A stretch of 53,269 nucleotides of DNA, taken from the NCBI GenBank assembly GCA_945868215.1, contig CAMBLN010000002.1, positions 1 through 53,269 on the forward strand, written 5' to 3'. Below the pieces are notes generated by a model. That model had not been told where the DNA came from. It searched no databases and worked only from the letters and a program-made list of their open reading frames with translations. Below are positions 1 to 53,269 of the stretch, in pieces (position 1 is the first letter of the stretch; each line of letters opens with the position of its first letter). The position numbers and the translations under genes were made by a program. Source of the stretch: Opitutus sp. GAS368. Lineage in GTDB: Bacteria > Verrucomicrobiota > Verrucomicrobiia > Opitutales > Opitutaceae.

Positions 1-872
1 ACGACGGCGCCGGTGCTTTTGCCGCCGCTGCCGGTGAGGGTGGTGGTGCCGGTGCCGTTGAGGGTGATCGAGCCGCTGTTGATCGTGCCGGAGAATTCGA
101 TGTTGCCGCTGCTGGAAATGGTGATGCCGCTCGAGCCACCGGTGACCGGGCCGGTGAAGTTGGCGTTGGCCGTGCCGCTGACATTGATGGCGGTCGAGGC
201 CTGGACGTTGGCGAAGGTGGTGGTGCCGGAGGAAGCGTTGACGGTGCCGGCGTTGATCTGGCCGTTGAAGGTGTTGGTGCCGGTGTTCGAGACGTTCAGG
301 GTGGAGGCGGTGACCTGGTTGGTGCTGTTGAACGTGCGGTTGCCCGAGCCGGTGAGGTTGAGGGTGGCGACGTTGTTAAGCTGACCGGAAACCGTGATCG
401 TGTTGGAACCGGCGAGGGTGAGGTTGTTGCCTGCGGCGTTGGTGTAGGCGGTCGTGGTGATCGCGCCGCTGGCGGCGGTCCAGCTCTGGTTGGCGGAGAG
501 GTTGAGCTGGTTGTCGATCGTCTGGGTGGAGGTGCTGTTGTTGGTGATACCGCCGGAGCCCAGATAAAGATCATTGCCACCTAACGTGAAGGCACCGGCG
601 GTGTTGCTGAAAGTGAGGGAGCTGATCGTCCAGTCGCCCCCGTTGGCGTTGTTGGTGAGCTTGTTACCCGTGGCGAAGATCAAGTCATGGCCACTGGTGC
701 GGGTGGGAGCGGTGTTGGGATTCCAGTTGTTGGCCGTGGACCAATTGGTGGAGCCGGTGCCGCCGTTGCCATCCCAAGTGAACGTGGCGGCCTGCATACA
801 GACGGCGGCCAAGGCCAGCGGGAGGCTGGCGGCGAGGCGGAGTCGGCTGGACTGAAAGGCGGAGTGAATCAC
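1..872 (-). CDS. Autotransporter-type beta-strand-repeat secreted protein, N-terminal part (partial)
   Basis: An open frame runs on the minus strand from a GTG at 872 to the window edge with no stop, giving 290 complete codons. The start has an Arg-containing n-region, a hydrophobic stretch (LAASLPLALAAV) and a likely cleavage after MQA, that is, a Sec signal peptide. The mature part opens with TFTWDGNGG and NNW motifs and continues as low-complexity, Thr/Asn/Gly/Ser-rich strands (for example LNLTGSGNRTF, GTINAGTVNASSG). This is the pattern of autotransporter-associated beta-strand-repeat proteins that are abundant in Opitutaceae; such proteins are usually surface-exposed or secreted. No ATG lies in frame upstream before a stop, so GTG is the only sensible start. 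A strong promoter sits directly upstream (903-930). The C-terminus, where a PEP-CTERM or autotransporter barrel would be, is outside the window. Confidence 0.8.
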   Translation of the reverse strand, partial: MIHSAFQSSRLRLAASLPLALAAVCMQAATFTWDGNGGTGSTNWSTANNWNPNTAPTRTSGHDLIFATGNKLTNNANGGDWTISSLTFSNTAGAFTLGGNDLYLGSGGITNNSTSTQTIDNQLNLSANQSWTAASGAITTTAYTNAAGNNLTLAGSNTITVSGQLNNVATLNLTGSGNRTFNSTNQVTASTLNVSNTGTNTFNGQINAGTVNASSGTTTFANVQASTAINVSGTANANFTGPVTGGSSGITISSSGNIEFSGTINSGSITLNGTGTTTLTGSGGKSTGAV

Positions 873-902
873 GGCGAAGGCGGAAACGGAGCAGAGGGTT
901 AA

Positions 903-930
903 TTAATAGGGGTTATACCCTATTCGTCAA
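903..930 (-). promoter_or_regulatory. Sigma70-like promoter with palindromic operator in the spacer
   Basis: Read on the minus strand this is TTGACG (930-925), a 16-nt spacer, then TATTAA (908-903), 30 nt upstream of the GTG at 872. The spacer is almost entirely filled by an inverted repeat, TAGGG-N6-CCCTA (907-922). A palindrome between -35 and -10 is a classic repressor position. The promoter call rests on hexamer match and spacing only. Confidence 0.55.
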
Positions 931-1037
931 ATCCCGCAGTCACTCCGTTTATTCGATGCCGTGCCGGTTTTATTGCAACCCTTATGTAGTCGATCGGGGC
1001 GGAGTGAAGGTAAGAGCGAGGGAGGGTGGATGATAGC

Positions 1038-2294
1038 TTATATAAAAGGCAGGGGGGCGTAGGTTTTATTAAGGACCTGGTCGGTGGGACAGGAGAACCA
1101 TTTGTCCAGGACGGTGGCGTAGACCTGGCGGAAATCGGTGCTGAAGGCCAAGTCCTGGTTTTTGGGGAGGTTGTTCAGGGAAGGCGGGGTGCCGTGGAGG
1201 GCGCCTTTGATCTGGCTGCCCATGATGAAGAGCGGGGCGGCGGTGCCGTGGTCGGTGCCACGGCTTTCGTTTTCGTTGGGGCGGCGTCCGAATTCGGAGA
1301 ACGTCATGGTGAGGACCTGCGAATCGAGTTTTTTGGCGACGAGGTCTTTTTGGAAGGCGGCGAGACCCTCGGAGAGGTTGCGGAGGAGATTGGCGTGGTT
1401 GTTGGCCTGGTTGCTGTGGGTGTCGAAGCCGCCGAGGGAGACGAAATAGACGCGGGTGGACATGCCGGCGGCGATGAGGGAGGCGACGTTGCGCAGGGAC
1501 TGGGCGAAGTTGTTGCCGGGGTAGGCGGATTCGGCGCGGTAGCTGCCGATGGTTTTCTGGACGCGCTGTTCGGTGACGAGGGCGTCCATCATGGTGGCGC
1601 GGAGGAACGAGGCGTTGGCGTTGGCCTGATGGTCGTCCTCCTTCACGAGCTTTTCGAGGAAGGCGAGGTTCTCCTTGTTGTTGCCGCGACCGCCGCCGCG
1701 CAGGCCGAAGGTGGAGTGGGGTTTGTCGCCTTGGAAAGATTGGGGGAGCTCGTTGGTGACGTGGACGGCGACCGGGTCGCCGCCGGTGCCCGCGGTGCCG
1801 GGCGCGCCGCCGCAGTCGTTGTCGAGGAAACGGCCGATCCAGCCGGTGGGGAGGAATTGGTTGCTCTCGCTGCCGGTCTCCCAGATTTCGCTGGAGCGGA
1901 AGTGGCTGTGGTTGGGGTTGGGGTAACCGACGTTTTGAATGATGCCGGCGCGGCCCTCCTGCATGAGCGTGTGGAGTGCGGACAGGGAAGGATGAAGGCC
2001 GAGATGGTCGTCGAGGCGGAGGGCTTCGGTTTTCTTGATGCCGAGGGTGGGGCGCAGGCGGTAATATTCGGGGTCTTCGTAAGGGATGACGGTGTTGAGA
2101 CCGTCGTTGCCTCCGGCGAGTTGGACGAGGACGAGAATGGAGCGGTCCTTTTCGGGGGCCGGGGTGGCGGCGAGGGTGGACTGGACGAGGAACGACGGGG
2201 CGAACTGGCTGAAGGCGAGAAGGCCGATTCCCTTGCTTCCCCAAGTGAGGAACTCGCGGCGGGTGGCGGGCGGGGATTGGTAGAGGTTGTTCAT
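1038..2294 (-). CDS. DUF1501 domain-containing protein (Tat-exported)
   Basis: 418 residues. The start at 2294 was chosen because it opens directly into a twin-arginine leader: RREFLTWGSKG followed by a hydrophobic segment (IGLLAFSQFAPSFLV). Typical DUF1501 blocks follow: VLVQLAGGNDGLNTV near residue 60, HPSLSAL, YPNPNHSHF, SLGGFDTHSNQ, and FSEFGRRPNEN...GTDHGTAAP towards the end, as in sulfatase-like folds. The biochemical role is not established. It lies 17 nt downstream of the DUF1800 gene on the same strand, and the two families co-occur across Verrucomicrobiota and Planctomycetota, so they are probably one transcript and act together. A much longer frame extends upstream but overlaps the DUF1800 gene and is not used. 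Confidence 0.9.
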   Translation of the reverse strand: MNNLYQSPPATRREFLTWGSKGIGLLAFSQFAPSFLVQSTLAATPAPEKDRSILVLVQLAGGNDGLNTVIPYEDPEYYRLRPTLGIKKTEALRLDDHLGLHPSLSALHTLMQEGRAGIIQNVGYPNPNHSHFRSSEIWETGSESNQFLPTGWIGRFLDNDCGGAPGTAGTGGDPVAVHVTNELPQSFQGDKPHSTFGLRGGGRGNNKENLAFLEKLVKEDDHQANANASFLRATMMDALVTEQRVQKTIGSYRAESAYPGNNFAQSLRNVASLIAAGMSTRVYFVSLGGFDTHSNQANNHANLLRNLSEGLAAFQKDLVAKKLDSQVLTMTFSEFGRRPNENESRGTDHGTAAPLFIMGSQIKGALHGTPPSLNNLPKNQDLAFSTDFRQVYATVLDKWFSCPTDQVLNKTYAPLPFI

Positions 2295-2311
2295 GACGCG
2301 TGGGGCAAGGG

Positions 2312-3805
2312 TCAGCAGAGTTGGTATTCGGGGGACTGGAGCAGGGTGACGGCGGTGTTGCGCAGACGGGCGAGACGTTTGGAGCCCTCGGTCTCGCCGG
2401 TGAGGAACGAGTGGACGTTGGCGCGGAAGGTTTCGCTGACTTTGACGGGCAGGAAATAATCGACGAAGCGGGCGGTGATCTGATCCGCGGTCATGGTTTC
2501 GAGCATTTTTTCGAGGCGCTCTTCGGTGACGGTGAAGGTGCCCACACCCTGGGCGCGGGCGGCGACGAGTTCGACCTGTTCGTCGGCGTTGAGATTTTCC
2601 TCGTTGAGAGGCGCGAACAGCGTTTCGACGAGCTGGCGGCGGGCGTTGAGCGTGCCGGAGTTGATCCAGAGGCGTCCGCCGACCCAGCCGCGGACATTCG
2701 GCGGACGGAAGGGTTCTTCGCCCATGAGACGTAGCGTGTTGAGGGAGTGGCGCGGGTAGGGGGCGACGTTGATGTTGAGGTCCTGGACCAGACCCAGAAA
2801 GAACTGCGTCGGGCGCTTGATGTAGTTGCCGCGAAAGGCAGGGTGGAAAAAAAGCCGGCTGCCGAAGAAGCGATGGGTGAGTTGGCGGAGATCGTAGCCG
2901 GTGGAACGCCACCAGTCGCCGAGCGGGGCGAGGTAGGCGTCGGCCAGAACGTCCTCGCTGAGATAGAATTTACCCATTTCGCGCGGGATGAAGCGGCCGG
3001 CGGCGGATTGCTCGTAAGCGACGTCAATCACGTCGTCGCCGGTGAAGGCGCCGGTCTTGCCGAAGACAGTTTTGGAACCGCCGTCGTGCTGATTGGACTG
3101 AAATTGAAATTCGTCGCGCTGGGTGCGGTAGCCGGTGAACGCGCGGGCGGCCTGCTTGATGTCGTCCTCGGTGTAGTTGCCCTCGCCGAGCACGAAGAGT
3201 TCGAAGAGTTCGCGGGCGAAGTTTTCGTTGGGGGCGTTCTTTTTGCTATCCTGGAGGTTTAGGTAGCGCACCATCGCCGGTGAACGCGAGATGGACTTCG
3301 TGAGCACGGGGGCGGCGCCGAGACAACCCTGGCGGATGATGTCCTGGTGTTTGAAGATGTAGGCGGTGTTGTTGACCTGTTCCTGGCTGACGACGTAGAC
3401 GTCGCTCAGGAAAAGCGTCCATTTTTCGGTGGCGGCATTTTCGGGGCGGGAGGCGAATTGAAGCCACTTGATGGCGAGATCCTGAAGGCCCTGCTGTTGG
3501 CGTTCGCGCTGTTCGCGCTGGAGCACCTGGCGCTGTTCGCGGGACTCGGCGTTGCGGATTTTTTGGGCGTAGGCGGGGTTGGCGGCTTCGATGTTGGCGA
3601 TGAGGCGCGGCTTGGGCAGCGCGCCGGCCTTGGCAGGGAAGAGACGCTCGAGCCCGGGTTTGAGACCCTCGGTCATGAGGCGGGCGACCTCGGGCGGCTG
3701 GGCGGCCCAGCCGGCGCGTCGAAGCAAGTGACGGGCGGCGTCCTCGTTCCACTGCGAATAGGGCCGGGGTTGCCAGGCTTCTTGGGGGGAGAGATCGAGC
3801 TTCAT
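2312..3805 (-). CDS. DUF1800 domain-containing protein
   Basis: 497 residues. The family signature is clear: DAARHLLRRAGW at the N-terminus, EKWTLFLSDVYVV and ENFARELFELFVLGEG...DIKQAARAFTGY in the middle, and RPPNVRGWVGG near the end. A charged Glu/Gln/Arg-rich coiled segment (about residues 85-115) sits between the first two blocks. No obvious signal peptide follows the chosen ATG at 3805; longer in-frame starts overlap alr and look like shadow sequence. Function is unknown; the partner gene DUF1501 follows 17 nt later. In these phyla the pair often accompanies extracellular polymer degradation genes, but nothing next to it here indicates a substrate. The 112 bases up to alr (3806-3917) hold no gene and may carry its promoter. 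Confidence 0.9.
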   Translation of the reverse strand: MKLDLSPQEAWQPRPYSQWNEDAARHLLRRAGWAAQPPEVARLMTEGLKPGLERLFPAKAGALPKPRLIANIEAANPAYAQKIRNAESREQRQVLQREQRERQQQGLQDLAIKWLQFASRPENAATEKWTLFLSDVYVVSQEQVNNTAYIFKHQDIIRQGCLGAAPVLTKSISRSPAMVRYLNLQDSKKNAPNENFARELFELFVLGEGNYTEDDIKQAARAFTGYRTQRDEFQFQSNQHDGGSKTVFGKTGAFTGDDVIDVAYEQSAAGRFIPREMGKFYLSEDVLADAYLAPLGDWWRSTGYDLRQLTHRFFGSRLFFHPAFRGNYIKRPTQFFLGLVQDLNINVAPYPRHSLNTLRLMGEEPFRPPNVRGWVGGRLWINSGTLNARRQLVETLFAPLNEENLNADEQVELVAARAQGVGTFTVTEERLEKMLETMTADQITARFVDYFLPVKVSETFRANVHSFLTGETEGSKRLARLRNTAVTLLQSPEYQLC

Positions 3806-3917
3806 GGGGGCGGGGAGGTTGGGAAGCGGACTACGCGTTGAGGATGCGCCAAAAGCGCGCCACGGCAATAGGACGTTACGCGTGGGCGGAAAGTTTCCCG
3901 AAGCTGATAAAAGCCGG

Positions 3918-5066
3918 TCAAAGACCCAGCGACGTGCGGTAAAGCCGCGGCACGCGCTTGGTGACCGAGCACAAGGTTTCCCAAGGGATCGTATCGGCCC
4001 ATTGGCTGAACTCGGCCAAGTCGATGCGGGAGTCCTGCTGGCGGCCCACGAGAACGGCTTCATCGCCCGCGATGACTCCGGTTACGTCGGTCACGTCGAC
4101 GATGGTCTGGTCCATGGTTACGCGGCCGAGAATCGGGCAGCGTTTGCCGCGGATGAGGACCTGGCCGCGGTTGCTGGCGGCGCGGGGCACGCCGTCGCCG
4201 TAGCCGGCGGTGAGGATCGCCACGGTGGTGTCGCGGCGGAGCGTGTGGGTGCGGCCGTAGCTCACGGTGGAGCCGGCGGGCAGTTGTTTCACGAGACCGA
4301 CGCGTGTCCGAAAACTGAATACAGGTTCGGCATGGACTTGGGAAAGCAGTGCGCCGTTGTGCGGGAGAATGCCGAACTGGAGGAGGCCGATGCGAACGGC
4401 GTTGAACGGGCCGGCGACCTCGATGGTTTCGAGGCCGGCGCTGTTGTCGGCGTGGATGAAGAGCGAGGAAAGATCGATGCCCTCAAAGGCCTGCAGCGCG
4501 GCGAGGAAACGGCGGCGTTGCTCGGCGGTGAAGACGGGATCGTCGTCGGGGCTGGAGAAGTGCGTGAACACCCCGGCGAGGCGAAGGTGGGTGGCGGCGA
4601 CGATTTGTTTGTAGAGGGCGGGGGCGTGTTCGTGCCAGACGCCGAGGCGGCCCATGCCGGTGTCGATCTTAAGGTGGACGTTGAGTTCGCGGTTGGCGGC
4701 GCGGGCGACGGCATCGAGGCGTTCCACTTCCTCGGCGGAGGAGATGGTCACGGTGACATCGTAGTCGAGCACGTGGCGGGCTTCGTCGGGGAGCAGAGGG
4801 CTGAGCAGCAGGATGGGCCAGCCCGGGCCGAGTTCACGCAAGGAGGCGGCTTCGGCGAGGTTGGCCACGGCGAAGAGATCGGCTCCTGCGTGCATGAGAC
4901 GCGCGGCGGTTTGGTGAAGGCCGTGGCCGTAGGCGTCGGCTTTGACGACCGCGACGTAACGCATGTGGCCGGGCAACGAGGCGCGGATGAGGCGCAGGTT
5001 GCGCTCGAGGACCGCGAGATCGATCTCGGCCCAGCAACGAAGCGGCAGACGTGAAGCGGTGGACAT
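3918..5066 (-). CDS. alr: Alanine racemase
   Basis: 382 residues, normal length for the family. It interconverts L- and D-alanine with PLP in the cytosol and supplies D-Ala for peptidoglycan. Visible features: the PLP lysine in [10 protein letters not shown] near residue 43; [21 protein letters not shown]; the C-terminal beta domain with the second catalytic Tyr in [10 protein letters not shown]; and GRVTMDQ. It starts 9 nt downstream of tsaB on the same strand, so the two are probably co-transcribed, a cell-wall gene with a tRNA-modification gene. No abnormal features seen. Confidence 0.95.
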
Positions 5067-5075
5067 CGTGGGGAA

Positions 5076-5735
5076 TCAGTTGGACGGACGCGGCGCTTGG
5101 TGGATCTGCGGTGTCCACGTGACGTAGCTCGGATCCTCGTGAGCAAAGGCGTCGGGGTGTTCGGATACGCGAAACAAATCCGCGTCGGCTAATGCCTCTA
5201 GCAAAGTGGCGACGTCGTAGCTCGTTGTGGTGACGGCGGAGGGCAGGGCGGTCCAGTGGCGGAAATGCGCCGGCATGATGAGTTCGCCGCTTAGTTCGGG
5301 GGCGGGCACCCGGCGCAAGGATTGGCCGAGTTGCATGACATGCCATGAATCACGGCGGGCGTCGGCGATGACGTTGACCTCGGGGCGGTTCACGGAGCGG
5401 GCGACGAGATCCAGACTTTGATAGGAGTAGATGGCGGAGGTTGAGTGGATCGCCCGCCATGCGCGCAACGCCACGGCGGCGGTGCGGATGCCGAGGACGG
5501 AGCCGGGACCTTCGCAGAAAACGAAGGCGCCGATGTCGGCAATGCGCAGGCCGCCTTCGCGAAGGACGGCCTCCACGCATTCGAAAAGTCCGGTGCTCGC
5601 CTCGGTGTCGCTCACGCGCCAGAGCGGCGGTTGCGCCTCGCCCGCGGACCAGAGCCCGACCTGCACGCGCGCCGAGGCGGTGTCGATCAACAGAAGGGCG
5701 GGGTGCTCGGCGAGCAGTTGGCGGAGACTGGGCAT
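5076..5735 (-). CDS. tsaB: tRNA threonylcarbamoyladenosine biosynthesis protein TsaB
   Basis: 219 residues. The N-terminal ASKHA fold is visible (LLLIDTASARVQVGL), followed by the TsaB hallmark CEGPGSVLGIRTAAVALRAW (usual family form GPGSFTGLR) and DARRDSWHV (usual DARRGE-V). TsaB is the non-catalytic partner of TsaD in making t6A37 of ANN-decoding tRNAs. The divergence in the GPGS and DARR motifs is modest and typical of distant phyla. It is divergent from tig (5871); the shared 135-nt region must hold promoters for both, though I could not define hexamers there with confidence. Confidence 0.88.
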   Translation of the reverse strand: MPSLRQLLAEHPALLLIDTASARVQVGLWSAGEAQPPLWRVSDTEASTGLFECVEAVLREGGLRIADIGAFVFCEGPGSVLGIRTAAVALRAWRAIHSTSAIYSYQSLDLVARSVNRPEVNVIADARRDSWHVMQLGQSLRRVPAPELSGELIMPAHFRHWTALPSAVTTTSYDVATLLEALADADLFRVSEHPDAFAHEDPSYVTWTPQIHQAPRPSN

Positions 5736-5870
5736 TGGGGAAACGCATCAAGCTGGGCCGGCGCGTGCCTTTCAAGAGCTTTGAGTCTAAGAATCCGGCA
5801 TTGACCGCGCGAGCGGCGGACGCGTATTTTGCCCAATTCCGTCAATAAAACCCTCCGCTCTTTTTATACT

Positions 5871-7193
5871 GTGAACATCGAAATCAAAGACGTCTCTGAA
5901 ACCCGCAAAAGCCTCGTCGTGACCCTCGACCAAGCCGAAGTCGCCGCCGAACACCAAGCCGTGGTCGGTGAGATTTCCAAGCAGGCCCGCCTCCCCGGCT
6001 TCCGTCCGGGCAAAGCGCCCGCCGCCATGATCATCAAGCGCTACGGCAAGGAGATCGGCGAAGAGTTCAAGCAGAAGGTCCTCGCCAAGGCCTACCGCGG
6101 CGGCCTCGAGCAGTCCAAGCTCGAGCCCCTCAACATCACCGACGTGCAGGAAGGCGAAATCGCCGCCGACAAAGCCGCCACCGTGACCATCACGCTGGAT
6201 GTTCGCCCCACTTTCACCCTGCCCGACTACGCCGGCCTCCCCACCGAGATCCAGTCCGTCGAAGTCACCGACGACGAGGTCGAGAAGGCCATCGACTCCC
6301 TCCGCGCCGAGCGCGCCGATTTCAAGATCGCCGAGCGTCCGGCCGCCAAGGGCGACTACGTCAAGCTCGCTTACGAGGGCACCGTTGATGGCAAATCCAT
6401 CCTTGAGATCGCCCCCGAAAAACAAATCTACGCCAAGGTTCCGCAGACCTGGGAAGAGGTTGAAGGCGAAAACGAAGGTCTGATTCCCGGCCTCGGCAAA
6501 CAGCTCGCCGGCTTCGCAAAGGGTGACAAAAAGGACGTCACCGTGACCTTCCCCGCCGAGTTTGCCGCCGTGCCGGCGCTCGCCGGCAAGACCGCGGTTT
6601 ACACCGTCGAAGTGCAGGAGATCCGTGAGCGCGTTCTGCCCGAGATGGACGAAGCCTTCTTCAAGTCCAACCAGGCCGACGATCTTGAGGGCCTCAAGAC
6701 CAACGCCCGCAACAATCTGAAACAGCGCAAAGAATTCGAGAACCGCCAGGCCCAGCGCCGCCAGGTGACCGAGGCGCTCAATGCCAAGGTTGAGTTCGCT
6801 GTTCCCGAGAGCCTCGTCGAGAGCGAGACCCAGCAGGTTCTCCGTAATTTCATCGAGGAAAACATGCGCCGCGGCGTGCCGGCCGAGCAGTTCGAAAAGG
6901 ACAAGGCTGCGCTCCACGACAGCGCGAGCAAGGCGGCCCGCACCCGCGTGAAGACGCAGCTCCTCCTCGCGAAGATTGCCGAGCAGGAAAAGCTCTCGGT
7001 CACCGAGCGCGACATCGACACCTTCATCTACCGCGAGTCCGTGCGGAACAACCAGAAGCCCGAGAAGCTCGTCAAAGAGCTGACCAAGGACCGCGAGAAG
7101 CTCCGCGCCATCCAGCAGTCGATCATTTTCGACAAGGCCCTTGATTTGCTGGTTTCCAAGGCTACGGTGACGAACGCCTCAGCGAAGGCGTGA
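5871..7193 (+). CDS. tig: Trigger factor
   Basis: 440 residues from GTG at 5871. The N-terminal ribosome-binding domain carries the signature GFRPGKAP (residues about 44-51). The FKBP-type isomerase domain begins near residue 150 (KGDYVKLAYEGTVDGK) and the helical C-terminal arms follow (MDEAFFKSN..., PESLVESE...). It binds nascent chains at the ribosome exit. The frame is open further upstream to a TTG at 5829, but homologues begin right at the (V/M)NIEIKDVSETRK segment, so 5871 is preferred; there is no clear Shine-Dalgarno sequence at either. It is followed by clpP and clpX, the widely conserved proteostasis cluster. Confidence 0.93.
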   Translation: MNIEIKDVSETRKSLVVTLDQAEVAAEHQAVVGEISKQARLPGFRPGKAPAAMIIKRYGKEIGEEFKQKVLAKAYRGGLEQSKLEPLNITDVQEGEIAADKAATVTITLDVRPTFTLPDYAGLPTEIQSVEVTDDEVEKAIDSLRAERADFKIAERPAAKGDYVKLAYEGTVDGKSILEIAPEKQIYAKVPQTWEEVEGENEGLIPGLGKQLAGFAKGDKKDVTVTFPAEFAAVPALAGKTAVYTVEVQEIRERVLPEMDEAFFKSNQADDLEGLKTNARNNLKQRKEFENRQAQRRQVTEALNAKVEFAVPESLVESETQQVLRNFIEENMRRGVPAEQFEKDKAALHDSASKAARTRVKTQLLLAKIAEQEKLSVTERDIDTFIYRESVRNNQKPEKLVKELTKDREKLRAIQQSIIFDKALDLLVSKATVTNASAKA

Positions 7194-7221
7194 TCAGTTC
7201 ACTTAAACCAAGGAAATCTTC

Positions 7222-7851
7222 GTGAGTTATTACGTTCCCACCATCTTAGAGAGCACCGGCCGCGGTGAGCGCCAATGGGATGTCTTCAGCCGCCTGCTGA
7301 AGGATCGCATCATCTTCATCGGTTCGCCGATCGACGACATGGTCGCCAATCTGGTGATCGCGCAGATGCTGTTCCTGCAGATGGAGGACCCGAAGAAGGA
7401 CATCCACTTCTACATCAACTCGCCCGGCGGTGTCGTGACCGGTGGCATGGCCATCTATGACACGATGAACTTCCTGCAGTGCGACATCGTCACCTATTGC
7501 ATCGGCCAGGCGGCCAGCATGGCGACGGTGCTTCTCGCGGCGGGCACTCCCGGCAAGCGTTTCGCGCTGCCGAACAGCCGCGTGATGATCCACCAGCCCA
7601 GCGGTGGCGCGGGCGGCCAGACGGCCGACATCATGATCGCCTCCAAGGAGATCCTGCGCTGGCGCCAGACGCTCAACGGCGTCATTGCCAAACACACCGG
7701 CAAGACACCCGAGCAGGTGGAGAAGGACTCGGATCGCGATTACTACCTGAGCGCCCACGAAGCGAAGGCTTACGGCCTCGTCGATCACGTCGTCGAATCC
7801 ACCAAGGAAGTGGCGAAGGTTGTGCCGAGTGCCATTCCCAGCGCGGCCTGA
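7222..7851 (+). CDS. clpP: ATP-dependent Clp protease proteolytic subunit
   Basis: 209 residues, usual length. The serine-protease triad is in place: Ser in [14 protein letters not shown], His in SRVMIHQP, Asp in [10 protein letters not shown]. The handle region ([18 protein letters not shown]) is canonical. It forms the tetradecameric degradation chamber and works with ClpX encoded downstream. It uses GTG with an AAGGA ribosome-binding site 7 nt upstream (7210-7214), one of the clearer sites in the window. It lies 28 nt after tig, so is probably co-transcribed with it, and is followed by an intrinsic terminator that separates it from clpX. Confidence 0.96.
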
Positions 7852-7875
7852 TTCGCGATGAGCGGTTTTTAATTC

Positions 7876-7907
7876 AAGACGGTGACTTAACGGTCACCGT
7901 CTTTTTT
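7876..7907 (+). terminator. Intrinsic terminator after clpP
   Basis: A perfect 11-bp stem (7876-7886 with 7893-7903; left arm AAGACGGTGAC) closes a 6-nt loop (TTAACG) and runs into six Ts. It lies 25 nt after the clpP stop, 44 nt before clpX, so clpX must rely on readthrough or a promoter of its own. Confidence 0.9.
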
Positions 7908-7950
7908 CTGCACACTCGACAGCCGAACGAGCCGATAACACTCTTTACCT

Positions 7951-9252
7951 ATGGCCAAATCGTCACGCATGACCCTCTGCTCATTCTGCGGAAAATCGCA
8001 GTCCGAGGTGAAGAAGATCATCGCCGGGCCCGGCGTGCACATTTGCGACGCGTGCGTGAACGTCTGCAAAACCATCATCGACCGCGAGGTGAAGCAGCCG
8101 GCGGTGGATGCGAAGCCGGCGTTTCGGCTCATCAAGCCGGCGGAGGTCAAAGCGGCGCTGGACGACTTCGTGATCGGCCAGGACCACGCGAAAAAAGTTT
8201 TATCGGTCGCGGTCTATAATCACTACAAGCGACTGATGTTTGGCGCGGGTCAGACCTCCTCCGACAACGGGGCGCTTGCGCCGGAGTTCAACGAAGTGGA
8301 GATCGAGAAGAGCAACATCCTGCTCACGGGTCCGACCGGTTCGGGCAAGACGCTGCTGGCGCGCACGCTGGCCAAGGTGCTCGACGTGCCCTTCGCGATT
8401 TCCGACGCCACGACGCTGACCGAGGCGGGTTATGTGGGCGAAGACGTGGAGAACGTCGTGCTGCGTTTGTTGCAGGCGGCGAACTTCGACGTGAAGCGGG
8501 CGGAGTGCGGGATCATTTACATCGACGAAATCGACAAGATCGGACGCAAGACGGAGAACGTTTCCATCACGCGTGACGTGTCCGGCGAAGGCGTGCAGCA
8601 GGCGCTGCTGAAGATTTTGGAAGGCACGGTGTGCAACGTGCCTCCGCAGGGCGGACGCAAGCACCCGAACCAGGAATACGTGCAGATCAACACGGCGAAC
8701 ATTCTGTTTATCTGCGGCGGCGCGTTTGTGGGCCTTGACGGGATCATCGAGAAGCGCCTCGGTCAGCGCGGGCTCGGATTTGGGTCGATCAAGGCGCAGC
8801 AGACGCAGTCGGCGACGATGAGCGCCGAGAGCATCATGAAGTCGATCGAGCCCGGCGACCTCGTGCGCTACGGAATGATTCCGGAATTCATCGGGCGCCT
8901 GCCGGTGGTGTCGGTGCTGGAGCCGCTGCAGGTGGCGGATCTGGAAAAGATTTTGCTGCGCACGAAGAACGCGATGGTGAAGCAGTATTCGAAGCTCTTC
9001 GCGATGGACGGCGTGCGGTTGAAGTTCACGAGCGACGCGGTCAAGGCCATCGCGGCGAAAGCGGTGGAACTGAAGACGGGGGCGCGCGCGCTGCGTTCGA
9101 TCATGGAAAACCTGATGCTGGAGGTCATGTATGACCTGCCGAGCCGCAACGATGTGGTCGAGGTGGTGATTGATTCCAACGTGGTCGCCGGCAAACGGCG
9201 TCCGGCGATGCGCAAGGCGGTCAAAGGCGAGGCGGCTGAAGACGCGGCGTGA
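7951..9252 (+). CDS. clpX: ATP-dependent Clp protease ATP-binding subunit ClpX
   Basis: 433 residues. The N-terminal zinc-binding domain has C-x2-C (CSFC) and C-x2-C (CDAC) pairs. The AAA+ module has Walker A GPTGSGKT, Walker B IIYIDEID, the pore loop GYVGEDVE, and sensor/arginine-finger segments ([21 protein letters not shown]). The ClpP-binding IGF-type loop region appears as LGFGSIK near residue 270. It unfolds tagged substrates and feeds ClpP. No Shine-Dalgarno sequence is apparent before the ATG. Confidence 0.96.
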
Positions 9253-9302
9253 GGTTGATTTTTTCCGGGCGGGACTTAGACCCGTTCCAGTTTCAAAACC
9301 CC

Positions 9303-10094
9303 ATGAAGCTCTCCTTTGGTTATATGTCCCGTTGGTGGATTATGATGGTCGCGGTTATGGCGATCACCCATTCGGCCCAGGCATTGGTTATTTATGGTGG
9401 CGCGGCGGGGCAGACGACGGATCCGGGTGACGGTTTGCCTTGGGATAACGTGGGCAACACGGGAGTGTATCTCGGGGCTTACGACACCGGTTACTGGGTG
9501 ATCACGGCGAATCATGTCGGTTCGGGAGGGATCACGTTGGGCGGAGATTTTTATGCGTCGTTGGGTGGTTCGGCGCAACGCATCGGCACGACGGATTTGC
9601 TGCTGTATCGGATCAACGTCTCGACGCACGGTGCGCCGGAGTTGGAAAATTTAAACATCTCGCCGAGCACACCGGTGGCGGGCCAGCCGGTGGTGATGGT
9701 GGCGGATGGCGGCGGAACAATGACCTGGGGCACGAATACGGTTCATCAATACGCCAACTACAGTCTGAGTGAAGGCGGGCCGCAGACCGTGGGGTTAATC
9801 ACGACTTACAGCCCGATCACGGGGGAGGCGCAGGGACAGAGCGGGGATTCGGGCGGTGCGTTGTTTTATCAACAGCTCGACGGCAGCTGGCTGTTGAGCG
9901 GTATTTTGAGCGCCATCGGCACGAGTGAAGGCACGCAGTTTACCGCGTCGGTGGCGGTGGCGGCTTATTATGCCGACATCGTGGCGATCGTGGGCACCGC
10001 ACTGGCACCGATACCCGAGCCGGCAAGCGCGGCGGTGCTTGCGGGCGGGGTGGTTTTGGTTGCCGGCGGCTTTGCGCGCCGGCGCCGCGGATAA
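9303..10094 (+). CDS. Trypsin-like serine protease with PEP-CTERM sorting tail
   Basis: 263 residues from the ATG at 9303, which gives a signal peptide (WWIMMVAVMAITHSAQA). The core looks like a chymotrypsin-fold protease: VITANHVG supplies His, TTDLLLYRI the Asp, and GQSGDSGGALF the nucleophilic Ser with the oxyanion motif. The C-terminus is a textbook PEP-CTERM signal: IPEPASAAVLAGG, a hydrophobic helix, then ARRRRG. Such tails are recognised by exosortase/XrtA-type systems (known for the family; no exosortase is in this window). It would be an exported, sorted protease. The gene begins 50 nt after clpX but probably is independent. Its stop is only 10 nt from the convergent M42 peptidase. 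Confidence 0.85.
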   Translation: MKLSFGYMSRWWIMMVAVMAITHSAQALVIYGGAAGQTTDPGDGLPWDNVGNTGVYLGAYDTGYWVITANHVGSGGITLGGDFYASLGGSAQRIGTTDLLLYRINVSTHGAPELENLNISPSTPVAGQPVVMVADGGGTMTWGTNTVHQYANYSLSEGGPQTVGLITTYSPITGEAQGQSGDSGGALFYQQLDGSWLLSGILSAIGTSEGTQFTASVAVAAYYADIVAIVGTALAPIPEPASAAVLAGGVVLVAGGFARRRRG

Positions 10095-10104
10095 ACGGCG
10101 GGTG

Positions 10105-11172
10105 TTACCAGTGCAGGTATTCGCCCTTTTCGAGATCGAGGGCGAACTGGACGAAGAGTTGCACGGTGCGTTCGACGTCCTCGAGGTCCACGATTTCGCT
10201 CGGGGTGTGCATGTAGCGGAGGGGGATGCTCACGAGGCCCGTGGCGATACCGCTGCGGCCGACCTGGATGGCGCGGGCGTCGGTGCCGGTGGGGCGCGGG
10301 TCGGCTTCGAGCTGGTAGGGGATCTTGAGTTTCTTGGCGGCCTTCACGAGGCGCTCGTAAACCTTCGGGTTGATGTTGGGGCCGCGGCAGATGATCGGGC
10401 CGCCGCCGAGTTTGGTCTCGCCGTATTTGCGCTGGTCGCAGTCGGGGTGGTCGGTGGCGTGGCCGACATCGACGGCGAGGGCGACGTGGGGGTTGACGGC
10501 GTAGGCGGCGGTGATGGCGCCGCGCGTGCCGATTTCTTCCTGGGAAGTGGCGACGGAGACGAGTTTGGCCGCGGGTTTTTTCTTGGCGGCGGCGAGGCGG
10601 ATCAAGGTTTCGCCGACGACGTAGGCGCCGACCTTGTTGTCGAAAGCGCGGGCGGTGCCGATGCTGCCGTGGATGAGTTCAAACTCGTGGTCGTAGGTGA
10701 CGGTGTCGCCGATGGAGACGCGTTCGAGGGCGTCTTTTTTGGAAGAGGCGCCGATATCGATCCAGATCTCGTGCTTCTTGGGGACCTTCTTGCGGTCCTC
10801 CTCGTCCATGAGGTGGATGGCGCGTTTGCCGGTGACGCCTTTGATGGGGCCGTTGGAAGTCTGGATGACCACGCGGCGTCCGGAGATGATGCTCAGGTCG
10901 TGGCCGCCGATGGTGTCGAAGTAGATGAAACCGTCCTTGTTGACGAAGGTGATGATGAGGCCGAGTTCGTCCATGTGGCCGGCGAGCATGAGGACGGGGT
11001 CGCCCTTGGGGTTGAGCGTGGCGAGACGGTTGCCCATCGAGTCCTTGGCGTAGGTGTCGGCGGACGGTTTGACGTAATGATCGAAGACCTTTTGGGCCTC
11101 GAATTCGGCGCCGGACGGCGAGCGGGCGTGGAGGAGATCAACGAGAAAGGCGGGGGCCTGGTATTTGGACAT
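10105..11172 (-). CDS. M42-family metallopeptidase (aminopeptidase/endoglucanase-like)
   Basis: 355 residues. Ligands of the dinuclear metal site are visible: His in LAGHMDELG, the bridging Asp in RAFDNKVGA, the Glu pair in TSQEEIGTRG (general base plus ligand), Asp in AVDVGHATD and His in RYMHTPSEIV. M42 enzymes are cytosolic, dodecameric aminopeptidases; older annotations call them cellulases. It follows the FkbM gene with a 54-nt gap on the same strand and may be read from the same upstream operon, but its function does not connect obviously with it. Confidence 0.9.
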   Translation of the reverse strand: MSKYQAPAFLVDLLHARSPSGAEFEAQKVFDHYVKPSADTYAKDSMGNRLATLNPKGDPVLMLAGHMDELGLIITFVNKDGFIYFDTIGGHDLSIISGRRVVIQTSNGPIKGVTGKRAIHLMDEEDRKKVPKKHEIWIDIGASSKKDALERVSIGDTVTYDHEFELIHGSIGTARAFDNKVGAYVVGETLIRLAAAKKKPAAKLVSVATSQEEIGTRGAITAAYAVNPHVALAVDVGHATDHPDCDQRKYGETKLGGGPIICRGPNINPKVYERLVKAAKKLKIPYQLEADPRPTGTDARAIQVGRSGIATGLVSIPLRYMHTPSEIVDLEDVERTVQLFVQFALDLEKGEYLHW

Positions 11173-11226
11173 GAGGGAAAGTTGGAGGGTTTTGACGGGA
11201 AAAGCAGATTCAAACCATCGCCGGGT

Positions 11227-11982
11227 TCAAGGCAGGGGTTCGAAGAGATAATCGTGGTCGGGGGCGGGCACGGCGGGGCTGACCGTATTGACGGGAGTGA
11301 TACGGTAGCGAAGCGGGGTGAGCACGGCGAGGACACCGCTGATTTCGGCCTCGGTGTGAAAACCGATCAGCAGCACGGGGCGGCAGCGGGCCAAGGTGGC
11401 GGCGGCACCGGCGAGGGCTTTGTGACCGTGGCCCTCGACATCCACTTTGATGAAGTCGGGCGGGTTGATTTCGCCGGAGGCGACAAGGTCGTCGAGCCGC
11501 ACGGCGGGCACGTGCATCGAAGGAATGGATTCGTCCCAGGTTTCGTTTTCGTAGGCGAGGTGGGAGGAGGTGCTTTCCAGTCCCTCGTAGAGAAAAAAGC
11601 GCTGATTGCCGGCTTGGTCACTCACGGCGCACGGGAAGGTTTTGACGTGGGCGAGACGGTTGCGGCGCACGTGAAGGGCGAGGCGGGCGTGACTGAGCGG
11701 GTTGGGCTCGAAAGCGGCGACGCTGCCGGTCGGGCCGGCGCGCAGACCCAGCCCGACGACGAACAGCCCGTAATGACTGCCGAGGTCCCAGACATGAGCG
11801 CCGGTCCAGTCGGAACGCAGGGCGAGGATGCAAGCCTGCGCCGCGGGTTCATGCGTGCCGCGCCAGTAGGCGGTCCACGGGAAAAATGTCCATCGGGCCC
11901 CTTTGGCGACGCCGCCACGCACGCGCACGGGAAGACGGGCGATGACCGGCAGCGAAAGAAACCGGCGCAGAAGATCGGGCAT
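11227..11982 (-). CDS. FkbM family methyltransferase
   Basis: 251 residues. A class I SAM-binding fold is visible: VWDLGSHYGLFVVGLG (motif I), AFEPNPLSHARL, and the FkbM hallmark DFIKVDVEGHGHKALAGA. Family members O-methylate sugars, glycolipids or natural products. It starts 3 nt after the oxidoreductase stop and is downstream of an asnB-like gene and a glycosyltransferase, which suggests modification of a surface polysaccharide. The actual acceptor cannot be told from sequence. Confidence 0.85.
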   Translation of the reverse strand: MPDLLRRFLSLPVIARLPVRVRGGVAKGARWTFFPWTAYWRGTHEPAAQACILALRSDWTGAHVWDLGSHYGLFVVGLGLRAGPTGSVAAFEPNPLSHARLALHVRRNRLAHVKTFPCAVSDQAGNQRFFLYEGLESTSSHLAYENETWDESIPSMHVPAVRLDDLVASGEINPPDFIKVDVEGHGHKALAGAAATLARCRPVLLIGFHTEAEISGVLAVLTPLRYRITPVNTVSPAVPAPDHDYLFEPLP

Positions 11983-11985
11983 GGG

Positions 11986-13377
11986 TCAGCGCTTGATCTG
12001 GTCGGCGATTTCCTCGAGCGGGTAGGTGAGGATCTCGGCGAGCGTGGGGTGATACCACGGGGCGCGGAGGAGATCGAAGACGGTGGCCCGCATGGCGAGA
12101 GGTCCGCTGAAAATGTGGATCAATTCGCCGGCCTGCGCGCCGACGATCTCGGCGCCGAGGATGCGGCCGCGTTGGGGTTCGGCGATGACCTTCACGTAGC
12201 CGTGGTTGGCGTCCATGAGGATGGACTTGCCGTGGTCGTTGAACGGATACGTGGCGACGAGGAATTTTTCGCCGCGTTCGGTGAGTTCGGCTTCCTGCAC
12301 GCCGATGGTGGCGAGGGGAGGTTCGGTGAACACGACGTTGAGTAGGAGCGCGTGGTCGATGGGCTTGATGCCTTTGACACCGAACGCGTGGCGGGCGGCG
12401 AGTTCGCCCTGGGCGACGGCGAGGTGGACGATGTCGTGGGGGCCGGCGACGTCACCGCCGGCGTAGATGTGGCCGGCGGTGGATTGCTGCCAGCGGTTGG
12501 TTTTCACGCGACCGGAGTCGGTGAGTTTCACGCCGGCGGCGGCGAGATTGAGACCGGCGGTGTTGGGCTCGCGACCGAGGGCGTTAAAAAGATGGCGGGC
12601 GCGACGGACGCGGGTTTTGCCACCGCTGGTGAATTTGACGACGACGCCTCTTTTGTCGCCGGAGATGGCGGTGATTTTTGTGTCGGTGTGGAGACCGATG
12701 CCGTCGTCGCGGAACGCCTGCTGGACGACCTCGCTGGCGGCGGGGGAGTGGTCTTTAAGAATGTTTTTGCTGCGCTGGATGAGCGTGACCTTGGAGCCGA
12801 TGCGGCGGAGGAACTGGGCGAGTTCGCAGGCGACGATGCCGCCGCCGAGGACGATCACGCTCTCGGGGATAAAATCGAGATCGAGGACATCGTCGCTGGT
12901 CCAGAAAGGGGTGGCGGCGAGTCCGGGGACGGCGGAAGGCACGCTGACCTTGGAGCCGGTGGCGACGAGGAATTTTTTGGCGGTGAGTTGTTTGCCGTCG
13001 GCGAGTTCGACGGTGTGCGGATCGACGAAACGGGCGTGGCTGCGGAAGACGTCGTATTTGCCGGATTCGAGGGCCTGGGCGCGGTAGGCGGCGAATTCGC
13101 CGATGATTTTTTTCTTACGCGCGTGGAGGGCCTTCATGTCGGCTTTGGCCGAAGGGATTTTGAGGCCGAAGGTTTTGCCCTTTTGGGCGAGGTGGAGGAC
13201 GTCGGTCGAGTAGAGGAGGGTTTTGGACGGCATGCAGCCGTTGAGGATGCAAAGGCCGGCGATGACCTTGGCGCCATCGACGACGGCGACGCGTTTGCCG
13301 AGGGAAGCGGCGGTGCGGGCGGCGTTGAAACCGGCGGAGCCGCCGCCGATCACCAGAAAATCGTAGGGAGTGGACAT
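11986..13377 (-). CDS. Pyridine nucleotide-disulfide oxidoreductase (dihydrolipoyl dehydrogenase-like)
   Basis: 463 residues. FAD-binding GGGSAGFNAA at the N-terminus, a redox-active CILNGC disulfide (residues about 43-48) followed by MPSKTLL, the NAD(P) site VIVLGGGIVACELAQFL, HIYAGGDVAGPHD, and the dimer-interface His in YHPTLAEIL are all intact. This is the lipoamide dehydrogenase/mercuric reductase/glutathione reductase superfamily; the closest type looks like a generic 'dihydrolipoyl dehydrogenase family' protein without other 2-oxoacid dehydrogenase genes nearby. It begins 7 nt after the chimeric remnant and sits unexpectedly inside a polysaccharide-type operon. Confidence 0.88.
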   Translation of the reverse strand: MSTPYDFLVIGGGSAGFNAARTAASLGKRVAVVDGAKVIAGLCILNGCMPSKTLLYSTDVLHLAQKGKTFGLKIPSAKADMKALHARKKKIIGEFAAYRAQALESGKYDVFRSHARFVDPHTVELADGKQLTAKKFLVATGSKVSVPSAVPGLAATPFWTSDDVLDLDFIPESVIVLGGGIVACELAQFLRRIGSKVTLIQRSKNILKDHSPAASEVVQQAFRDDGIGLHTDTKITAISGDKRGVVVKFTSGGKTRVRRARHLFNALGREPNTAGLNLAAAGVKLTDSGRVKTNRWQQSTAGHIYAGGDVAGPHDIVHLAVAQGELAARHAFGVKGIKPIDHALLLNVVFTEPPLATIGVQEAELTERGEKFLVATYPFNDHGKSILMDANHGYVKVIAEPQRGRILGAEIVGAQAGELIHIFSGPLAMRATVFDLLRAPWYHPTLAEILTYPLEEIADQIKR

Positions 13378-13383
13378 GGGGGA

Positions 13384-13762
13384 TCAGACAACCGGATGGA
13401 CGGTGGCGGCGGAGTCAAGGGTGCGGCGGGCGCGACGCCGGCGCCATTGCTCGAACGGGGTTTCGACCCAGCGGTAGAATAACCAGGCGGGGATCAGCGA
13501 AAGCGCGGTGAGGGCGACGGGAATCCACGCCTGATGGGGGGCCGAGTCGGGCAAGCAGGTTCATGCCCGGACTGATGAACGGAACGTGGATCAGGTAGAG
13601 GGAATAGGAAAACAGGCCGATCCAGCCGAGGAAGGCGAGCGCACGGGTGCCGGCGAGGACGCCGAGCAATTCGCGGTAGCGCCAGAGATCGGCCCAGTAG
13701 TGGCGTTCGGCGCGACCGGCTTCGATGACGAGGGTGGGAGGTTCTCCGGCGGGCGAACTCAT
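13384..13762 (-). pseudogene. Chimeric remnant: polysaccharide ABC-permease N-terminus fused to acyltransferase C-terminus, frameshifted
   Basis: The ATG at 13762 overlaps the glycosyltransferase stop (ATGA). The first ~40 residues (PPTLVIEAGRAERHYWADLW, then RYRELLGVL) match the start of ABC-2 polysaccharide-export permeases. Without a stop it continues as LAFLGWIGLFSYSLYLIH, a C-terminal segment of an acyltransferase-3 type protein. A run of six G (13536-13541, plus strand) then breaks the frame; removing one base restores it to AWIPVALTALSLIPAWLFYR and WVETPFEQW, ending at 13384. So two genes appear to have been fused by an internal deletion and the product then frameshifted. It may instead be one sequencing error in a homopolymer on top of a genuine fusion. 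Family assignments are by motif recognition. Confidence 0.65.
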
Positions 13763-14838
13763 GCGGCGAGAAGGCGTTTCACGTTGGCGAGAAAGACTGG
13801 ATAGGAAAAGCGCGCGGCGCACGCGCGAATTGCGGCTGCATCCCAGGAAGCGGACAATGCGTTGGCGCAGGCGGCGGCGAGTGCGGGGACGTCGCCGTAG
13901 GGAACGAGCAGACCGCTTTCGGGGGTGATGACCTCGGGGGCGCCGCCGGCCTGCGCGGCGATGCACGGTTTCCCGTGGGACATGGCTTCGAGATAAACGA
14001 GACCAAAGCCCTCTTTCTGGCTGGGCAGGGCGAAAACGGTGCAGCGGGCGAATTCGTGGCGGAGCTGGCGGTCGTCGACGTAGCCGGCGAATTCCACGGC
14101 GGCGTCCACGCGATGTTCGCGGACGAGGTTTTGGAGGCGGTGGATGTCGTCGCCGCGGCCGACGATGCGAAGCTTGGTGCCGGGCGCGGCGGCGAGGACG
14201 GCGGGCATGGCCGCGATGAGGTGGTCGATGCCCTTGTAGTTGTCGGAGGCGGAGAGACGGGAGACGGCGAGGATGACCGGCTGGCTCGTGGTGATGTGGG
14301 CGGAGTCGATGCCGTCGGGGTGAAGATTGGGGTCGAGCGCGTTGGGGAGGACGATGACGCGGGCGGGGTCGAGTTGGACGTTTTTGAGGATTTCGTTGCG
14401 CGTGAATTCGCTTACGCAGAGGACGCGCCAGGCGCCTTTGAGGGCGCGACGCTCCCAGAAACCGAAGGGACGCCATGCCTCGATTCCGTGGGCGACGAGC
14501 GCGTAGCGCAGGCCGGGGCGCAGGCGGCTGGCGAGCCAGGCGACGGGAAGCTGGGCGACGTGGCCGCAGACGATGAGTTTTATGCCTGAACTCAGGCCGA
14601 GGGTGTTGCGGACGAAGCGGCCCTTGTCGCGTCCGCAGGCTTCCCAGCGTTCAAGCACGTCGGGGAGGGAATAAGGGCGGAGGTCGGCCGAGTCGACGGA
14701 CGTGTCGTTGAGGGCGATGAAACGCACATGATCGTCGGGGCCGGCGAGATCGCAGAGGGCTTTGAGGTAGAGCCGGAGGATGCGCGGTATGCCGCTGTCG
14801 GTGGTGAAAAGCTCGGGTGCGAGCAGCAGCGTGTTCAT
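13759..14838 (-). CDS. GT4-type glycosyltransferase
   Basis: 359 residues, starting at 14838 where ATGA overlaps the asnB stop. The N-terminal acceptor domain has NTLLLAPELFTTDSGIPR, and the C-terminal donor domain has VILAVSRLSASDNYKG, LRIVGRGDD, VEFAGYVDDRQL, and the E-x7-E type motif in PSQKEGFGLVYLEAMSHGKP. These are features of GT-B, family 4 retaining enzymes that transfer a sugar from a nucleotide donor during capsule, EPS or lipopolysaccharide assembly. The second overlap with the remnant downstream (13759-13762) indicates tight translational coupling of asnB, this gene and the former permease. Confidence 0.88.
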   Translation of the reverse strand: MNTLLLAPELFTTDSGIPRILRLYLKALCDLAGPDDHVRFIALNDTSVDSADLRPYSLPDVLERWEACGRDKGRFVRNTLGLSSGIKLIVCGHVAQLPVAWLASRLRPGLRYALVAHGIEAWRPFGFWERRALKGAWRVLCVSEFTRNEILKNVQLDPARVIVLPNALDPNLHPDGIDSAHITTSQPVILAVSRLSASDNYKGIDHLIAAMPAVLAAAPGTKLRIVGRGDDIHRLQNLVREHRVDAAVEFAGYVDDRQLRHEFARCTVFALPSQKEGFGLVYLEAMSHGKPCIAAQAGGAPEVITPESGLLVPYGDVPALAAACANALSASWDAAAIRACAARFSYPVFLANVKRLLAA

Positions 14839-16733
14839 GGGTGGGAGTAAGCGGGACGGGGACGGTTGATGAACGCGATGAGAATAGCCAGCGACCAGAC
14901 GCGCGACCATTCGAGCGTGTCGTTGCCCGCGAGAAAGCGGCACCAGTGGGCCTGCACCGCGGCGGAATCGAAAAGTCCGCTGCGGCCCACGCTGGCGGAG
15001 GAGAACGTGTCTTCGAGAAACGGTTTGAGCGGACCGCGCATCCAGACGGCGTAGGGCAGGGTGAAGCCGCGTTTTTTGCGCGTGAGCAGATCGGGAGGCA
15101 GCAGGTCGGCGAGGGCGTGGGCGAGGGCGGATTTGGGCTGGGCGGGGGTGTGTTTGAACGCGGCGGGCTGGCAGCTGACCCAGTTGACGAACCGGCGGTC
15201 GACAAAAGGCACGCGCAGTTCGAGGGAGTGGCGCATGCTCATCACGTCGCTGTCACGCAGGAGCACGTCGGCCATGTAGCCGCGCACGTCGGCGAGGCTG
15301 GCGACGGAGAAGAGACCGGCGTCGCGCAGGCCGGCGGCGAGCGGAGCCTCTTCGGGGTGGGGTGCGTAGGCGGGGGCGACTCCGGGGGCGAGCAGGGAGC
15401 GGCGGGTGGATTCGCCGAAAACGCGCCGTTGCAGAAGGGCGAGCGAGGCGGGGGAGGTGGCGTGGCGGAGGGTGCCGGCGAGCTTGCGGGAGCGGGTGTT
15501 GCCGCGGTCCCAGCGGGCGAGGAGGACGTTGCGTATCGGCGCAGGCACTACATGCCAGACCGGCAGCCAGCGGGTGAGCCGGAACGTGTTGCCGAGGGAC
15601 GAATAGCCGCCGAAGAGTTCGTCGGCGCCGAGTCCGGAGAGGGCGACGGTGACGCCGCCGGCGCGGGCGGCCTGGCTGGCATAATAGGTGTTGATGCCGT
15701 CGCCGGTGGGTTGGTCGAGCGAGGCGAGCAGTGTGCCGATGTCGCCGGCGACGCGCGCGCCGGTGAGGACCGACGCGTGGTGGTCGGCGCCGAGGTGGCG
15801 GGCGTTGGCGGCGGCGGCTTCGGCTTCGGAGTAGCCGGCGTCCTCAAAGCCTATGGAAAAGGTCTTGAGTTGAGCGCCGCCGAGGCGGGACATGAGCGCG
15901 ACGAGCGCGGTCGAGTCGAGTCCGCCGGAGAGAAACGCACCGACCGGCACGTCGGCGACGACGTGGGCGCGCACGGTGTCCTCGAGTTGGGCGCGGAGGC
16001 CGGTGGTGAATTCTTCGCTGGAACGGGCGGGGGTGAAACCGGGGGGCGGGGTGAGTAGATCGCGGGCGGTGTCGTAGGCGGAGATCGAGAGTTTGCCGCC
16101 ATGCCATTCGGCATATTCGCCGGGGCGCAGGCTTTGCACGGCGCGGTAGATGGTGCGCGGTGCGGGGACGGAGAGCCACGCGAGGTAGTCGCTGACGGCT
16201 TGCGGATCGATGTCGGAGGGAACGTGACCGGAGGCAAGAAGCGCGTTGAGTTCGGAGGCGAAGAGAAGGCCGCCGTCGGAGGAGGTGTGAACGTAAAGCG
16301 GCTTGATGCCGAACGAATCGCGGGCGAGCAGGAGAGTGTGTTCGACGGCATCCCAGGCGGCGAAGGCAAACATGCCTCGCAGGCGGGGAAGGGCGTTGCG
16401 ACCCCAGCGGGCGATGGCGGCGAGCAGCACCTCGGTGTCGCACTCGGTTTTGAACACGTGGGACGACGCGAGCTCGGTGCGGAGGGCGCGGAAGTTGTAG
16501 ATCGCGCCGTTGAAAATCAGATGCCAGCGGCCGTCGGCCGTGCTCATGGGTTGGTGGCCGTGGGCGGGGTCGAAGATGGCGAGGCGCCTTATGCCGAGAG
16601 TGGCCTCACCCCGCGATTCGGTTCCGATGTCGTCGGGGCCACGATGAAGCATGGCTGCATTCATGCGGCCGACGGCTGCGGAGCGCAGTTCAAGCGTTTG
16701 CCGTGAGCTAATGTAACCGGCTATTCCGCACAT
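14835..16733 (-). CDS. asnB: Asparagine synthetase (glutamine-hydrolysing)-like protein
   Basis: 632 residues. The N-terminal Ntn glutaminase domain begins MCGIAGYI with Cys2 as nucleophile and contains HRGPDDIG and LGIRRLAIFD; the C-terminal synthetase has the PP-loop FLSGGLDSTALVAL and LSGLGADELFGGY. The conserved glutaminase motif NGEIYN reads NGAIYN here, replacing the Glu that contacts the substrate glutamine amino group in the E. coli enzyme (residue 76 there), so the amide-transfer half may be altered. AsnB homologues of this length are common in exopolysaccharide clusters, where they may amidate sugars or peptides; here it heads such an operon. The 180 nt upstream contain the terminator of the previous gene and presumably the promoter. 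Confidence 0.88.
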   Translation of the reverse strand: MCGIAGYISSRQTLELRSAAVGRMNAAMLHRGPDDIGTESRGEATLGIRRLAIFDPAHGHQPMSTADGRWHLIFNGAIYNFRALRTELASSHVFKTECDTEVLLAAIARWGRNALPRLRGMFAFAAWDAVEHTLLLARDSFGIKPLYVHTSSDGGLLFASELNALLASGHVPSDIDPQAVSDYLAWLSVPAPRTIYRAVQSLRPGEYAEWHGGKLSISAYDTARDLLTPPPGFTPARSSEEFTTGLRAQLEDTVRAHVVADVPVGAFLSGGLDSTALVALMSRLGGAQLKTFSIGFEDAGYSEAEAAAANARHLGADHHASVLTGARVAGDIGTLLASLDQPTGDGINTYYASQAARAGGVTVALSGLGADELFGGYSSLGNTFRLTRWLPVWHVVPAPIRNVLLARWDRGNTRSRKLAGTLRHATSPASLALLQRRVFGESTRRSLLAPGVAPAYAPHPEEAPLAAGLRDAGLFSVASLADVRGYMADVLLRDSDVMSMRHSLELRVPFVDRRFVNWVSCQPAAFKHTPAQPKSALAHALADLLPPDLLTRKKRGFTLPYAVWMRGPLKPFLEDTFSSASVGRSGLFDSAAVQAHWCRFLAGNDTLEWSRVWSLAILIAFINRPRPAYSHP

Positions 16734-16817
16734 GATATCGTGATTTGGGCAGGCTTTGCCCCGTCACTTCCGGGAGAAGCGACCGGGTTTGATAGGGTCA
16801 TTGAAAGGACCATGCGC

Positions 16818-16852
16818 AAAAACAGCGACTAGGGTTTAACCCCTAGTCGCTG
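16818..16852 (-). terminator. Intrinsic terminator after the DJ-1/PfpI gene
   Basis: On the minus strand a 12-bp stem (arm AGCGACTAGGG plus a flanking C-G pair) with a 6-nt loop is followed by GTTTTTG (five As at 16818-16822 on the plus strand). It ends the DJ-1 transcript about 60 nt after its stop. Its core (16830-16845) is also a near copy of the operator palindrome at 907-922, so a second role is possible. Confidence 0.7.
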
Positions 16853-16913
16853 CATGAATTGACGAAATGAAAATGGTCTGAGCAATGCCTATGTTTATGG
16901 GCGTGCGGTTTGT

Positions 16914-17453
16914 TTAAGCGCAAATGGATTGGGCGATTTCACGGGACTTTTCGGGGGAGGTGAGTTTTTCGACGAGGAGAAGGCCGAAATCGATCGCCGT
17001 GCCTGCGCCGCGGGAGGTGAGCAGCCGGCCGTCGGTCACGGTGCGTTCGTGGGCAAGGAGCGCGGGCAGTTCGTCGGCGACGGAAAAATGGGCGGTGTAA
17101 CGACGTCCGGTAAGCAGGCCGGCGTCGTTGAGGACTGTCGGGGCGGCACAGATGGCCGCGAGCCAGCGACCGGCTGCATGGTGGGCGAGGACGGAGGCGC
17201 GCACGCAGGGGTCGGAGCGGAGGAGTTTTACGCCGGGGCCGCCGGGCAGGAAGAGCAAGTCGAAGAGTTGGTCGCCGACCGCGGACAAGGTGGTGTCGGC
17301 CTGCAGGACCAGTGCGTTCCGACCGGTGACGGCGGGATTATTGCCTAGCGAGGCAAGCGTGACGTCAACGCCGGCGCGGCGGAGGAGATCGATGGGGGCG
17401 ACGGCCTCCAGTTCTTCGAAACCCTCGGGTAAAATGACGAGAACGGCGGGCAT
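16914..17453 (-). CDS. DJ-1/PfpI family protein
   Basis: 179 residues. The DJ-1 fold is recognisable by the early acidic motif ILPEGFEELEAVAPIDLLRR, FLPGGPGVKLL, and the nucleophile-elbow Cys in AAICAAPTVL, with GAGTAIDFGL near the end. The E-x-C arrangement fits the DJ-1/YajL clade, proposed to act as deglycase or redox chaperone, rather than the PfpI protease clade. Cytosolic. It is transcribed alone between tRNA-Ser and its terminator. Confidence 0.88.
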   Translation of the reverse strand: MPAVLVILPEGFEELEAVAPIDLLRRAGVDVTLASLGNNPAVTGRNALVLQADTTLSAVGDQLFDLLFLPGGPGVKLLRSDPCVRASVLAHHAAGRWLAAICAAPTVLNDAGLLTGRRYTAHFSVADELPALLAHERTVTDGRLLTSRGAGTAIDFGLLLVEKLTSPEKSREIAQSICA

Positions 17454-17494
17454 GATTGGATGAGTTTTTGACGGGGATGATTCCGGTCGAAAAC

Positions 17495-17586
<92 letters not shown>

Positions 17587-17701
17587 GGATTGAAAACAGA
17601 AGCGAAGAAGCAAAGGCGCACGACGCAAAGTGCAAGGTCTTTTATCCGCCCGCTGCTCGGCGGCGCCTCGCGACGCTAAGATATACTCGGTATTGAGAAA
17701 C

Positions 17702-18412
17702 TCAGGACTCGTCGTCGTCGTTGTCGGCGGGGCGTTCGAGTTCCTCGCGACATTCGCTCATCACGCGCAACCAGATCTCGCGCAGGTCGAACAGGCGAGG
17801 CTGGGCGTCTTCGCGGTAGTGGACGACGGCGGGCAGTTTGGCCACGCTGTTGGCATTGAGCAAAGAGAAGGTGCGGTTCAACTCGCCGAGAGCGCGTTTG
17901 AAGAGGCTGATGGCCATCGCGTAGTCGCCAAAATCGAGCGCTTGGATGGCGAGCATCGCCTGCTCTTCGCCACGGTAGATGGACGCGTGGATATCGAGCG
18001 CGACGGGCTGGGGGACTTTTGCGGGGTTCGACGCGATGCCTTCCCATGCACGCTTGAGGCTGAGGTAGATCGCCTTGGTGGAGATGAAAATCGGGTTCTT
18101 GTGGAGCGTGTAGGGTTCGTCCTTGCCGTCGCCCATGTCGGCGGAGGCGTCGGATTCGTTATCATCGGGAGCATCGCGCAAAGCGGTGTCGGATGATTCT
18201 GAACTCCAGGAGTCTTCGTCCCACGACATGAGGTGCGCGGCCTCGTCGATGCGATCATCGTGGTCCTTCAACTGTTCGTAGAAGGCGAGGTAGCGATGAA
18301 TCACGTCGTCCTGCTCGCGGAGATACTTCTCCCAATCAAATTCATTCCAAGCGAGCTCTCCACGATCTTCCCACTCGTTGTCCGAGGGGCCGTCAGTTTC
18401 AAAGTTGCTCAT
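17702..18412 (-). CDS. Conserved acidic protein of unknown function
   Basis: 236 residues from ATG 18412 (an in-frame ATG at 18469 would add 19 unlikely residues). No domain is recognised. The N-terminus is rich in Asp/Glu/Trp (DNEWEDRGELAWNEFDWEKY), then a helical segment (HRYLAFYEQLKDHDDRIDEA), an acidic low-complexity linker (about residues 65-95), a helical C-terminal region with repeated aliphatic helices (ALDFGDYAMAISLFKRALGEL, TPR-like in look), and an acidic tail (PADNDDDES). No signal peptide or membrane segment, so probably cytosolic. It is the first gene upstream of tRNA-Ser and divergent from the acylphosphatase operon. I suspect a lineage-restricted family in Verrucomicrobiota, based on recollection only. 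Confidence 0.7.
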   Translation of the reverse strand: MSNFETDGPSDNEWEDRGELAWNEFDWEKYLREQDDVIHRYLAFYEQLKDHDDRIDEAAHLMSWDEDSWSSESSDTALRDAPDDNESDASADMGDGKDEPYTLHKNPIFISTKAIYLSLKRAWEGIASNPAKVPQPVALDIHASIYRGEEQAMLAIQALDFGDYAMAISLFKRALGELNRTFSLLNANSVAKLPAVVHYREDAQPRLFDLREIWLRVMSECREELERPADNDDDES

Positions 18413-18607
18413 TAGGGTGGGGTCCGGGGACCTTGATTTGCAAGGTGCTCCCGAGGTCTTAAAATGCAATTAAAATTCCGCATTTGTGCGAAGGCGTCCA
18501 GATGTGCGGGGCGGCTGGCGAGGGCCCGGTTTTTTGGAGGAATTCCGGCGGGCTGACTTTGCAGGTTGAATCAGAAGCGGATGCCGCGCTAACTTTCGCG
18601 ATTATTC

Positions 18608-18883
18608 ATGGCGGACGTGCATCTAGAGACTGTTTATTTTAGCGGCCACGTGCAGGGTGTGGGATTTCGTTACACCACGCTGCAAGTGGCCAAGGAATTC
18701 GAGATAACGGGGCGCGTGGCCAACCTGGCGGATGGACGCGTGCGTATCGACGCGGAAGGGAACCCTACCGAGATTAATGTGTTCATATCGGCGGTGGAGG
18801 AGCGAATGCACGGCTACATACGCCGCGTTGAACGCGCCTCTTCGCAAGGCCCCGCACAGTTTCAAGACTTTCGCATCCAATGA
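18608..18883 (+). CDS. Acylphosphatase
   Basis: 91 residues, the standard single-domain length. The phosphate-binding cradle GHVQGVGFRYTT with catalytic Arg, and the catalytic Asn in GRVANLADGRVRI, are intact. It hydrolyses acyl phosphates such as carbamoyl phosphate. The stop overlaps the start of the ABC ATPase by 4 nt (ATGA), so the small enzyme is translationally coupled to an exporter, an uncommon pairing whose significance is unclear. Confidence 0.93.
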   Translation: MADVHLETVYFSGHVQGVGFRYTTLQVAKEFEITGRVANLADGRVRIDAEGNPTEINVFISAVEERMHGYIRRVERASSQGPAQFQDFRIQ

Positions 18884-19758
18884 CCCCTAACACCCCAGCT
18901 TCCGCGATCGAGATCACCGGTCTGACGAAGGATTTTTCACTTAACCTGCGCGGAGTAAAACTGCGCGCGGTTGAAAACCTCACCCTCACCGTGCCGCAAG
19001 GCGAAGTGTTCGGTCTGCTCGGCCCCAACGGCTCGGGCAAGAGCACGACCATCAAAATCATCCTGGGTCTGCTCGAGCCGACGGTGGGCGAGTGCAAGGT
19101 CTTCGGCGTGCCGAGCGGGCGTGTCGATTCACGGCTGAATGTCGGTTATTTGCCCGAGGCGCCTTATTTCTATCGTTATCTGAGCGGCGAGGAACTGGTG
19201 CGGTTTTACGCGCGCATTTGCGGTGTGCCGAAGAAGGTCCTCAAGGACCGGGTGCGCGAGGTGATCGACTGGGTGGGGTTGACCGGCGCGTCGCACCGGC
19301 GCGTGGGCACTTACTCGAAAGGCATGTTGCAGCGAATCGGGCTCGCGCAGGCATTGGTGCATGACCCCCGGCTGATCATACTCGACGAGCCTACGGCGGG
19401 TGTGGATCCGGTGGGATCGGCGGAGATTTCCGAGTTGATTCTCAAACTCAAAAAACAGGGCAAGACCGTGTTGATCACTTCGCACCTGCTCGCGCAGATC
19501 GAGGACATCTGCGACCGCGTGGCGATCCTGGACAAGGGCAAGCTGATCGTGGAAGGCGCGGTCAATGACCTCGTGGGATTGCGCGACCGCCAGTCGTTGA
19601 TCGTCGATTCGCTGCCGCCGGCGGAGTTGGATGAATTGCGCGGTTGGCTGGCGGCGCGAGGGCATGTGCTCAACGCCGTCGAGCAACCCCGCACGCGACT
19701 CGACCAGTTGTTTCTTAGCAAAGTGTCGCGCCCGAAAAAAGAAGGAGACTCCCAATAA
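18880..19758 (+). CDS. ABC transporter ATP-binding protein
   Basis: 292 residues. Walker A GPNGSGKST, Q-loop region NVGYLPEAP, signature YSKGMLQRIGLAQAL (variant of LSGGQ), Walker B LIILDEPTAGVD and the switch His in LITSHLL are present. The domain order and the length, with a ~70-residue C-terminal extension, are those of ABC-2/CcmA-type exporters. The downstream permease starts inside its stop codon (TAATG). The substrate is not apparent. Confidence 0.92.
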   Translation: MTPNTPASAIEITGLTKDFSLNLRGVKLRAVENLTLTVPQGEVFGLLGPNGSGKSTTIKIILGLLEPTVGECKVFGVPSGRVDSRLNVGYLPEAPYFYRYLSGEELVRFYARICGVPKKVLKDRVREVIDWVGLTGASHRRVGTYSKGMLQRIGLAQALVHDPRLIILDEPTAGVDPVGSAEISELILKLKKQGKTVLITSHLLAQIEDICDRVAILDKGKLIVEGAVNDLVGLRDRQSLIVDSLPPAELDELRGWLAARGHVLNAVEQPRTRLDQLFLSKVSRPKKEGDSQ

Positions 19759-20624
19759 TGAATACCGCCTTCCCATTCCCTCTCTCGGGCCGCTCGGTGC
19801 CGTTTTCGCTGGGCCGCCTCGGCATCGTGGCGGGCAACACGTTCCTCGAGGCCGTGCGCCAGAAATTGTTTAATTTTCTCCTGCTGCTGGCGGTGGCGCT
19901 GGTAGCGAGCGCGCAGCTTTTCCGTGAGTTCAACTTCGGTTCGTCGGAGCTGAAGTTCATCTCGGACTTCGGGTTTGGCGCGATGGTTTTCTTCGGTTCC
20001 ACGCTGACGATCGCGGCGACGGCACAGTTGTTTTTCAGCGAGATCGAGAATCGCACCGCGTTGACGATTCTGGCCAAGCCGATCTGGCGGACGGAGTTTA
20101 TCTTCGGGAAATTCCTGGGCGTGTTCGCGGTGGTGGGCGTGTTTTGCGCGCTGACGACGATTTTGTTGCTCGGGTTGCTTTATCATCGCGAGACGGCGCT
20201 GATGACGGCGAATCCGGAGGCTTTTGAGGCAGGGCGCATCATCCATTACGGCGACCTCGTTTTGATGGGGGTGCTGCAATGGTTGAAGTTTGGCGTGCTG
20301 GCGGCGTTCACGCTGCTCATCGCGAGTTTCTCCAACACCAATCTCTACACGGTGGTCATGGGGTTTTTCGTGCTGGTGATCTGTCATCTGCAATACCTTG
20401 CGCGCGACGCCTACGGTTCGGTGGCTTCGCTGCCGTTGCGCCTTCTGGTGCAATTGCTGGGTTACATTTTCCCCAATTTCCAAGTGTTCAATCTGGCGGA
20501 CCAGATCGGCATTGGTGTAGGGATCGATGCGGCGGTGTTCCTGCGCGTGGCGGGCTATGCGTTGATCTACATCGCGGTGATCGGGGCTCTGGCGGTCTAC
20601 AGCTTCCGTAATCGTGAAATTTAA
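19758..20624 (+). CDS. ABC-2 type transporter permease
   Basis: 288 residues with about six hydrophobic segments, the first around residues 38-55 (LFNFLLLLAVALVASAQL) and the last at the C-terminus (IYIAVIGALAVY). The region NRTALTILAKPIWRTEFIFG before helix 3 is characteristic of ABC-2 permeases. It has a good ribosome-binding site, AAGGAG at 19742-19747. It pairs with the preceding ATPase as an inner-membrane exporter or membrane-remodelling complex; the following gene overlaps it by 11 nt. Confidence 0.88.
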   Translation: MNTAFPFPLSGRSVPFSLGRLGIVAGNTFLEAVRQKLFNFLLLLAVALVASAQLFREFNFGSSELKFISDFGFGAMVFFGSTLTIAATAQLFFSEIENRTALTILAKPIWRTEFIFGKFLGVFAVVGVFCALTTILLLGLLYHRETALMTANPEAFEAGRIIHYGDLVLMGVLQWLKFGVLAAFTLLIASFSNTNLYTVVMGFFVLVICHLQYLARDAYGSVASLPLRLLVQLLGYIFPNFQVFNLADQIGIGVGIDAAVFLRVAGYALIYIAVIGALAVYSFRNREI

Positions 20625-21438
20625 CCTCGCCGCATTTCGCCCGGCGTTGACCGGTTTTTTGGTGGTGGTGGCGCTTGCCCTCACCGGAGCGGCGGTGCGT
20701 CCGTTCGAGGAGCCGGCCTGGCAATTCGTGAAGTCGAAGCAACCGGCGTTGAAACTGGACTCGTTGCAGGGTGCGCTGGGGCAGGGCGTGACGGTCGGAC
20801 TTCTGGGTGGCTTCCGTGCCATCGTGGCGGATTTTTTCTGGATCAAGACCAACGCCGTTTGGGAGGACAACGACCTGCCGAAGACCCAGACCTTCATCAA
20901 GCTGGTGACTGCGATTGACCCACGTCCGCTCTATTTCTGGCAGAATGGCTCGCGGATGATCGCCTACGACATGCCGAATTGGCGTATCACCGAGGAAGGC
21001 GGCTACGACGTCGTTCCCCAGGCGAGGCAGCGGAAAATTGACGAACAGCAATCCGCAGTCGCCCTCAACTACCTTAACGAAGCCTTTGGGCATCATCCCG
21101 ACGCGCCGCTCCTCCATGTAGAGATCGCCAATGTTTATTTGAATCGCCTCAAGGATACGGCTTCGGCGGCGGAAGCTTACCGCCGGGCGGCGTTGCAGCC
21201 TGACGCCCCTTACTATGCCGGGCGAATCTACGCCGAACTCCTACGCCGTCTGGGGCGCAACGCAGAGGCCTATGCCTGGTTGAAACAACTCTACCGGACC
21301 TTGCCCAAGGAGGCTGATGCGGCCAAAGGAATCACTCCTTTTCAGGTCGAAGCGGCCATGGCCCCCGTAGTGCTCGAACGAATCCGTGAGTTGGAAGGGG
21401 AATTGAATATTCTTGAATTGCAGGCATTTAGGCCTTGA
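20614..21438 (+). CDS. Membrane-anchored protein with TPR-like helices, unknown function
   Basis: 274 residues from GTG 20614, overlapping the permease stop in another frame. One N-terminal membrane segment (PALTGFLVVVALALTGAAV) anchors a periplasmic or cytosolic domain. Conserved-looking motifs are FRAIVADFFWIKTN, VTAIDPRPLYFWQNG, and a helical repeat-like part with NYLNEAFGHHPDAPLLHVEI and AAEAYRRAALQPDAPYYAG resembling tetratricopeptide repeats. The strict overlap with the ABC genes implies it is a dedicated accessory of that exporter. No known family is recognised with confidence. Confidence 0.8.
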   Translation: MKFNLAAFRPALTGFLVVVALALTGAAVRPFEEPAWQFVKSKQPALKLDSLQGALGQGVTVGLLGGFRAIVADFFWIKTNAVWEDNDLPKTQTFIKLVTAIDPRPLYFWQNGSRMIAYDMPNWRITEEGGYDVVPQARQRKIDEQQSAVALNYLNEAFGHHPDAPLLHVEIANVYLNRLKDTASAAEAYRRAALQPDAPYYAGRIYAELLRRLGRNAEAYAWLKQLYRTLPKEADAAKGITPFQVEAAMAPVVLERIRELEGELNILELQAFRP

Positions 21439-21512
21439 TTTTTAGGTCCCAGCCGGAATTTCGCTTGCTCTGGCTGAGTTACCTATAAAAGGTCATCAGC
21501 TTACTAAAGATT

Positions 21513-22133
21513 ATGGCCGCTTCCACGCCCGACAACCTCTATCCCACCTTTGATCGCGTTCTAGGGCGTGCGGATAAAGAGGTCCGGCTCAAGCAGCGGG
21601 GACGCGTAATCTGGCTCTATGGATTGTCCGGTTCGGGCAAGAGCACGCTCGCCATCGCGATGGAGCGCCAGCTTCACGCCGAGGGTTTTACGACTCATCT
21701 GCTGGACGGGGACAACGTCCGCACCGGACTCAATCGCGACCTCGGATTTACCGATGCGGACCGTTCGGAAAACATCCGGCGCATCGCCGAGGTGGCCAAA
21801 CTGTTTGTGCAGGCGGGCGTGGTGGTGATTGCCGCGTTTATCACGCCGCAGAGGGCGCATCGTCAGCTTGCCCGCACGATCATCGGGGCGGACGATTTTT
21901 CGGAAGTTTACGTCGCGGCTTCGTTCGAAACCTGCGCCAAGCGTGATCCCAAGGGGCTCTACGCGAAGGCGAGCGCCGGTGGCGTGAAACAATTCACCGG
22001 CAAGGATTCGTCCTTTGAGCCGCCGACCGCCGAGGACATCGAGGCGCTGACAATCAACACCGAAGCGGGCACCGCCGCTGAATCGCTCGCGCAGCTGCAC
22101 GCCGCCGTTTCGCCCCGCATCACTTTCCAATAA
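21513..22133 (+). CDS. cysC: Adenylylsulfate kinase
   Basis: 206 residues. P-loop GLSGSGKST, LLDGDNVRTGLNRDLGF (APS-binding Asp/Arg), RIAEVAKLF and the variant FITPQRAHRQLAR (usually FISPFRADR) are visible, with CAKRDPKGLYAKA following. It phosphorylates APS to PAPS. It is the first gene of cysC-cysD-cysN, 7 nt ahead of cysD. In this order the kinase is a separate protein, not fused to CysN. Confidence 0.94.
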   Translation: MAASTPDNLYPTFDRVLGRADKEVRLKQRGRVIWLYGLSGSGKSTLAIAMERQLHAEGFTTHLLDGDNVRTGLNRDLGFTDADRSENIRRIAEVAKLFVQAGVVVIAAFITPQRAHRQLARTIIGADDFSEVYVAASFETCAKRDPKGLYAKASAGGVKQFTGKDSSFEPPTAEDIEALTINTEAGTAAESLAQLHAAVSPRITFQ

Positions 22134-22140
22134 ACACGCA

Positions 22141-23046
22141 ATGAGTTCCTATAATCTCACGCATCTCGCCCAACTCGAACACGAGGCCATCTTCATCATG
22201 CGCGAAGTCGCCGCGCAATTTGAACGGCCCGCCCTGCTGTTCTCCGGCGGCAAGGACTCCATCGTGATGGTGCGCCTTGCGCAGAAGGCGTTCGCGCCCG
22301 CCAAGATTCCGTTCCCGCTCGTGCACATCGACACCGGCCACAACTTCGAGGAAACGATCCAGTTCCGCGACTGGCTCGCCAAGGACACCGGCAGCCGCCT
22401 CGTCGTGCGCTACGTCGCCGATTCCATCAAGGCCGGCCGCGCGCAGGAAGAGAAGGGCCCCAACCCCTCCCGGAACGGTCTCCAGACGATCACGCTGCTC
22501 GATACCATCGAGGAGTTCAAATACGACGCCTGCCTCGGCGGTGCCCGCCGCGACGAGGAAAAAGCCCGCGCCAAGGAACGCTTCTTCTCGCACCGCGACG
22601 AGTTCGGCCAGTGGGATCCGAAGAACCAGCGCCCCGAGCTCTGGAATCTTTTCAACGGACGCAAAAACATCGGCGAACACTTCCGCGTGTTCCCGCTCTC
22701 CAACTGGACCGAGATGGACGTGTGGCAATACATCGCCCGCGAAAAACTCGACATCCCGTCGATCTACTTCACTCACCAGCGCGAGGTGGTGAACCGCAAC
22801 GGCGTGCTTCTTGCCAAGTCGCCTTTCATCACGCTGCTCGAAGGCGAAAAGTATGAGACCCGCACGGTGCGTTACCGCACGGTCGGCGACAGCACGTGCA
22901 CGGGCGCGGTCGAATCCGACGCCGCCGATCTCGGAGCCGTCATTCAGGAAGTCGCCTCCGCACGCCAGACCGAACGCGGCACGCGCGCCGACGACAAACG
23001 TTCCGAAACCGCCATGGAAGACCGCAAGAAGGCGGGGTATTTCTAA
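22141..23046 (+). CDS. cysD: Sulfate adenylyltransferase subunit 2
   Basis: 301 residues, the normal CysD length. The PP-loop ATP pyrophosphatase motif LLFSGGKDSIVM is followed by HIDTGHNFEETIQFRD, CLGGARRDEEKARAKER and the C-terminal VRYRTVGDSTCTGAV block. With the GTPase CysN it forms APS from ATP and sulfate. Translation is probably coupled to cysC. Confidence 0.96.
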   Translation: MSSYNLTHLAQLEHEAIFIMREVAAQFERPALLFSGGKDSIVMVRLAQKAFAPAKIPFPLVHIDTGHNFEETIQFRDWLAKDTGSRLVVRYVADSIKAGRAQEEKGPNPSRNGLQTITLLDTIEEFKYDACLGGARRDEEKARAKERFFSHRDEFGQWDPKNQRPELWNLFNGRKNIGEHFRVFPLSNWTEMDVWQYIAREKLDIPSIYFTHQREVVNRNGVLLAKSPFITLLEGEKYETRTVRYRTVGDSTCTGAVESDAADLGAVIQEVASARQTERGTRADDKRSETAMEDRKKAGYF

Positions 23047-23172
23047 AAATCCCCAAACGCCAAAGGACCAAACTTCCAAAGAAACCGACTCGATTTTAAA
23101 AACTGAAAACATAGCCCACCCGACCGCAGGCCGCGCCGTTTTTGGCATTTCGACCTTTGGCGTTTGGGATTT
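23047..23172. repeat. Intergenic inverted repeat between cysD and cysN
   Basis: The left arm (23047-23066, ATCCCCAAACGCCAAAGG) and right arm (23154-23172, CCTTTGGCGTTTGGGAT) are reverse complements apart from one base, separated by about 87 nt of lower-GC sequence containing further CCAAA/TTTGG fragments. It looks like a dispersed intergenic repeat unit inserted in the operon; the transcript could fold it into a long hairpin. Confidence 0.6.
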
Positions 23173-23178
23173 CCCACG

Positions 23179-24465
23179 ATGACCGCTCCCGCCCACCAGC
23201 ACACCGACCAGCATTACCTTGCGATGGACCTGCTCCGCTTCACCACGGCGGGCAGCGTCGATGACGGTAAATCCACCCTCATCGGCCGTCTCCTCTACGA
23301 CTCCAAATCCATCTTCGAAGACCAGCTCGACGCGATCGAGCGCGCCACCGAGCAACGCGGCGAGGAACACCTGAACCTTTCCCTTCTCACGGACGGTCTC
23401 CGTGCCGAGCGCGAGCAGGGCATCACCATCGACGTCGCCTACCGCTACTTCGCCACGCCGCGCCGCAAGTTCATCGTCGCCGACACGCCCGGCCACATCC
23501 AATACACGCGCAACATGGTGACGGGCGCCTCCACGGCGAACCTCGCGATCATCCTCATCGACGCGCGCAAGGGCGTGATCGAGCAGACCTGCCGCCACTC
23601 GTTCATCGCTTCGCTGCTGCGCATCCCGCACGTCGTCGTGTGCGTGAACAAGATGGACCTCGTTGATTTCTCCGAGGCGCGCTTCAACGAGATCGTCGCG
23701 GCCTACACCGAGTTCGCTTCCCGTCTCGAAATCCCCGACATCAAGTTCATCCCGATTTCCGCGCTGCACGGCGATAACGTCGTCGATCGCTCGGACCGCA
23801 TGTCCTGGTATCAGGGAAGTCCGCTGCTCTACACGCTTGAGACCGTTTATATCGGCAGCGATGTGAACCACATCGACGCGCGTTTCCCGGTGCAGACCGT
23901 GATCCGTCCCAACAACGACGAGCATCATGATTTCCGCGGCTTCGCCGGTCGCGTCGCAGGCGGCGTGTTCAAGCCCGGCGACGCGGTGGTTTCGCAGCCT
24001 TCCGGCCTCACCTCGCGCATCAAATCCATCCACGGTCCGTCCGGCGACCTTCAGGAGGCGTTCGCGCCGATGTCGGTCGTGATGACGCTCGAAGACGAGA
24101 TCGATGTCTCGCGCGGCGACACCATCACCAAGGCCAACAATCCCCCGAACGTGACCCAGGACGTCGAGGCGATGATCTGCTGGTTCTCCGAGAAGAAACT
24201 CGTGCCGAATGGGAAATACATCATCCGCCACACCACGCGCGAGGCGAAGTCGGTCATCAAAGCCGTGCGCTACAAGGTGAACATCAACACGCTTCACAAA
24301 GCCGAGGGCGACCTCGACATCGGCATGAACGACATCGGCCGCATCCAGCTGCGCACGGCGGTGCCGCTCATCGCCGACGCCTACCAGCGCAACCGCAGCA
24401 CCGGCAGTTTCATCCTCATCGACGAGTTCACCAACGCCACCGTGGCCGCCGGGATGATCCTTTGA
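23179..24465 (+). CDS. cysN: Sulfate adenylyltransferase subunit 1 (GTPase)
   Basis: 428 residues from ATG 23179. Translation-factor GTPase motifs: GSVDDGKSTLIGRL (G1), the switch REQGITIDVAYRYF, DTPGHIQYTRNM (G3), NKMDL (G4). Beta-barrel domains II and III follow. It ends without an APS-kinase domain, agreeing with the separate cysC upstream. Together with CysD it couples GTP hydrolysis to APS synthesis. An inverted-repeat spacer of 132 nt separates it from cysD, unusual for subunits of one complex. Confidence 0.94.
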   Translation: MTAPAHQHTDQHYLAMDLLRFTTAGSVDDGKSTLIGRLLYDSKSIFEDQLDAIERATEQRGEEHLNLSLLTDGLRAEREQGITIDVAYRYFATPRRKFIVADTPGHIQYTRNMVTGASTANLAIILIDARKGVIEQTCRHSFIASLLRIPHVVVCVNKMDLVDFSEARFNEIVAAYTEFASRLEIPDIKFIPISALHGDNVVDRSDRMSWYQGSPLLYTLETVYIGSDVNHIDARFPVQTVIRPNNDEHHDFRGFAGRVAGGVFKPGDAVVSQPSGLTSRIKSIHGPSGDLQEAFAPMSVVMTLEDEIDVSRGDTITKANNPPNVTQDVEAMICWFSEKKLVPNGKYIIRHTTREAKSVIKAVRYKVNINTLHKAEGDLDIGMNDIGRIQLRTAVPLIADAYQRNRSTGSFILIDEFTNATVAAGMIL

Positions 24466-24511
24466 CACGCGCGGGCGGCCGTCTTTAGTCGCAAATCGTT
24501 TCCCACATCAC

Positions 24512-25180
24512 GTGATCATCAACCTCTGGCTGCTGCCTATCGCGTTGTTATTGCTCTGGCTTCCCCGCCAGTGGTTCCGCCTCGGCGGCAAAGTAGCCGT
24601 CTTCGCGGGAGCCGGCGGCAACGGCCAAAGTAACCGCCGGCGCCGGCGCGGTCCTACCGAGGAACGCGACAAAATCGATGTTTCGCTCAAGCTCAAAGAT
24701 GAGGTTTCCAAGGCGCGCAACTGGATCGACCTAGTTCGCGCTTTGATCGGCGGGATCGCGCTCACCCAGGTCTGTTTTTCCGTCGCACCCGACGCCACCG
24801 AAGGCACGGCCGCGCAATTATTCGTCATCGAATCTTTGATTCTCTTCACGGCTGTTCTGATCCAGACGATCCGCCTGGAGAATCGCTTCAGCCTGGTCGC
24901 GCCGGTCTTTTTTATTCTCGGTCTCAGTTTCGCCCTGATTGGCTGGAAAGCCGCGCTGTTTGCCGTCGTCGGAATATGGACGCTCAACCTGGTGCTGCCC
25001 GGCGCCGGAGTGTTCCTGTTTTTTTTCGCCGCGCTGGAGATCTGCTTCGGACTGCTCCTGGGGGCGTCGCTCACGTCCGTCGCACTCGCGGCCTCGCTGT
25101 CGATCCTGCCGTTTTTTTTCAGCGCCGTCACGAAACGCCCGCTCGTGCGGCTCAATAAAAAAACCAAGTCGCGCAGGTAA
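24512..25180 (+). CDS. Hypothetical multi-pass membrane protein
   Basis: 222 residues from GTG 24512. An N-terminal membrane segment (LWLLPIALLLLWLP) is followed by a basic, low-complexity patch (SNRRRRRGP), a soluble stretch, and four to five more hydrophobic segments (for example AALFAVVGIWTLNLVL and GVFLFFFAALEICFGLLL), ending in a basic tail (NKKTKSRR). No family recognised. It lies between cysN and menA, 9 nt ahead of menA, so it may be co-transcribed with menA. Confidence 0.75.
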   Translation: MIINLWLLPIALLLLWLPRQWFRLGGKVAVFAGAGGNGQSNRRRRRGPTEERDKIDVSLKLKDEVSKARNWIDLVRALIGGIALTQVCFSVAPDATEGTAAQLFVIESLILFTAVLIQTIRLENRFSLVAPVFFILGLSFALIGWKAALFAVVGIWTLNLVLPGAGVFLFFFAALEICFGLLLGASLTSVALAASLSILPFFFSAVTKRPLVRLNKKTKSRR

Positions 25181-25189
25181 TCGCCGCCC

Positions 25190-26089
25190 GTGTCCGCCGC
25201 CGCCTCCACCCCTTTCTCGATCTGGTTGGGCGCGGCCCGTCCCCGCACGCTTCCCGCCGCCGTGGCGCCCGTGCTGGCGGCTTCGGCGCTGGCCTGGCGC
25301 GACGGTGATTTCGAACCGCTGGCGGCGCTGGCCTGTCTCGCCTTTGCCCTGCTCATCCAGATCGGCACCAATTTTGCCAACGACTACTACGATTTTGTGC
25401 AGGGCGCAGACACCGCCGAACGCGTCGGCCCCCGTCGCGCCGTCGCCGCCGGACTGGTGACGCCCGCGACCATGAAGCGGGCGATGGCGGCCGTGTTCAT
25501 CGCCGCCTTCCTCGTCGGCCTCACGCTGCTCGCCTACGGAGGCTGGGTGCTCCTGCTGATCGGGCTGGCGAGTATCGCCTGCGGAGTAGCCTACACGGGC
25601 GGACCGTATCCGCTCGGCTACAACGGACTGGGCGACGTGTTTGTGTTTATCTTTTTCGGTTTGGTAGCCGTGGCGACGACCTACTTCGTGCAGGCCGGCG
25701 TGGTCACGGAAGAAGCCTGGATCATCGGCGCGGGCATCGGCGCGCTCGCGGCGAACATTCTCGTGGTGAACAATTATCGCGACGTGGAAACCGACGCGAA
25801 GGCCGGCAAACGCACGCTGGTCGTGCGTTTCGGACGCAAGGCGGCGCGCATCCAGTTTGTCTGCGGCCACCTTGCGGCGCTGGGCGCACTGCTGGCGGTC
25901 GGGGCAGGGGACTGGTCTCTTGGTTTTGTGGCCGGCGGCGCGGGGCTTTGTGTAATCGTAGGTTGGATACAAAGCCGCCGGCTGTCCCGCGCGAAGACGC
26001 CGGGGGAGTTGATCACGCTGCTGGGGCACACCGGCCTTTATCTCGCCGCTTACGCCCTGGTGCTGGCCATCGGGCTGATCTTCGGTTGA
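25190..26089 (+). CDS. menA: 1,4-dihydroxy-2-naphthoate polyprenyltransferase
   Basis: 299 residues, polytopic. UbiA-superfamily prenyl-diphosphate motifs are present: the first Asp-rich motif NFANDYYDFVQGAD and the second NNYRDVETDAKAGKRT. Both match MenA better than UbiA or heme/chlorophyll homologues. It attaches the polyprenyl tail in menaquinone synthesis at the inner membrane. No other men genes are in the window. GTG start. It converges on the sugar dehydrogenase with only 8 nt between stops. Confidence 0.92.
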   Translation: MSAAASTPFSIWLGAARPRTLPAAVAPVLAASALAWRDGDFEPLAALACLAFALLIQIGTNFANDYYDFVQGADTAERVGPRRAVAAGLVTPATMKRAMAAVFIAAFLVGLTLLAYGGWVLLLIGLASIACGVAYTGGPYPLGYNGLGDVFVFIFFGLVAVATTYFVQAGVVTEEAWIIGAGIGALAANILVVNNYRDVETDAKAGKRTLVVRFGRKAARIQFVCGHLAALGALLAVGAGDWSLGFVAGGAGLCVIVGWIQSRRLSRAKTPGELITLLGHTGLYLAAYALVLAIGLIFG

Positions 26090-26097
26090 GCGGGATA

Positions 26098-27291
26098 TCA
26101 GCGGTTGGATTCGGCCGGCTGGAGTCGAAGCAGGCGGCCGTTTTGCGCGTCGGTTAGCACGTAGATGAAACCGTCGGGACCCTGGCGAACGTCACGCACG
26201 CGGTCGCCGATGGGCAGTGATTGCTGGCCGATTACGTTGCCCGCGGCGTCGAGGTCGACGTGGCGGACTTCCTTGCGTTTGAGCGCACCCGAGAAAAGGT
26301 CGCCGCGCCATTGGGGGAATTTGTCGCCGGTGTAGAAGAGGAGTCCGCTCGGGGCCTGGGCGGGTGTCCACACGACGAGCGGATCGACCATGCCTGGGAG
26401 CGAGGTGGCGCGGCTGATCGTGCCGAAGGTATATTCGATGCTGTAGGTCGCGCGCGGCCAGCCGTAGTTGCCGCCGGGGGCGAGCAGGTTGAGTTCGTCG
26501 CCGCCGCGCGAGCCGTGTTCGTTGGCCCAGATGCGTCCGCTCGAAGGATCGCGGGCGAGGCCTTGGATGTTGCGATGTCCGAGGGTCCAGATGAACGGGT
26601 CGGTGCCGGCGCGGCCGACGAAAGGATTGTCGGGCGGAACGGTCCCGTCGTCGCGCAGGCGGAGGATTTTGCCCAGCTGGCCGTCGAGTTTTTGGGCGTG
26701 TTCGCGCATCAATTCGCCGTTGAGCCGCACGGGCGGATTGCCGCCGTCGCCGAGCGCAAGGAGGAGAGTGCCGTCGGGCAGCCAGAGCAGGCGCGAACCG
26801 AAGTGGAGGAAACTCGGTTTAAGCGGAGTGACGGTGTGGATGACGGTGAGATTGGTGAGCGTCGTAAGATCTTCGGAGAGATGTCCGCGCACGACGCGCG
26901 TGCTGTTGGCGGCGGAGGTGCCGGCGCCGCAGGAGAAATAGAGCAGGCGGTTTTCCGTGAACCGCGGGTGCACGCTCACGTCCATGAGGGTGACGCGTTC
27001 GCCGGCGAAAAATTCCGACAGACCCGATACGGACCCAGGGGCGAGCGTGTTGTCGCGGACAACGCGAAGGCGTCCGGCTTTTTCGGTGATCAACGCTTCG
27101 CCTGAGGGCAGCCATGCGAGTGACCACGGGTAATCGAGCTGGTCGAGGACCGTGACGGCTTCCCAGCCTTCGGCGCGAGGGACTTTGCCGGTGGGAATGA
27201 CCGGACCCGATGGCACGCGAAACATCCACAGCAGGGCGGAGGCGACGATGATGCCGGAGGCGCCGAGAATGAAGCGGGTGCGGGGTTTCAT
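26098..27291 (-). CDS. PQQ-dependent sugar dehydrogenase (glucose/sorbosone dehydrogenase family)
   Basis: 397 residues with an N-terminal membrane anchor or uncleaved signal (FILGASGIIVASALLWMF). The six-bladed propeller family is recognised by LDYPWSLAWLPSGEALITEK, LLWLPDGTLLLALGDGG, TLGHRNIQGLARDP, WANEHGSRGGDELNLL and GDRVRDVRQGPDGFIYVLTD. Members oxidise aldoses in the periplasm using PQQ; no PQQ synthesis genes are seen here, so cofactor supply is unknown. It is divergent from the interrupted PEP-CTERM gene across about 100 nt. Confidence 0.9.
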   Translation of the reverse strand: MKPRTRFILGASGIIVASALLWMFRVPSGPVIPTGKVPRAEGWEAVTVLDQLDYPWSLAWLPSGEALITEKAGRLRVVRDNTLAPGSVSGLSEFFAGERVTLMDVSVHPRFTENRLLYFSCGAGTSAANSTRVVRGHLSEDLTTLTNLTVIHTVTPLKPSFLHFGSRLLWLPDGTLLLALGDGGNPPVRLNGELMREHAQKLDGQLGKILRLRDDGTVPPDNPFVGRAGTDPFIWTLGHRNIQGLARDPSSGRIWANEHGSRGGDELNLLAPGGNYGWPRATYSIEYTFGTISRATSLPGMVDPLVVWTPAQAPSGLLFYTGDKFPQWRGDLFSGALKRKEVRHVDLDAAGNVIGQQSLPIGDRVRDVRQGPDGFIYVLTDAQNGRLLRLQPAESNR

Positions 27292-27392
27292 TTACCGCGC
27301 ACCGTAGGCGCGGGAAGGGACGCGTCAAAAAACTTTATGACAAGATCCCTCCAGTCGCACGGAATCGAGACGTTAGTCAGGCACCTCATCCT

Positions 27393-28076
27393 ATGAAATC
27401 ACCCATCGCTCTGCCCACGAAGATCGTCCGTTTTCTTGCCGCGCCCATCCTCGCGTCTGTTCTTATCACTGGTTCCCTTCGCGCGCAAACGGTCATGGTT
27501 TCCAATCTTGATGAAGAAAGCATGGGAGCCGGGGCGTTCGTCAACACGACGATCTCCAGCGCTCCGTATGTTTTGAATGTGGCCAGCGATTTTACCACGG
27601 GGGAGGTCCAGACCACGTTGCACAGCATCACGATCCGCTTCGGTGAATATAGCGCTGGCGCCGGTTTCAGTCTTTCGCTTTATTCCGATGATGCCGGCCT
27701 GCCGGGTTCTTTGATCGAAACCCTCACAGGCGACGATGCGCCGAATGACGCGGCGGATTACACCTATACCTCATTCGGTGCCACGCTTGAGGCGGGCACC
27801 ACATAGTGGTGGGTGGGATCGGCCGCGGTGGAGCAGTTTAATTATCCGAACACCATTTCATCGGCTGAGACCAGTCCCGGCGGCTGGACCATCGGCAATC
27901 TCTCTTCGTATACGCAGGAGAATGGCGGCGAGTGGCTCAGTTCCGGTGGCGCCCATACTATGTTTTCCGTGAGCGTGGTATCCCAGGTTCCCGAGCCCGG
28001 AGCTTACAGCGCGCTGGCCGGAGCGGCTGTGTTGAGCTTCGCGCTCGCGCGCCGACGCATGCACGCGAGGGGGTAA
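27393..28076 (+). pseudogene. PEP-CTERM protein gene interrupted by an in-frame amber codon
   Basis: A single frame of 228 codons is broken only by TAG at 27804-27806. Before it: a signal peptide (RFLAAPILASVLITGSLRAQ) and a beta-rich domain (TLHSITIRFGEYSAGAGFSL, LYSDDAGLPGSLIETL). After it: WWVGSAAVEQFNYPN and a complete PEP-CTERM tail (VPEPGAYSALAGAAVL, hydrophobic helix, ARRRMHARG). The local pattern, EAGTT-stop-WW, resembles the 'TTYW' motif of anchor-type PEP-CTERM domains, so a Tyr codon (TAC/TAT) mutated to TAG is the simplest reading. Both sides keep coding character, so the lesion is recent, a sequencing error, or read through. Confidence 0.8.
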
Positions 28077-28120
28077 GTCGAAATTCCGCGATCGGAGACG
28101 AGCGGAGGATTGGTCGGGTT

Positions 28121-28152
28121 AGACCCCATACCGGAGCCAGGCTCCCGGGTCT
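28121..28152. other. Two-tier hairpin in the 181-nt leader before the VPAxY-repeat gene
   Basis: AGACCC (28121-28126) pairs with GGGTCT (28147-28152), and GGAGCC (28133-28138) pairs with GGCTCC (28140-28145) inside it. There is no T-run, so it is not a standard terminator. It could end the upstream PEP-CTERM transcript or belong to the untranslated leader of the next gene. No known riboswitch was recognised. Confidence 0.4.
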
Positions 28153-28257
28153 ATGCTGGGTGATGGAAGACAGGGTCCCTCACACTGTCATTCGCGTTTC
28201 CGCCTCCGGGAACGTGGGTGCAAAGGGACTCCATTCCCAAGCAAACCTGAATCAAGT

Positions 28258-29334
28258 ATGAATAATCTCAAAATCGTTTCTGTATTACTGATGAGTGCCA
28301 TGATCGGCACTCCGTTCGTTTTCGGTGCTGCAACCAATTCGGCGAGCAGTGCTGCAAGCAATTCGTCGGGCAATCAACCGGTGCGCAATTTTCGTTCGTC
28401 CGCAGACACGGATGGCGAAGATAAACCGAGCGGAACACGCGCGACCACGAACTCCTCGAACGAGGATTCCCTCTATCCTCCTGATGCGAAACCCGGCGAG
28501 TGCTATACCCGCGTCGTGGCGCCCACGCCGATGCGTGATGTGACCGAACAGGTTAAAATCAAAGAGGAATCCGTCCGCCTGACCGAAGTCCCGGCCGTCA
28601 TGGAAACCGTGGACGAGCAGGTGCTCGTGCGCAGCGCGACCCAGCGCGAGGAAGTTGTCCCCGCCACCTACAAGGAGATCGACGAGAACCTTCTCGTTTC
28701 TGCGGCCTACACCAAAAAAATCCCCGTTCCCGCGACCTATACGACCCGCACCGAGCGCGTCATGACCGCGCCTGAGCGCAGCTATTGGAAGAAGGGCACC
28801 GGCCCGCTGGCCAAGATCGACAACACCACCGGTGAAATCATGTGCTATGTGACCGATCCCGCCGTGTATGAAACCATCACGCACACCGATCTGGCCACCG
28901 CCGCCACCGTGCGCGATGAACAGGTTCCCGCGGTTTACAAGACCGCGAAGCGCACGGTCATCGACCAGCCCGCGTCCATCGTGAAAATCGATGTGCCGGC
29001 CGAATACACCACGACGAAAGTCACGAAGGTGAAAACCGAGGCCCGCATCGACCGCGAGGTGGTTCCCGCCGAATACCGCACCGTCACCAAGCAGGTGATC
29101 GTGGGTGAATCCAAAATGGAATGGCGCCGCGTGCTGTGCGAAACCAACAGCAGCCCGGCTTTGATCGCCGAAATCCAGACCGCTTTGAACGCCAAGGGCT
29201 ACAAAGCCGGCGAGGCCGACGGTGATCTCGATCGTGAGACGCTCAGCGCCCTCGAGTCCTTCCAGAAAGACAACCGCCTCGCAACGGGCGGCGTCACCTA
29301 CGAGAGCCTCGTTGCTCTCGGTGTGAAGGTTTGA
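28258..29334 (+). CDS. Exported VPAxY-repeat protein with C-terminal peptidoglycan-binding domain
   Basis: 358 residues. A signal peptide (VSVLLMSAMIGTPFVFGA) is followed by a Ser/Asn-rich linker. The central part contains degenerate tandem units of about 20-35 residues built on V-P-A-x-Y-x-T/E: EVVPATYKEID, PVPATYTTRTERV, QVPAVYKTAKRTV, DVPAEYTTTKVTK, VVPAEYRTVTKQV. Residues about 295-355 form a PG-binding-1 type domain (LIAEIQTALNAKGYKAGEAD, ALESFQKDNRL). It is probably a periplasmic or outer-membrane-attached protein that binds the cell wall. The chosen ATG at 28258 is the first that yields a clean signal peptide. A strong bidirectional terminator follows. Confidence 0.85.
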   Translation: MNNLKIVSVLLMSAMIGTPFVFGAATNSASSAASNSSGNQPVRNFRSSADTDGEDKPSGTRATTNSSNEDSLYPPDAKPGECYTRVVAPTPMRDVTEQVKIKEESVRLTEVPAVMETVDEQVLVRSATQREEVVPATYKEIDENLLVSAAYTKKIPVPATYTTRTERVMTAPERSYWKKGTGPLAKIDNTTGEIMCYVTDPAVYETITHTDLATAATVRDEQVPAVYKTAKRTVIDQPASIVKIDVPAEYTTTKVTKVKTEARIDREVVPAEYRTVTKQVIVGESKMEWRRVLCETNSSPALIAEIQTALNAKGYKAGEADGDLDRETLSALESFQKDNRLATGGVTYESLVALGVKV

Positions 29335-29345
29335 TGCTTCCGCGC

Positions 29346-29379
29346 AAAACCGCCGGACACGATGTCCGGCGGTTTTTTT
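29346..29379. terminator. Bidirectional intrinsic terminator
   Basis: A 14-bp perfect stem (29346-29359, AAAACCGCCGGACA, with 29363-29376) and 3-nt loop end in seven Ts on the plus strand and four Ts on the minus strand. It sits between the convergent VPAxY-repeat gene and the monooxygenase and can serve both. Confidence 0.92.
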
Positions 29380-29396
29380 GTGCCCACGCGCCGGGA

Positions 29397-30425
29397 TTAT
29401 GCGGAACGAAGCAAAGGCCGCACCTGTGTGCCGAGCAGTTGGATGGCGCGGAGCATTTTTTCGTGGGGTAGGGAGGCGACGCTCATTTGGAAACTGAGGC
29501 GGGCGATGCCGCCGAGGGCTTGGTCCACGGCGTGAATTTTTTCCGCGACGGATTGCGGCGAGCCGACGAGCAATGCGCCGGTGGGGCCGAGCAACGCGTC
29601 GAAGTGGCGGCGCGTGACGGGAGGCCAACCGCGCTCGCGGCCGATCTCGGTGAAGGCGCGCGCGTAGCCCGGGAAAAACTCGTCGGCGGCCTGTTGGTCG
29701 GTCTCGGCAACGTAGCCGAGCATGTGCAGACCGACGTGAAGTTTTTCGGGCGCGTGGCCGGCTTGCGCGCCGGCCTGGCGATACAGGTTGATCAACGGAC
29801 GGAACCGGTGCGGCTCTCCGCCGATGATCGCGACCATGAGCGGCAGGCCGAGTTCGCCGGCACGGGCAAAGGACGCAGGCGTGCCGCCGACGCCGAGCCA
29901 GATCGGAAGCTCGGACTGCAACGGACGCGGGAAAATACCCTGGTGGTCCAACGCGGCGCGGTGGCGTCCGCTCCACGTGATCGGGGTTTCGGCGCGGATT
30001 TTGAGCAGGAGTTTCAGCTTCTCCTGAAAGAGCGAATCGTAGTCTTCGAGGTCGAGGCCGAAGAGCGGGTAGGCTTCGACGAAGGAGCCGCGTCCGGCGA
30101 CGATTTCGGCGCGGCCCTGCGAGATCAGGTCGATGGTGGCGAAGTCTTGGAAGACGCGCACGGGATCGTCGGCGCTGAGCACGGTGACGGCGCTGGCGAG
30201 TCGGATGTTTTTGGTGATTGCCGCGGCCGCGCCGAGAATGACGGCGGGCGACGAATCGAGGAAGTCGTGGCGGTGGTGTTCACCGATGCCGAAGACGTCG
30301 AGTCCGCTTTGGTCGGCGAGGGTGATCTCTTCGAGCAGTTGCTGGAAACGCTCGACGGGCGAGGGAGCGATTCCGGTGACAGGATCGGGACGGACGGCGA
30401 CAAAACTATCCAGGCCAAGTTGCAT
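29397..30425 (-). CDS. LLM class flavin-dependent oxidoreductase
   Basis: 342 residues. Bacterial luciferase-like TIM-barrel signatures: FGIGEHHRHDFLDSSPAVIL, IRLASAVTVLSADDPVRVFQ, DLISQGRAEIVAGRGSF, LPIWLGVGGTPASFARAG, and GPTGALLVGSPQSVAEKI. These enzymes use reduced FMN or F420 for monooxygenation or related chemistry; the substrate cannot be inferred. It is divergent from the ABC-F gene with 86 nt between starts. Confidence 0.9.
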   Translation of the reverse strand: MQLGLDSFVAVRPDPVTGIAPSPVERFQQLLEEITLADQSGLDVFGIGEHHRHDFLDSSPAVILGAAAAITKNIRLASAVTVLSADDPVRVFQDFATIDLISQGRAEIVAGRGSFVEAYPLFGLDLEDYDSLFQEKLKLLLKIRAETPITWSGRHRAALDHQGIFPRPLQSELPIWLGVGGTPASFARAGELGLPLMVAIIGGEPHRFRPLINLYRQAGAQAGHAPEKLHVGLHMLGYVAETDQQAADEFFPGYARAFTEIGRERGWPPVTRRHFDALLGPTGALLVGSPQSVAEKIHAVDQALGGIARLSFQMSVASLPHEKMLRAIQLLGTQVRPLLRSA

Positions 30426-30511
30426 AAGCGCACCGTGCGTGCGGACGGTTGCGAGTCAAACGGGTGAGGGCGCGTGAACTTGGCATTGCCGAGCGAGAGG
30501 GCGGCTTCACG

Positions 30512-32035
30512 ATGGGTGGCATGGCCTTTGCCCAGCTGGCACTTCAATCCGTAGAGTTCGCGCACCCCGGGATGACCAAACCCCTGTTCACCGATTTGAC
30601 GGTGCAGTTTCCGTCCGGCTGGACGGGCATTGTCGGGCCGAACGGAGCAGGCAAAACGACGCTGCTCAAGGTCGTCACGGGCGAACTCGCCGCGCAGGGC
30701 GGCACGGTGCACCGGCAGGGATTGTCTCTCTATGTCGCGCAACGCACCGACGAGCCGCCGGAGATGTTTGAGGATTTTATATGGGCGCCCGATGCGACCG
30801 TGCTGAAGGCTCGGCTGCGCGTGAGCGAGGACTGGCCGGAGCGTTGGGACACGCTCAGTCACGGCGAACGCAAACGCGCGCAGATCGCGGTGGCGCTCTG
30901 GCGCGAGCCGGCGGTGCTGGCGCTCGACGAGCCGAGCAATCACATCGACGCGGATGCGCGTCGGTTGCTGCTGCTGGCGCTCACGGAGTTTACCGGCGTC
31001 GGGTTGTTGGTGAGCCATGATCGCGCGTTGCTCGACGAGCTGTGCACGCAATGTCTCATCATTGATCCACCCGAGGCGGTGATGCGGCCGGGCGGCGTGA
31101 CCGAGGCGATGGAGCAGCAGGATCAAGACGAACAATCGGCGCGCAGTGCCAACGATGCGCTGCGTCGCACGGAGAATCGTCTCAAAGATGAGGCGCAGCG
31201 CCGGCGCGTGGTGGCGGAGCAAAAATCGGCGGCGTCACGTGGATCGAAGCAGATCAAAATCCCGGCGCACGACCATGACGGGCGGGCGCAACGCAACCTG
31301 GCGAAGATGTCGGGCAAAGATGCCTACGCCGGAAAAATGGTCGCGCAGATGAACCAGCGCGCGGGGAAGGTGGCGACGCAGCGGTCCGAGATGGTGGTGA
31401 AGAAACGTTACGAGACGGGCATCTGGGTGGATGGCGCCTCGTATATGCCGCGGGATTTTTTGCTGCGGTTGCCGGCGGGGAGTCTGCCGCTGGGCGGTGG
31501 GCGGCGGTTGCATTTTCCGGAGTTGGAAATCGGCGGGACAAGCCGTATCGCGATCACGGGGGCCAACGGACTCGGGAAGAGCACGCTGATCCGGCATCTG
31601 CTGGGGCATTTACAGTTGCCCGAGGAGAAACTTGTGAGCGTGCCTCAGGAAATCTCGGCGGAGGATTCGCGCGTGTTGTTGGAGTCGATCAAGCGACTGC
31701 CGAATGACGAACTCGGGCGGGTGATGATCACGATCAGCCGGCTCGGGTCGCGGCCGGCGCGGTTGCTGGAGAGTGCGCTGCCAAGTCCGGGCGAAGTGAG
31801 GAAACTCCTGCTCGCGATCGGCATCGTGCGCGGGCCGCATCTCATCGTGATGGACGAACCGACGAACCACATGGACCTGCCGGGAATCATGTGCCTCGAA
31901 GGCGCGCTGGCGGATTGTCCGTGCGCGATGTTGCTGGTGAGCCACGACGAGGCGTTTCTGGAAAAAATCACCGAGGCGGAGTGGCGACTGGTGCGCGAGG
32001 AGTCGGGAGATACGAGGGTGTTGATCGAGCGATGA
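30512..32035 (+). CDS. ABC-F family ATPase
   Basis: 507 residues from ATG 30512 (ATG 30521 is equally possible). Two fused ABC domains and no membrane segment. First domain: Walker A GPNGAGKTT, signature LSHGERKRAQIAVAL, Walker B LALDEPSNHID. Second: Walker A GANGLGKST, a degenerate signature PSPGEVRKLLLA (LSGGE expected), Walker B LIVMDEPTNHMD. A charged helical linker (RSANDALRRTENRLKDEAQR) separates them, as in ribosome-acting ABC-F proteins (Uup/EttA-like). It is likely a translation factor; an antibiotic-protection role cannot be told from sequence. Confidence 0.88.
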   Translation: MGGMAFAQLALQSVEFAHPGMTKPLFTDLTVQFPSGWTGIVGPNGAGKTTLLKVVTGELAAQGGTVHRQGLSLYVAQRTDEPPEMFEDFIWAPDATVLKARLRVSEDWPERWDTLSHGERKRAQIAVALWREPAVLALDEPSNHIDADARRLLLLALTEFTGVGLLVSHDRALLDELCTQCLIIDPPEAVMRPGGVTEAMEQQDQDEQSARSANDALRRTENRLKDEAQRRRVVAEQKSAASRGSKQIKIPAHDHDGRAQRNLAKMSGKDAYAGKMVAQMNQRAGKVATQRSEMVVKKRYETGIWVDGASYMPRDFLLRLPAGSLPLGGGRRLHFPELEIGGTSRIAITGANGLGKSTLIRHLLGHLQLPEEKLVSVPQEISAEDSRVLLESIKRLPNDELGRVMITISRLGSRPARLLESALPSPGEVRKLLLAIGIVRGPHLIVMDEPTNHMDLPGIMCLEGALADCPCAMLLVSHDEAFLEKITEAEWRLVREESGDTRVLIER

Positions 32036-32076
32036 GGCATGGACGTGCGCCGCGAATGGTTTCACCCTGAGATTTT

Positions 32077-32928
32077 ATGAGAGCCAAACCTGATGTGCGT
32101 CCGCTGGTGGCGGAGGAAAAACCCGAGGGGAGCGCGTGGCGTGCACGGTTGCACGAAATGATTTTTGAGGCGGATACCGTGTGGGGAAAACGCTTCGATA
32201 TCGCGTTGCTGATATTGATTTTGATCAGCGTGCTCGCGGTGTGTCTGGAGAGCGTGCGGGGCTTGCGTGAAACCCACGGCATGATGCTGCGGGTGGCGGA
32301 GTGGGTGCTCACCGGATTGTTCACGATCGAGTATGGAGCGCGGCTTATCAGCGTGCGGCGCCCGTTGCGTTACGCGCTGAGTTTTTACGGCATTGTCGAC
32401 CTGCTCGCGATCCTGCCGACGTTTTTGATTTATTTTTGGCCGGGCTCACAGGCGCTGCTGGTGATCCGGGCGCTGCGGTTGTTGCGGATTTTCCGCATTT
32501 TGAAACTCGCACATTTTGTGGGGGAGGTTCGCTTGTTGAGCGCGGCGATGCGGGCGAGCGTGCGGAAGATCACGGTGTTTATCGGCGTGGTCATGACGAT
32601 CGTGCTGATCTTCGGGGCGTTGATGTATGTGATCGAAGGCGAGCGGTATGGCTTCACAAGCATCCCGACGGCGATGTATTGGGCGATTGTCACGGTGAGC
32701 ACGGTGGGTTTTGGCGACGTGGTGCCGCACACGGTGATCGGACGCGTGGTGGCTTCGATTCTGATGCTGATGGGTTATGCGATCATCGCGGTGCCGACGG
32801 GCATCGTGACGGTGGAGTTGAGCGCGGCGACCCGCGCGGCTACGAACACGCAAGCCTGTCCCTCCTGCGGTGCGGGCAACCACGATAACGATGCGCGTCA
32901 CTGCAAACATTGCGGAACGAAGCTGTAG
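32077..32928 (+). CDS. Voltage-sensor-type potassium channel with C-terminal zinc ribbon
   Basis: 283 residues, six membrane segments. S4-like voltage sensor with regularly spaced Arg: VIRALRLLRIFRILKLAHF. Pore helix and selectivity filter read WAIVTVSTVGFGDVVP, with Phe replacing Tyr in the canonical TVGYGD. S6 follows (MLMGYAIIAVPTGIVTVEL). The C-terminus ends in a compact CPSC-x10-CKHC type zinc ribbon (ACPSCGAGNHDNDARHCKHC), a double C-x2-C module attached directly after S6. Inner-membrane cation channel, probably K+ selective. The zinc ribbon may assemble or gate the channel (inference). Confidence 0.9.
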   Translation: MRAKPDVRPLVAEEKPEGSAWRARLHEMIFEADTVWGKRFDIALLILILISVLAVCLESVRGLRETHGMMLRVAEWVLTGLFTIEYGARLISVRRPLRYALSFYGIVDLLAILPTFLIYFWPGSQALLVIRALRLLRIFRILKLAHFVGEVRLLSAAMRASVRKITVFIGVVMTIVLIFGALMYVIEGERYGFTSIPTAMYWAIVTVSTVGFGDVVPHTVIGRVVASILMLMGYAIIAVPTGIVTVELSAATRAATNTQACPSCGAGNHDNDARHCKHCGTKL

Positions 32929-32981
32929 CGGGTTGGCTGCGAATTCTTATGTGCGCCGCCTTTTCACCGGAAGAAGATTTG

Positions 32982-33710
32982 ATGTTTGAGAAGACGGGCG
33001 CGGCCGTGTTCCGGCGTCTGCGGAAAACGCGCAATCCCGGCGAGCTGCTGTCGGTGGTGAAGAGCGCACACAAAGAGTTTGAGCGTGCGTATGACAGCGC
33101 GCCGGCGGAGGCGCGGGCGGCGGTGGCGTGCGCGGCGGGCTGCGATGCGTGCTGTCATGTGCCGGTGGGCGTGCAGGCGCATGAAGTGCTGATTGTCGCG
33201 CAACATGTGCAGATGCATTTTTCGCCGTTGGAACTGGAGGCGTTGATCGAGCGCGCGGCGGGACATCATCAGGCGTTTGCGGGGCGTTCGAGTCTGGAGC
33301 GAATGAATATGCGCAAGCCGTGCGTGTTGTTACGCGAGGGGAGTTGCTCGGTTTATGAGGCGCGGCCGGAAGCGTGCCGGTCGCATCACAGCCACAACGC
33401 GGAGGCGTGCCGTGCGAATCTGGCGAGCGGGCGCGAGGATGTGGACGTGTATATTCCCGGGGTGCGCGGGCGGATGTTTGCGGTGATGCTCGGCATCGAT
33501 CAGGCGGTGGCCGAGGCGGGGTATGACGGGCGGGCGTATGACTTTGGGTCCGCGTTGCACGAGGCGCTGACGGACGGTTTTTGCGCGGCGCGGTGGGTGC
33601 GGCGCGAAGCGGCGTTTTCGGATTCGTGCCGCGAGGCGGGCAACGAAGGCGATGACGATGACGGGGACGGTGAGTCGGGCGTGATGCGGGCGGAGGGGTA
33701 TTTTCAGTAG
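32982..33710 (+). CDS. YkgJ-family cysteine-cluster protein
   Basis: 242 residues from ATG 32982, chosen because GGAAGA lies about 8 nt upstream; ATG 32949 (adding 11 residues) is possible. The Cys-rich core matches YkgJ-type putative metal-binding proteins: AGCDACCHVPVGV, RKPCVLLREGSCSVYEARP, EACRSHHSH and a late FCAARW. These proteins probably bind zinc or an Fe-S cluster; no function is proven. The C-terminal tail is acidic (EGDDDDGDGESG). It ends just before a 54-bp palindrome shared with convergent katG. Confidence 0.82.
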   Translation: MFEKTGAAVFRRLRKTRNPGELLSVVKSAHKEFERAYDSAPAEARAAVACAAGCDACCHVPVGVQAHEVLIVAQHVQMHFSPLELEALIERAAGHHQAFAGRSSLERMNMRKPCVLLREGSCSVYEARPEACRSHHSHNAEACRANLASGREDVDVYIPGVRGRMFAVMLGIDQAVAEAGYDGRAYDFGSALHEALTDGFCAARWVRREAAFSDSCREAGNEGDDDDGDGESGVMRAEGYFQ

Positions 33711-33714
33711 GCGG

Positions 33715-33774
33715 ACGAAAAAAGGCACCACTCGCCCACGCTCGTAGCTACGAGTGTGGGCGAGTGGTGCCTTT
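33715..33774 (-). terminator. 54-bp near-perfect palindrome, terminator for katG
   Basis: The arms 33721-33747 and 33748-33774 are reverse complements over 27 bp with a single mismatch and no spacer (starting AAAGGCACCACTCGCCCACG). On the minus strand it is followed by a T-run (A's at 33718-33723), so it can terminate katG, whose stop is 50 nt away. Its length and exact symmetry exceed a normal terminator and suggest a REP-like dispersed element. Confidence 0.75.
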
Positions 33775-33823
33775 GGGGAATTCGGACGAAACGACGCTGT
33801 CGTTCCGCTACGACGGAGGCGGA

Positions 33824-36542
<2,719 letters not shown>

Positions 36543-36614
36543 GGAAAAAACTGACTGTGAGCCGGCGAGGAATGGTGCCAAGACGGAAACGCGGGCGGCG
36601 TAACGGGCGTTTGA

Positions 36615-38218
<1,604 letters not shown>

Positions 38219-38238
<20 letters not shown>

Positions 38239-38965
38239 CGGTGGTTTGCGCGTAGCGGTCGTGGTGGCGCACCCATTCCATGCCGTAGTCCAGGCCTGAC
38301 TCGTCGCGACCCTTCGGGACGAGATCGAGGATGTGGTAGGCACCCATGATGAACTCCACGCCGCGTCCGTAGGTGGAATAGGTGTGATGGATCGCGCCGT
38401 CGGCAGCGCGTGCGAAGACGCTCACACCCGGAGCTTCCTCGTGGGGAAATTCGCGCGGGCCGTAGTTGTAGTAAACCTTGCCGCCGGCCATTTCGTCCGG
38501 GGTGAACGACACGTGGTAGTCGAAGTTGAAATCGGAGTCGTGCGACGAGACCCAGTTTACGTTCCAGCCCATGCGTTGCTTGAAGGGCAGGATTTCGACG
38601 AGCGGTGCGCGGGAAACGGCGGCGAAAGCCACGTCGCGGGCGGTCAGGTGGACGGCGGCGGCGTTGAAGTGGTCCAGCATGAAGGAACAGCTTTTGCAGC
38701 CCTCGTCCCAGCCGGCGCCGAGCATGAAGTGCTGGATGACCAGCTGACTGCTTCCGGCGAAGAGATCGGCGAGGGTGACGGGGCCGGAAGGACCGGCGAA
38801 GACGTAAGGCTTGGTGAGTTTGACCCAGGGCAACTGACGACGGCGGGCGGCGAGTTCGTCCTGCAGGCGCAGGAGTTTTTTCTCTTCGCGCAGAAGTTCG
38901 AGACGGGCGGTGTGCCACTGGTCAGCGGAGACGATGGAGGGGCGGGGGAGTGAGGTGGTTTTCAT
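38219..38965 (-). CDS. DUF899 family protein (thioredoxin-like)
   Basis: 248 residues from ATG 38965. Thioredoxin-like DUF899 features: ARRRQLPWVKLTKPYVF, LFAGSSQLVIQHFMLG, the CxxC-type motif GCKSCSFMLDHF, WVSSHDSDFNFDYHVSF, and YSTYGRGVEFIMGAYHILDL near the end. The family is annotated as uncharacterised and commonly sits beside ArsR/SRPBCC genes, as here. Cytosolic by lack of a signal peptide. Longer frames upstream have no coding character and are rejected. Confidence 0.9.
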
Positions 38966-39041
38966 CGGAAGAACGGTTTTTATGGGCAAGGCAGTGGCCT
39001 TGGTCGGGTGGGAGCCGAGGAGGAGAAATGCGGTGGGCAGC

Positions 39042-39593
39042 TTACGCTTTCCGTGCGTCGTCGTAGCTTTTTTGGTATTCGACCTTGAGTCGCTTATGGG
39101 TCGCCCAGAAAGGGGGTGGAGGCGTGCCTTCAAGGAGGGATGCGAGCAGACTGAAATGGGTGTGCCATCCGCTGGCGTAACCCGGAATGGACGGGATGTC
39201 ATCGCCGCGGGCGCGGTGGGTGAGCACGAGGAGGACGTTTTTCCCCTCCGGGGTGAGTTCGAAGGTCACCTCCGAAGAGTCGTCGAAGGTGTAGCTCAAC
39301 AGGCGGGGCGGTTCGCAACGAAGGATGGTCGAAGGCATGGTGAAGCCCTCGTCGTTCATCTGTTTGTATTGAGCCGGGGGCTCTTCGTGGGGCGACAGGT
39401 TTTTGTGCTGGAAGACGAGGTCGTTTTTCCCGCCGGCCTTGGGTTCGCAAGAGCCGCCGGCAAACCAGCGGGCGCGTTTTTCGGGGACGGTCAGGTAGTC
39501 CCAGATGCGTTCGATGGGGCCGGGGAGGAGGCGCACGAGCCGCACTTCGGCGGGGCCGTTGAAGGTTCCGGGTTGGTCGTTGGTGGTGTTCAT
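39042..39593 (-). CDS. SRPBCC domain protein (AHSA1/Bet v1-like)
   Basis: 183 residues. AHSA1-type ligand-binding fold: VRLVRLLPGPIERIWDYLTVPEKRARWFAGG, then FTMPSTILRCEPPRLLSYTF and a C-terminal helix GWHTHFSLLASLLEGTPP. Members bind hydrophobic ligands; here it is the partner of the ArsR-type regulator directly upstream, overlapping it by 4 nt (ATGA). The pair is a common module whose function is not known. Confidence 0.9.
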   Translation of the reverse strand: MNTTNDQPGTFNGPAEVRLVRLLPGPIERIWDYLTVPEKRARWFAGGSCEPKAGGKNDLVFQHKNLSPHEEPPAQYKQMNDEGFTMPSTILRCEPPRLLSYTFDDSSEVTFELTPEGKNVLLVLTHRARGDDIPSIPGYASGWHTHFSLLASLLEGTPPPPFWATHKRLKVEYQKSYDDARKA

Positions 39594-39940
39594 AGAGTTT
39601 TTTTTGTTTTGGGGTTTTTTGTTTTGCGGGCGTTGGCGGCGTCCTCGGCGCGTAATTCGCGTTCGAGGGCGTCGAGGCGGCCGGACCAGACCGAGCGGGT
39701 TTTGTGCAGCCAGGTTTCGAGGTCGTCGAAGCCGGCGGGGTTGAGGGCCTGGATGCGCGACTGTCCTTCGGCGCGGGTGGTGACGAGTCCGGCTTCGCGG
39801 AGAATGTTCAAGTGCTGGGAAATCGCGGGGGCGCTCAGGTCGAACTCGGCGACGAGCTCGCCCGAGGTGCGTTCGCCCGCTGCGAGCAGCTCGACGATCT
39901 TGCGGCGGGTGGGATCGGCGATGGCGGCAAGGCTTTGCAT
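39590..39940 (-). CDS. ArsR-family transcriptional regulator
   Basis: 116 residues. Winged-helix HTH typical of the ArsR family that pairs with SRPBCC proteins: MQSLAAIADPTRRKIVELLAAGE, TSGELVAEFDLSAPAISQHLNILREAGLV (recognition helix), TRAEGQSRIQAL wing. It lacks the ELCVC metal motif of arsenic sensors. Overlaps the SRPBCC gene by 4 nt. An AT-rich region with inverted-repeat character immediately upstream suggests autoregulation. Confidence 0.92.
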   Translation of the reverse strand: MQSLAAIADPTRRKIVELLAAGERTSGELVAEFDLSAPAISQHLNILREAGLVTTRAEGQSRIQALNPAGFDDLETWLHKTRSVWSGRLDALERELRAEDAANARKTKNPKTKKTL

Positions 39941-39995
39941 GGGGGATATAAATTCAGTTAAAACTTAATTAAGCAATGGCTAAATTAACGGGGGT
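39941..39995 (-). promoter_or_regulatory. AT-rich promoter/operator region before the arsR operon
   Basis: In a GC-rich region these 55 bases are strongly AT-rich and contain short inverted repeats (AGTTAAAACT, TTAATTAA). On the minus strand a TTGCTT box and a TTTATA box could be -35 and -10 with 18-nt spacing, leaving almost no leader. This fits an autorepressed ArsR-type promoter, but the site is tentative. Confidence 0.35.
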
Positions 39996-40167
39996 GCGAA
40001 AAAATCGGGCCGGTGAGAGGAAAGTATTCGGGGATTACGCTCAAGCCGGGTGAGGATGAGACGAAGGGCGGTAACCCACGAAACACCCTTGTTGTCCGGC
40101 CTCCCCGAAATTTTTTCCCGGTTACGCTTCAAAGAAGACGGTGGCGCGACGTGCTCCGGGGCGGGCG

Positions 40168-40827
40168 ATGATTCGCGGATTTTGCGCGGGGATGGTGGTG
40201 GCGGCGGCGGTTTTGACCGGAACGGTTTCGCAGGCGGCGGTGATCACGGTGGACGGGCGGATCACGGTGGCGGCGGATTACGGGACGGAATTTATCACGG
40301 GGGACACGTTTGATTACAGTTTCACGTTTGATGATCTCACGACGGACACGCGGTCGGAGACATATTCGGCGCAGTTCCAAGCCGGGGTGAGTGCGTTTTC
40401 GTTGACGCGCGGCGGGGCGAACGCCGGCAGCTGGGATCCGTCGACGGCGGTGTTCACGGTTTCGCCGGCCGCCAATTTCAACGCGAACGCCAACAGCGAG
40501 GCGTTGACCCTGCAGGTCCGGGGGACGGGGCTGCCGCAGATCGACGGGAAGGATTTTTTGGATTTGAGCGTGTCGTTCGGGTGGGCGCCGGAGGTAAGGA
40601 ACTTCGTGGATACGGGCAGCGGGCAGACCTTTGCCGAGCTTGTGGGGACGAGCAGGTTGGATTTTGCGACCGCGAGCTCAGGTTACGCGGAATTTCGGAA
40701 CACGGATTACACCGGGCCCGAGCTGACTATGCAGACGACGACGGTGCCCGAACCGGCGGCGTTCGGGGTGATCGCGGGCGTGTTCAGCCTGGGTTGTGTG
40801 ATGATGCGCCGGCGTCGGTCGGTGTGA
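40168..40827 (+). CDS. PEP-CTERM sorting domain protein
   Basis: 219 residues from ATG 40168 (a GTG at 40141 is less likely). Signal peptide (GFCAGMVVAAAVLTGTVSQA), a beta-strand-rich domain (FDYSFTFDDLTTDTRSETY, EALTLQVRGTGLPQ), and a C-terminal PEP-CTERM signal: VPEPAAFGVIAGVFSLGCV followed by MMRRRRSV. Exported and probably processed by an exosortase. The mature domain is not assigned. It converges on DUF4256 with 15 nt between stops. Confidence 0.85.
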   Translation: MIRGFCAGMVVAAAVLTGTVSQAAVITVDGRITVAADYGTEFITGDTFDYSFTFDDLTTDTRSETYSAQFQAGVSAFSLTRGGANAGSWDPSTAVFTVSPAANFNANANSEALTLQVRGTGLPQIDGKDFLDLSVSFGWAPEVRNFVDTGSGQTFAELVGTSRLDFATASSGYAEFRNTDYTGPELTMQTTTVPEPAAFGVIAGVFSLGCVMMRRRRSV

Positions 40828-40842
40828 CCGGCGCGAGGCGGT

Positions 40843-41406
40843 TCAGACCCGGAGCGAGGCGCGGAAGCCGCGGGCGCCGTAGTAGGATTGCGCGCCGTTG
40901 TGGTAGATGAAGACCTGGCCGTAGCGGCGGTCGCCGAAGAGGGCGCCGCCGAGTTTGCGGATGGCGGCGGGAGTGGCGACCCAACTGGAAGTTTTACGGT
41001 CGAAGTTTCCGAGTTTCTGGAGATCGCGGTATTGGTCCTCGGTGAGCAGTTCGACGCCCATGTCGGCGGCCATGTCCATCGCGCTGGTTTTGGGTTTGTG
41101 CTCTTTGCGTGATTCCAAGCCTTCGCGGTCGTAGCAGACGGAGCTGCGGCCGGCGGGGCTTTCGGGTGAGCAATCGACGAAGAGGTATTCGCCGGTCTTT
41201 TTGTCGTGGGCGATGACGTCGGGTTCGCCGCCGGTGTGTTCCATTTCGTGGAGGGACCAGAGTTTTTCGGGGTGGGCGTCGAGGCGGGTTTTCACCTGGG
41301 ACCAGTCGAGGCCCTTGTGACGGTTGGGGTATTCCTCGAAGCGGGCCTGGAGTTTTTGGAGGAGCGCGGCGTGTTGTCCGGGGGACAGTTTTTTGGGGGA
41401 TTTCAT
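40843..41406 (-). CDS. DUF4256 family protein
   Basis: 187 residues, full family length: LLQKLQARFEEYPNRHKGLDW at the N-terminus, MEHTGGEPDVIAHDKKTGEY, FVDCSPESPAGRSSVCYDRE and the terminal YGQVFIYHNGAQSYYGARGF. The family is uncharacterised, cytosolic and widespread. It lies 22 nt downstream of the radC gene on the same strand. Confidence 0.9.
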   Translation of the reverse strand: MKSPKKLSPGQHAALLQKLQARFEEYPNRHKGLDWSQVKTRLDAHPEKLWSLHEMEHTGGEPDVIAHDKKTGEYLFVDCSPESPAGRSSVCYDREGLESRKEHKPKTSAMDMAADMGVELLTEDQYRDLQKLGNFDRKTSSWVATPAAIRKLGGALFGDRRYGQVFIYHNGAQSYYGARGFRASLRV

Positions 41407-41428
41407 GTAGAGTGGAGCGGGATTTTTT

Positions 41429-42154
41429 TCAGATAAGGCCGGCGGCGCGGAAGCTGTAGTGGCCGAGACCGGCGGGGTCGGTGGCGGGGCGGCCGATGAT
41501 GATGTGGTCGATGAGTTGAATGTCCACGGCCTGGGCGGCGTCGCGGAGCTGGCGGGTCATCTTGATGTCGGCGGAGCTGGGGGTGGGGTCGCCGGAAGGG
41601 TGGTTGTGCGCGCAGAGGATGGCGGAAGCGGATTCCTTGATGGCCTCGCGATAGACCTCGCGCGGGTGGGCGAGGGTGTTGGTGGCGGTGCCGGAGGTGA
41701 GCTCAACGCATTTGATGAGGCGGTTTTTGCGGTTGAGGCAGAGCACCCAGAATTTTTCCACGACGAGACCGTGGACGAGCGGGCGGAAGTAGTTGGCCGC
41801 GTCGTCGGCGCTTTCGATGAGCGGGTTGGGGTCGGGGTTGGCGGATTGCTCGATGGTGCGGCGGGCGATCTCCATTACGGTGATGAGCTGGAGGGCTTTG
41901 ATGCGGCCGATGCCCTTGAGTTTTTTGAAATCGGCGGGGCGCCACTGGATGAGGCCGGAGAGGGAGCCGGCTTCGGAGACGAGGCGGTTGGCGAGCGTGA
42001 GGACGTCGTGGCCCTTGGTGCCGCTGCGCAGGAGCATGGCGAGGAGTTCGCTGTCGCTGAGGGCGCGGGGGCCGTGTTTTTCGAGGCGTTCCTGGGGGCG
42101 CTCGGCGGCGGTGAGTGTCTGGAGGCGGTTGGCGGGGGCGGAGTCGGAAGGCAT
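41429..42154 (-). CDS. radC: RadC family protein (JAB/MPN domain)
   Basis: 241 residues. N-terminal UPF0758 segment (PQERLEKHGPRALSDSELLA, HhH-like GIGRIKALQLITVMEIARR) and C-terminal MPN+ metalloprotease-like domain with the JAMM motif HNHPSGDPTPSSAD after EVYREAIKESASAILCA. The family's role is unresolved despite the historical DNA-repair name. It is followed by DUF4256 and preceded, 12 nt away, by a membrane-anchored hypothetical on the same strand. Confidence 0.92.
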   Translation of the reverse strand: MPSDSAPANRLQTLTAAERPQERLEKHGPRALSDSELLAMLLRSGTKGHDVLTLANRLVSEAGSLSGLIQWRPADFKKLKGIGRIKALQLITVMEIARRTIEQSANPDPNPLIESADDAANYFRPLVHGLVVEKFWVLCLNRKNRLIKCVELTSGTATNTLAHPREVYREAIKESASAILCAHNHPSGDPTPSSADIKMTRQLRDAAQAVDIQLIDHIIIGRPATDPAGLGHYSFRAAGLI

Positions 42155-42166
42155 GGCGGCCGGTGC

Positions 42167-42649
42167 TTACTGCAATTTCCGGGCCTCTTCTTCGGCGATG
42201 CGGGTGATGTAGTTTTGGAAGTCGGGGTCTTCGCCTTCCAGGAGGTTGGCGAGTAGTCCGCGGAAGTCGGAGCGCCGGCACCAGTAGCGCATGTAGTCCT
42301 CCCACGTCTGCCAGAGACGGGCGGCCTGGCGGCTCATGTGGTCTTCATAGACGAGGATGTAGGCGCGTTCGAAGATGGAGATGAGGAGCTCGAAGAGGAT
42401 GTTGCGGCGCTCGATCTGGTCGGCGTTGAAAGGTGCGGCAGGGGCGGCCTGCGTCATGAGGTGCAGGTCGGCATTGGTGAGGACGAGACGGAGGAACTTG
42501 GAGTATTCGTCGGAGAGCTGGAGGTAGAGCTCCTCGTCGTCATTCATGCGCTCCTTTTGCTGTTCTTTGATGAACACCCAAATGCCGAAAGGCAGGGCGA
42601 TGATGGTGACGAGGTAGCTGAGGGCTTCGAGCCATTCCATGGTCGTCAT
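42167..42649 (-). CDS. Membrane-anchored hypothetical protein
   Basis: 160 residues from ATG 42649. A single N-terminal membrane helix (LEALSYLVTIIALPFGIWVFI) leads to a charged, helical domain (KEQQKERMNDDEELYLQLSD, ERAYILVYEDHMSRQ, WQTWEDYMRYWCRR). It resembles DUF6082/YkuI-type small anchored proteins with a C-terminal helix bundle but no family is assigned. Longer upstream frame contains a dispersed repeat and is not used. It may be co-transcribed with radC. Confidence 0.75.
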   Translation of the reverse strand: MTTMEWLEALSYLVTIIALPFGIWVFIKEQQKERMNDDEELYLQLSDEYSKFLRLVLTNADLHLMTQAAPAAPFNADQIERRNILFELLISIFERAYILVYEDHMSRQAARLWQTWEDYMRYWCRRSDFRGLLANLLEGEDPDFQNYITRIAEEEARKLQ

Positions 42650-42687
42650 GAGGTGAGTGTGGGCGAGGGTGGGGCGGGAGGCAAGGG

Positions 42688-42748
42688 GCGTGCTTGCCGG
42701 CGATACGGGGGCAAGACGGCGGTTACCGTTCATCGCGTGCAAGCACGC
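42688..42748. repeat. Inverted repeat upstream of the anchored hypothetical gene
   Basis: The arms 42688-42704 (GCGTGCTTGCCGGCGAT) and 42732-42748 (ATCGCGTGCAAGCACGC) are reverse complements at 15 of 17 positions across about 27 nt. Such GTGCTTGCACGC-type elements look like a dispersed intergenic repeat. It is placed just upstream of the terminator of the SurA-like gene. Confidence 0.5.
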
Positions 42749-42769
42749 TCCCACATTTCGGAGCCGGCA

Positions 42770-42799
42770 TAAAAAAGACCCGACCGGGTGGTCGGGTCT
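42770..42799 (-). terminator. Intrinsic terminator after the SurA-like gene
   Basis: On the minus strand the arm AGACCCGACC (42799-42790) and its complement (42785-42776) form a 10-bp perfect stem with a 4-nt loop, followed by six Ts (42771-42776). It lies about 30 nt after the SurA-like stop. Confidence 0.9.
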
Positions 42800-42827
42800 C
42801 CAGTGAGGGAGCGCGCGGGCGGCGGCC

Positions 42828-43859
42828 TCAGTAGATTTTGACGTAGGCGTTGCGGCGGAGGCGTTCGAGCCAGCGTTCCTCGGCTTCGCGGGCCATCTGG
42901 TTGACGAGGATTTTTTCGATTTGTTCGCGGACGTCGGCGAGGGACTGGGTGCCGGCGAATTTACGGTCCTCGACGTAGAGGATGTAGGCGGCCTCGGGGG
43001 CGAGGATGGGGTCGGTGGCCTGGCCTTTTTCGAGTTTGAAGAGCGGGTCGCTGAACTCGGGTTTGAGGTCGGCCTTGGGCTGCCAGCCCCAGTCGCCGCC
43101 CTTGGCGCGTTTGGAGTCCTGGCTGAGTTCGCGGGCGAGGTCTTCGAATTTTTCGCCGGATTTGAAGCGGGCGATGACGACGTTGGCGCGGGCGAGGAGA
43201 CGCTCGTCGGTTTCGTCGGGGAGGCGGGTGAGCGAGAGCAGGCGCATGTTGACCTGGTCGTCCTGGAGGAAGCGGTCTTTGTTTTCGTTGTAGAAGGCTT
43301 CGACGCGGGCGGGGCTGACGATGCTCTGGTTTTTGCGCTGCTGGCCGCGCATGTAGTCGTAGATCATGTCGTCCTCGACCTTTTTGCGGTAGTCGCGGTA
43401 GGTGAGGCCGGAGTTGCGGAGATAGGCGAGGAACGCGGCGCGGTCGCCGGAGAAGCGGCGGATCTGTTCCTCGGCGATGGCGTTGTTGATGTAGCTGTCG
43501 GGGACTTTGCGTTTTTCGTCCTTCTTGAAATCCTTAACGATGAGGATGCGGTCGATCATCTCCTGGATGACCTCGTCCTGAAGGGCTTCGAGACGCTCGT
43601 TGAATTCTTTTTCGTTGCGAGAGGTGCGCTGGATGGCGGGGACGCGGGGGGCGATCTCGCGGCGGAGATCATCGACGGTGATGACCTTGTCCTCGGCGAC
43701 GGCGACGACGCCGTTGGCAAAGCGGAGGGCGAGGGTGTCGGAGGTGGTCGGAGCGACGGCCGGTGAAGGAGCGTCGGTTTGTGCGACCAAGGACAGGGGG
43801 AAAAGGGCGGCAAAAGTGCCGATGAGGCGGAGACGGCGGAACGTCATGAGGTTGGGCAA
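42828..43859 (-). CDS. SurA-like peptidylprolyl isomerase
   Basis: 343 residues. Signal peptide (RRLRLIGTFAALFPLSLVAQ), SurA-type N-terminal chaperone helix region (VAVAEDKVITVDDLRREI, LQDEVIQEMIDRILIVKDF, YRDYRKKVEDDMIYDY) and one parvulin PPIase-like domain (FEDLARELSQDSKRAKGGDW, PILAPEAAYILYVEDRK). It would assist outer-membrane protein folding in the periplasm. Start codon alternatives: ATG 43859 or ATG 43847. It begins 20 nt after the ElyC-like gene stop and has a strong terminator. Confidence 0.88.
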   Translation of the reverse strand: MPNLMTFRRLRLIGTFAALFPLSLVAQTDAPSPAVAPTTSDTLALRFANGVVAVAEDKVITVDDLRREIAPRVPAIQRTSRNEKEFNERLEALQDEVIQEMIDRILIVKDFKKDEKRKVPDSYINNAIAEEQIRRFSGDRAAFLAYLRNSGLTYRDYRKKVEDDMIYDYMRGQQRKNQSIVSPARVEAFYNENKDRFLQDDQVNMRLLSLTRLPDETDERLLARANVVIARFKSGEKFEDLARELSQDSKRAKGGDWGWQPKADLKPEFSDPLFKLEKGQATDPILAPEAAYILYVEDRKFAGTQSLADVREQIEKILVNQMAREAEERWLERLRRNAYVKIY

Positions 43860-43879
43860 AGTGTGCAGGAACGAGAAAA

Positions 43880-44803
43880 TTATGGGTTTACCGTAGAAGC
43901 GGCGAGAGGGTGGTCAACCGTGGAAACCGGAGCCGGGGCTGTCGGTGACGGAGTCGGGTGACGGGGAGTGGGACGAAGGGAGACGGCGGATGTTCCGCGT
44001 GGTTTGGGGCAGACCTTTCCGCGCAGTCGAGACCAAGTGGTGCCAATCAGTTCGTAAACGGCTTTCGTGCTGCGCTCCAGACCACCCAGATTCCAACTCA
44101 GGAAGTCGCGGGTCTGCAAACGGGGCGGGCGGGCGGCGAAGTCGGCGGGGCAGGCGAGGACGTTGATCTTCTGGCGTTCGCACAAAGCCATCGCGCGCGG
44201 CAGGTGCCAGGCGGACGTGACGAGGGCGACGGGTTGATCGCCGGCCACGCCTCGCAAGGCGACGGCTTCCTGCTCGGTGTCGCGGGCGGTGGAGATTTCG
44301 ATGATGCGGTCGGCGGTAACACCAAGCGACAAGGCGACCTCGCGCAACAGGCTCGCGTGGGTGGCGCCGCCCTCGCGGTCGTCGGCGGGACCGCTGACCA
44401 CGAGACGGGCGGCCGGCAGTTGGCGGACCAGCCGCACACCTTCGACGATACGGGCGAGGGCGGAGCCGCTCAGTTGGTGGTTGGCGGGCCATTCCGGAAC
44501 CACGCCGTGGCCGCCGCCGAGGACGGCGACGAATTCGCAGCGGGCGAGCGCGGGGGGTGGCGTGGTGTCGGAGAGGAGGGCGGGCTGGGACGGATAGCGG
44601 GTTTCGAGACCGCGGACGAGCCAGGTGCCGACGCCGACATTGCTGCACGCCAGCAGCCAAAAGGCTCCGCTGAACGCGAGGATACGGCCGAGACGTTTGC
44701 GCTGCGTGAAGCGCAAGAGGACGGCGCCGAGGAGGATGAGCGCGAGGGAGAGCGGCAGCGGCATGAGCCAGAACCCGACGACTTTTTTGAGCCAGAACAG
44801 CAT
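43880..44803 (-). CDS. ElyC/SanA/YdcF-type membrane protein (DUF218)
   Basis: 307 residues. Two N-terminal membrane segments (FWLMPLPLSLALILLGAVLL, ILAFSGAFWLLACSNVGVG), then the DUF218 core: VAVLGGGHGV, LVVSGPADDREGGATHASLL, ARDTEQEAVAL and LVTSAWHLPRAMALCE. Family members influence envelope polysaccharide metabolism (ElyC) and envelope integrity (SanA). A Pro/Thr-rich C-terminal tail is added. Same transcript as the SurA-like gene is likely (20-nt gap); upstream lies tRNA-His with its terminator. Confidence 0.88.
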   Translation of the reverse strand: MLFWLKKVVGFWLMPLPLSLALILLGAVLLRFTQRKRLGRILAFSGAFWLLACSNVGVGTWLVRGLETRYPSQPALLSDTTPPPALARCEFVAVLGGGHGVVPEWPANHQLSGSALARIVEGVRLVRQLPAARLVVSGPADDREGGATHASLLREVALSLGVTADRIIEISTARDTEQEAVALRGVAGDQPVALVTSAWHLPRAMALCERQKINVLACPADFAARPPRLQTRDFLSWNLGGLERSTKAVYELIGTTWSRLRGKVCPKPRGTSAVSLRPTPRHPTPSPTAPAPVSTVDHPLAASTVNP

Positions 44804-44834
44804 GGGCGGCGTGTAGATGGGTGAATTTTTCCGA

Positions 44835-44864
44835 TAAAAAACCGCCGGCGTTGAAGCGGGCGGT
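44835..44864 (-). terminator. Intrinsic terminator after tRNA-His
   Basis: On the minus strand ACCGCC (44864-44859) pairs with GGCGGT (44846-44841) around a 12-nt loop and runs into TTTTTT. It is 9 nt after the tRNA CCA end, as expected for a tRNA transcript. Confidence 0.7.
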
Positions 44865-44872
44865 CTGGAAAA

Positions 44873-44950
44873 TGGGGCGGCCTACGGGATTCGAACCCGC
44901 GACCCCTAGAATCACAATCTAGTGCTCTAACCAACTGAGCTAAGGCCGCC
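44873..44950 (-). tRNA. tRNA-His (GUG)
   Basis: 78 nt including the additional G-1 that is a hallmark of histidine tRNAs (paired with C73) and an encoded CCA (44873-44875). Anticodon loop ATTGTGATT, anticodon GTG; D arm TAGCTCAGTTGGTTAGAGC; T arm GGGTTCGAATCCC. The layout matches the E. coli tRNA-His structure. Confidence 0.96.
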
Positions 44951-45053
44951 GTGAGAGTCGGGCAAAATCAGGAGCGCGGGGGGGACTGTCAACTCCTTCT
45001 TTCCGGGCTTTCCCGTTGCCGGTTGCGGCACACCGGGCGATAGTGCGGGCGTC

Positions 45054-45854
45054 ATGCCCCGCGTTCGGATTGTCACTTATAATATCGCCCATGGCCGCGG
45101 GCTGTCGCCGATTCAGGGTATGACCACGCGGCGGATGATCCGCTCGACGTTGTTGAAGATCGCGCGGTTGCTGGCGGAGTTGAAGCCGGACATCGTGGCG
45201 TTGCAGGAGATCGACCAGAATTCGCGGTGGGCGGGCAACTTTGACCATCTTGAATTTTTGAGGGAGTTCGGCGGGTTTGAGCATTCGGTTTTCGGCATCA
45301 ACAACCGCCGCGAAGGTCTGCTGAACCTGAGTTACGGGAACGCGATTCTCTCCCGGCATCCGATCACGGCCTGGGAGAACATCGCGTTCGGGCAAAGCAA
45401 GGTGGGCGAGAAAGGATTTCTTTTTGCGGAGATTGAAGTGGGCGGGCGGCGGATTCCGGTGGCGAACATGCATCTGCATTACCGGTCGCGGCTGCACCGG
45501 TTTGCGCAGGTGGACCGGTTTCTCGCCTATTTGCACGACAAGCAGCGGGACCGTCACACGCACTGGGCGGTGCCGCCGGTGGTGTGCGGGGACTTGAACA
45601 ACACGCACCATGCCTCGGATGCGACGGCGACGTTGCTGAGCCATCTGCACGACTACGGGGACTATTCGCTGCACCCGAGCAAAGGACGGACGTTTCCCTC
45701 GCCGCTGCCCGGGCGCACGCTGGATTTTGTTTTTTTGCCGCCGGGGGCGCGGAATGCGGAAAGCCAGGTCGTGCGGAGTTTTCTCTCGGACCACCGGCCG
45801 GTGGTGGTGGATTTTGACGTGGAGTGGGCTGGGGAAGTAGCGGGTAGTGAGTAG
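45054..45854 (+). CDS. Endonuclease/exonuclease/phosphatase family protein
   Basis: 266 residues. EEP-superfamily metal-dependent hydrolase motifs: VTYNIAHGRGL, IVALQEIDQNSRWAG (metal-binding Glu), HLHYRSRLHRFAQVD, VVCGDLNNTHHASD and the terminal FLSDHRPVVVDFDV. No signal peptide, so cytosolic. The substrate (nucleic acid, phospholipid or sugar phosphate) cannot be identified from sequence. The 3' end runs into a TAGCGGGTAG-type repeat. Confidence 0.85.
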   Translation: MPRVRIVTYNIAHGRGLSPIQGMTTRRMIRSTLLKIARLLAELKPDIVALQEIDQNSRWAGNFDHLEFLREFGGFEHSVFGINNRREGLLNLSYGNAILSRHPITAWENIAFGQSKVGEKGFLFAEIEVGGRRIPVANMHLHYRSRLHRFAQVDRFLAYLHDKQRDRHTHWAVPPVVCGDLNNTHHASDATATLLSHLHDYGDYSLHPSKGRTFPSPLPGRTLDFVFLPPGARNAESQVVRSFLSDHRPVVVDFDVEWAGEVAGSE

Positions 45855-45871
45855 CGGGTAGCGAGTAGTCG
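45838..45871. repeat. Short tandem repeat after the EEP gene
   Basis: Degenerate copies of TAGCGGGTAG / GAGTAGCGGGTAG occur four to five times head to tail, with the EEP stop codon (45852-45854) formed inside the array. The pattern resembles GTAG-type intergenic repeats that recur in many genomes; I cannot count copies elsewhere. Confidence 0.5.
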
Positions 45872-45954
45872 GAGGGGCAAACCTTGGATGGGGTTCATTA
45901 CTTAAGAAAATTCCCTTTGCGCCGGGCGGTGATTTTTGCGGCGATGAGCGTTCC

Positions 45955-46758
45955 ATGGATCGCATTGCCCAAGCCTTCGCCCGCGCCCGTGCCGAGAACC
46001 GCGCCGCTTTCGTCGCCTACTTGTGCGCCGGCGATCCGGATTTCGAGACATCGCTCGCTGCCTGCCGCGCGCTCATCGAGAACGGCATCGACGTGCTCGA
46101 ACTCGGCGTGCCCTTCAGCGATCCGCTGGCGGACGGCCTGACCAACCAACTCGCGGCGCAGCGTGCGCTGGCGGGCGGCATGACGGCGGCGCGCGTGTTT
46201 GAACTGGTGCGGAAGATCCGCGAGTTCGCGCCGGAGATGCCGGTGGTTTTCTACACTTACTACAACCTCGTGTTCTCAAACGGCGTGGACGCGTATGTGC
46301 GCACGGCGAAGGAAGCCGGGGTGGACGGCCTGTTGACGCTCGACCTGCCGCCCGAAGAGGCGGCGGATGTGCAGGCGGCGTGCGCGAAGGAAGGCGTGAA
46401 GACGGTGTTCATCGTTGCGCCGACGACGCCCGAGGCGCGGCTGGCGATCATCGGCAAGGCGGCGACGGGGTTTATTTATTATGTATCGCGGGAAGGCGTG
46501 ACGGGGGTGCGCGATTCGGTGGCGGCGAACGTCCCCGAGGCGGTCGCGGCGATCAAGCGCCACACGCCGCTGCCGGTGGTGGTGGGGTTCGGCATCGGGA
46601 AGCGGGCGCACGTCACGGAAGTGGCCGCCCATGCCGATGGCGTGGTGGTGGGCAGCGCGCTGGTGAACGTGATCCGCGATCATCTGGATGAACGCGGAAA
46701 AATCGCGGCGGTGCTGGGGGCGCGGGCGGCGGACCTGGTGGCGGGAACCCGGCGTTGA
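45955..46758 (+). CDS. trpA: Tryptophan synthase alpha chain
   Basis: 267 residues. Catalytic Glu in NGIDVLELGVPFSDPLADG (with Asp60-type residue in FSDP), FYTYYNLVFSNGVDAY, GVDGLLTLDLPPEEA, FIYYVSREGVTGVRDSV and the phosphate-binding VVVGFGIGKRAHV and VVVGSALVNV. It cleaves indole-3-glycerol phosphate to indole and glyceraldehyde 3-phosphate; indole goes to TrpB. The loop after FSDPLADG reads LTNQ in place of the usual PTIQ, an unremarkable variation. No other trp genes are adjacent. Confidence 0.93.
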   Translation: MDRIAQAFARARAENRAAFVAYLCAGDPDFETSLAACRALIENGIDVLELGVPFSDPLADGLTNQLAAQRALAGGMTAARVFELVRKIREFAPEMPVVFYTYYNLVFSNGVDAYVRTAKEAGVDGLLTLDLPPEEAADVQAACAKEGVKTVFIVAPTTPEARLAIIGKAATGFIYYVSREGVTGVRDSVAANVPEAVAAIKRHTPLPVVVGFGIGKRAHVTEVAAHADGVVVGSALVNVIRDHLDERGKIAAVLGARAADLVAGTRR

Positions 46759-46817
46759 GGATGTGCGGCGCGGGGATTTGGCTTGAGAGGCGGGCGTTGG
46801 TATCGCGTTGATGGGTT

Positions 46818-47720
46818 ATGCCCCAGTCCCAGAAAATCCTCATCATCGAGGACGACCGCCTGCAGTTCCGCGTGACGGAACGCCTGCTGGCGAATGCGCG
46901 CATGGCGCGTTTCGAGGTGGATTGGGCGCAGACGTTTGAGGACGGTTTGAAGCGGCTGCTGACGGGGGCGTATGCGGCGTGTCTGCTGGATTATCAGCTG
47001 GGTGCGCGCGACGGGTTGGAGTTGTTGCGCGAGGCGAGGGCGAAGAACTGCCATACGCCGGTGATTTTTTTGACGGCGGATTCTTCGGAGCGGGTGGACG
47101 AGGCGGCGATGGAGGCGGGGGCCTCGGATTATCTGGTGAAAGGCGAGATCACGCCGCGGATGCTGGAGCGGTCGATCCGCTACAGTTTGAAGCTGGGCGA
47201 GGCGATGCGTGAACTGCGACGGCTGGCGACGCGCGATGCGTTGACGGGGTTGCTGAACCGCAGGGCGTTTGACGGGTTGCTGGCGGAGGAAGTGGATCGC
47301 GCGCGCCGGCTGGGGCATCCGCTCGCGCTGGTGGTGCTGGATCTGGATCATTTTAAAACGATCAACGACACGCACGGGCATCCGGCGGGGGATGCGGTGC
47401 TCGCGGCGGTCGGGAAGATGCTTGAAGGCGAAGTGCGGACGATCGACCGCGTGGCGCGCATCGGCGGAGAAGAGTTTGCGGTGTTGCTCATGGAGACGAC
47501 GGGCGAGGAAGGGCTGGCGGTGGCGAACCGGCTGGTGGCGGCGGTGCGCGGGCGTCCGGTGGAGGTGGCCGCCGGAGTGGCGCAGACGATCACGGTGAGT
47601 GCGGGCGTGGCGGGGCTGCCGGTTTACGGGGAGGGGGAAGTGGTGTTCATGGCGGCGGCCGACCGGGCGCTTTACCAAGCCAAGAACGGCGGACGCGACC
47701 GCGCGGTGCTTGCCTCTTAA
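46818..47720 (+). CDS. Response regulator with diguanylate cyclase (GGEEF) domain
   Basis: 300 residues. N-terminal REC domain with acidic pocket EDD, phosphoacceptor Asp in CLLDYQLGARDG, Thr in FLTADSS and Lys in DYLVKG. GGDEF domain from about residue 135 (DALTGLLNRRAF, LDLDHFKTINDTHGH, active loop GGEEF) with an upstream RTID inhibitory site five residues before it, so product feedback by c-di-GMP is expected. PleD/WspR-like layout. The cognate histidine kinase is not in the window. Confidence 0.92.
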   Translation: MPQSQKILIIEDDRLQFRVTERLLANARMARFEVDWAQTFEDGLKRLLTGAYAACLLDYQLGARDGLELLREARAKNCHTPVIFLTADSSERVDEAAMEAGASDYLVKGEITPRMLERSIRYSLKLGEAMRELRRLATRDALTGLLNRRAFDGLLAEEVDRARRLGHPLALVVLDLDHFKTINDTHGHPAGDAVLAAVGKMLEGEVRTIDRVARIGGEEFAVLLMETTGEEGLAVANRLVAAVRGRPVEVAAGVAQTITVSAGVAGLPVYGEGEVVFMAAADRALYQAKNGGRDRAVLAS

Positions 47721-47744
47721 CGACGGCGCGGCGAGCCTGCGCGC

Positions 47745-48116
47745 ATGGCGTTCACCGACTCATCGACGACTGTGGCCGAGATCAAAACCCGCGTGCTGGC
47801 GTTCGCGCGCGAACGGGACTGGGAGCAGTTTCACGCGCCGAAGAACCTGAGCATGGCGCTCGCCGCCGAGGCGGGGGAATTGATGGAGCACTTTTTATGG
47901 GCGACGCCCGAGGCCTCGCGCACGGTGGTGGCGGACCCGGCGAAACGCGCGAAGATCGAGGAAGAACTCGCCGACGTGGTCATCTATGCGCTCGAGTTTG
48001 CGAACATGACGGGCATCGACGTGGCGGCGGTGATCGAAAAGAAAATGGCGGCGAACGCGGCGAAGTATCCGGTCGAGAAAGCGAAGGGACGGTCGGACAA
48101 ATACACGGAGTTGTGA
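47745..48116 (+). CDS. MazG-like nucleotide pyrophosphohydrolase
   Basis: 123 residues. All-alpha NTP-PPase fold: PKNLSMALAAEAGELMEHFLW (EAGEL metal motif), then EEELADVVIYALEFANMTG (E-x2-E-x-D pattern). This short RS21-C6/dCTPase-like type removes non-canonical dNTPs. It follows the GGEEF gene by 24 nt on the same strand and is followed by a small membrane protein. Confidence 0.9.
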   Translation: MAFTDSSTTVAEIKTRVLAFARERDWEQFHAPKNLSMALAAEAGELMEHFLWATPEASRTVVADPAKRAKIEEELADVVIYALEFANMTGIDVAAVIEKKMAANAAKYPVEKAKGRSDKYTEL

Positions 48117-48149
48117 GGGCGGGGAGAGCGATCTGAAATTCATACGAGC

Positions 48150-48509
48150 ATGAACAAGACGACCGCGGTTGTCCGGAATTATTACGTGCTGCCCTGCTGT
48201 TTGCTGCTGCTGAATCTGGTGAACAGCCTGGTGGGCTATAAGGCGGAGATGATTGCGGAACCGTTTTTGCGGACGCTGACGGTGATCCTCTTGGTTTTAT
48301 GCGGTGCGTCGCTGGTGGCCTTCGTGCTGGCGCCGGCGATCGGGATGGCGGTGAATGCGTTGCAGCGAGGAAGCCGGCAGGGCGGCGGAAAAATGGGCGA
48401 GACGATTTTTCTGCTGATACTCGGAGCGGGGGTGTTCTGGTGTTATTACCAGCTTTGCAACCACGGACCGGCGGCGTTGTTGCCGGCGGGTTGGCGGAAT
48501 CCGAGCTAG
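48150..48509 (+). CDS. Small membrane protein
   Basis: 119 residues with three hydrophobic segments: VLPCCLLLLNLVNSLVGY, LTVILLVLCGASLVAFVLAP and IFLLILGAGVFWCYYQL. The linker before the last helix is Gly/Lys-rich (RGSRQGGGKMGE). No family recognised. The stop overlaps the convergent gluQRS stop by 4 nt. Confidence 0.7.
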   Translation: MNKTTAVVRNYYVLPCCLLLLNLVNSLVGYKAEMIAEPFLRTLTVILLVLCGASLVAFVLAPAIGMAVNALQRGSRQGGGKMGETIFLLILGAGVFWCYYQLCNHGPAALLPAGWRNPS

Positions 48510-49366
48510 AGGCAAACGGACTCGTCGGCGAATTGGCGGAGGATTTCGGACGGAGTTGTGCCGCGCTCGCGCAGGGTGCGGAGGGAGAGGGAATCGTGGC
48601 GTTTGGCGAGGCGTTCGCCGCGGTCGTCGAGCATGAGCGGACAATGATAATACGCGGGCACGACGTGGCCGAGGGCGCGGATCACGAGGAGCTGGCGGAA
48701 GGTGGACTTGATGAGATCGGCACCGCGCACGACCTCGGTGATGCCGAGTTCGGCATCGTCCACGGCGCAGGCCAGTTGATAGCTGGGCACGCCGTCTTTG
48801 CGCCAGACGAGGAAGTCGCCGAAATCTTTTCCGGCGACAGCGGACTGAAGGCCGCAGCGGGCGTCGTTGAAGGCGAGGGTTTCACCGTCGGGCACGCGGA
48901 AGCGCCAGTTGGTCGCGAGTCCGGCGGCATCGAGCGAAGGCAGCGGGGCGTCGGGGGCCGGGCGGAAAGACGGCGGATAAAGCGGCTCGTCGTGTTCGCC
49001 GCCCTCGTGCGGGGCGGAGACGGAGGCCTCGGCGAGTTCGCGGCGTGAATGGTGGCAGGGGAAAATCAAGCCGGCGGCGTGCAGGCGGGCGAGTGCGGCG
49101 CGGTAGGCAGGGAGACGTTGTGATTGGGTGATGACGGGATCTTCCCACGCGAGACCAAGCCAGCGGAGATCGGCGAGCATGGCCTCGACGAAATCGGGGC
49201 GCACGCGGGAGGCGTCGAGGTCATCGTTGCGCAGCAGGAGGCGTCCGCCAGCGGCGAGAGCGCGTTGTCGGGCGATCCAGAACGTGCGCGCATGACCCAG
49301 ATGCAGGTAGCCCGTGGGCGAGGGGGCGAGACGGCCGGTGTAGGACGGGTTAACCACGGAATTCAC
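48506..49366 (-). CDS. gluQ: Glutamyl-Q tRNA(Asp) synthetase
   Basis: 286 residues; a truncated GluRS lacking the anticodon-binding domain, which makes Glu-queuosine on tRNA-Asp. HIGH-like motif SPTGYLHLGHARTF and KMSKS-like motif RLAKRHDSLSL are present. The zinc-site region is degenerate: the usual C-x-C...Y-x3-C becomes C-x-H (FPCHHSRREL) and LYPPSFR without the last Cys. The GTG at 49366 falls in a repeat-like segment (49350-49437); another GTG at 49357 is just as plausible. Confidence 0.88.
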   Translation of the reverse strand: MNSVVNPSYTGRLAPSPTGYLHLGHARTFWIARQRALAAGGRLLLRNDDLDASRVRPDFVEAMLADLRWLGLAWEDPVITQSQRLPAYRAALARLHAAGLIFPCHHSRRELAEASVSAPHEGGEHDEPLYPPSFRPAPDAPLPSLDAAGLATNWRFRVPDGETLAFNDARCGLQSAVAGKDFGDFLVWRKDGVPSYQLACAVDDAELGITEVVRGADLIKSTFRQLLVIRALGHVVPAYYHCPLMLDDRGERLAKRHDSLSLRTLRERGTTPSEILRQFADESVCL

Positions 49367-49437
49367 GGGAGGGCGCGGACACGAAAGAAACCAAATCAGG
49401 GTTTTAATCGGTGTCCATCCGTGTCATCGGTGGGGGA
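49350..49437. repeat. Dispersed inverted-repeat element at the gluQRS 5' end
   Basis: The left side (CCACGGAATTCACGGGAGGG...) and right side (...GGTGTCCATCCGTGTCATCG) are degenerate inverted copies of the CCACGGA-x-CACGGATGGACACGG type intergenic repeat known from many bacterial genomes, with AAACCAAATCAGGGTTTT at the centre. It lies between divergent gluQRS and the LOG gene and contributes the first codons of gluQRS. Confidence 0.6.
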
Positions 49438-49442
49438 AAATT

Positions 49443-50015
49443 ATGGCCAAGCTCCTCTGCGTGTATTGCTCGTCCAGCACCAAGATCGACCCGAAGTATT
49501 ACGAGGCGGGCGAACGGCTCGGGCGCGAGATGGTCGCGCATGGTTGGGGGCTGGTTTACGGAGGCGGCAACATCGGGCTGATGGGCGTGGTGGCGCGCAG
49601 TGTCAAAGAGGCGGGTGGCACGGTGGTGGGCGTGATTCCGGATTTTATGCAGGTGCGTGAACTGGCTTATGTGGAGGCGACGGAACTCGTCGTCGTTGCC
49701 ACGATGCGGGAACGTAAACGCATCATGGCGGAACGGGCGGATGCGTTTCTGACGTTGCCGGGCGGCATCGGCACGCTGGAGGAGATGACGGAGATCATGA
49801 GCGAACGTTATCTGAATCTCACGGGGAAGCCGCTGGTGTTGTTCAACCAGGACGGATTTTACGACGACCTGTTGAAATTTTTTGAGCGGATGGTCGCGGA
49901 GAAATTCAAGTCGGCGGGACTGGCCGAACTGCTGGCGGTGGCGGCGACGATCAAGGACGTGTGGCCGTTGCTGAACGAGCCCAAGGCGTTCGAGGCGGAC
50001 AAGCTGTGGCGGTGA
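49443..50015 (+). CDS. LOG family protein (cytokinin riboside phosphoribohydrolase-like)
   Basis: 190 residues. Rossmann-type lysine-decarboxylase-like fold with the LOG motif LPGGIGTLEEM and the MRERKRIM catalytic segment; VYGGGNIGLMG near the N-terminus. Family enzymes hydrolyse nucleoside monophosphates to base and ribose 5-phosphate (TIGR00730). A common housekeeping gene whose bacterial role is often unclear. Confidence 0.9.
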   Translation: MAKLLCVYCSSSTKIDPKYYEAGERLGREMVAHGWGLVYGGGNIGLMGVVARSVKEAGGTVVGVIPDFMQVRELAYVEATELVVVATMRERKRIMAERADAFLTLPGGIGTLEEMTEIMSERYLNLTGKPLVLFNQDGFYDDLLKFFERMVAEKFKSAGLAELLAVAATIKDVWPLLNEPKAFEADKLWR

Positions 50016-50032
50016 CGGGCGTGGTGGCGCGG

Positions 50033-51559
50033 TTACAGCGGGGCGGAGTTGAGCAGAGATTCGATTTTGCGGGCGAGGGCGGTGGAGGCTTCGTCGAGCC
50101 AGCGGGCACCTTTTTCGGGAGTCGCGAGCGTGGCGTCGCCGAGGACGCCGCTTTGGGAAAGGTCGGAGGTTTTCCAGGCGAACACGGCGGCGGCGCTCTC
50201 GGGGCGGAGCGAGCCGGGCGAATCGATGCGGGCGGGATATTCGCAGACGGCGCGATCCATGTGGACCAGCGAAGGGGTGGCGGCGAGGAGCAGGGACGTT
50301 TCCCATTCGCCGGCGTGAAATCCGAACGCGGATTCCTGGGGAGATTGGGACGCACGGTAGTGGCCGCTCAGCATGCCGGCGCGCAGGCCGAGCGTGGTTT
50401 GCATTTCGCGGAGGACGGGCACGATGACGGCGCTGTTGCCGCCGTGGGTGTTGAGCACGGCGATTTGGCGGAAGCCCAGGGCTTTCAAGTTGGCGGCGAG
50501 CGCGAGCAGCTGGCGGCGCAGCGTGCGGGCGGAAAGGCTGATCGTGCCGCAGAAATCGGAGTGCTCGGTGCTCTTGCCGTAGGTAAGCGGCGGGGCGATG
50601 AAGACGCGCGCGTCGGGGGATAGTTTTGGAAGCGTGTGATCCAGCCAGATGCGTCCGAGCAAGGCGTCGGTGCCGAGCGGGAGATGATGGCCGTGTTGCT
50701 CGATCGCGCCGGTGGGAATGATCACGAGGGCACGCGCCTTGTCGGGGAGCGCGGCGAGTTCATCGGCGGTGAGGGCGGACAATTCGCGGGATTGCGCGGT
50801 GACCACGACCGCGGGAGCGGTTACCGCGGAAGGCGGTGGCAACGTGAGGCCGGTGTCGTGCGCGACGATCTCGACGAGCAAGTCGGCGAGACGGGAGGTG
50901 GCTTCCGTGAAGAGCTGTGCGCCGTTCAGTGCGGCGTCGGGTGCGGGCGCGGCGGGTTGATTAAAATAACCCGGACGGAAATCCGTGTCGCGCACGTCGG
51001 CGGGCGCGGAAGTAGGCGCTGGAGTGCGATGGAGCAAATGGGAAGCGACGGCTTGGGTGCGCGGGCGGTTGGCGTCGGCGGGGTGGAAACCGAGTCCGAG
51101 TCCCGCAGTGCTGATCACGTAGGTGCGCAGGTTGCAAGTGACACGGGCATCGAGGGCGACGGTGGCGACGATTTCGCCATTCCACGGGCTGGTGTTGAAA
51201 AAAAGGATACGGGTGAAGCCCGAGGCTTTCACGCCGGCGATGATTTCGTTGAGCGCGTCGAGGGCGGTTTCGGTATCCACGCCGAAGTGCGTGTGCGCGT
51301 AGGGTGCGGCGGCAAGACGCAGAGGCGGCAGCACCAGCACGTGTGCTTGGGTGTTGGCTGAGGTGATTGCGCCGCGCAGGACGGAGGAGCCGACGGTTTC
51401 CTCGGTGTTGAGCGGCAGGCCGAATCCGTGATCGGCGAAGCCGTGAACCGGCAGCACGACGAGCGTGCGGTCCTTGTCCGGGCGGGCGGACAAACCGCTC
51501 CACGTCTGGTGGGCCCAGGCGGTCGCGGGGTCGGCATTGGCGATCCAGAGTGAGGACAT
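50033..51559 (-). CDS. Two-domain creatininase-family protein
   Basis: 508 residues from ATG 51559, about twice the normal creatininase length. Two homologous domains are apparent. C-terminal domain (from about residue 245): LVIIPTGAIEQHGHHLPLGTD with Glu-x-His and Asp ligands, LNTHGGNSAVI, GFHAGEWETSLLL, all intact. N-terminal domain: LVVLPVHGFADHGFGLPLNT, FFNTSPWNGEIV, LGFHPADANRPRT, where most metal ligands are lost. The creatininase fold covers amidohydrolases such as creatinine, mycofactocin and formamidopyrimidine-processing enzymes; the substrate is unknown. No signal peptide. Confidence 0.88.
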   Translation of the reverse strand: MSSLWIANADPATAWAHQTWSGLSARPDKDRTLVVLPVHGFADHGFGLPLNTEETVGSSVLRGAITSANTQAHVLVLPPLRLAAAPYAHTHFGVDTETALDALNEIIAGVKASGFTRILFFNTSPWNGEIVATVALDARVTCNLRTYVISTAGLGLGFHPADANRPRTQAVASHLLHRTPAPTSAPADVRDTDFRPGYFNQPAAPAPDAALNGAQLFTEATSRLADLLVEIVAHDTGLTLPPPSAVTAPAVVVTAQSRELSALTADELAALPDKARALVIIPTGAIEQHGHHLPLGTDALLGRIWLDHTLPKLSPDARVFIAPPLTYGKSTEHSDFCGTISLSARTLRRQLLALAANLKALGFRQIAVLNTHGGNSAVIVPVLREMQTTLGLRAGMLSGHYRASQSPQESAFGFHAGEWETSLLLAATPSLVHMDRAVCEYPARIDSPGSLRPESAAAVFAWKTSDLSQSGVLGDATLATPEKGARWLDEASTALARKIESLLNSAPL

Positions 51560-51612
51560 GGGCGGGAAGATTAGCGGGGTGGCGAAGCGGGGCGCAAGGT
51601 TGCGGGCGGCGG

Positions 51613-52047
51613 TCAACGCCCGGCTTTGAGCAGGTCATCGACGACTCCGCCGATCACCTCGTCGACGCGGGTGCTGAAGGCGACCTGCTTCAGGTAGGAG
51701 GCGGTCACGTAGGGGAAGACGGCCTGAGGATCGCGGGCGCCGATTTTCAGGTAGACCATGTGATTGGAGAAATCCCAGGACCAGCGGTCTTCATACACGA
51801 TGACGGCTTGGGCCGAATCAGGCAGCATCGTGATGGGACCGCTTTCGGCTTCAAAGCCGCGCGCCTGCAAGGCCCGCACGATGCGCCCGTCGATGCCGTG
51901 GTTGTCCTTAAGATTGCGAAGCACGAAGAACCGGTGGACCTCCTTCAGGTTGCGGCCTTTTTCGACAACCTGGGTGTCGGTCGAGGCACAGCCGGTGGCG
52001 AGCGCACAGACCAGCAGCAGCAAAACGAATTGAAGGGCGGATTTCAT
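51613..52047 (-). CDS. Lipoprotein of unknown function
   Basis: 144 residues from ATG 52047. Lipoprotein signal peptide (FVLLLLVCALATGCAS, lipobox LATGC). The mature part has an N-terminal VVEKGRNLKEVHRFFVLRN, a conserved-looking DRWSWDFSNHMVYLKIGARD strand region and a C-terminal helix (DEVIGGVVDDLLKAG). It resembles the lipoprotein family with a 'VYEDxWxWDxxxYL' core seen as DUF4136-like proteins, but this is tentative. It is 53 nt upstream of the creatininase gene. Confidence 0.75.
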   Translation of the reverse strand: MKSALQFVLLLLVCALATGCASTDTQVVEKGRNLKEVHRFFVLRNLKDNHGIDGRIVRALQARGFEAESGPITMLPDSAQAVIVYEDRWSWDFSNHMVYLKIGARDPQAVFPYVTASYLKQVAFSTRVDEVIGGVVDDLLKAGR

Positions 52048-52132
52048 GTAAACACCCAGCCACGACGGAAATCGTCCGCGCTGCAATCCTCAGTTGCACG
52101 GCGGGGCGGGGTGGACAGTCTGCTCCGCACAC

Positions 52133-52993
52133 ATGGCCATCATCGGCAAACGCAACCAACTCACCGTCCTCAAGTCCGCGCCGCCCGGGTTCTACCTCGA
52201 CGGCGGTCCGCATGGCGAATTGCTGCTGCCGGGCGCCTTGATTCCCGAGGGGGCGAAGGTGGGCGACACGCTGGACGTGTTTCTTTACCGCGACTCGGAG
52301 GACCGGCTGGTCACGACTTCGGAAATTCCGCACGCGCAAGTCGGCGAGTTTGCTTATCTGCGGGTTGTGAGCGTCGCGCCGCGCATCGGCGTGTTTCTTG
52401 ATTGGGGACTTTCCAAGGACCTGCTTTTGCCGATCCGTGAGATCAAGCAGGAAGGCGTGCAACAGGGCGACTGGCTGGTCGTGTTTGTTTATCTCGATGA
52501 GAAGACAGACCGCATCGTGGCGAGCATGCGGGTCAAGCGCCACCTGAGCACCCAGCCGCCGGCCTATGCCGAGGGCCAGCAGGTCAATCTGCTCGTCACG
52601 GGCGAGACGCCGCTCGGCTACAACGCCATCGTGGAAAACGCGCACTTCGGCCTGCTTTACCACAACGACATTTCGACTCCACTGGGAACCGGGTTGTGCG
52701 TTGACGGTTTTGTGCGCGCGGTGCGCGAAGACGGGAAAATCGACCTGAGCCTGGATCGTGCCGGGCACCAGCGCATCGATGTGAACACCGAGGTGGTGTT
52801 CGATGCGCTCAAGAAGGCGGGTGGACGCCTGCCGTTTCATGACAACAGCACGCCGGAGGAGATCCGGGCGGCGTTCGGCCTGAGCAAAAAGGCGTTCAAA
52901 CAGGCGATCGGTTCACTCTTCAAGGAGCGCCGGATCGTCATCTCCAAGCATGGTATCCGGATTTCAGATACCCAACCCGCGTCCGCATCCTGA
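52133..52993 (+). CDS. CvfB-like S1 RNA-binding protein
   Basis: 286 residues from ATG 52133. Several S1-like beta-barrels: LTVLKSAPPGFYLDGGPHGE, SVAPRIGVFLDWGLSKDLLL, LVTGETPLGYNAIVENAHFG and a C-terminal winged-helix-like part (EEIRAAFGLSKKAFKQAIGS). This is the architecture of CvfB/YitL RNA-binding proteins, which regulate translation or RNA stability. It lies 10 nt ahead of the S4 gene. Confidence 0.88.
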   Translation: MAIIGKRNQLTVLKSAPPGFYLDGGPHGELLLPGALIPEGAKVGDTLDVFLYRDSEDRLVTTSEIPHAQVGEFAYLRVVSVAPRIGVFLDWGLSKDLLLPIREIKQEGVQQGDWLVVFVYLDEKTDRIVASMRVKRHLSTQPPAYAEGQQVNLLVTGETPLGYNAIVENAHFGLLYHNDISTPLGTGLCVDGFVRAVREDGKIDLSLDRAGHQRIDVNTEVVFDALKKAGGRLPFHDNSTPEEIRAAFGLSKKAFKQAIGSLFKERRIVISKHGIRISDTQPASAS

Positions 52994-53003
52994 TTTTCCA
53001 ACC

Positions 53004-53228
53004 ATGTCCGCATCCGAAACCACGCCCCGCACCGTCAATGTGAAAGCCGAGCCGATCGAGCTCTGCCAGCTGCTGAAATTCGCCGGACTGGCGGAGAGCG
53101 GCGGCGCCGCGAAGGCGGTCATCAGCGAAGGACAGGTGCTGCTCAACGGCGCCATCGAGACGCAGAAACGGAAGAAAGTCATGGGCGGGGACCGGGTGAC
53201 GTTCGGCGGCGAGACCGTGCTGGTGTAA
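53004..53228 (+). CDS. S4 domain RNA-binding protein (YbcJ-like)
   Basis: 74 residues from ATG 53004. A single S4 domain: IELCQLLKFAGLAESGGAAK, ISEGQVLLNGAIETQKRKKV, GGDRVTFGGETVLV. It matches stand-alone YbcJ-type S4 proteins, which probably contact rRNA or tRNA. Paired with the CvfB-like gene just upstream, likely in one transcript. The last 41 bases of the window after it show nothing. Confidence 0.9.
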   Translation: MSASETTPRTVNVKAEPIELCQLLKFAGLAESGGAAKAVISEGQVLLNGAIETQKRKKVMGGDRVTFGGETVLV

Positions 53229-53269
53229 GTCGGTTGAACCCGCAGTGACGCACGCAACGGGGATAATTT

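Follow-up and report, generated by a model that had tools for sequence, protein, structure and literature searches.

The locus described here is best compared with Wzm/Wzt loci for polysaccharide or O-antigen export and with deletion-fusion pseudogenes. As in the former, the corresponding segment in congeners carries an ABC2_membrane permease, a Wzt_C ATPase, glycosyltransferases and a Bac_transf sugar transferase, whereas the genome studied here (G000) retains only about the first 37 codons of the permease, and its locus is dead as an exporter. As for the latter, chimeric relics are known to be left behind by large deletions; a literature search yielded no paper on this particular locus among the matches listed, which is no proof of absence.

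An earlier reading of the sequence had proposed that an internal deletion removed most of an export/modification segment from this operon. Comparison with relatives makes it very probable that such a deletion fused the start of the permease gene to the end of an acyltransferase-3 (AT3) gene, leaving a non-functional relic.

The chimeric frame and its neighbours

In the window, the whole 53,269-nucleotide stretch of DNA analysed, the chimera lies on the minus strand, its ATG (13762-13760) overlapping the stop of the GT4 glycosyltransferase gene (13761-13759), and both the extent and the ATGA coupling given by the sequence-only reading are correct. From 13762, the frame encodes the start of a Wzm-type ABC-2 permease, about 36 residues, followed by an AT3 end, continuing without a stop through the motif FSYSLYLIH until it closes at 13417-13415, 37 bases ahead of the oxidoreductase start. 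The sequence-only reading had described a switch without a stop into an AT3 C-terminus carrying two motifs; the AT3 end is real and FSYSLYLIH is indeed in frame, but the second motif, WVETPFEQW, sits in the neighbouring frame, which stops at 13386-13384. A single frame holding both motifs does not exist, as the AT3 coding sequence switches frame at a C6 run, a break that had been missed. The AT3 stop is separated from the oxidoreductase ATG at 13377 by 6 bases. The join itself is ambiguous over about 12 bases because a leucine-alanine pair suits both parents (Table 1). With some 37 of about 278 codons left, the locus holds no full-length permease, and the chimeric product, which has lost the greater part of each parent protein, almost certainly has no function.

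Table 1. Features of the relic and its flanking genes (window coordinates)
Feature	Position	Strand	Basis and remarks
asnB-type asparagine synthase, 632 aa	14835..16733	-	Intact, first operon gene; Pfam Asn_synthase, GATase_7
GT4 glycosyltransferase	13759..14874	-	Intact; Pfam Glyco_trans_1_4; stop overlaps chimera ATG
Permease remnant, Wzm-type ABC-2	13652..13762	-	First ~36-37 of ~278 codons; relative loci and DNA alignment
Deletion junction (probable)	13649..13660	-	Leucine-alanine codons 13657-13652 suit both parents
AT3 remnant	13384..13651	-	Last ~85-90 residues, in two frames; native stop 13386-13384
C6 run with AT3 frame change	13536..13541	-	Permease frame then ends at 13415
Pyridine nucleotide-disulphide oxidoreductase-type flavoprotein	11986..13377	-	Right flank of the probable deletion; named by resemblance (mercA)
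FkbM-type methyltransferase	11227..11982	-	Downstream flank; Pfam Methyltransf_21; same place in G003, G069, G174, G058, G028
M42-type aminopeptidase-like gene	10105..11172	-	Downstream flank marker; named by resemblance

The names mercA, M42, pfpI and gliding-type are given by resemblance. At E<=1e-30, asnB is matched in 12 of the 13 genus genomes (own genome counted), with no such match in G007 and a partial match at only 38% in G008. Outside the genus, the asnB of G028 matches in three pieces. Orthologues of the GT4 glycosyltransferase, 60-81% identical, occur in 10 congeners and were not found in G007 or G008, while each of the 12 congeners searched has an orthologue (81-91%) of the flavoprotein oxidoreductase. 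Further downstream, window positions 9249-10094 encode a predicted secreted serine-protease-like protein with a putative PEP-CTERM-like tail.

The suggestion that the deletion had orphaned the FkbM gene does not stand. This gene also lies behind the oxidoreductase in G003, where permease and ATPase genes are present on another contig, and in both G069 and G174, whose sugar transferase-AT3 end is intact. G010, G001 and G011 lack it, and there the oxidoreductase is followed by the M42-type gene. In G005 (L055, G005:C70) the match to FkbM downstream of the oxidoreductase falls into two pieces, and in G007 (L060, G007:C82) it covers residues 127-251 only; the gene may be decaying in these congeners too. 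In G008 the oxidoreductase lies in different surroundings, beside genes resembling osmC and argH (L057, G008:C138); with the GT4 orthologue absent and the oxidoreductase in another neighbourhood, a further loss of the operon is possible there.

The corresponding segment in congeners

To place the permease half, 18 loci were fetched around the orthologous glycosyltransferase, 10 from congeners and 8 from other family members. The 37 N-terminal residues of the chimera correspond to an ABC-2 permease start at 70-92% identity in 16 of these loci (73-92% in 8 of the 10 congeners), bearing out the permease assignment, and the matching start lies downstream of the glycosyltransferase orthologue by less than 100 bases in 12 loci, about 0.5 kb in three and 2 kb in one. 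The two exceptions, G003 and G005, carry a more distant permease downstream of the glycosyltransferase, matching at just 57% over 14 residues. Wherever the downstream gene was read whole it encodes an ABC-2 permease about 278 residues long, and an ATPase gene comes after it. Pfam gave no family match for the chimera's first 37 residues, and the DNA similarity of this part to relatives stops near 13652. Over 36 codons, the stump differs from its counterpart in G004 by 18 synonymous and 3 non-synonymous changes and has therefore hardly decayed, which suggests that the deletion would be recent relative to the G000-G004 divergence. The equivalent comparison with G009 (4 synonymous, 27 non-synonymous) was dropped, an indel shifting the codons. 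No other genome of the genus, of the 12 searched, has the same two halves as one protein, the finding named in advance as contradicting a deletion; the hits to query residues 1-97 in G001 and 7-94 in G010 lie within full-length permease genes and are not fusions.

Between glycosyltransferase and oxidoreductase, G000 has 384 bp, compared with 22,855-29,606 bp in the five of 12 congeners that carry both flanking genes on one contig (G010 28.1, G004 29.6, G011 25.4, G002 23.9 and G001 22.9 kb). The remaining seven give no information on the gap because the flanks lie on different contigs (G003, G005, G006, G009 and G012) or the glycosyltransferase is missing (two genomes). A simple gene call placed 13-19 genes in each of the five gaps, none on the opposite strand, although this caller is crude and left a quarter to half of each gap unassigned. 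The space between the flanks holds a permease and an ATPase, which the sequence-only reading had suggested looking for in related strains, together with glycosyltransferases and a sugar transferase. Eight of 10 segment proteins from G010 and G002 belong to a Pfam family (ABC2_membrane, ABC_tran with Wzt_C, GT2/GT1 or Bac_transf), and in both genomes the ABC2_membrane gene adjoins the ABC_tran/Wzt_C gene, as in Wzm/Wzt loci, with Wzt_C below cut-off in G002. In 10 of 12 congeners a Bac_transf sugar transferase precedes the oxidoreductase on its contig, and in seven of the 12 this gene, not AT3, adjoins the oxidoreductase within 40 bases.

The missing genes were also sought elsewhere in the G000 assembly, which is 99.8% complete in 220 contigs, and no orthologue of the segment's ATPase or sugar transferase was found anywhere in it. 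The best G000 match to full Wzt reaches 32% over residues 57-251 and the longest, on contig C86, 27% over residues 57-331; neither amounts to an ATPase with a Wzt-type C-terminus. Wzt_C (PF14524) has no match in G000 but is a weak marker, the same model missing four of 12 congeners including G001, which has the ATPase gene. Elsewhere in G000, two matches to PF01061 rise above cut-off: the ABC pair on C86 was rejected as the lost exporter, its neighbours looking like a gliding-type transporter by resemblance, and the match on C108 lies in a 620-residue frame. G000 has a single Bac_transf gene, which is divided between the ends of contigs C93 and C188 and shares 40-46% identity with the copies in congeners, those being 60-79% identical to that of G010; by this comparison it is a paralogue and not the segment's sugar transferase. 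Two DNA stretches of G010 (18.3 and 17.8 kb) covering flanks and segment matched the window's flanks, all other matches being 43-165 bases long; of the first-look candidates, 40 of 153 in one search and 40 of 143 in the other were scored. Relocation of the segment within G000 was thus recognised neither by the Wzt protein nor by the DNA searches with 40 candidates scored in each; given this scope, and since glycosyltransferase genes vary between congeners, those that were variable in the lost segment may have escaped detection.

Gene order and joins in other genera

The AT3 half was traced through the family. Pfam PF01757 matches the AT3 part of the chimera weakly (E 0.0027, under cut-off), and the AT3 end finds matches at E<=0.01 in 52 of 150 family genomes, own genome counted. 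Its last 85-90 residues or so align with residues ~271-356 of AT3 proteins 356-365 residues long, for which we picked the start codons. As the nearest AT3 relatives are only about 45-53% identical, the right breakpoint and any short homology there cannot be fixed to the base.

From the 67 AT3 match places listed apart from the window's own, 17 loci were fetched, six of which contain the oxidoreductase (G159, G069, G124, G153, G174 and G058). All six have AT3 sequence immediately upstream of it, the sugar transferase lies upstream of AT3 in all except G159, and FkbM follows the oxidoreductase in G069, G174 and G058, the G153 contig ending there. In G069, G124, G153 and G174, AT3 is full length and the order is sugar transferase-AT3-oxidoreductase. 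The ancestral order was most likely asnB-GT4-permease-ATPase-many genes-sugar transferase-AT3-oxidoreductase-FkbM-M42-type gene; for the ancestor of G000, we infer the AT3-oxidoreductase part from other genera, the close congeners having the sugar transferase in that place. In G058 (g47; L108, G058:C29, 3797-4248), AT3 stands beside the oxidoreductase without its middle, residues 4-41 and 246-355 remaining in different frames, while the sugar transferase is kept.

Two other genomes carry comparable joins. In G159 (g58, like G069 and G124; L095, G159:C9, 3077-4486), one open frame unites asnB residues 1-336 with the last ~130 AT3 residues, the oxidoreductase being directly downstream. In G028 (g17; L049, G028:C39:23000-42900, reverse strand, oriented 7629-8472), ATPase (Wzt) residues 1-172 are joined to sugar transferase residues 335-444, the oxidoreductase follows, and the frame breaks again about 120 bases past the junction; alignment placed this breakpoint no more sharply than that of G000. 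Outside the genus, the search covered the AT3 half in the 150 family genomes and turned up the differing G159 fusion. A contig-database scan gave 10 loci, four of them in closer relatives (56-81%).

We take the three collapses to be independent, as their partners differ and they occur in three different genera. All three large collapses (G000, G159 and G028) were joined in frame, although G000 was picked for its in-frame junction, so that two of the three cases are free of this bias, and an outcome with a one-in-nine chance carries no evidential weight alone. The collapse might be convergent and constrained, in that in at least three genera of one family the exporter is removed, the deletion ends inside the last gene before the flavoprotein and the join is in frame; selection against the polymer, for example by phage attack, with expression of the flavoprotein kept, would fit such a pattern, but we regard this as doubtful.

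Origin of the relic

The deletion that we favour would have been a single event of about 23-30 kb, a size estimated from the congeners, cutting from permease codon ~37 to AT3 codon ~271 and taking the rest of the permease, the ATPase, the glycosyltransferases, the sugar transferase and the first ~270 AT3 codons. The stumps would have been joined in frame at the short stretch suiting both parents, presumably by illegitimate or short-homology recombination, the AT3 stump gaining its frame break then or earlier. Upstream, asnB and the GT4 gene are still present, and they are left without exporter genes as first proposed; downstream, the flavoprotein, FkbM and M42-type genes are present as well, the flavoprotein gene probably still in the same transcription unit. 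The cell, judging by gene content, probably no longer exports this polymer by this route.

That AT3 was instead truncated first and the export genes lost later, in two or more separate deletions, is unlikely: AT3 alone has eroded in G058, and the spacing in seven of the 12 congeners leaves no room for AT3 before the oxidoreductase, but given the order sugar transferase-AT3-oxidoreductase in the four genomes with full-length AT3, one deletion suffices and would explain the scar. An artefact, in which a complex region rich in glycosyltransferase genes was passed over during assembly and its two ends were connected, is more improbable still. The contig count, the splitting of the only G000 sugar transferase gene itself over two contig ends, and the scoring of only part of the candidates in the searches for missing pieces are all compatible with it; a skipped region should, however, leave pieces on other contigs, and none was recognised by Wzt protein or DNA. 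Moreover, the join cuts into two coding genes that keep the operon's order and orientation, is in frame with few bases fitting both sides, and has similar but different counterparts in G159 and G028.

It is hard to credit that the chimera works as a small fusion protein, or that it has been retained so that translation runs on into the downstream flavoprotein gene. The ATGA overlap with the glycosyltransferase stop, the in-frame junctions in G000, G159 and G028, and the short distance from the AT3 stop to the oxidoreductase start would suit such a role, but the frame breaks within the AT3 stump and stops well short of the oxidoreductase, the G028 frame also breaks past its junction, most of both parent proteins is gone, and none of the other genus genomes carries the fusion.

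The locus resembles deletion-fusion pseudogenes, in which two partial genes are joined whose parents are intact and apart in relatives. Here too there are two stumps in operon order and orientation, one join point and a further frame break. Taken as a single case, the relic represents ordinary genome decay, and a clean example of how a surface-polymer pathway can be lost in one step. What sets it apart from such pseudogenes is that two more genera have comparable joins, with other partners, at this locus, which seems to have undergone repeated collapse within the family. Should in-frame collapse prove recurrent more widely, with a similar right boundary, the polymer would look dispensable and the downstream gene protected.
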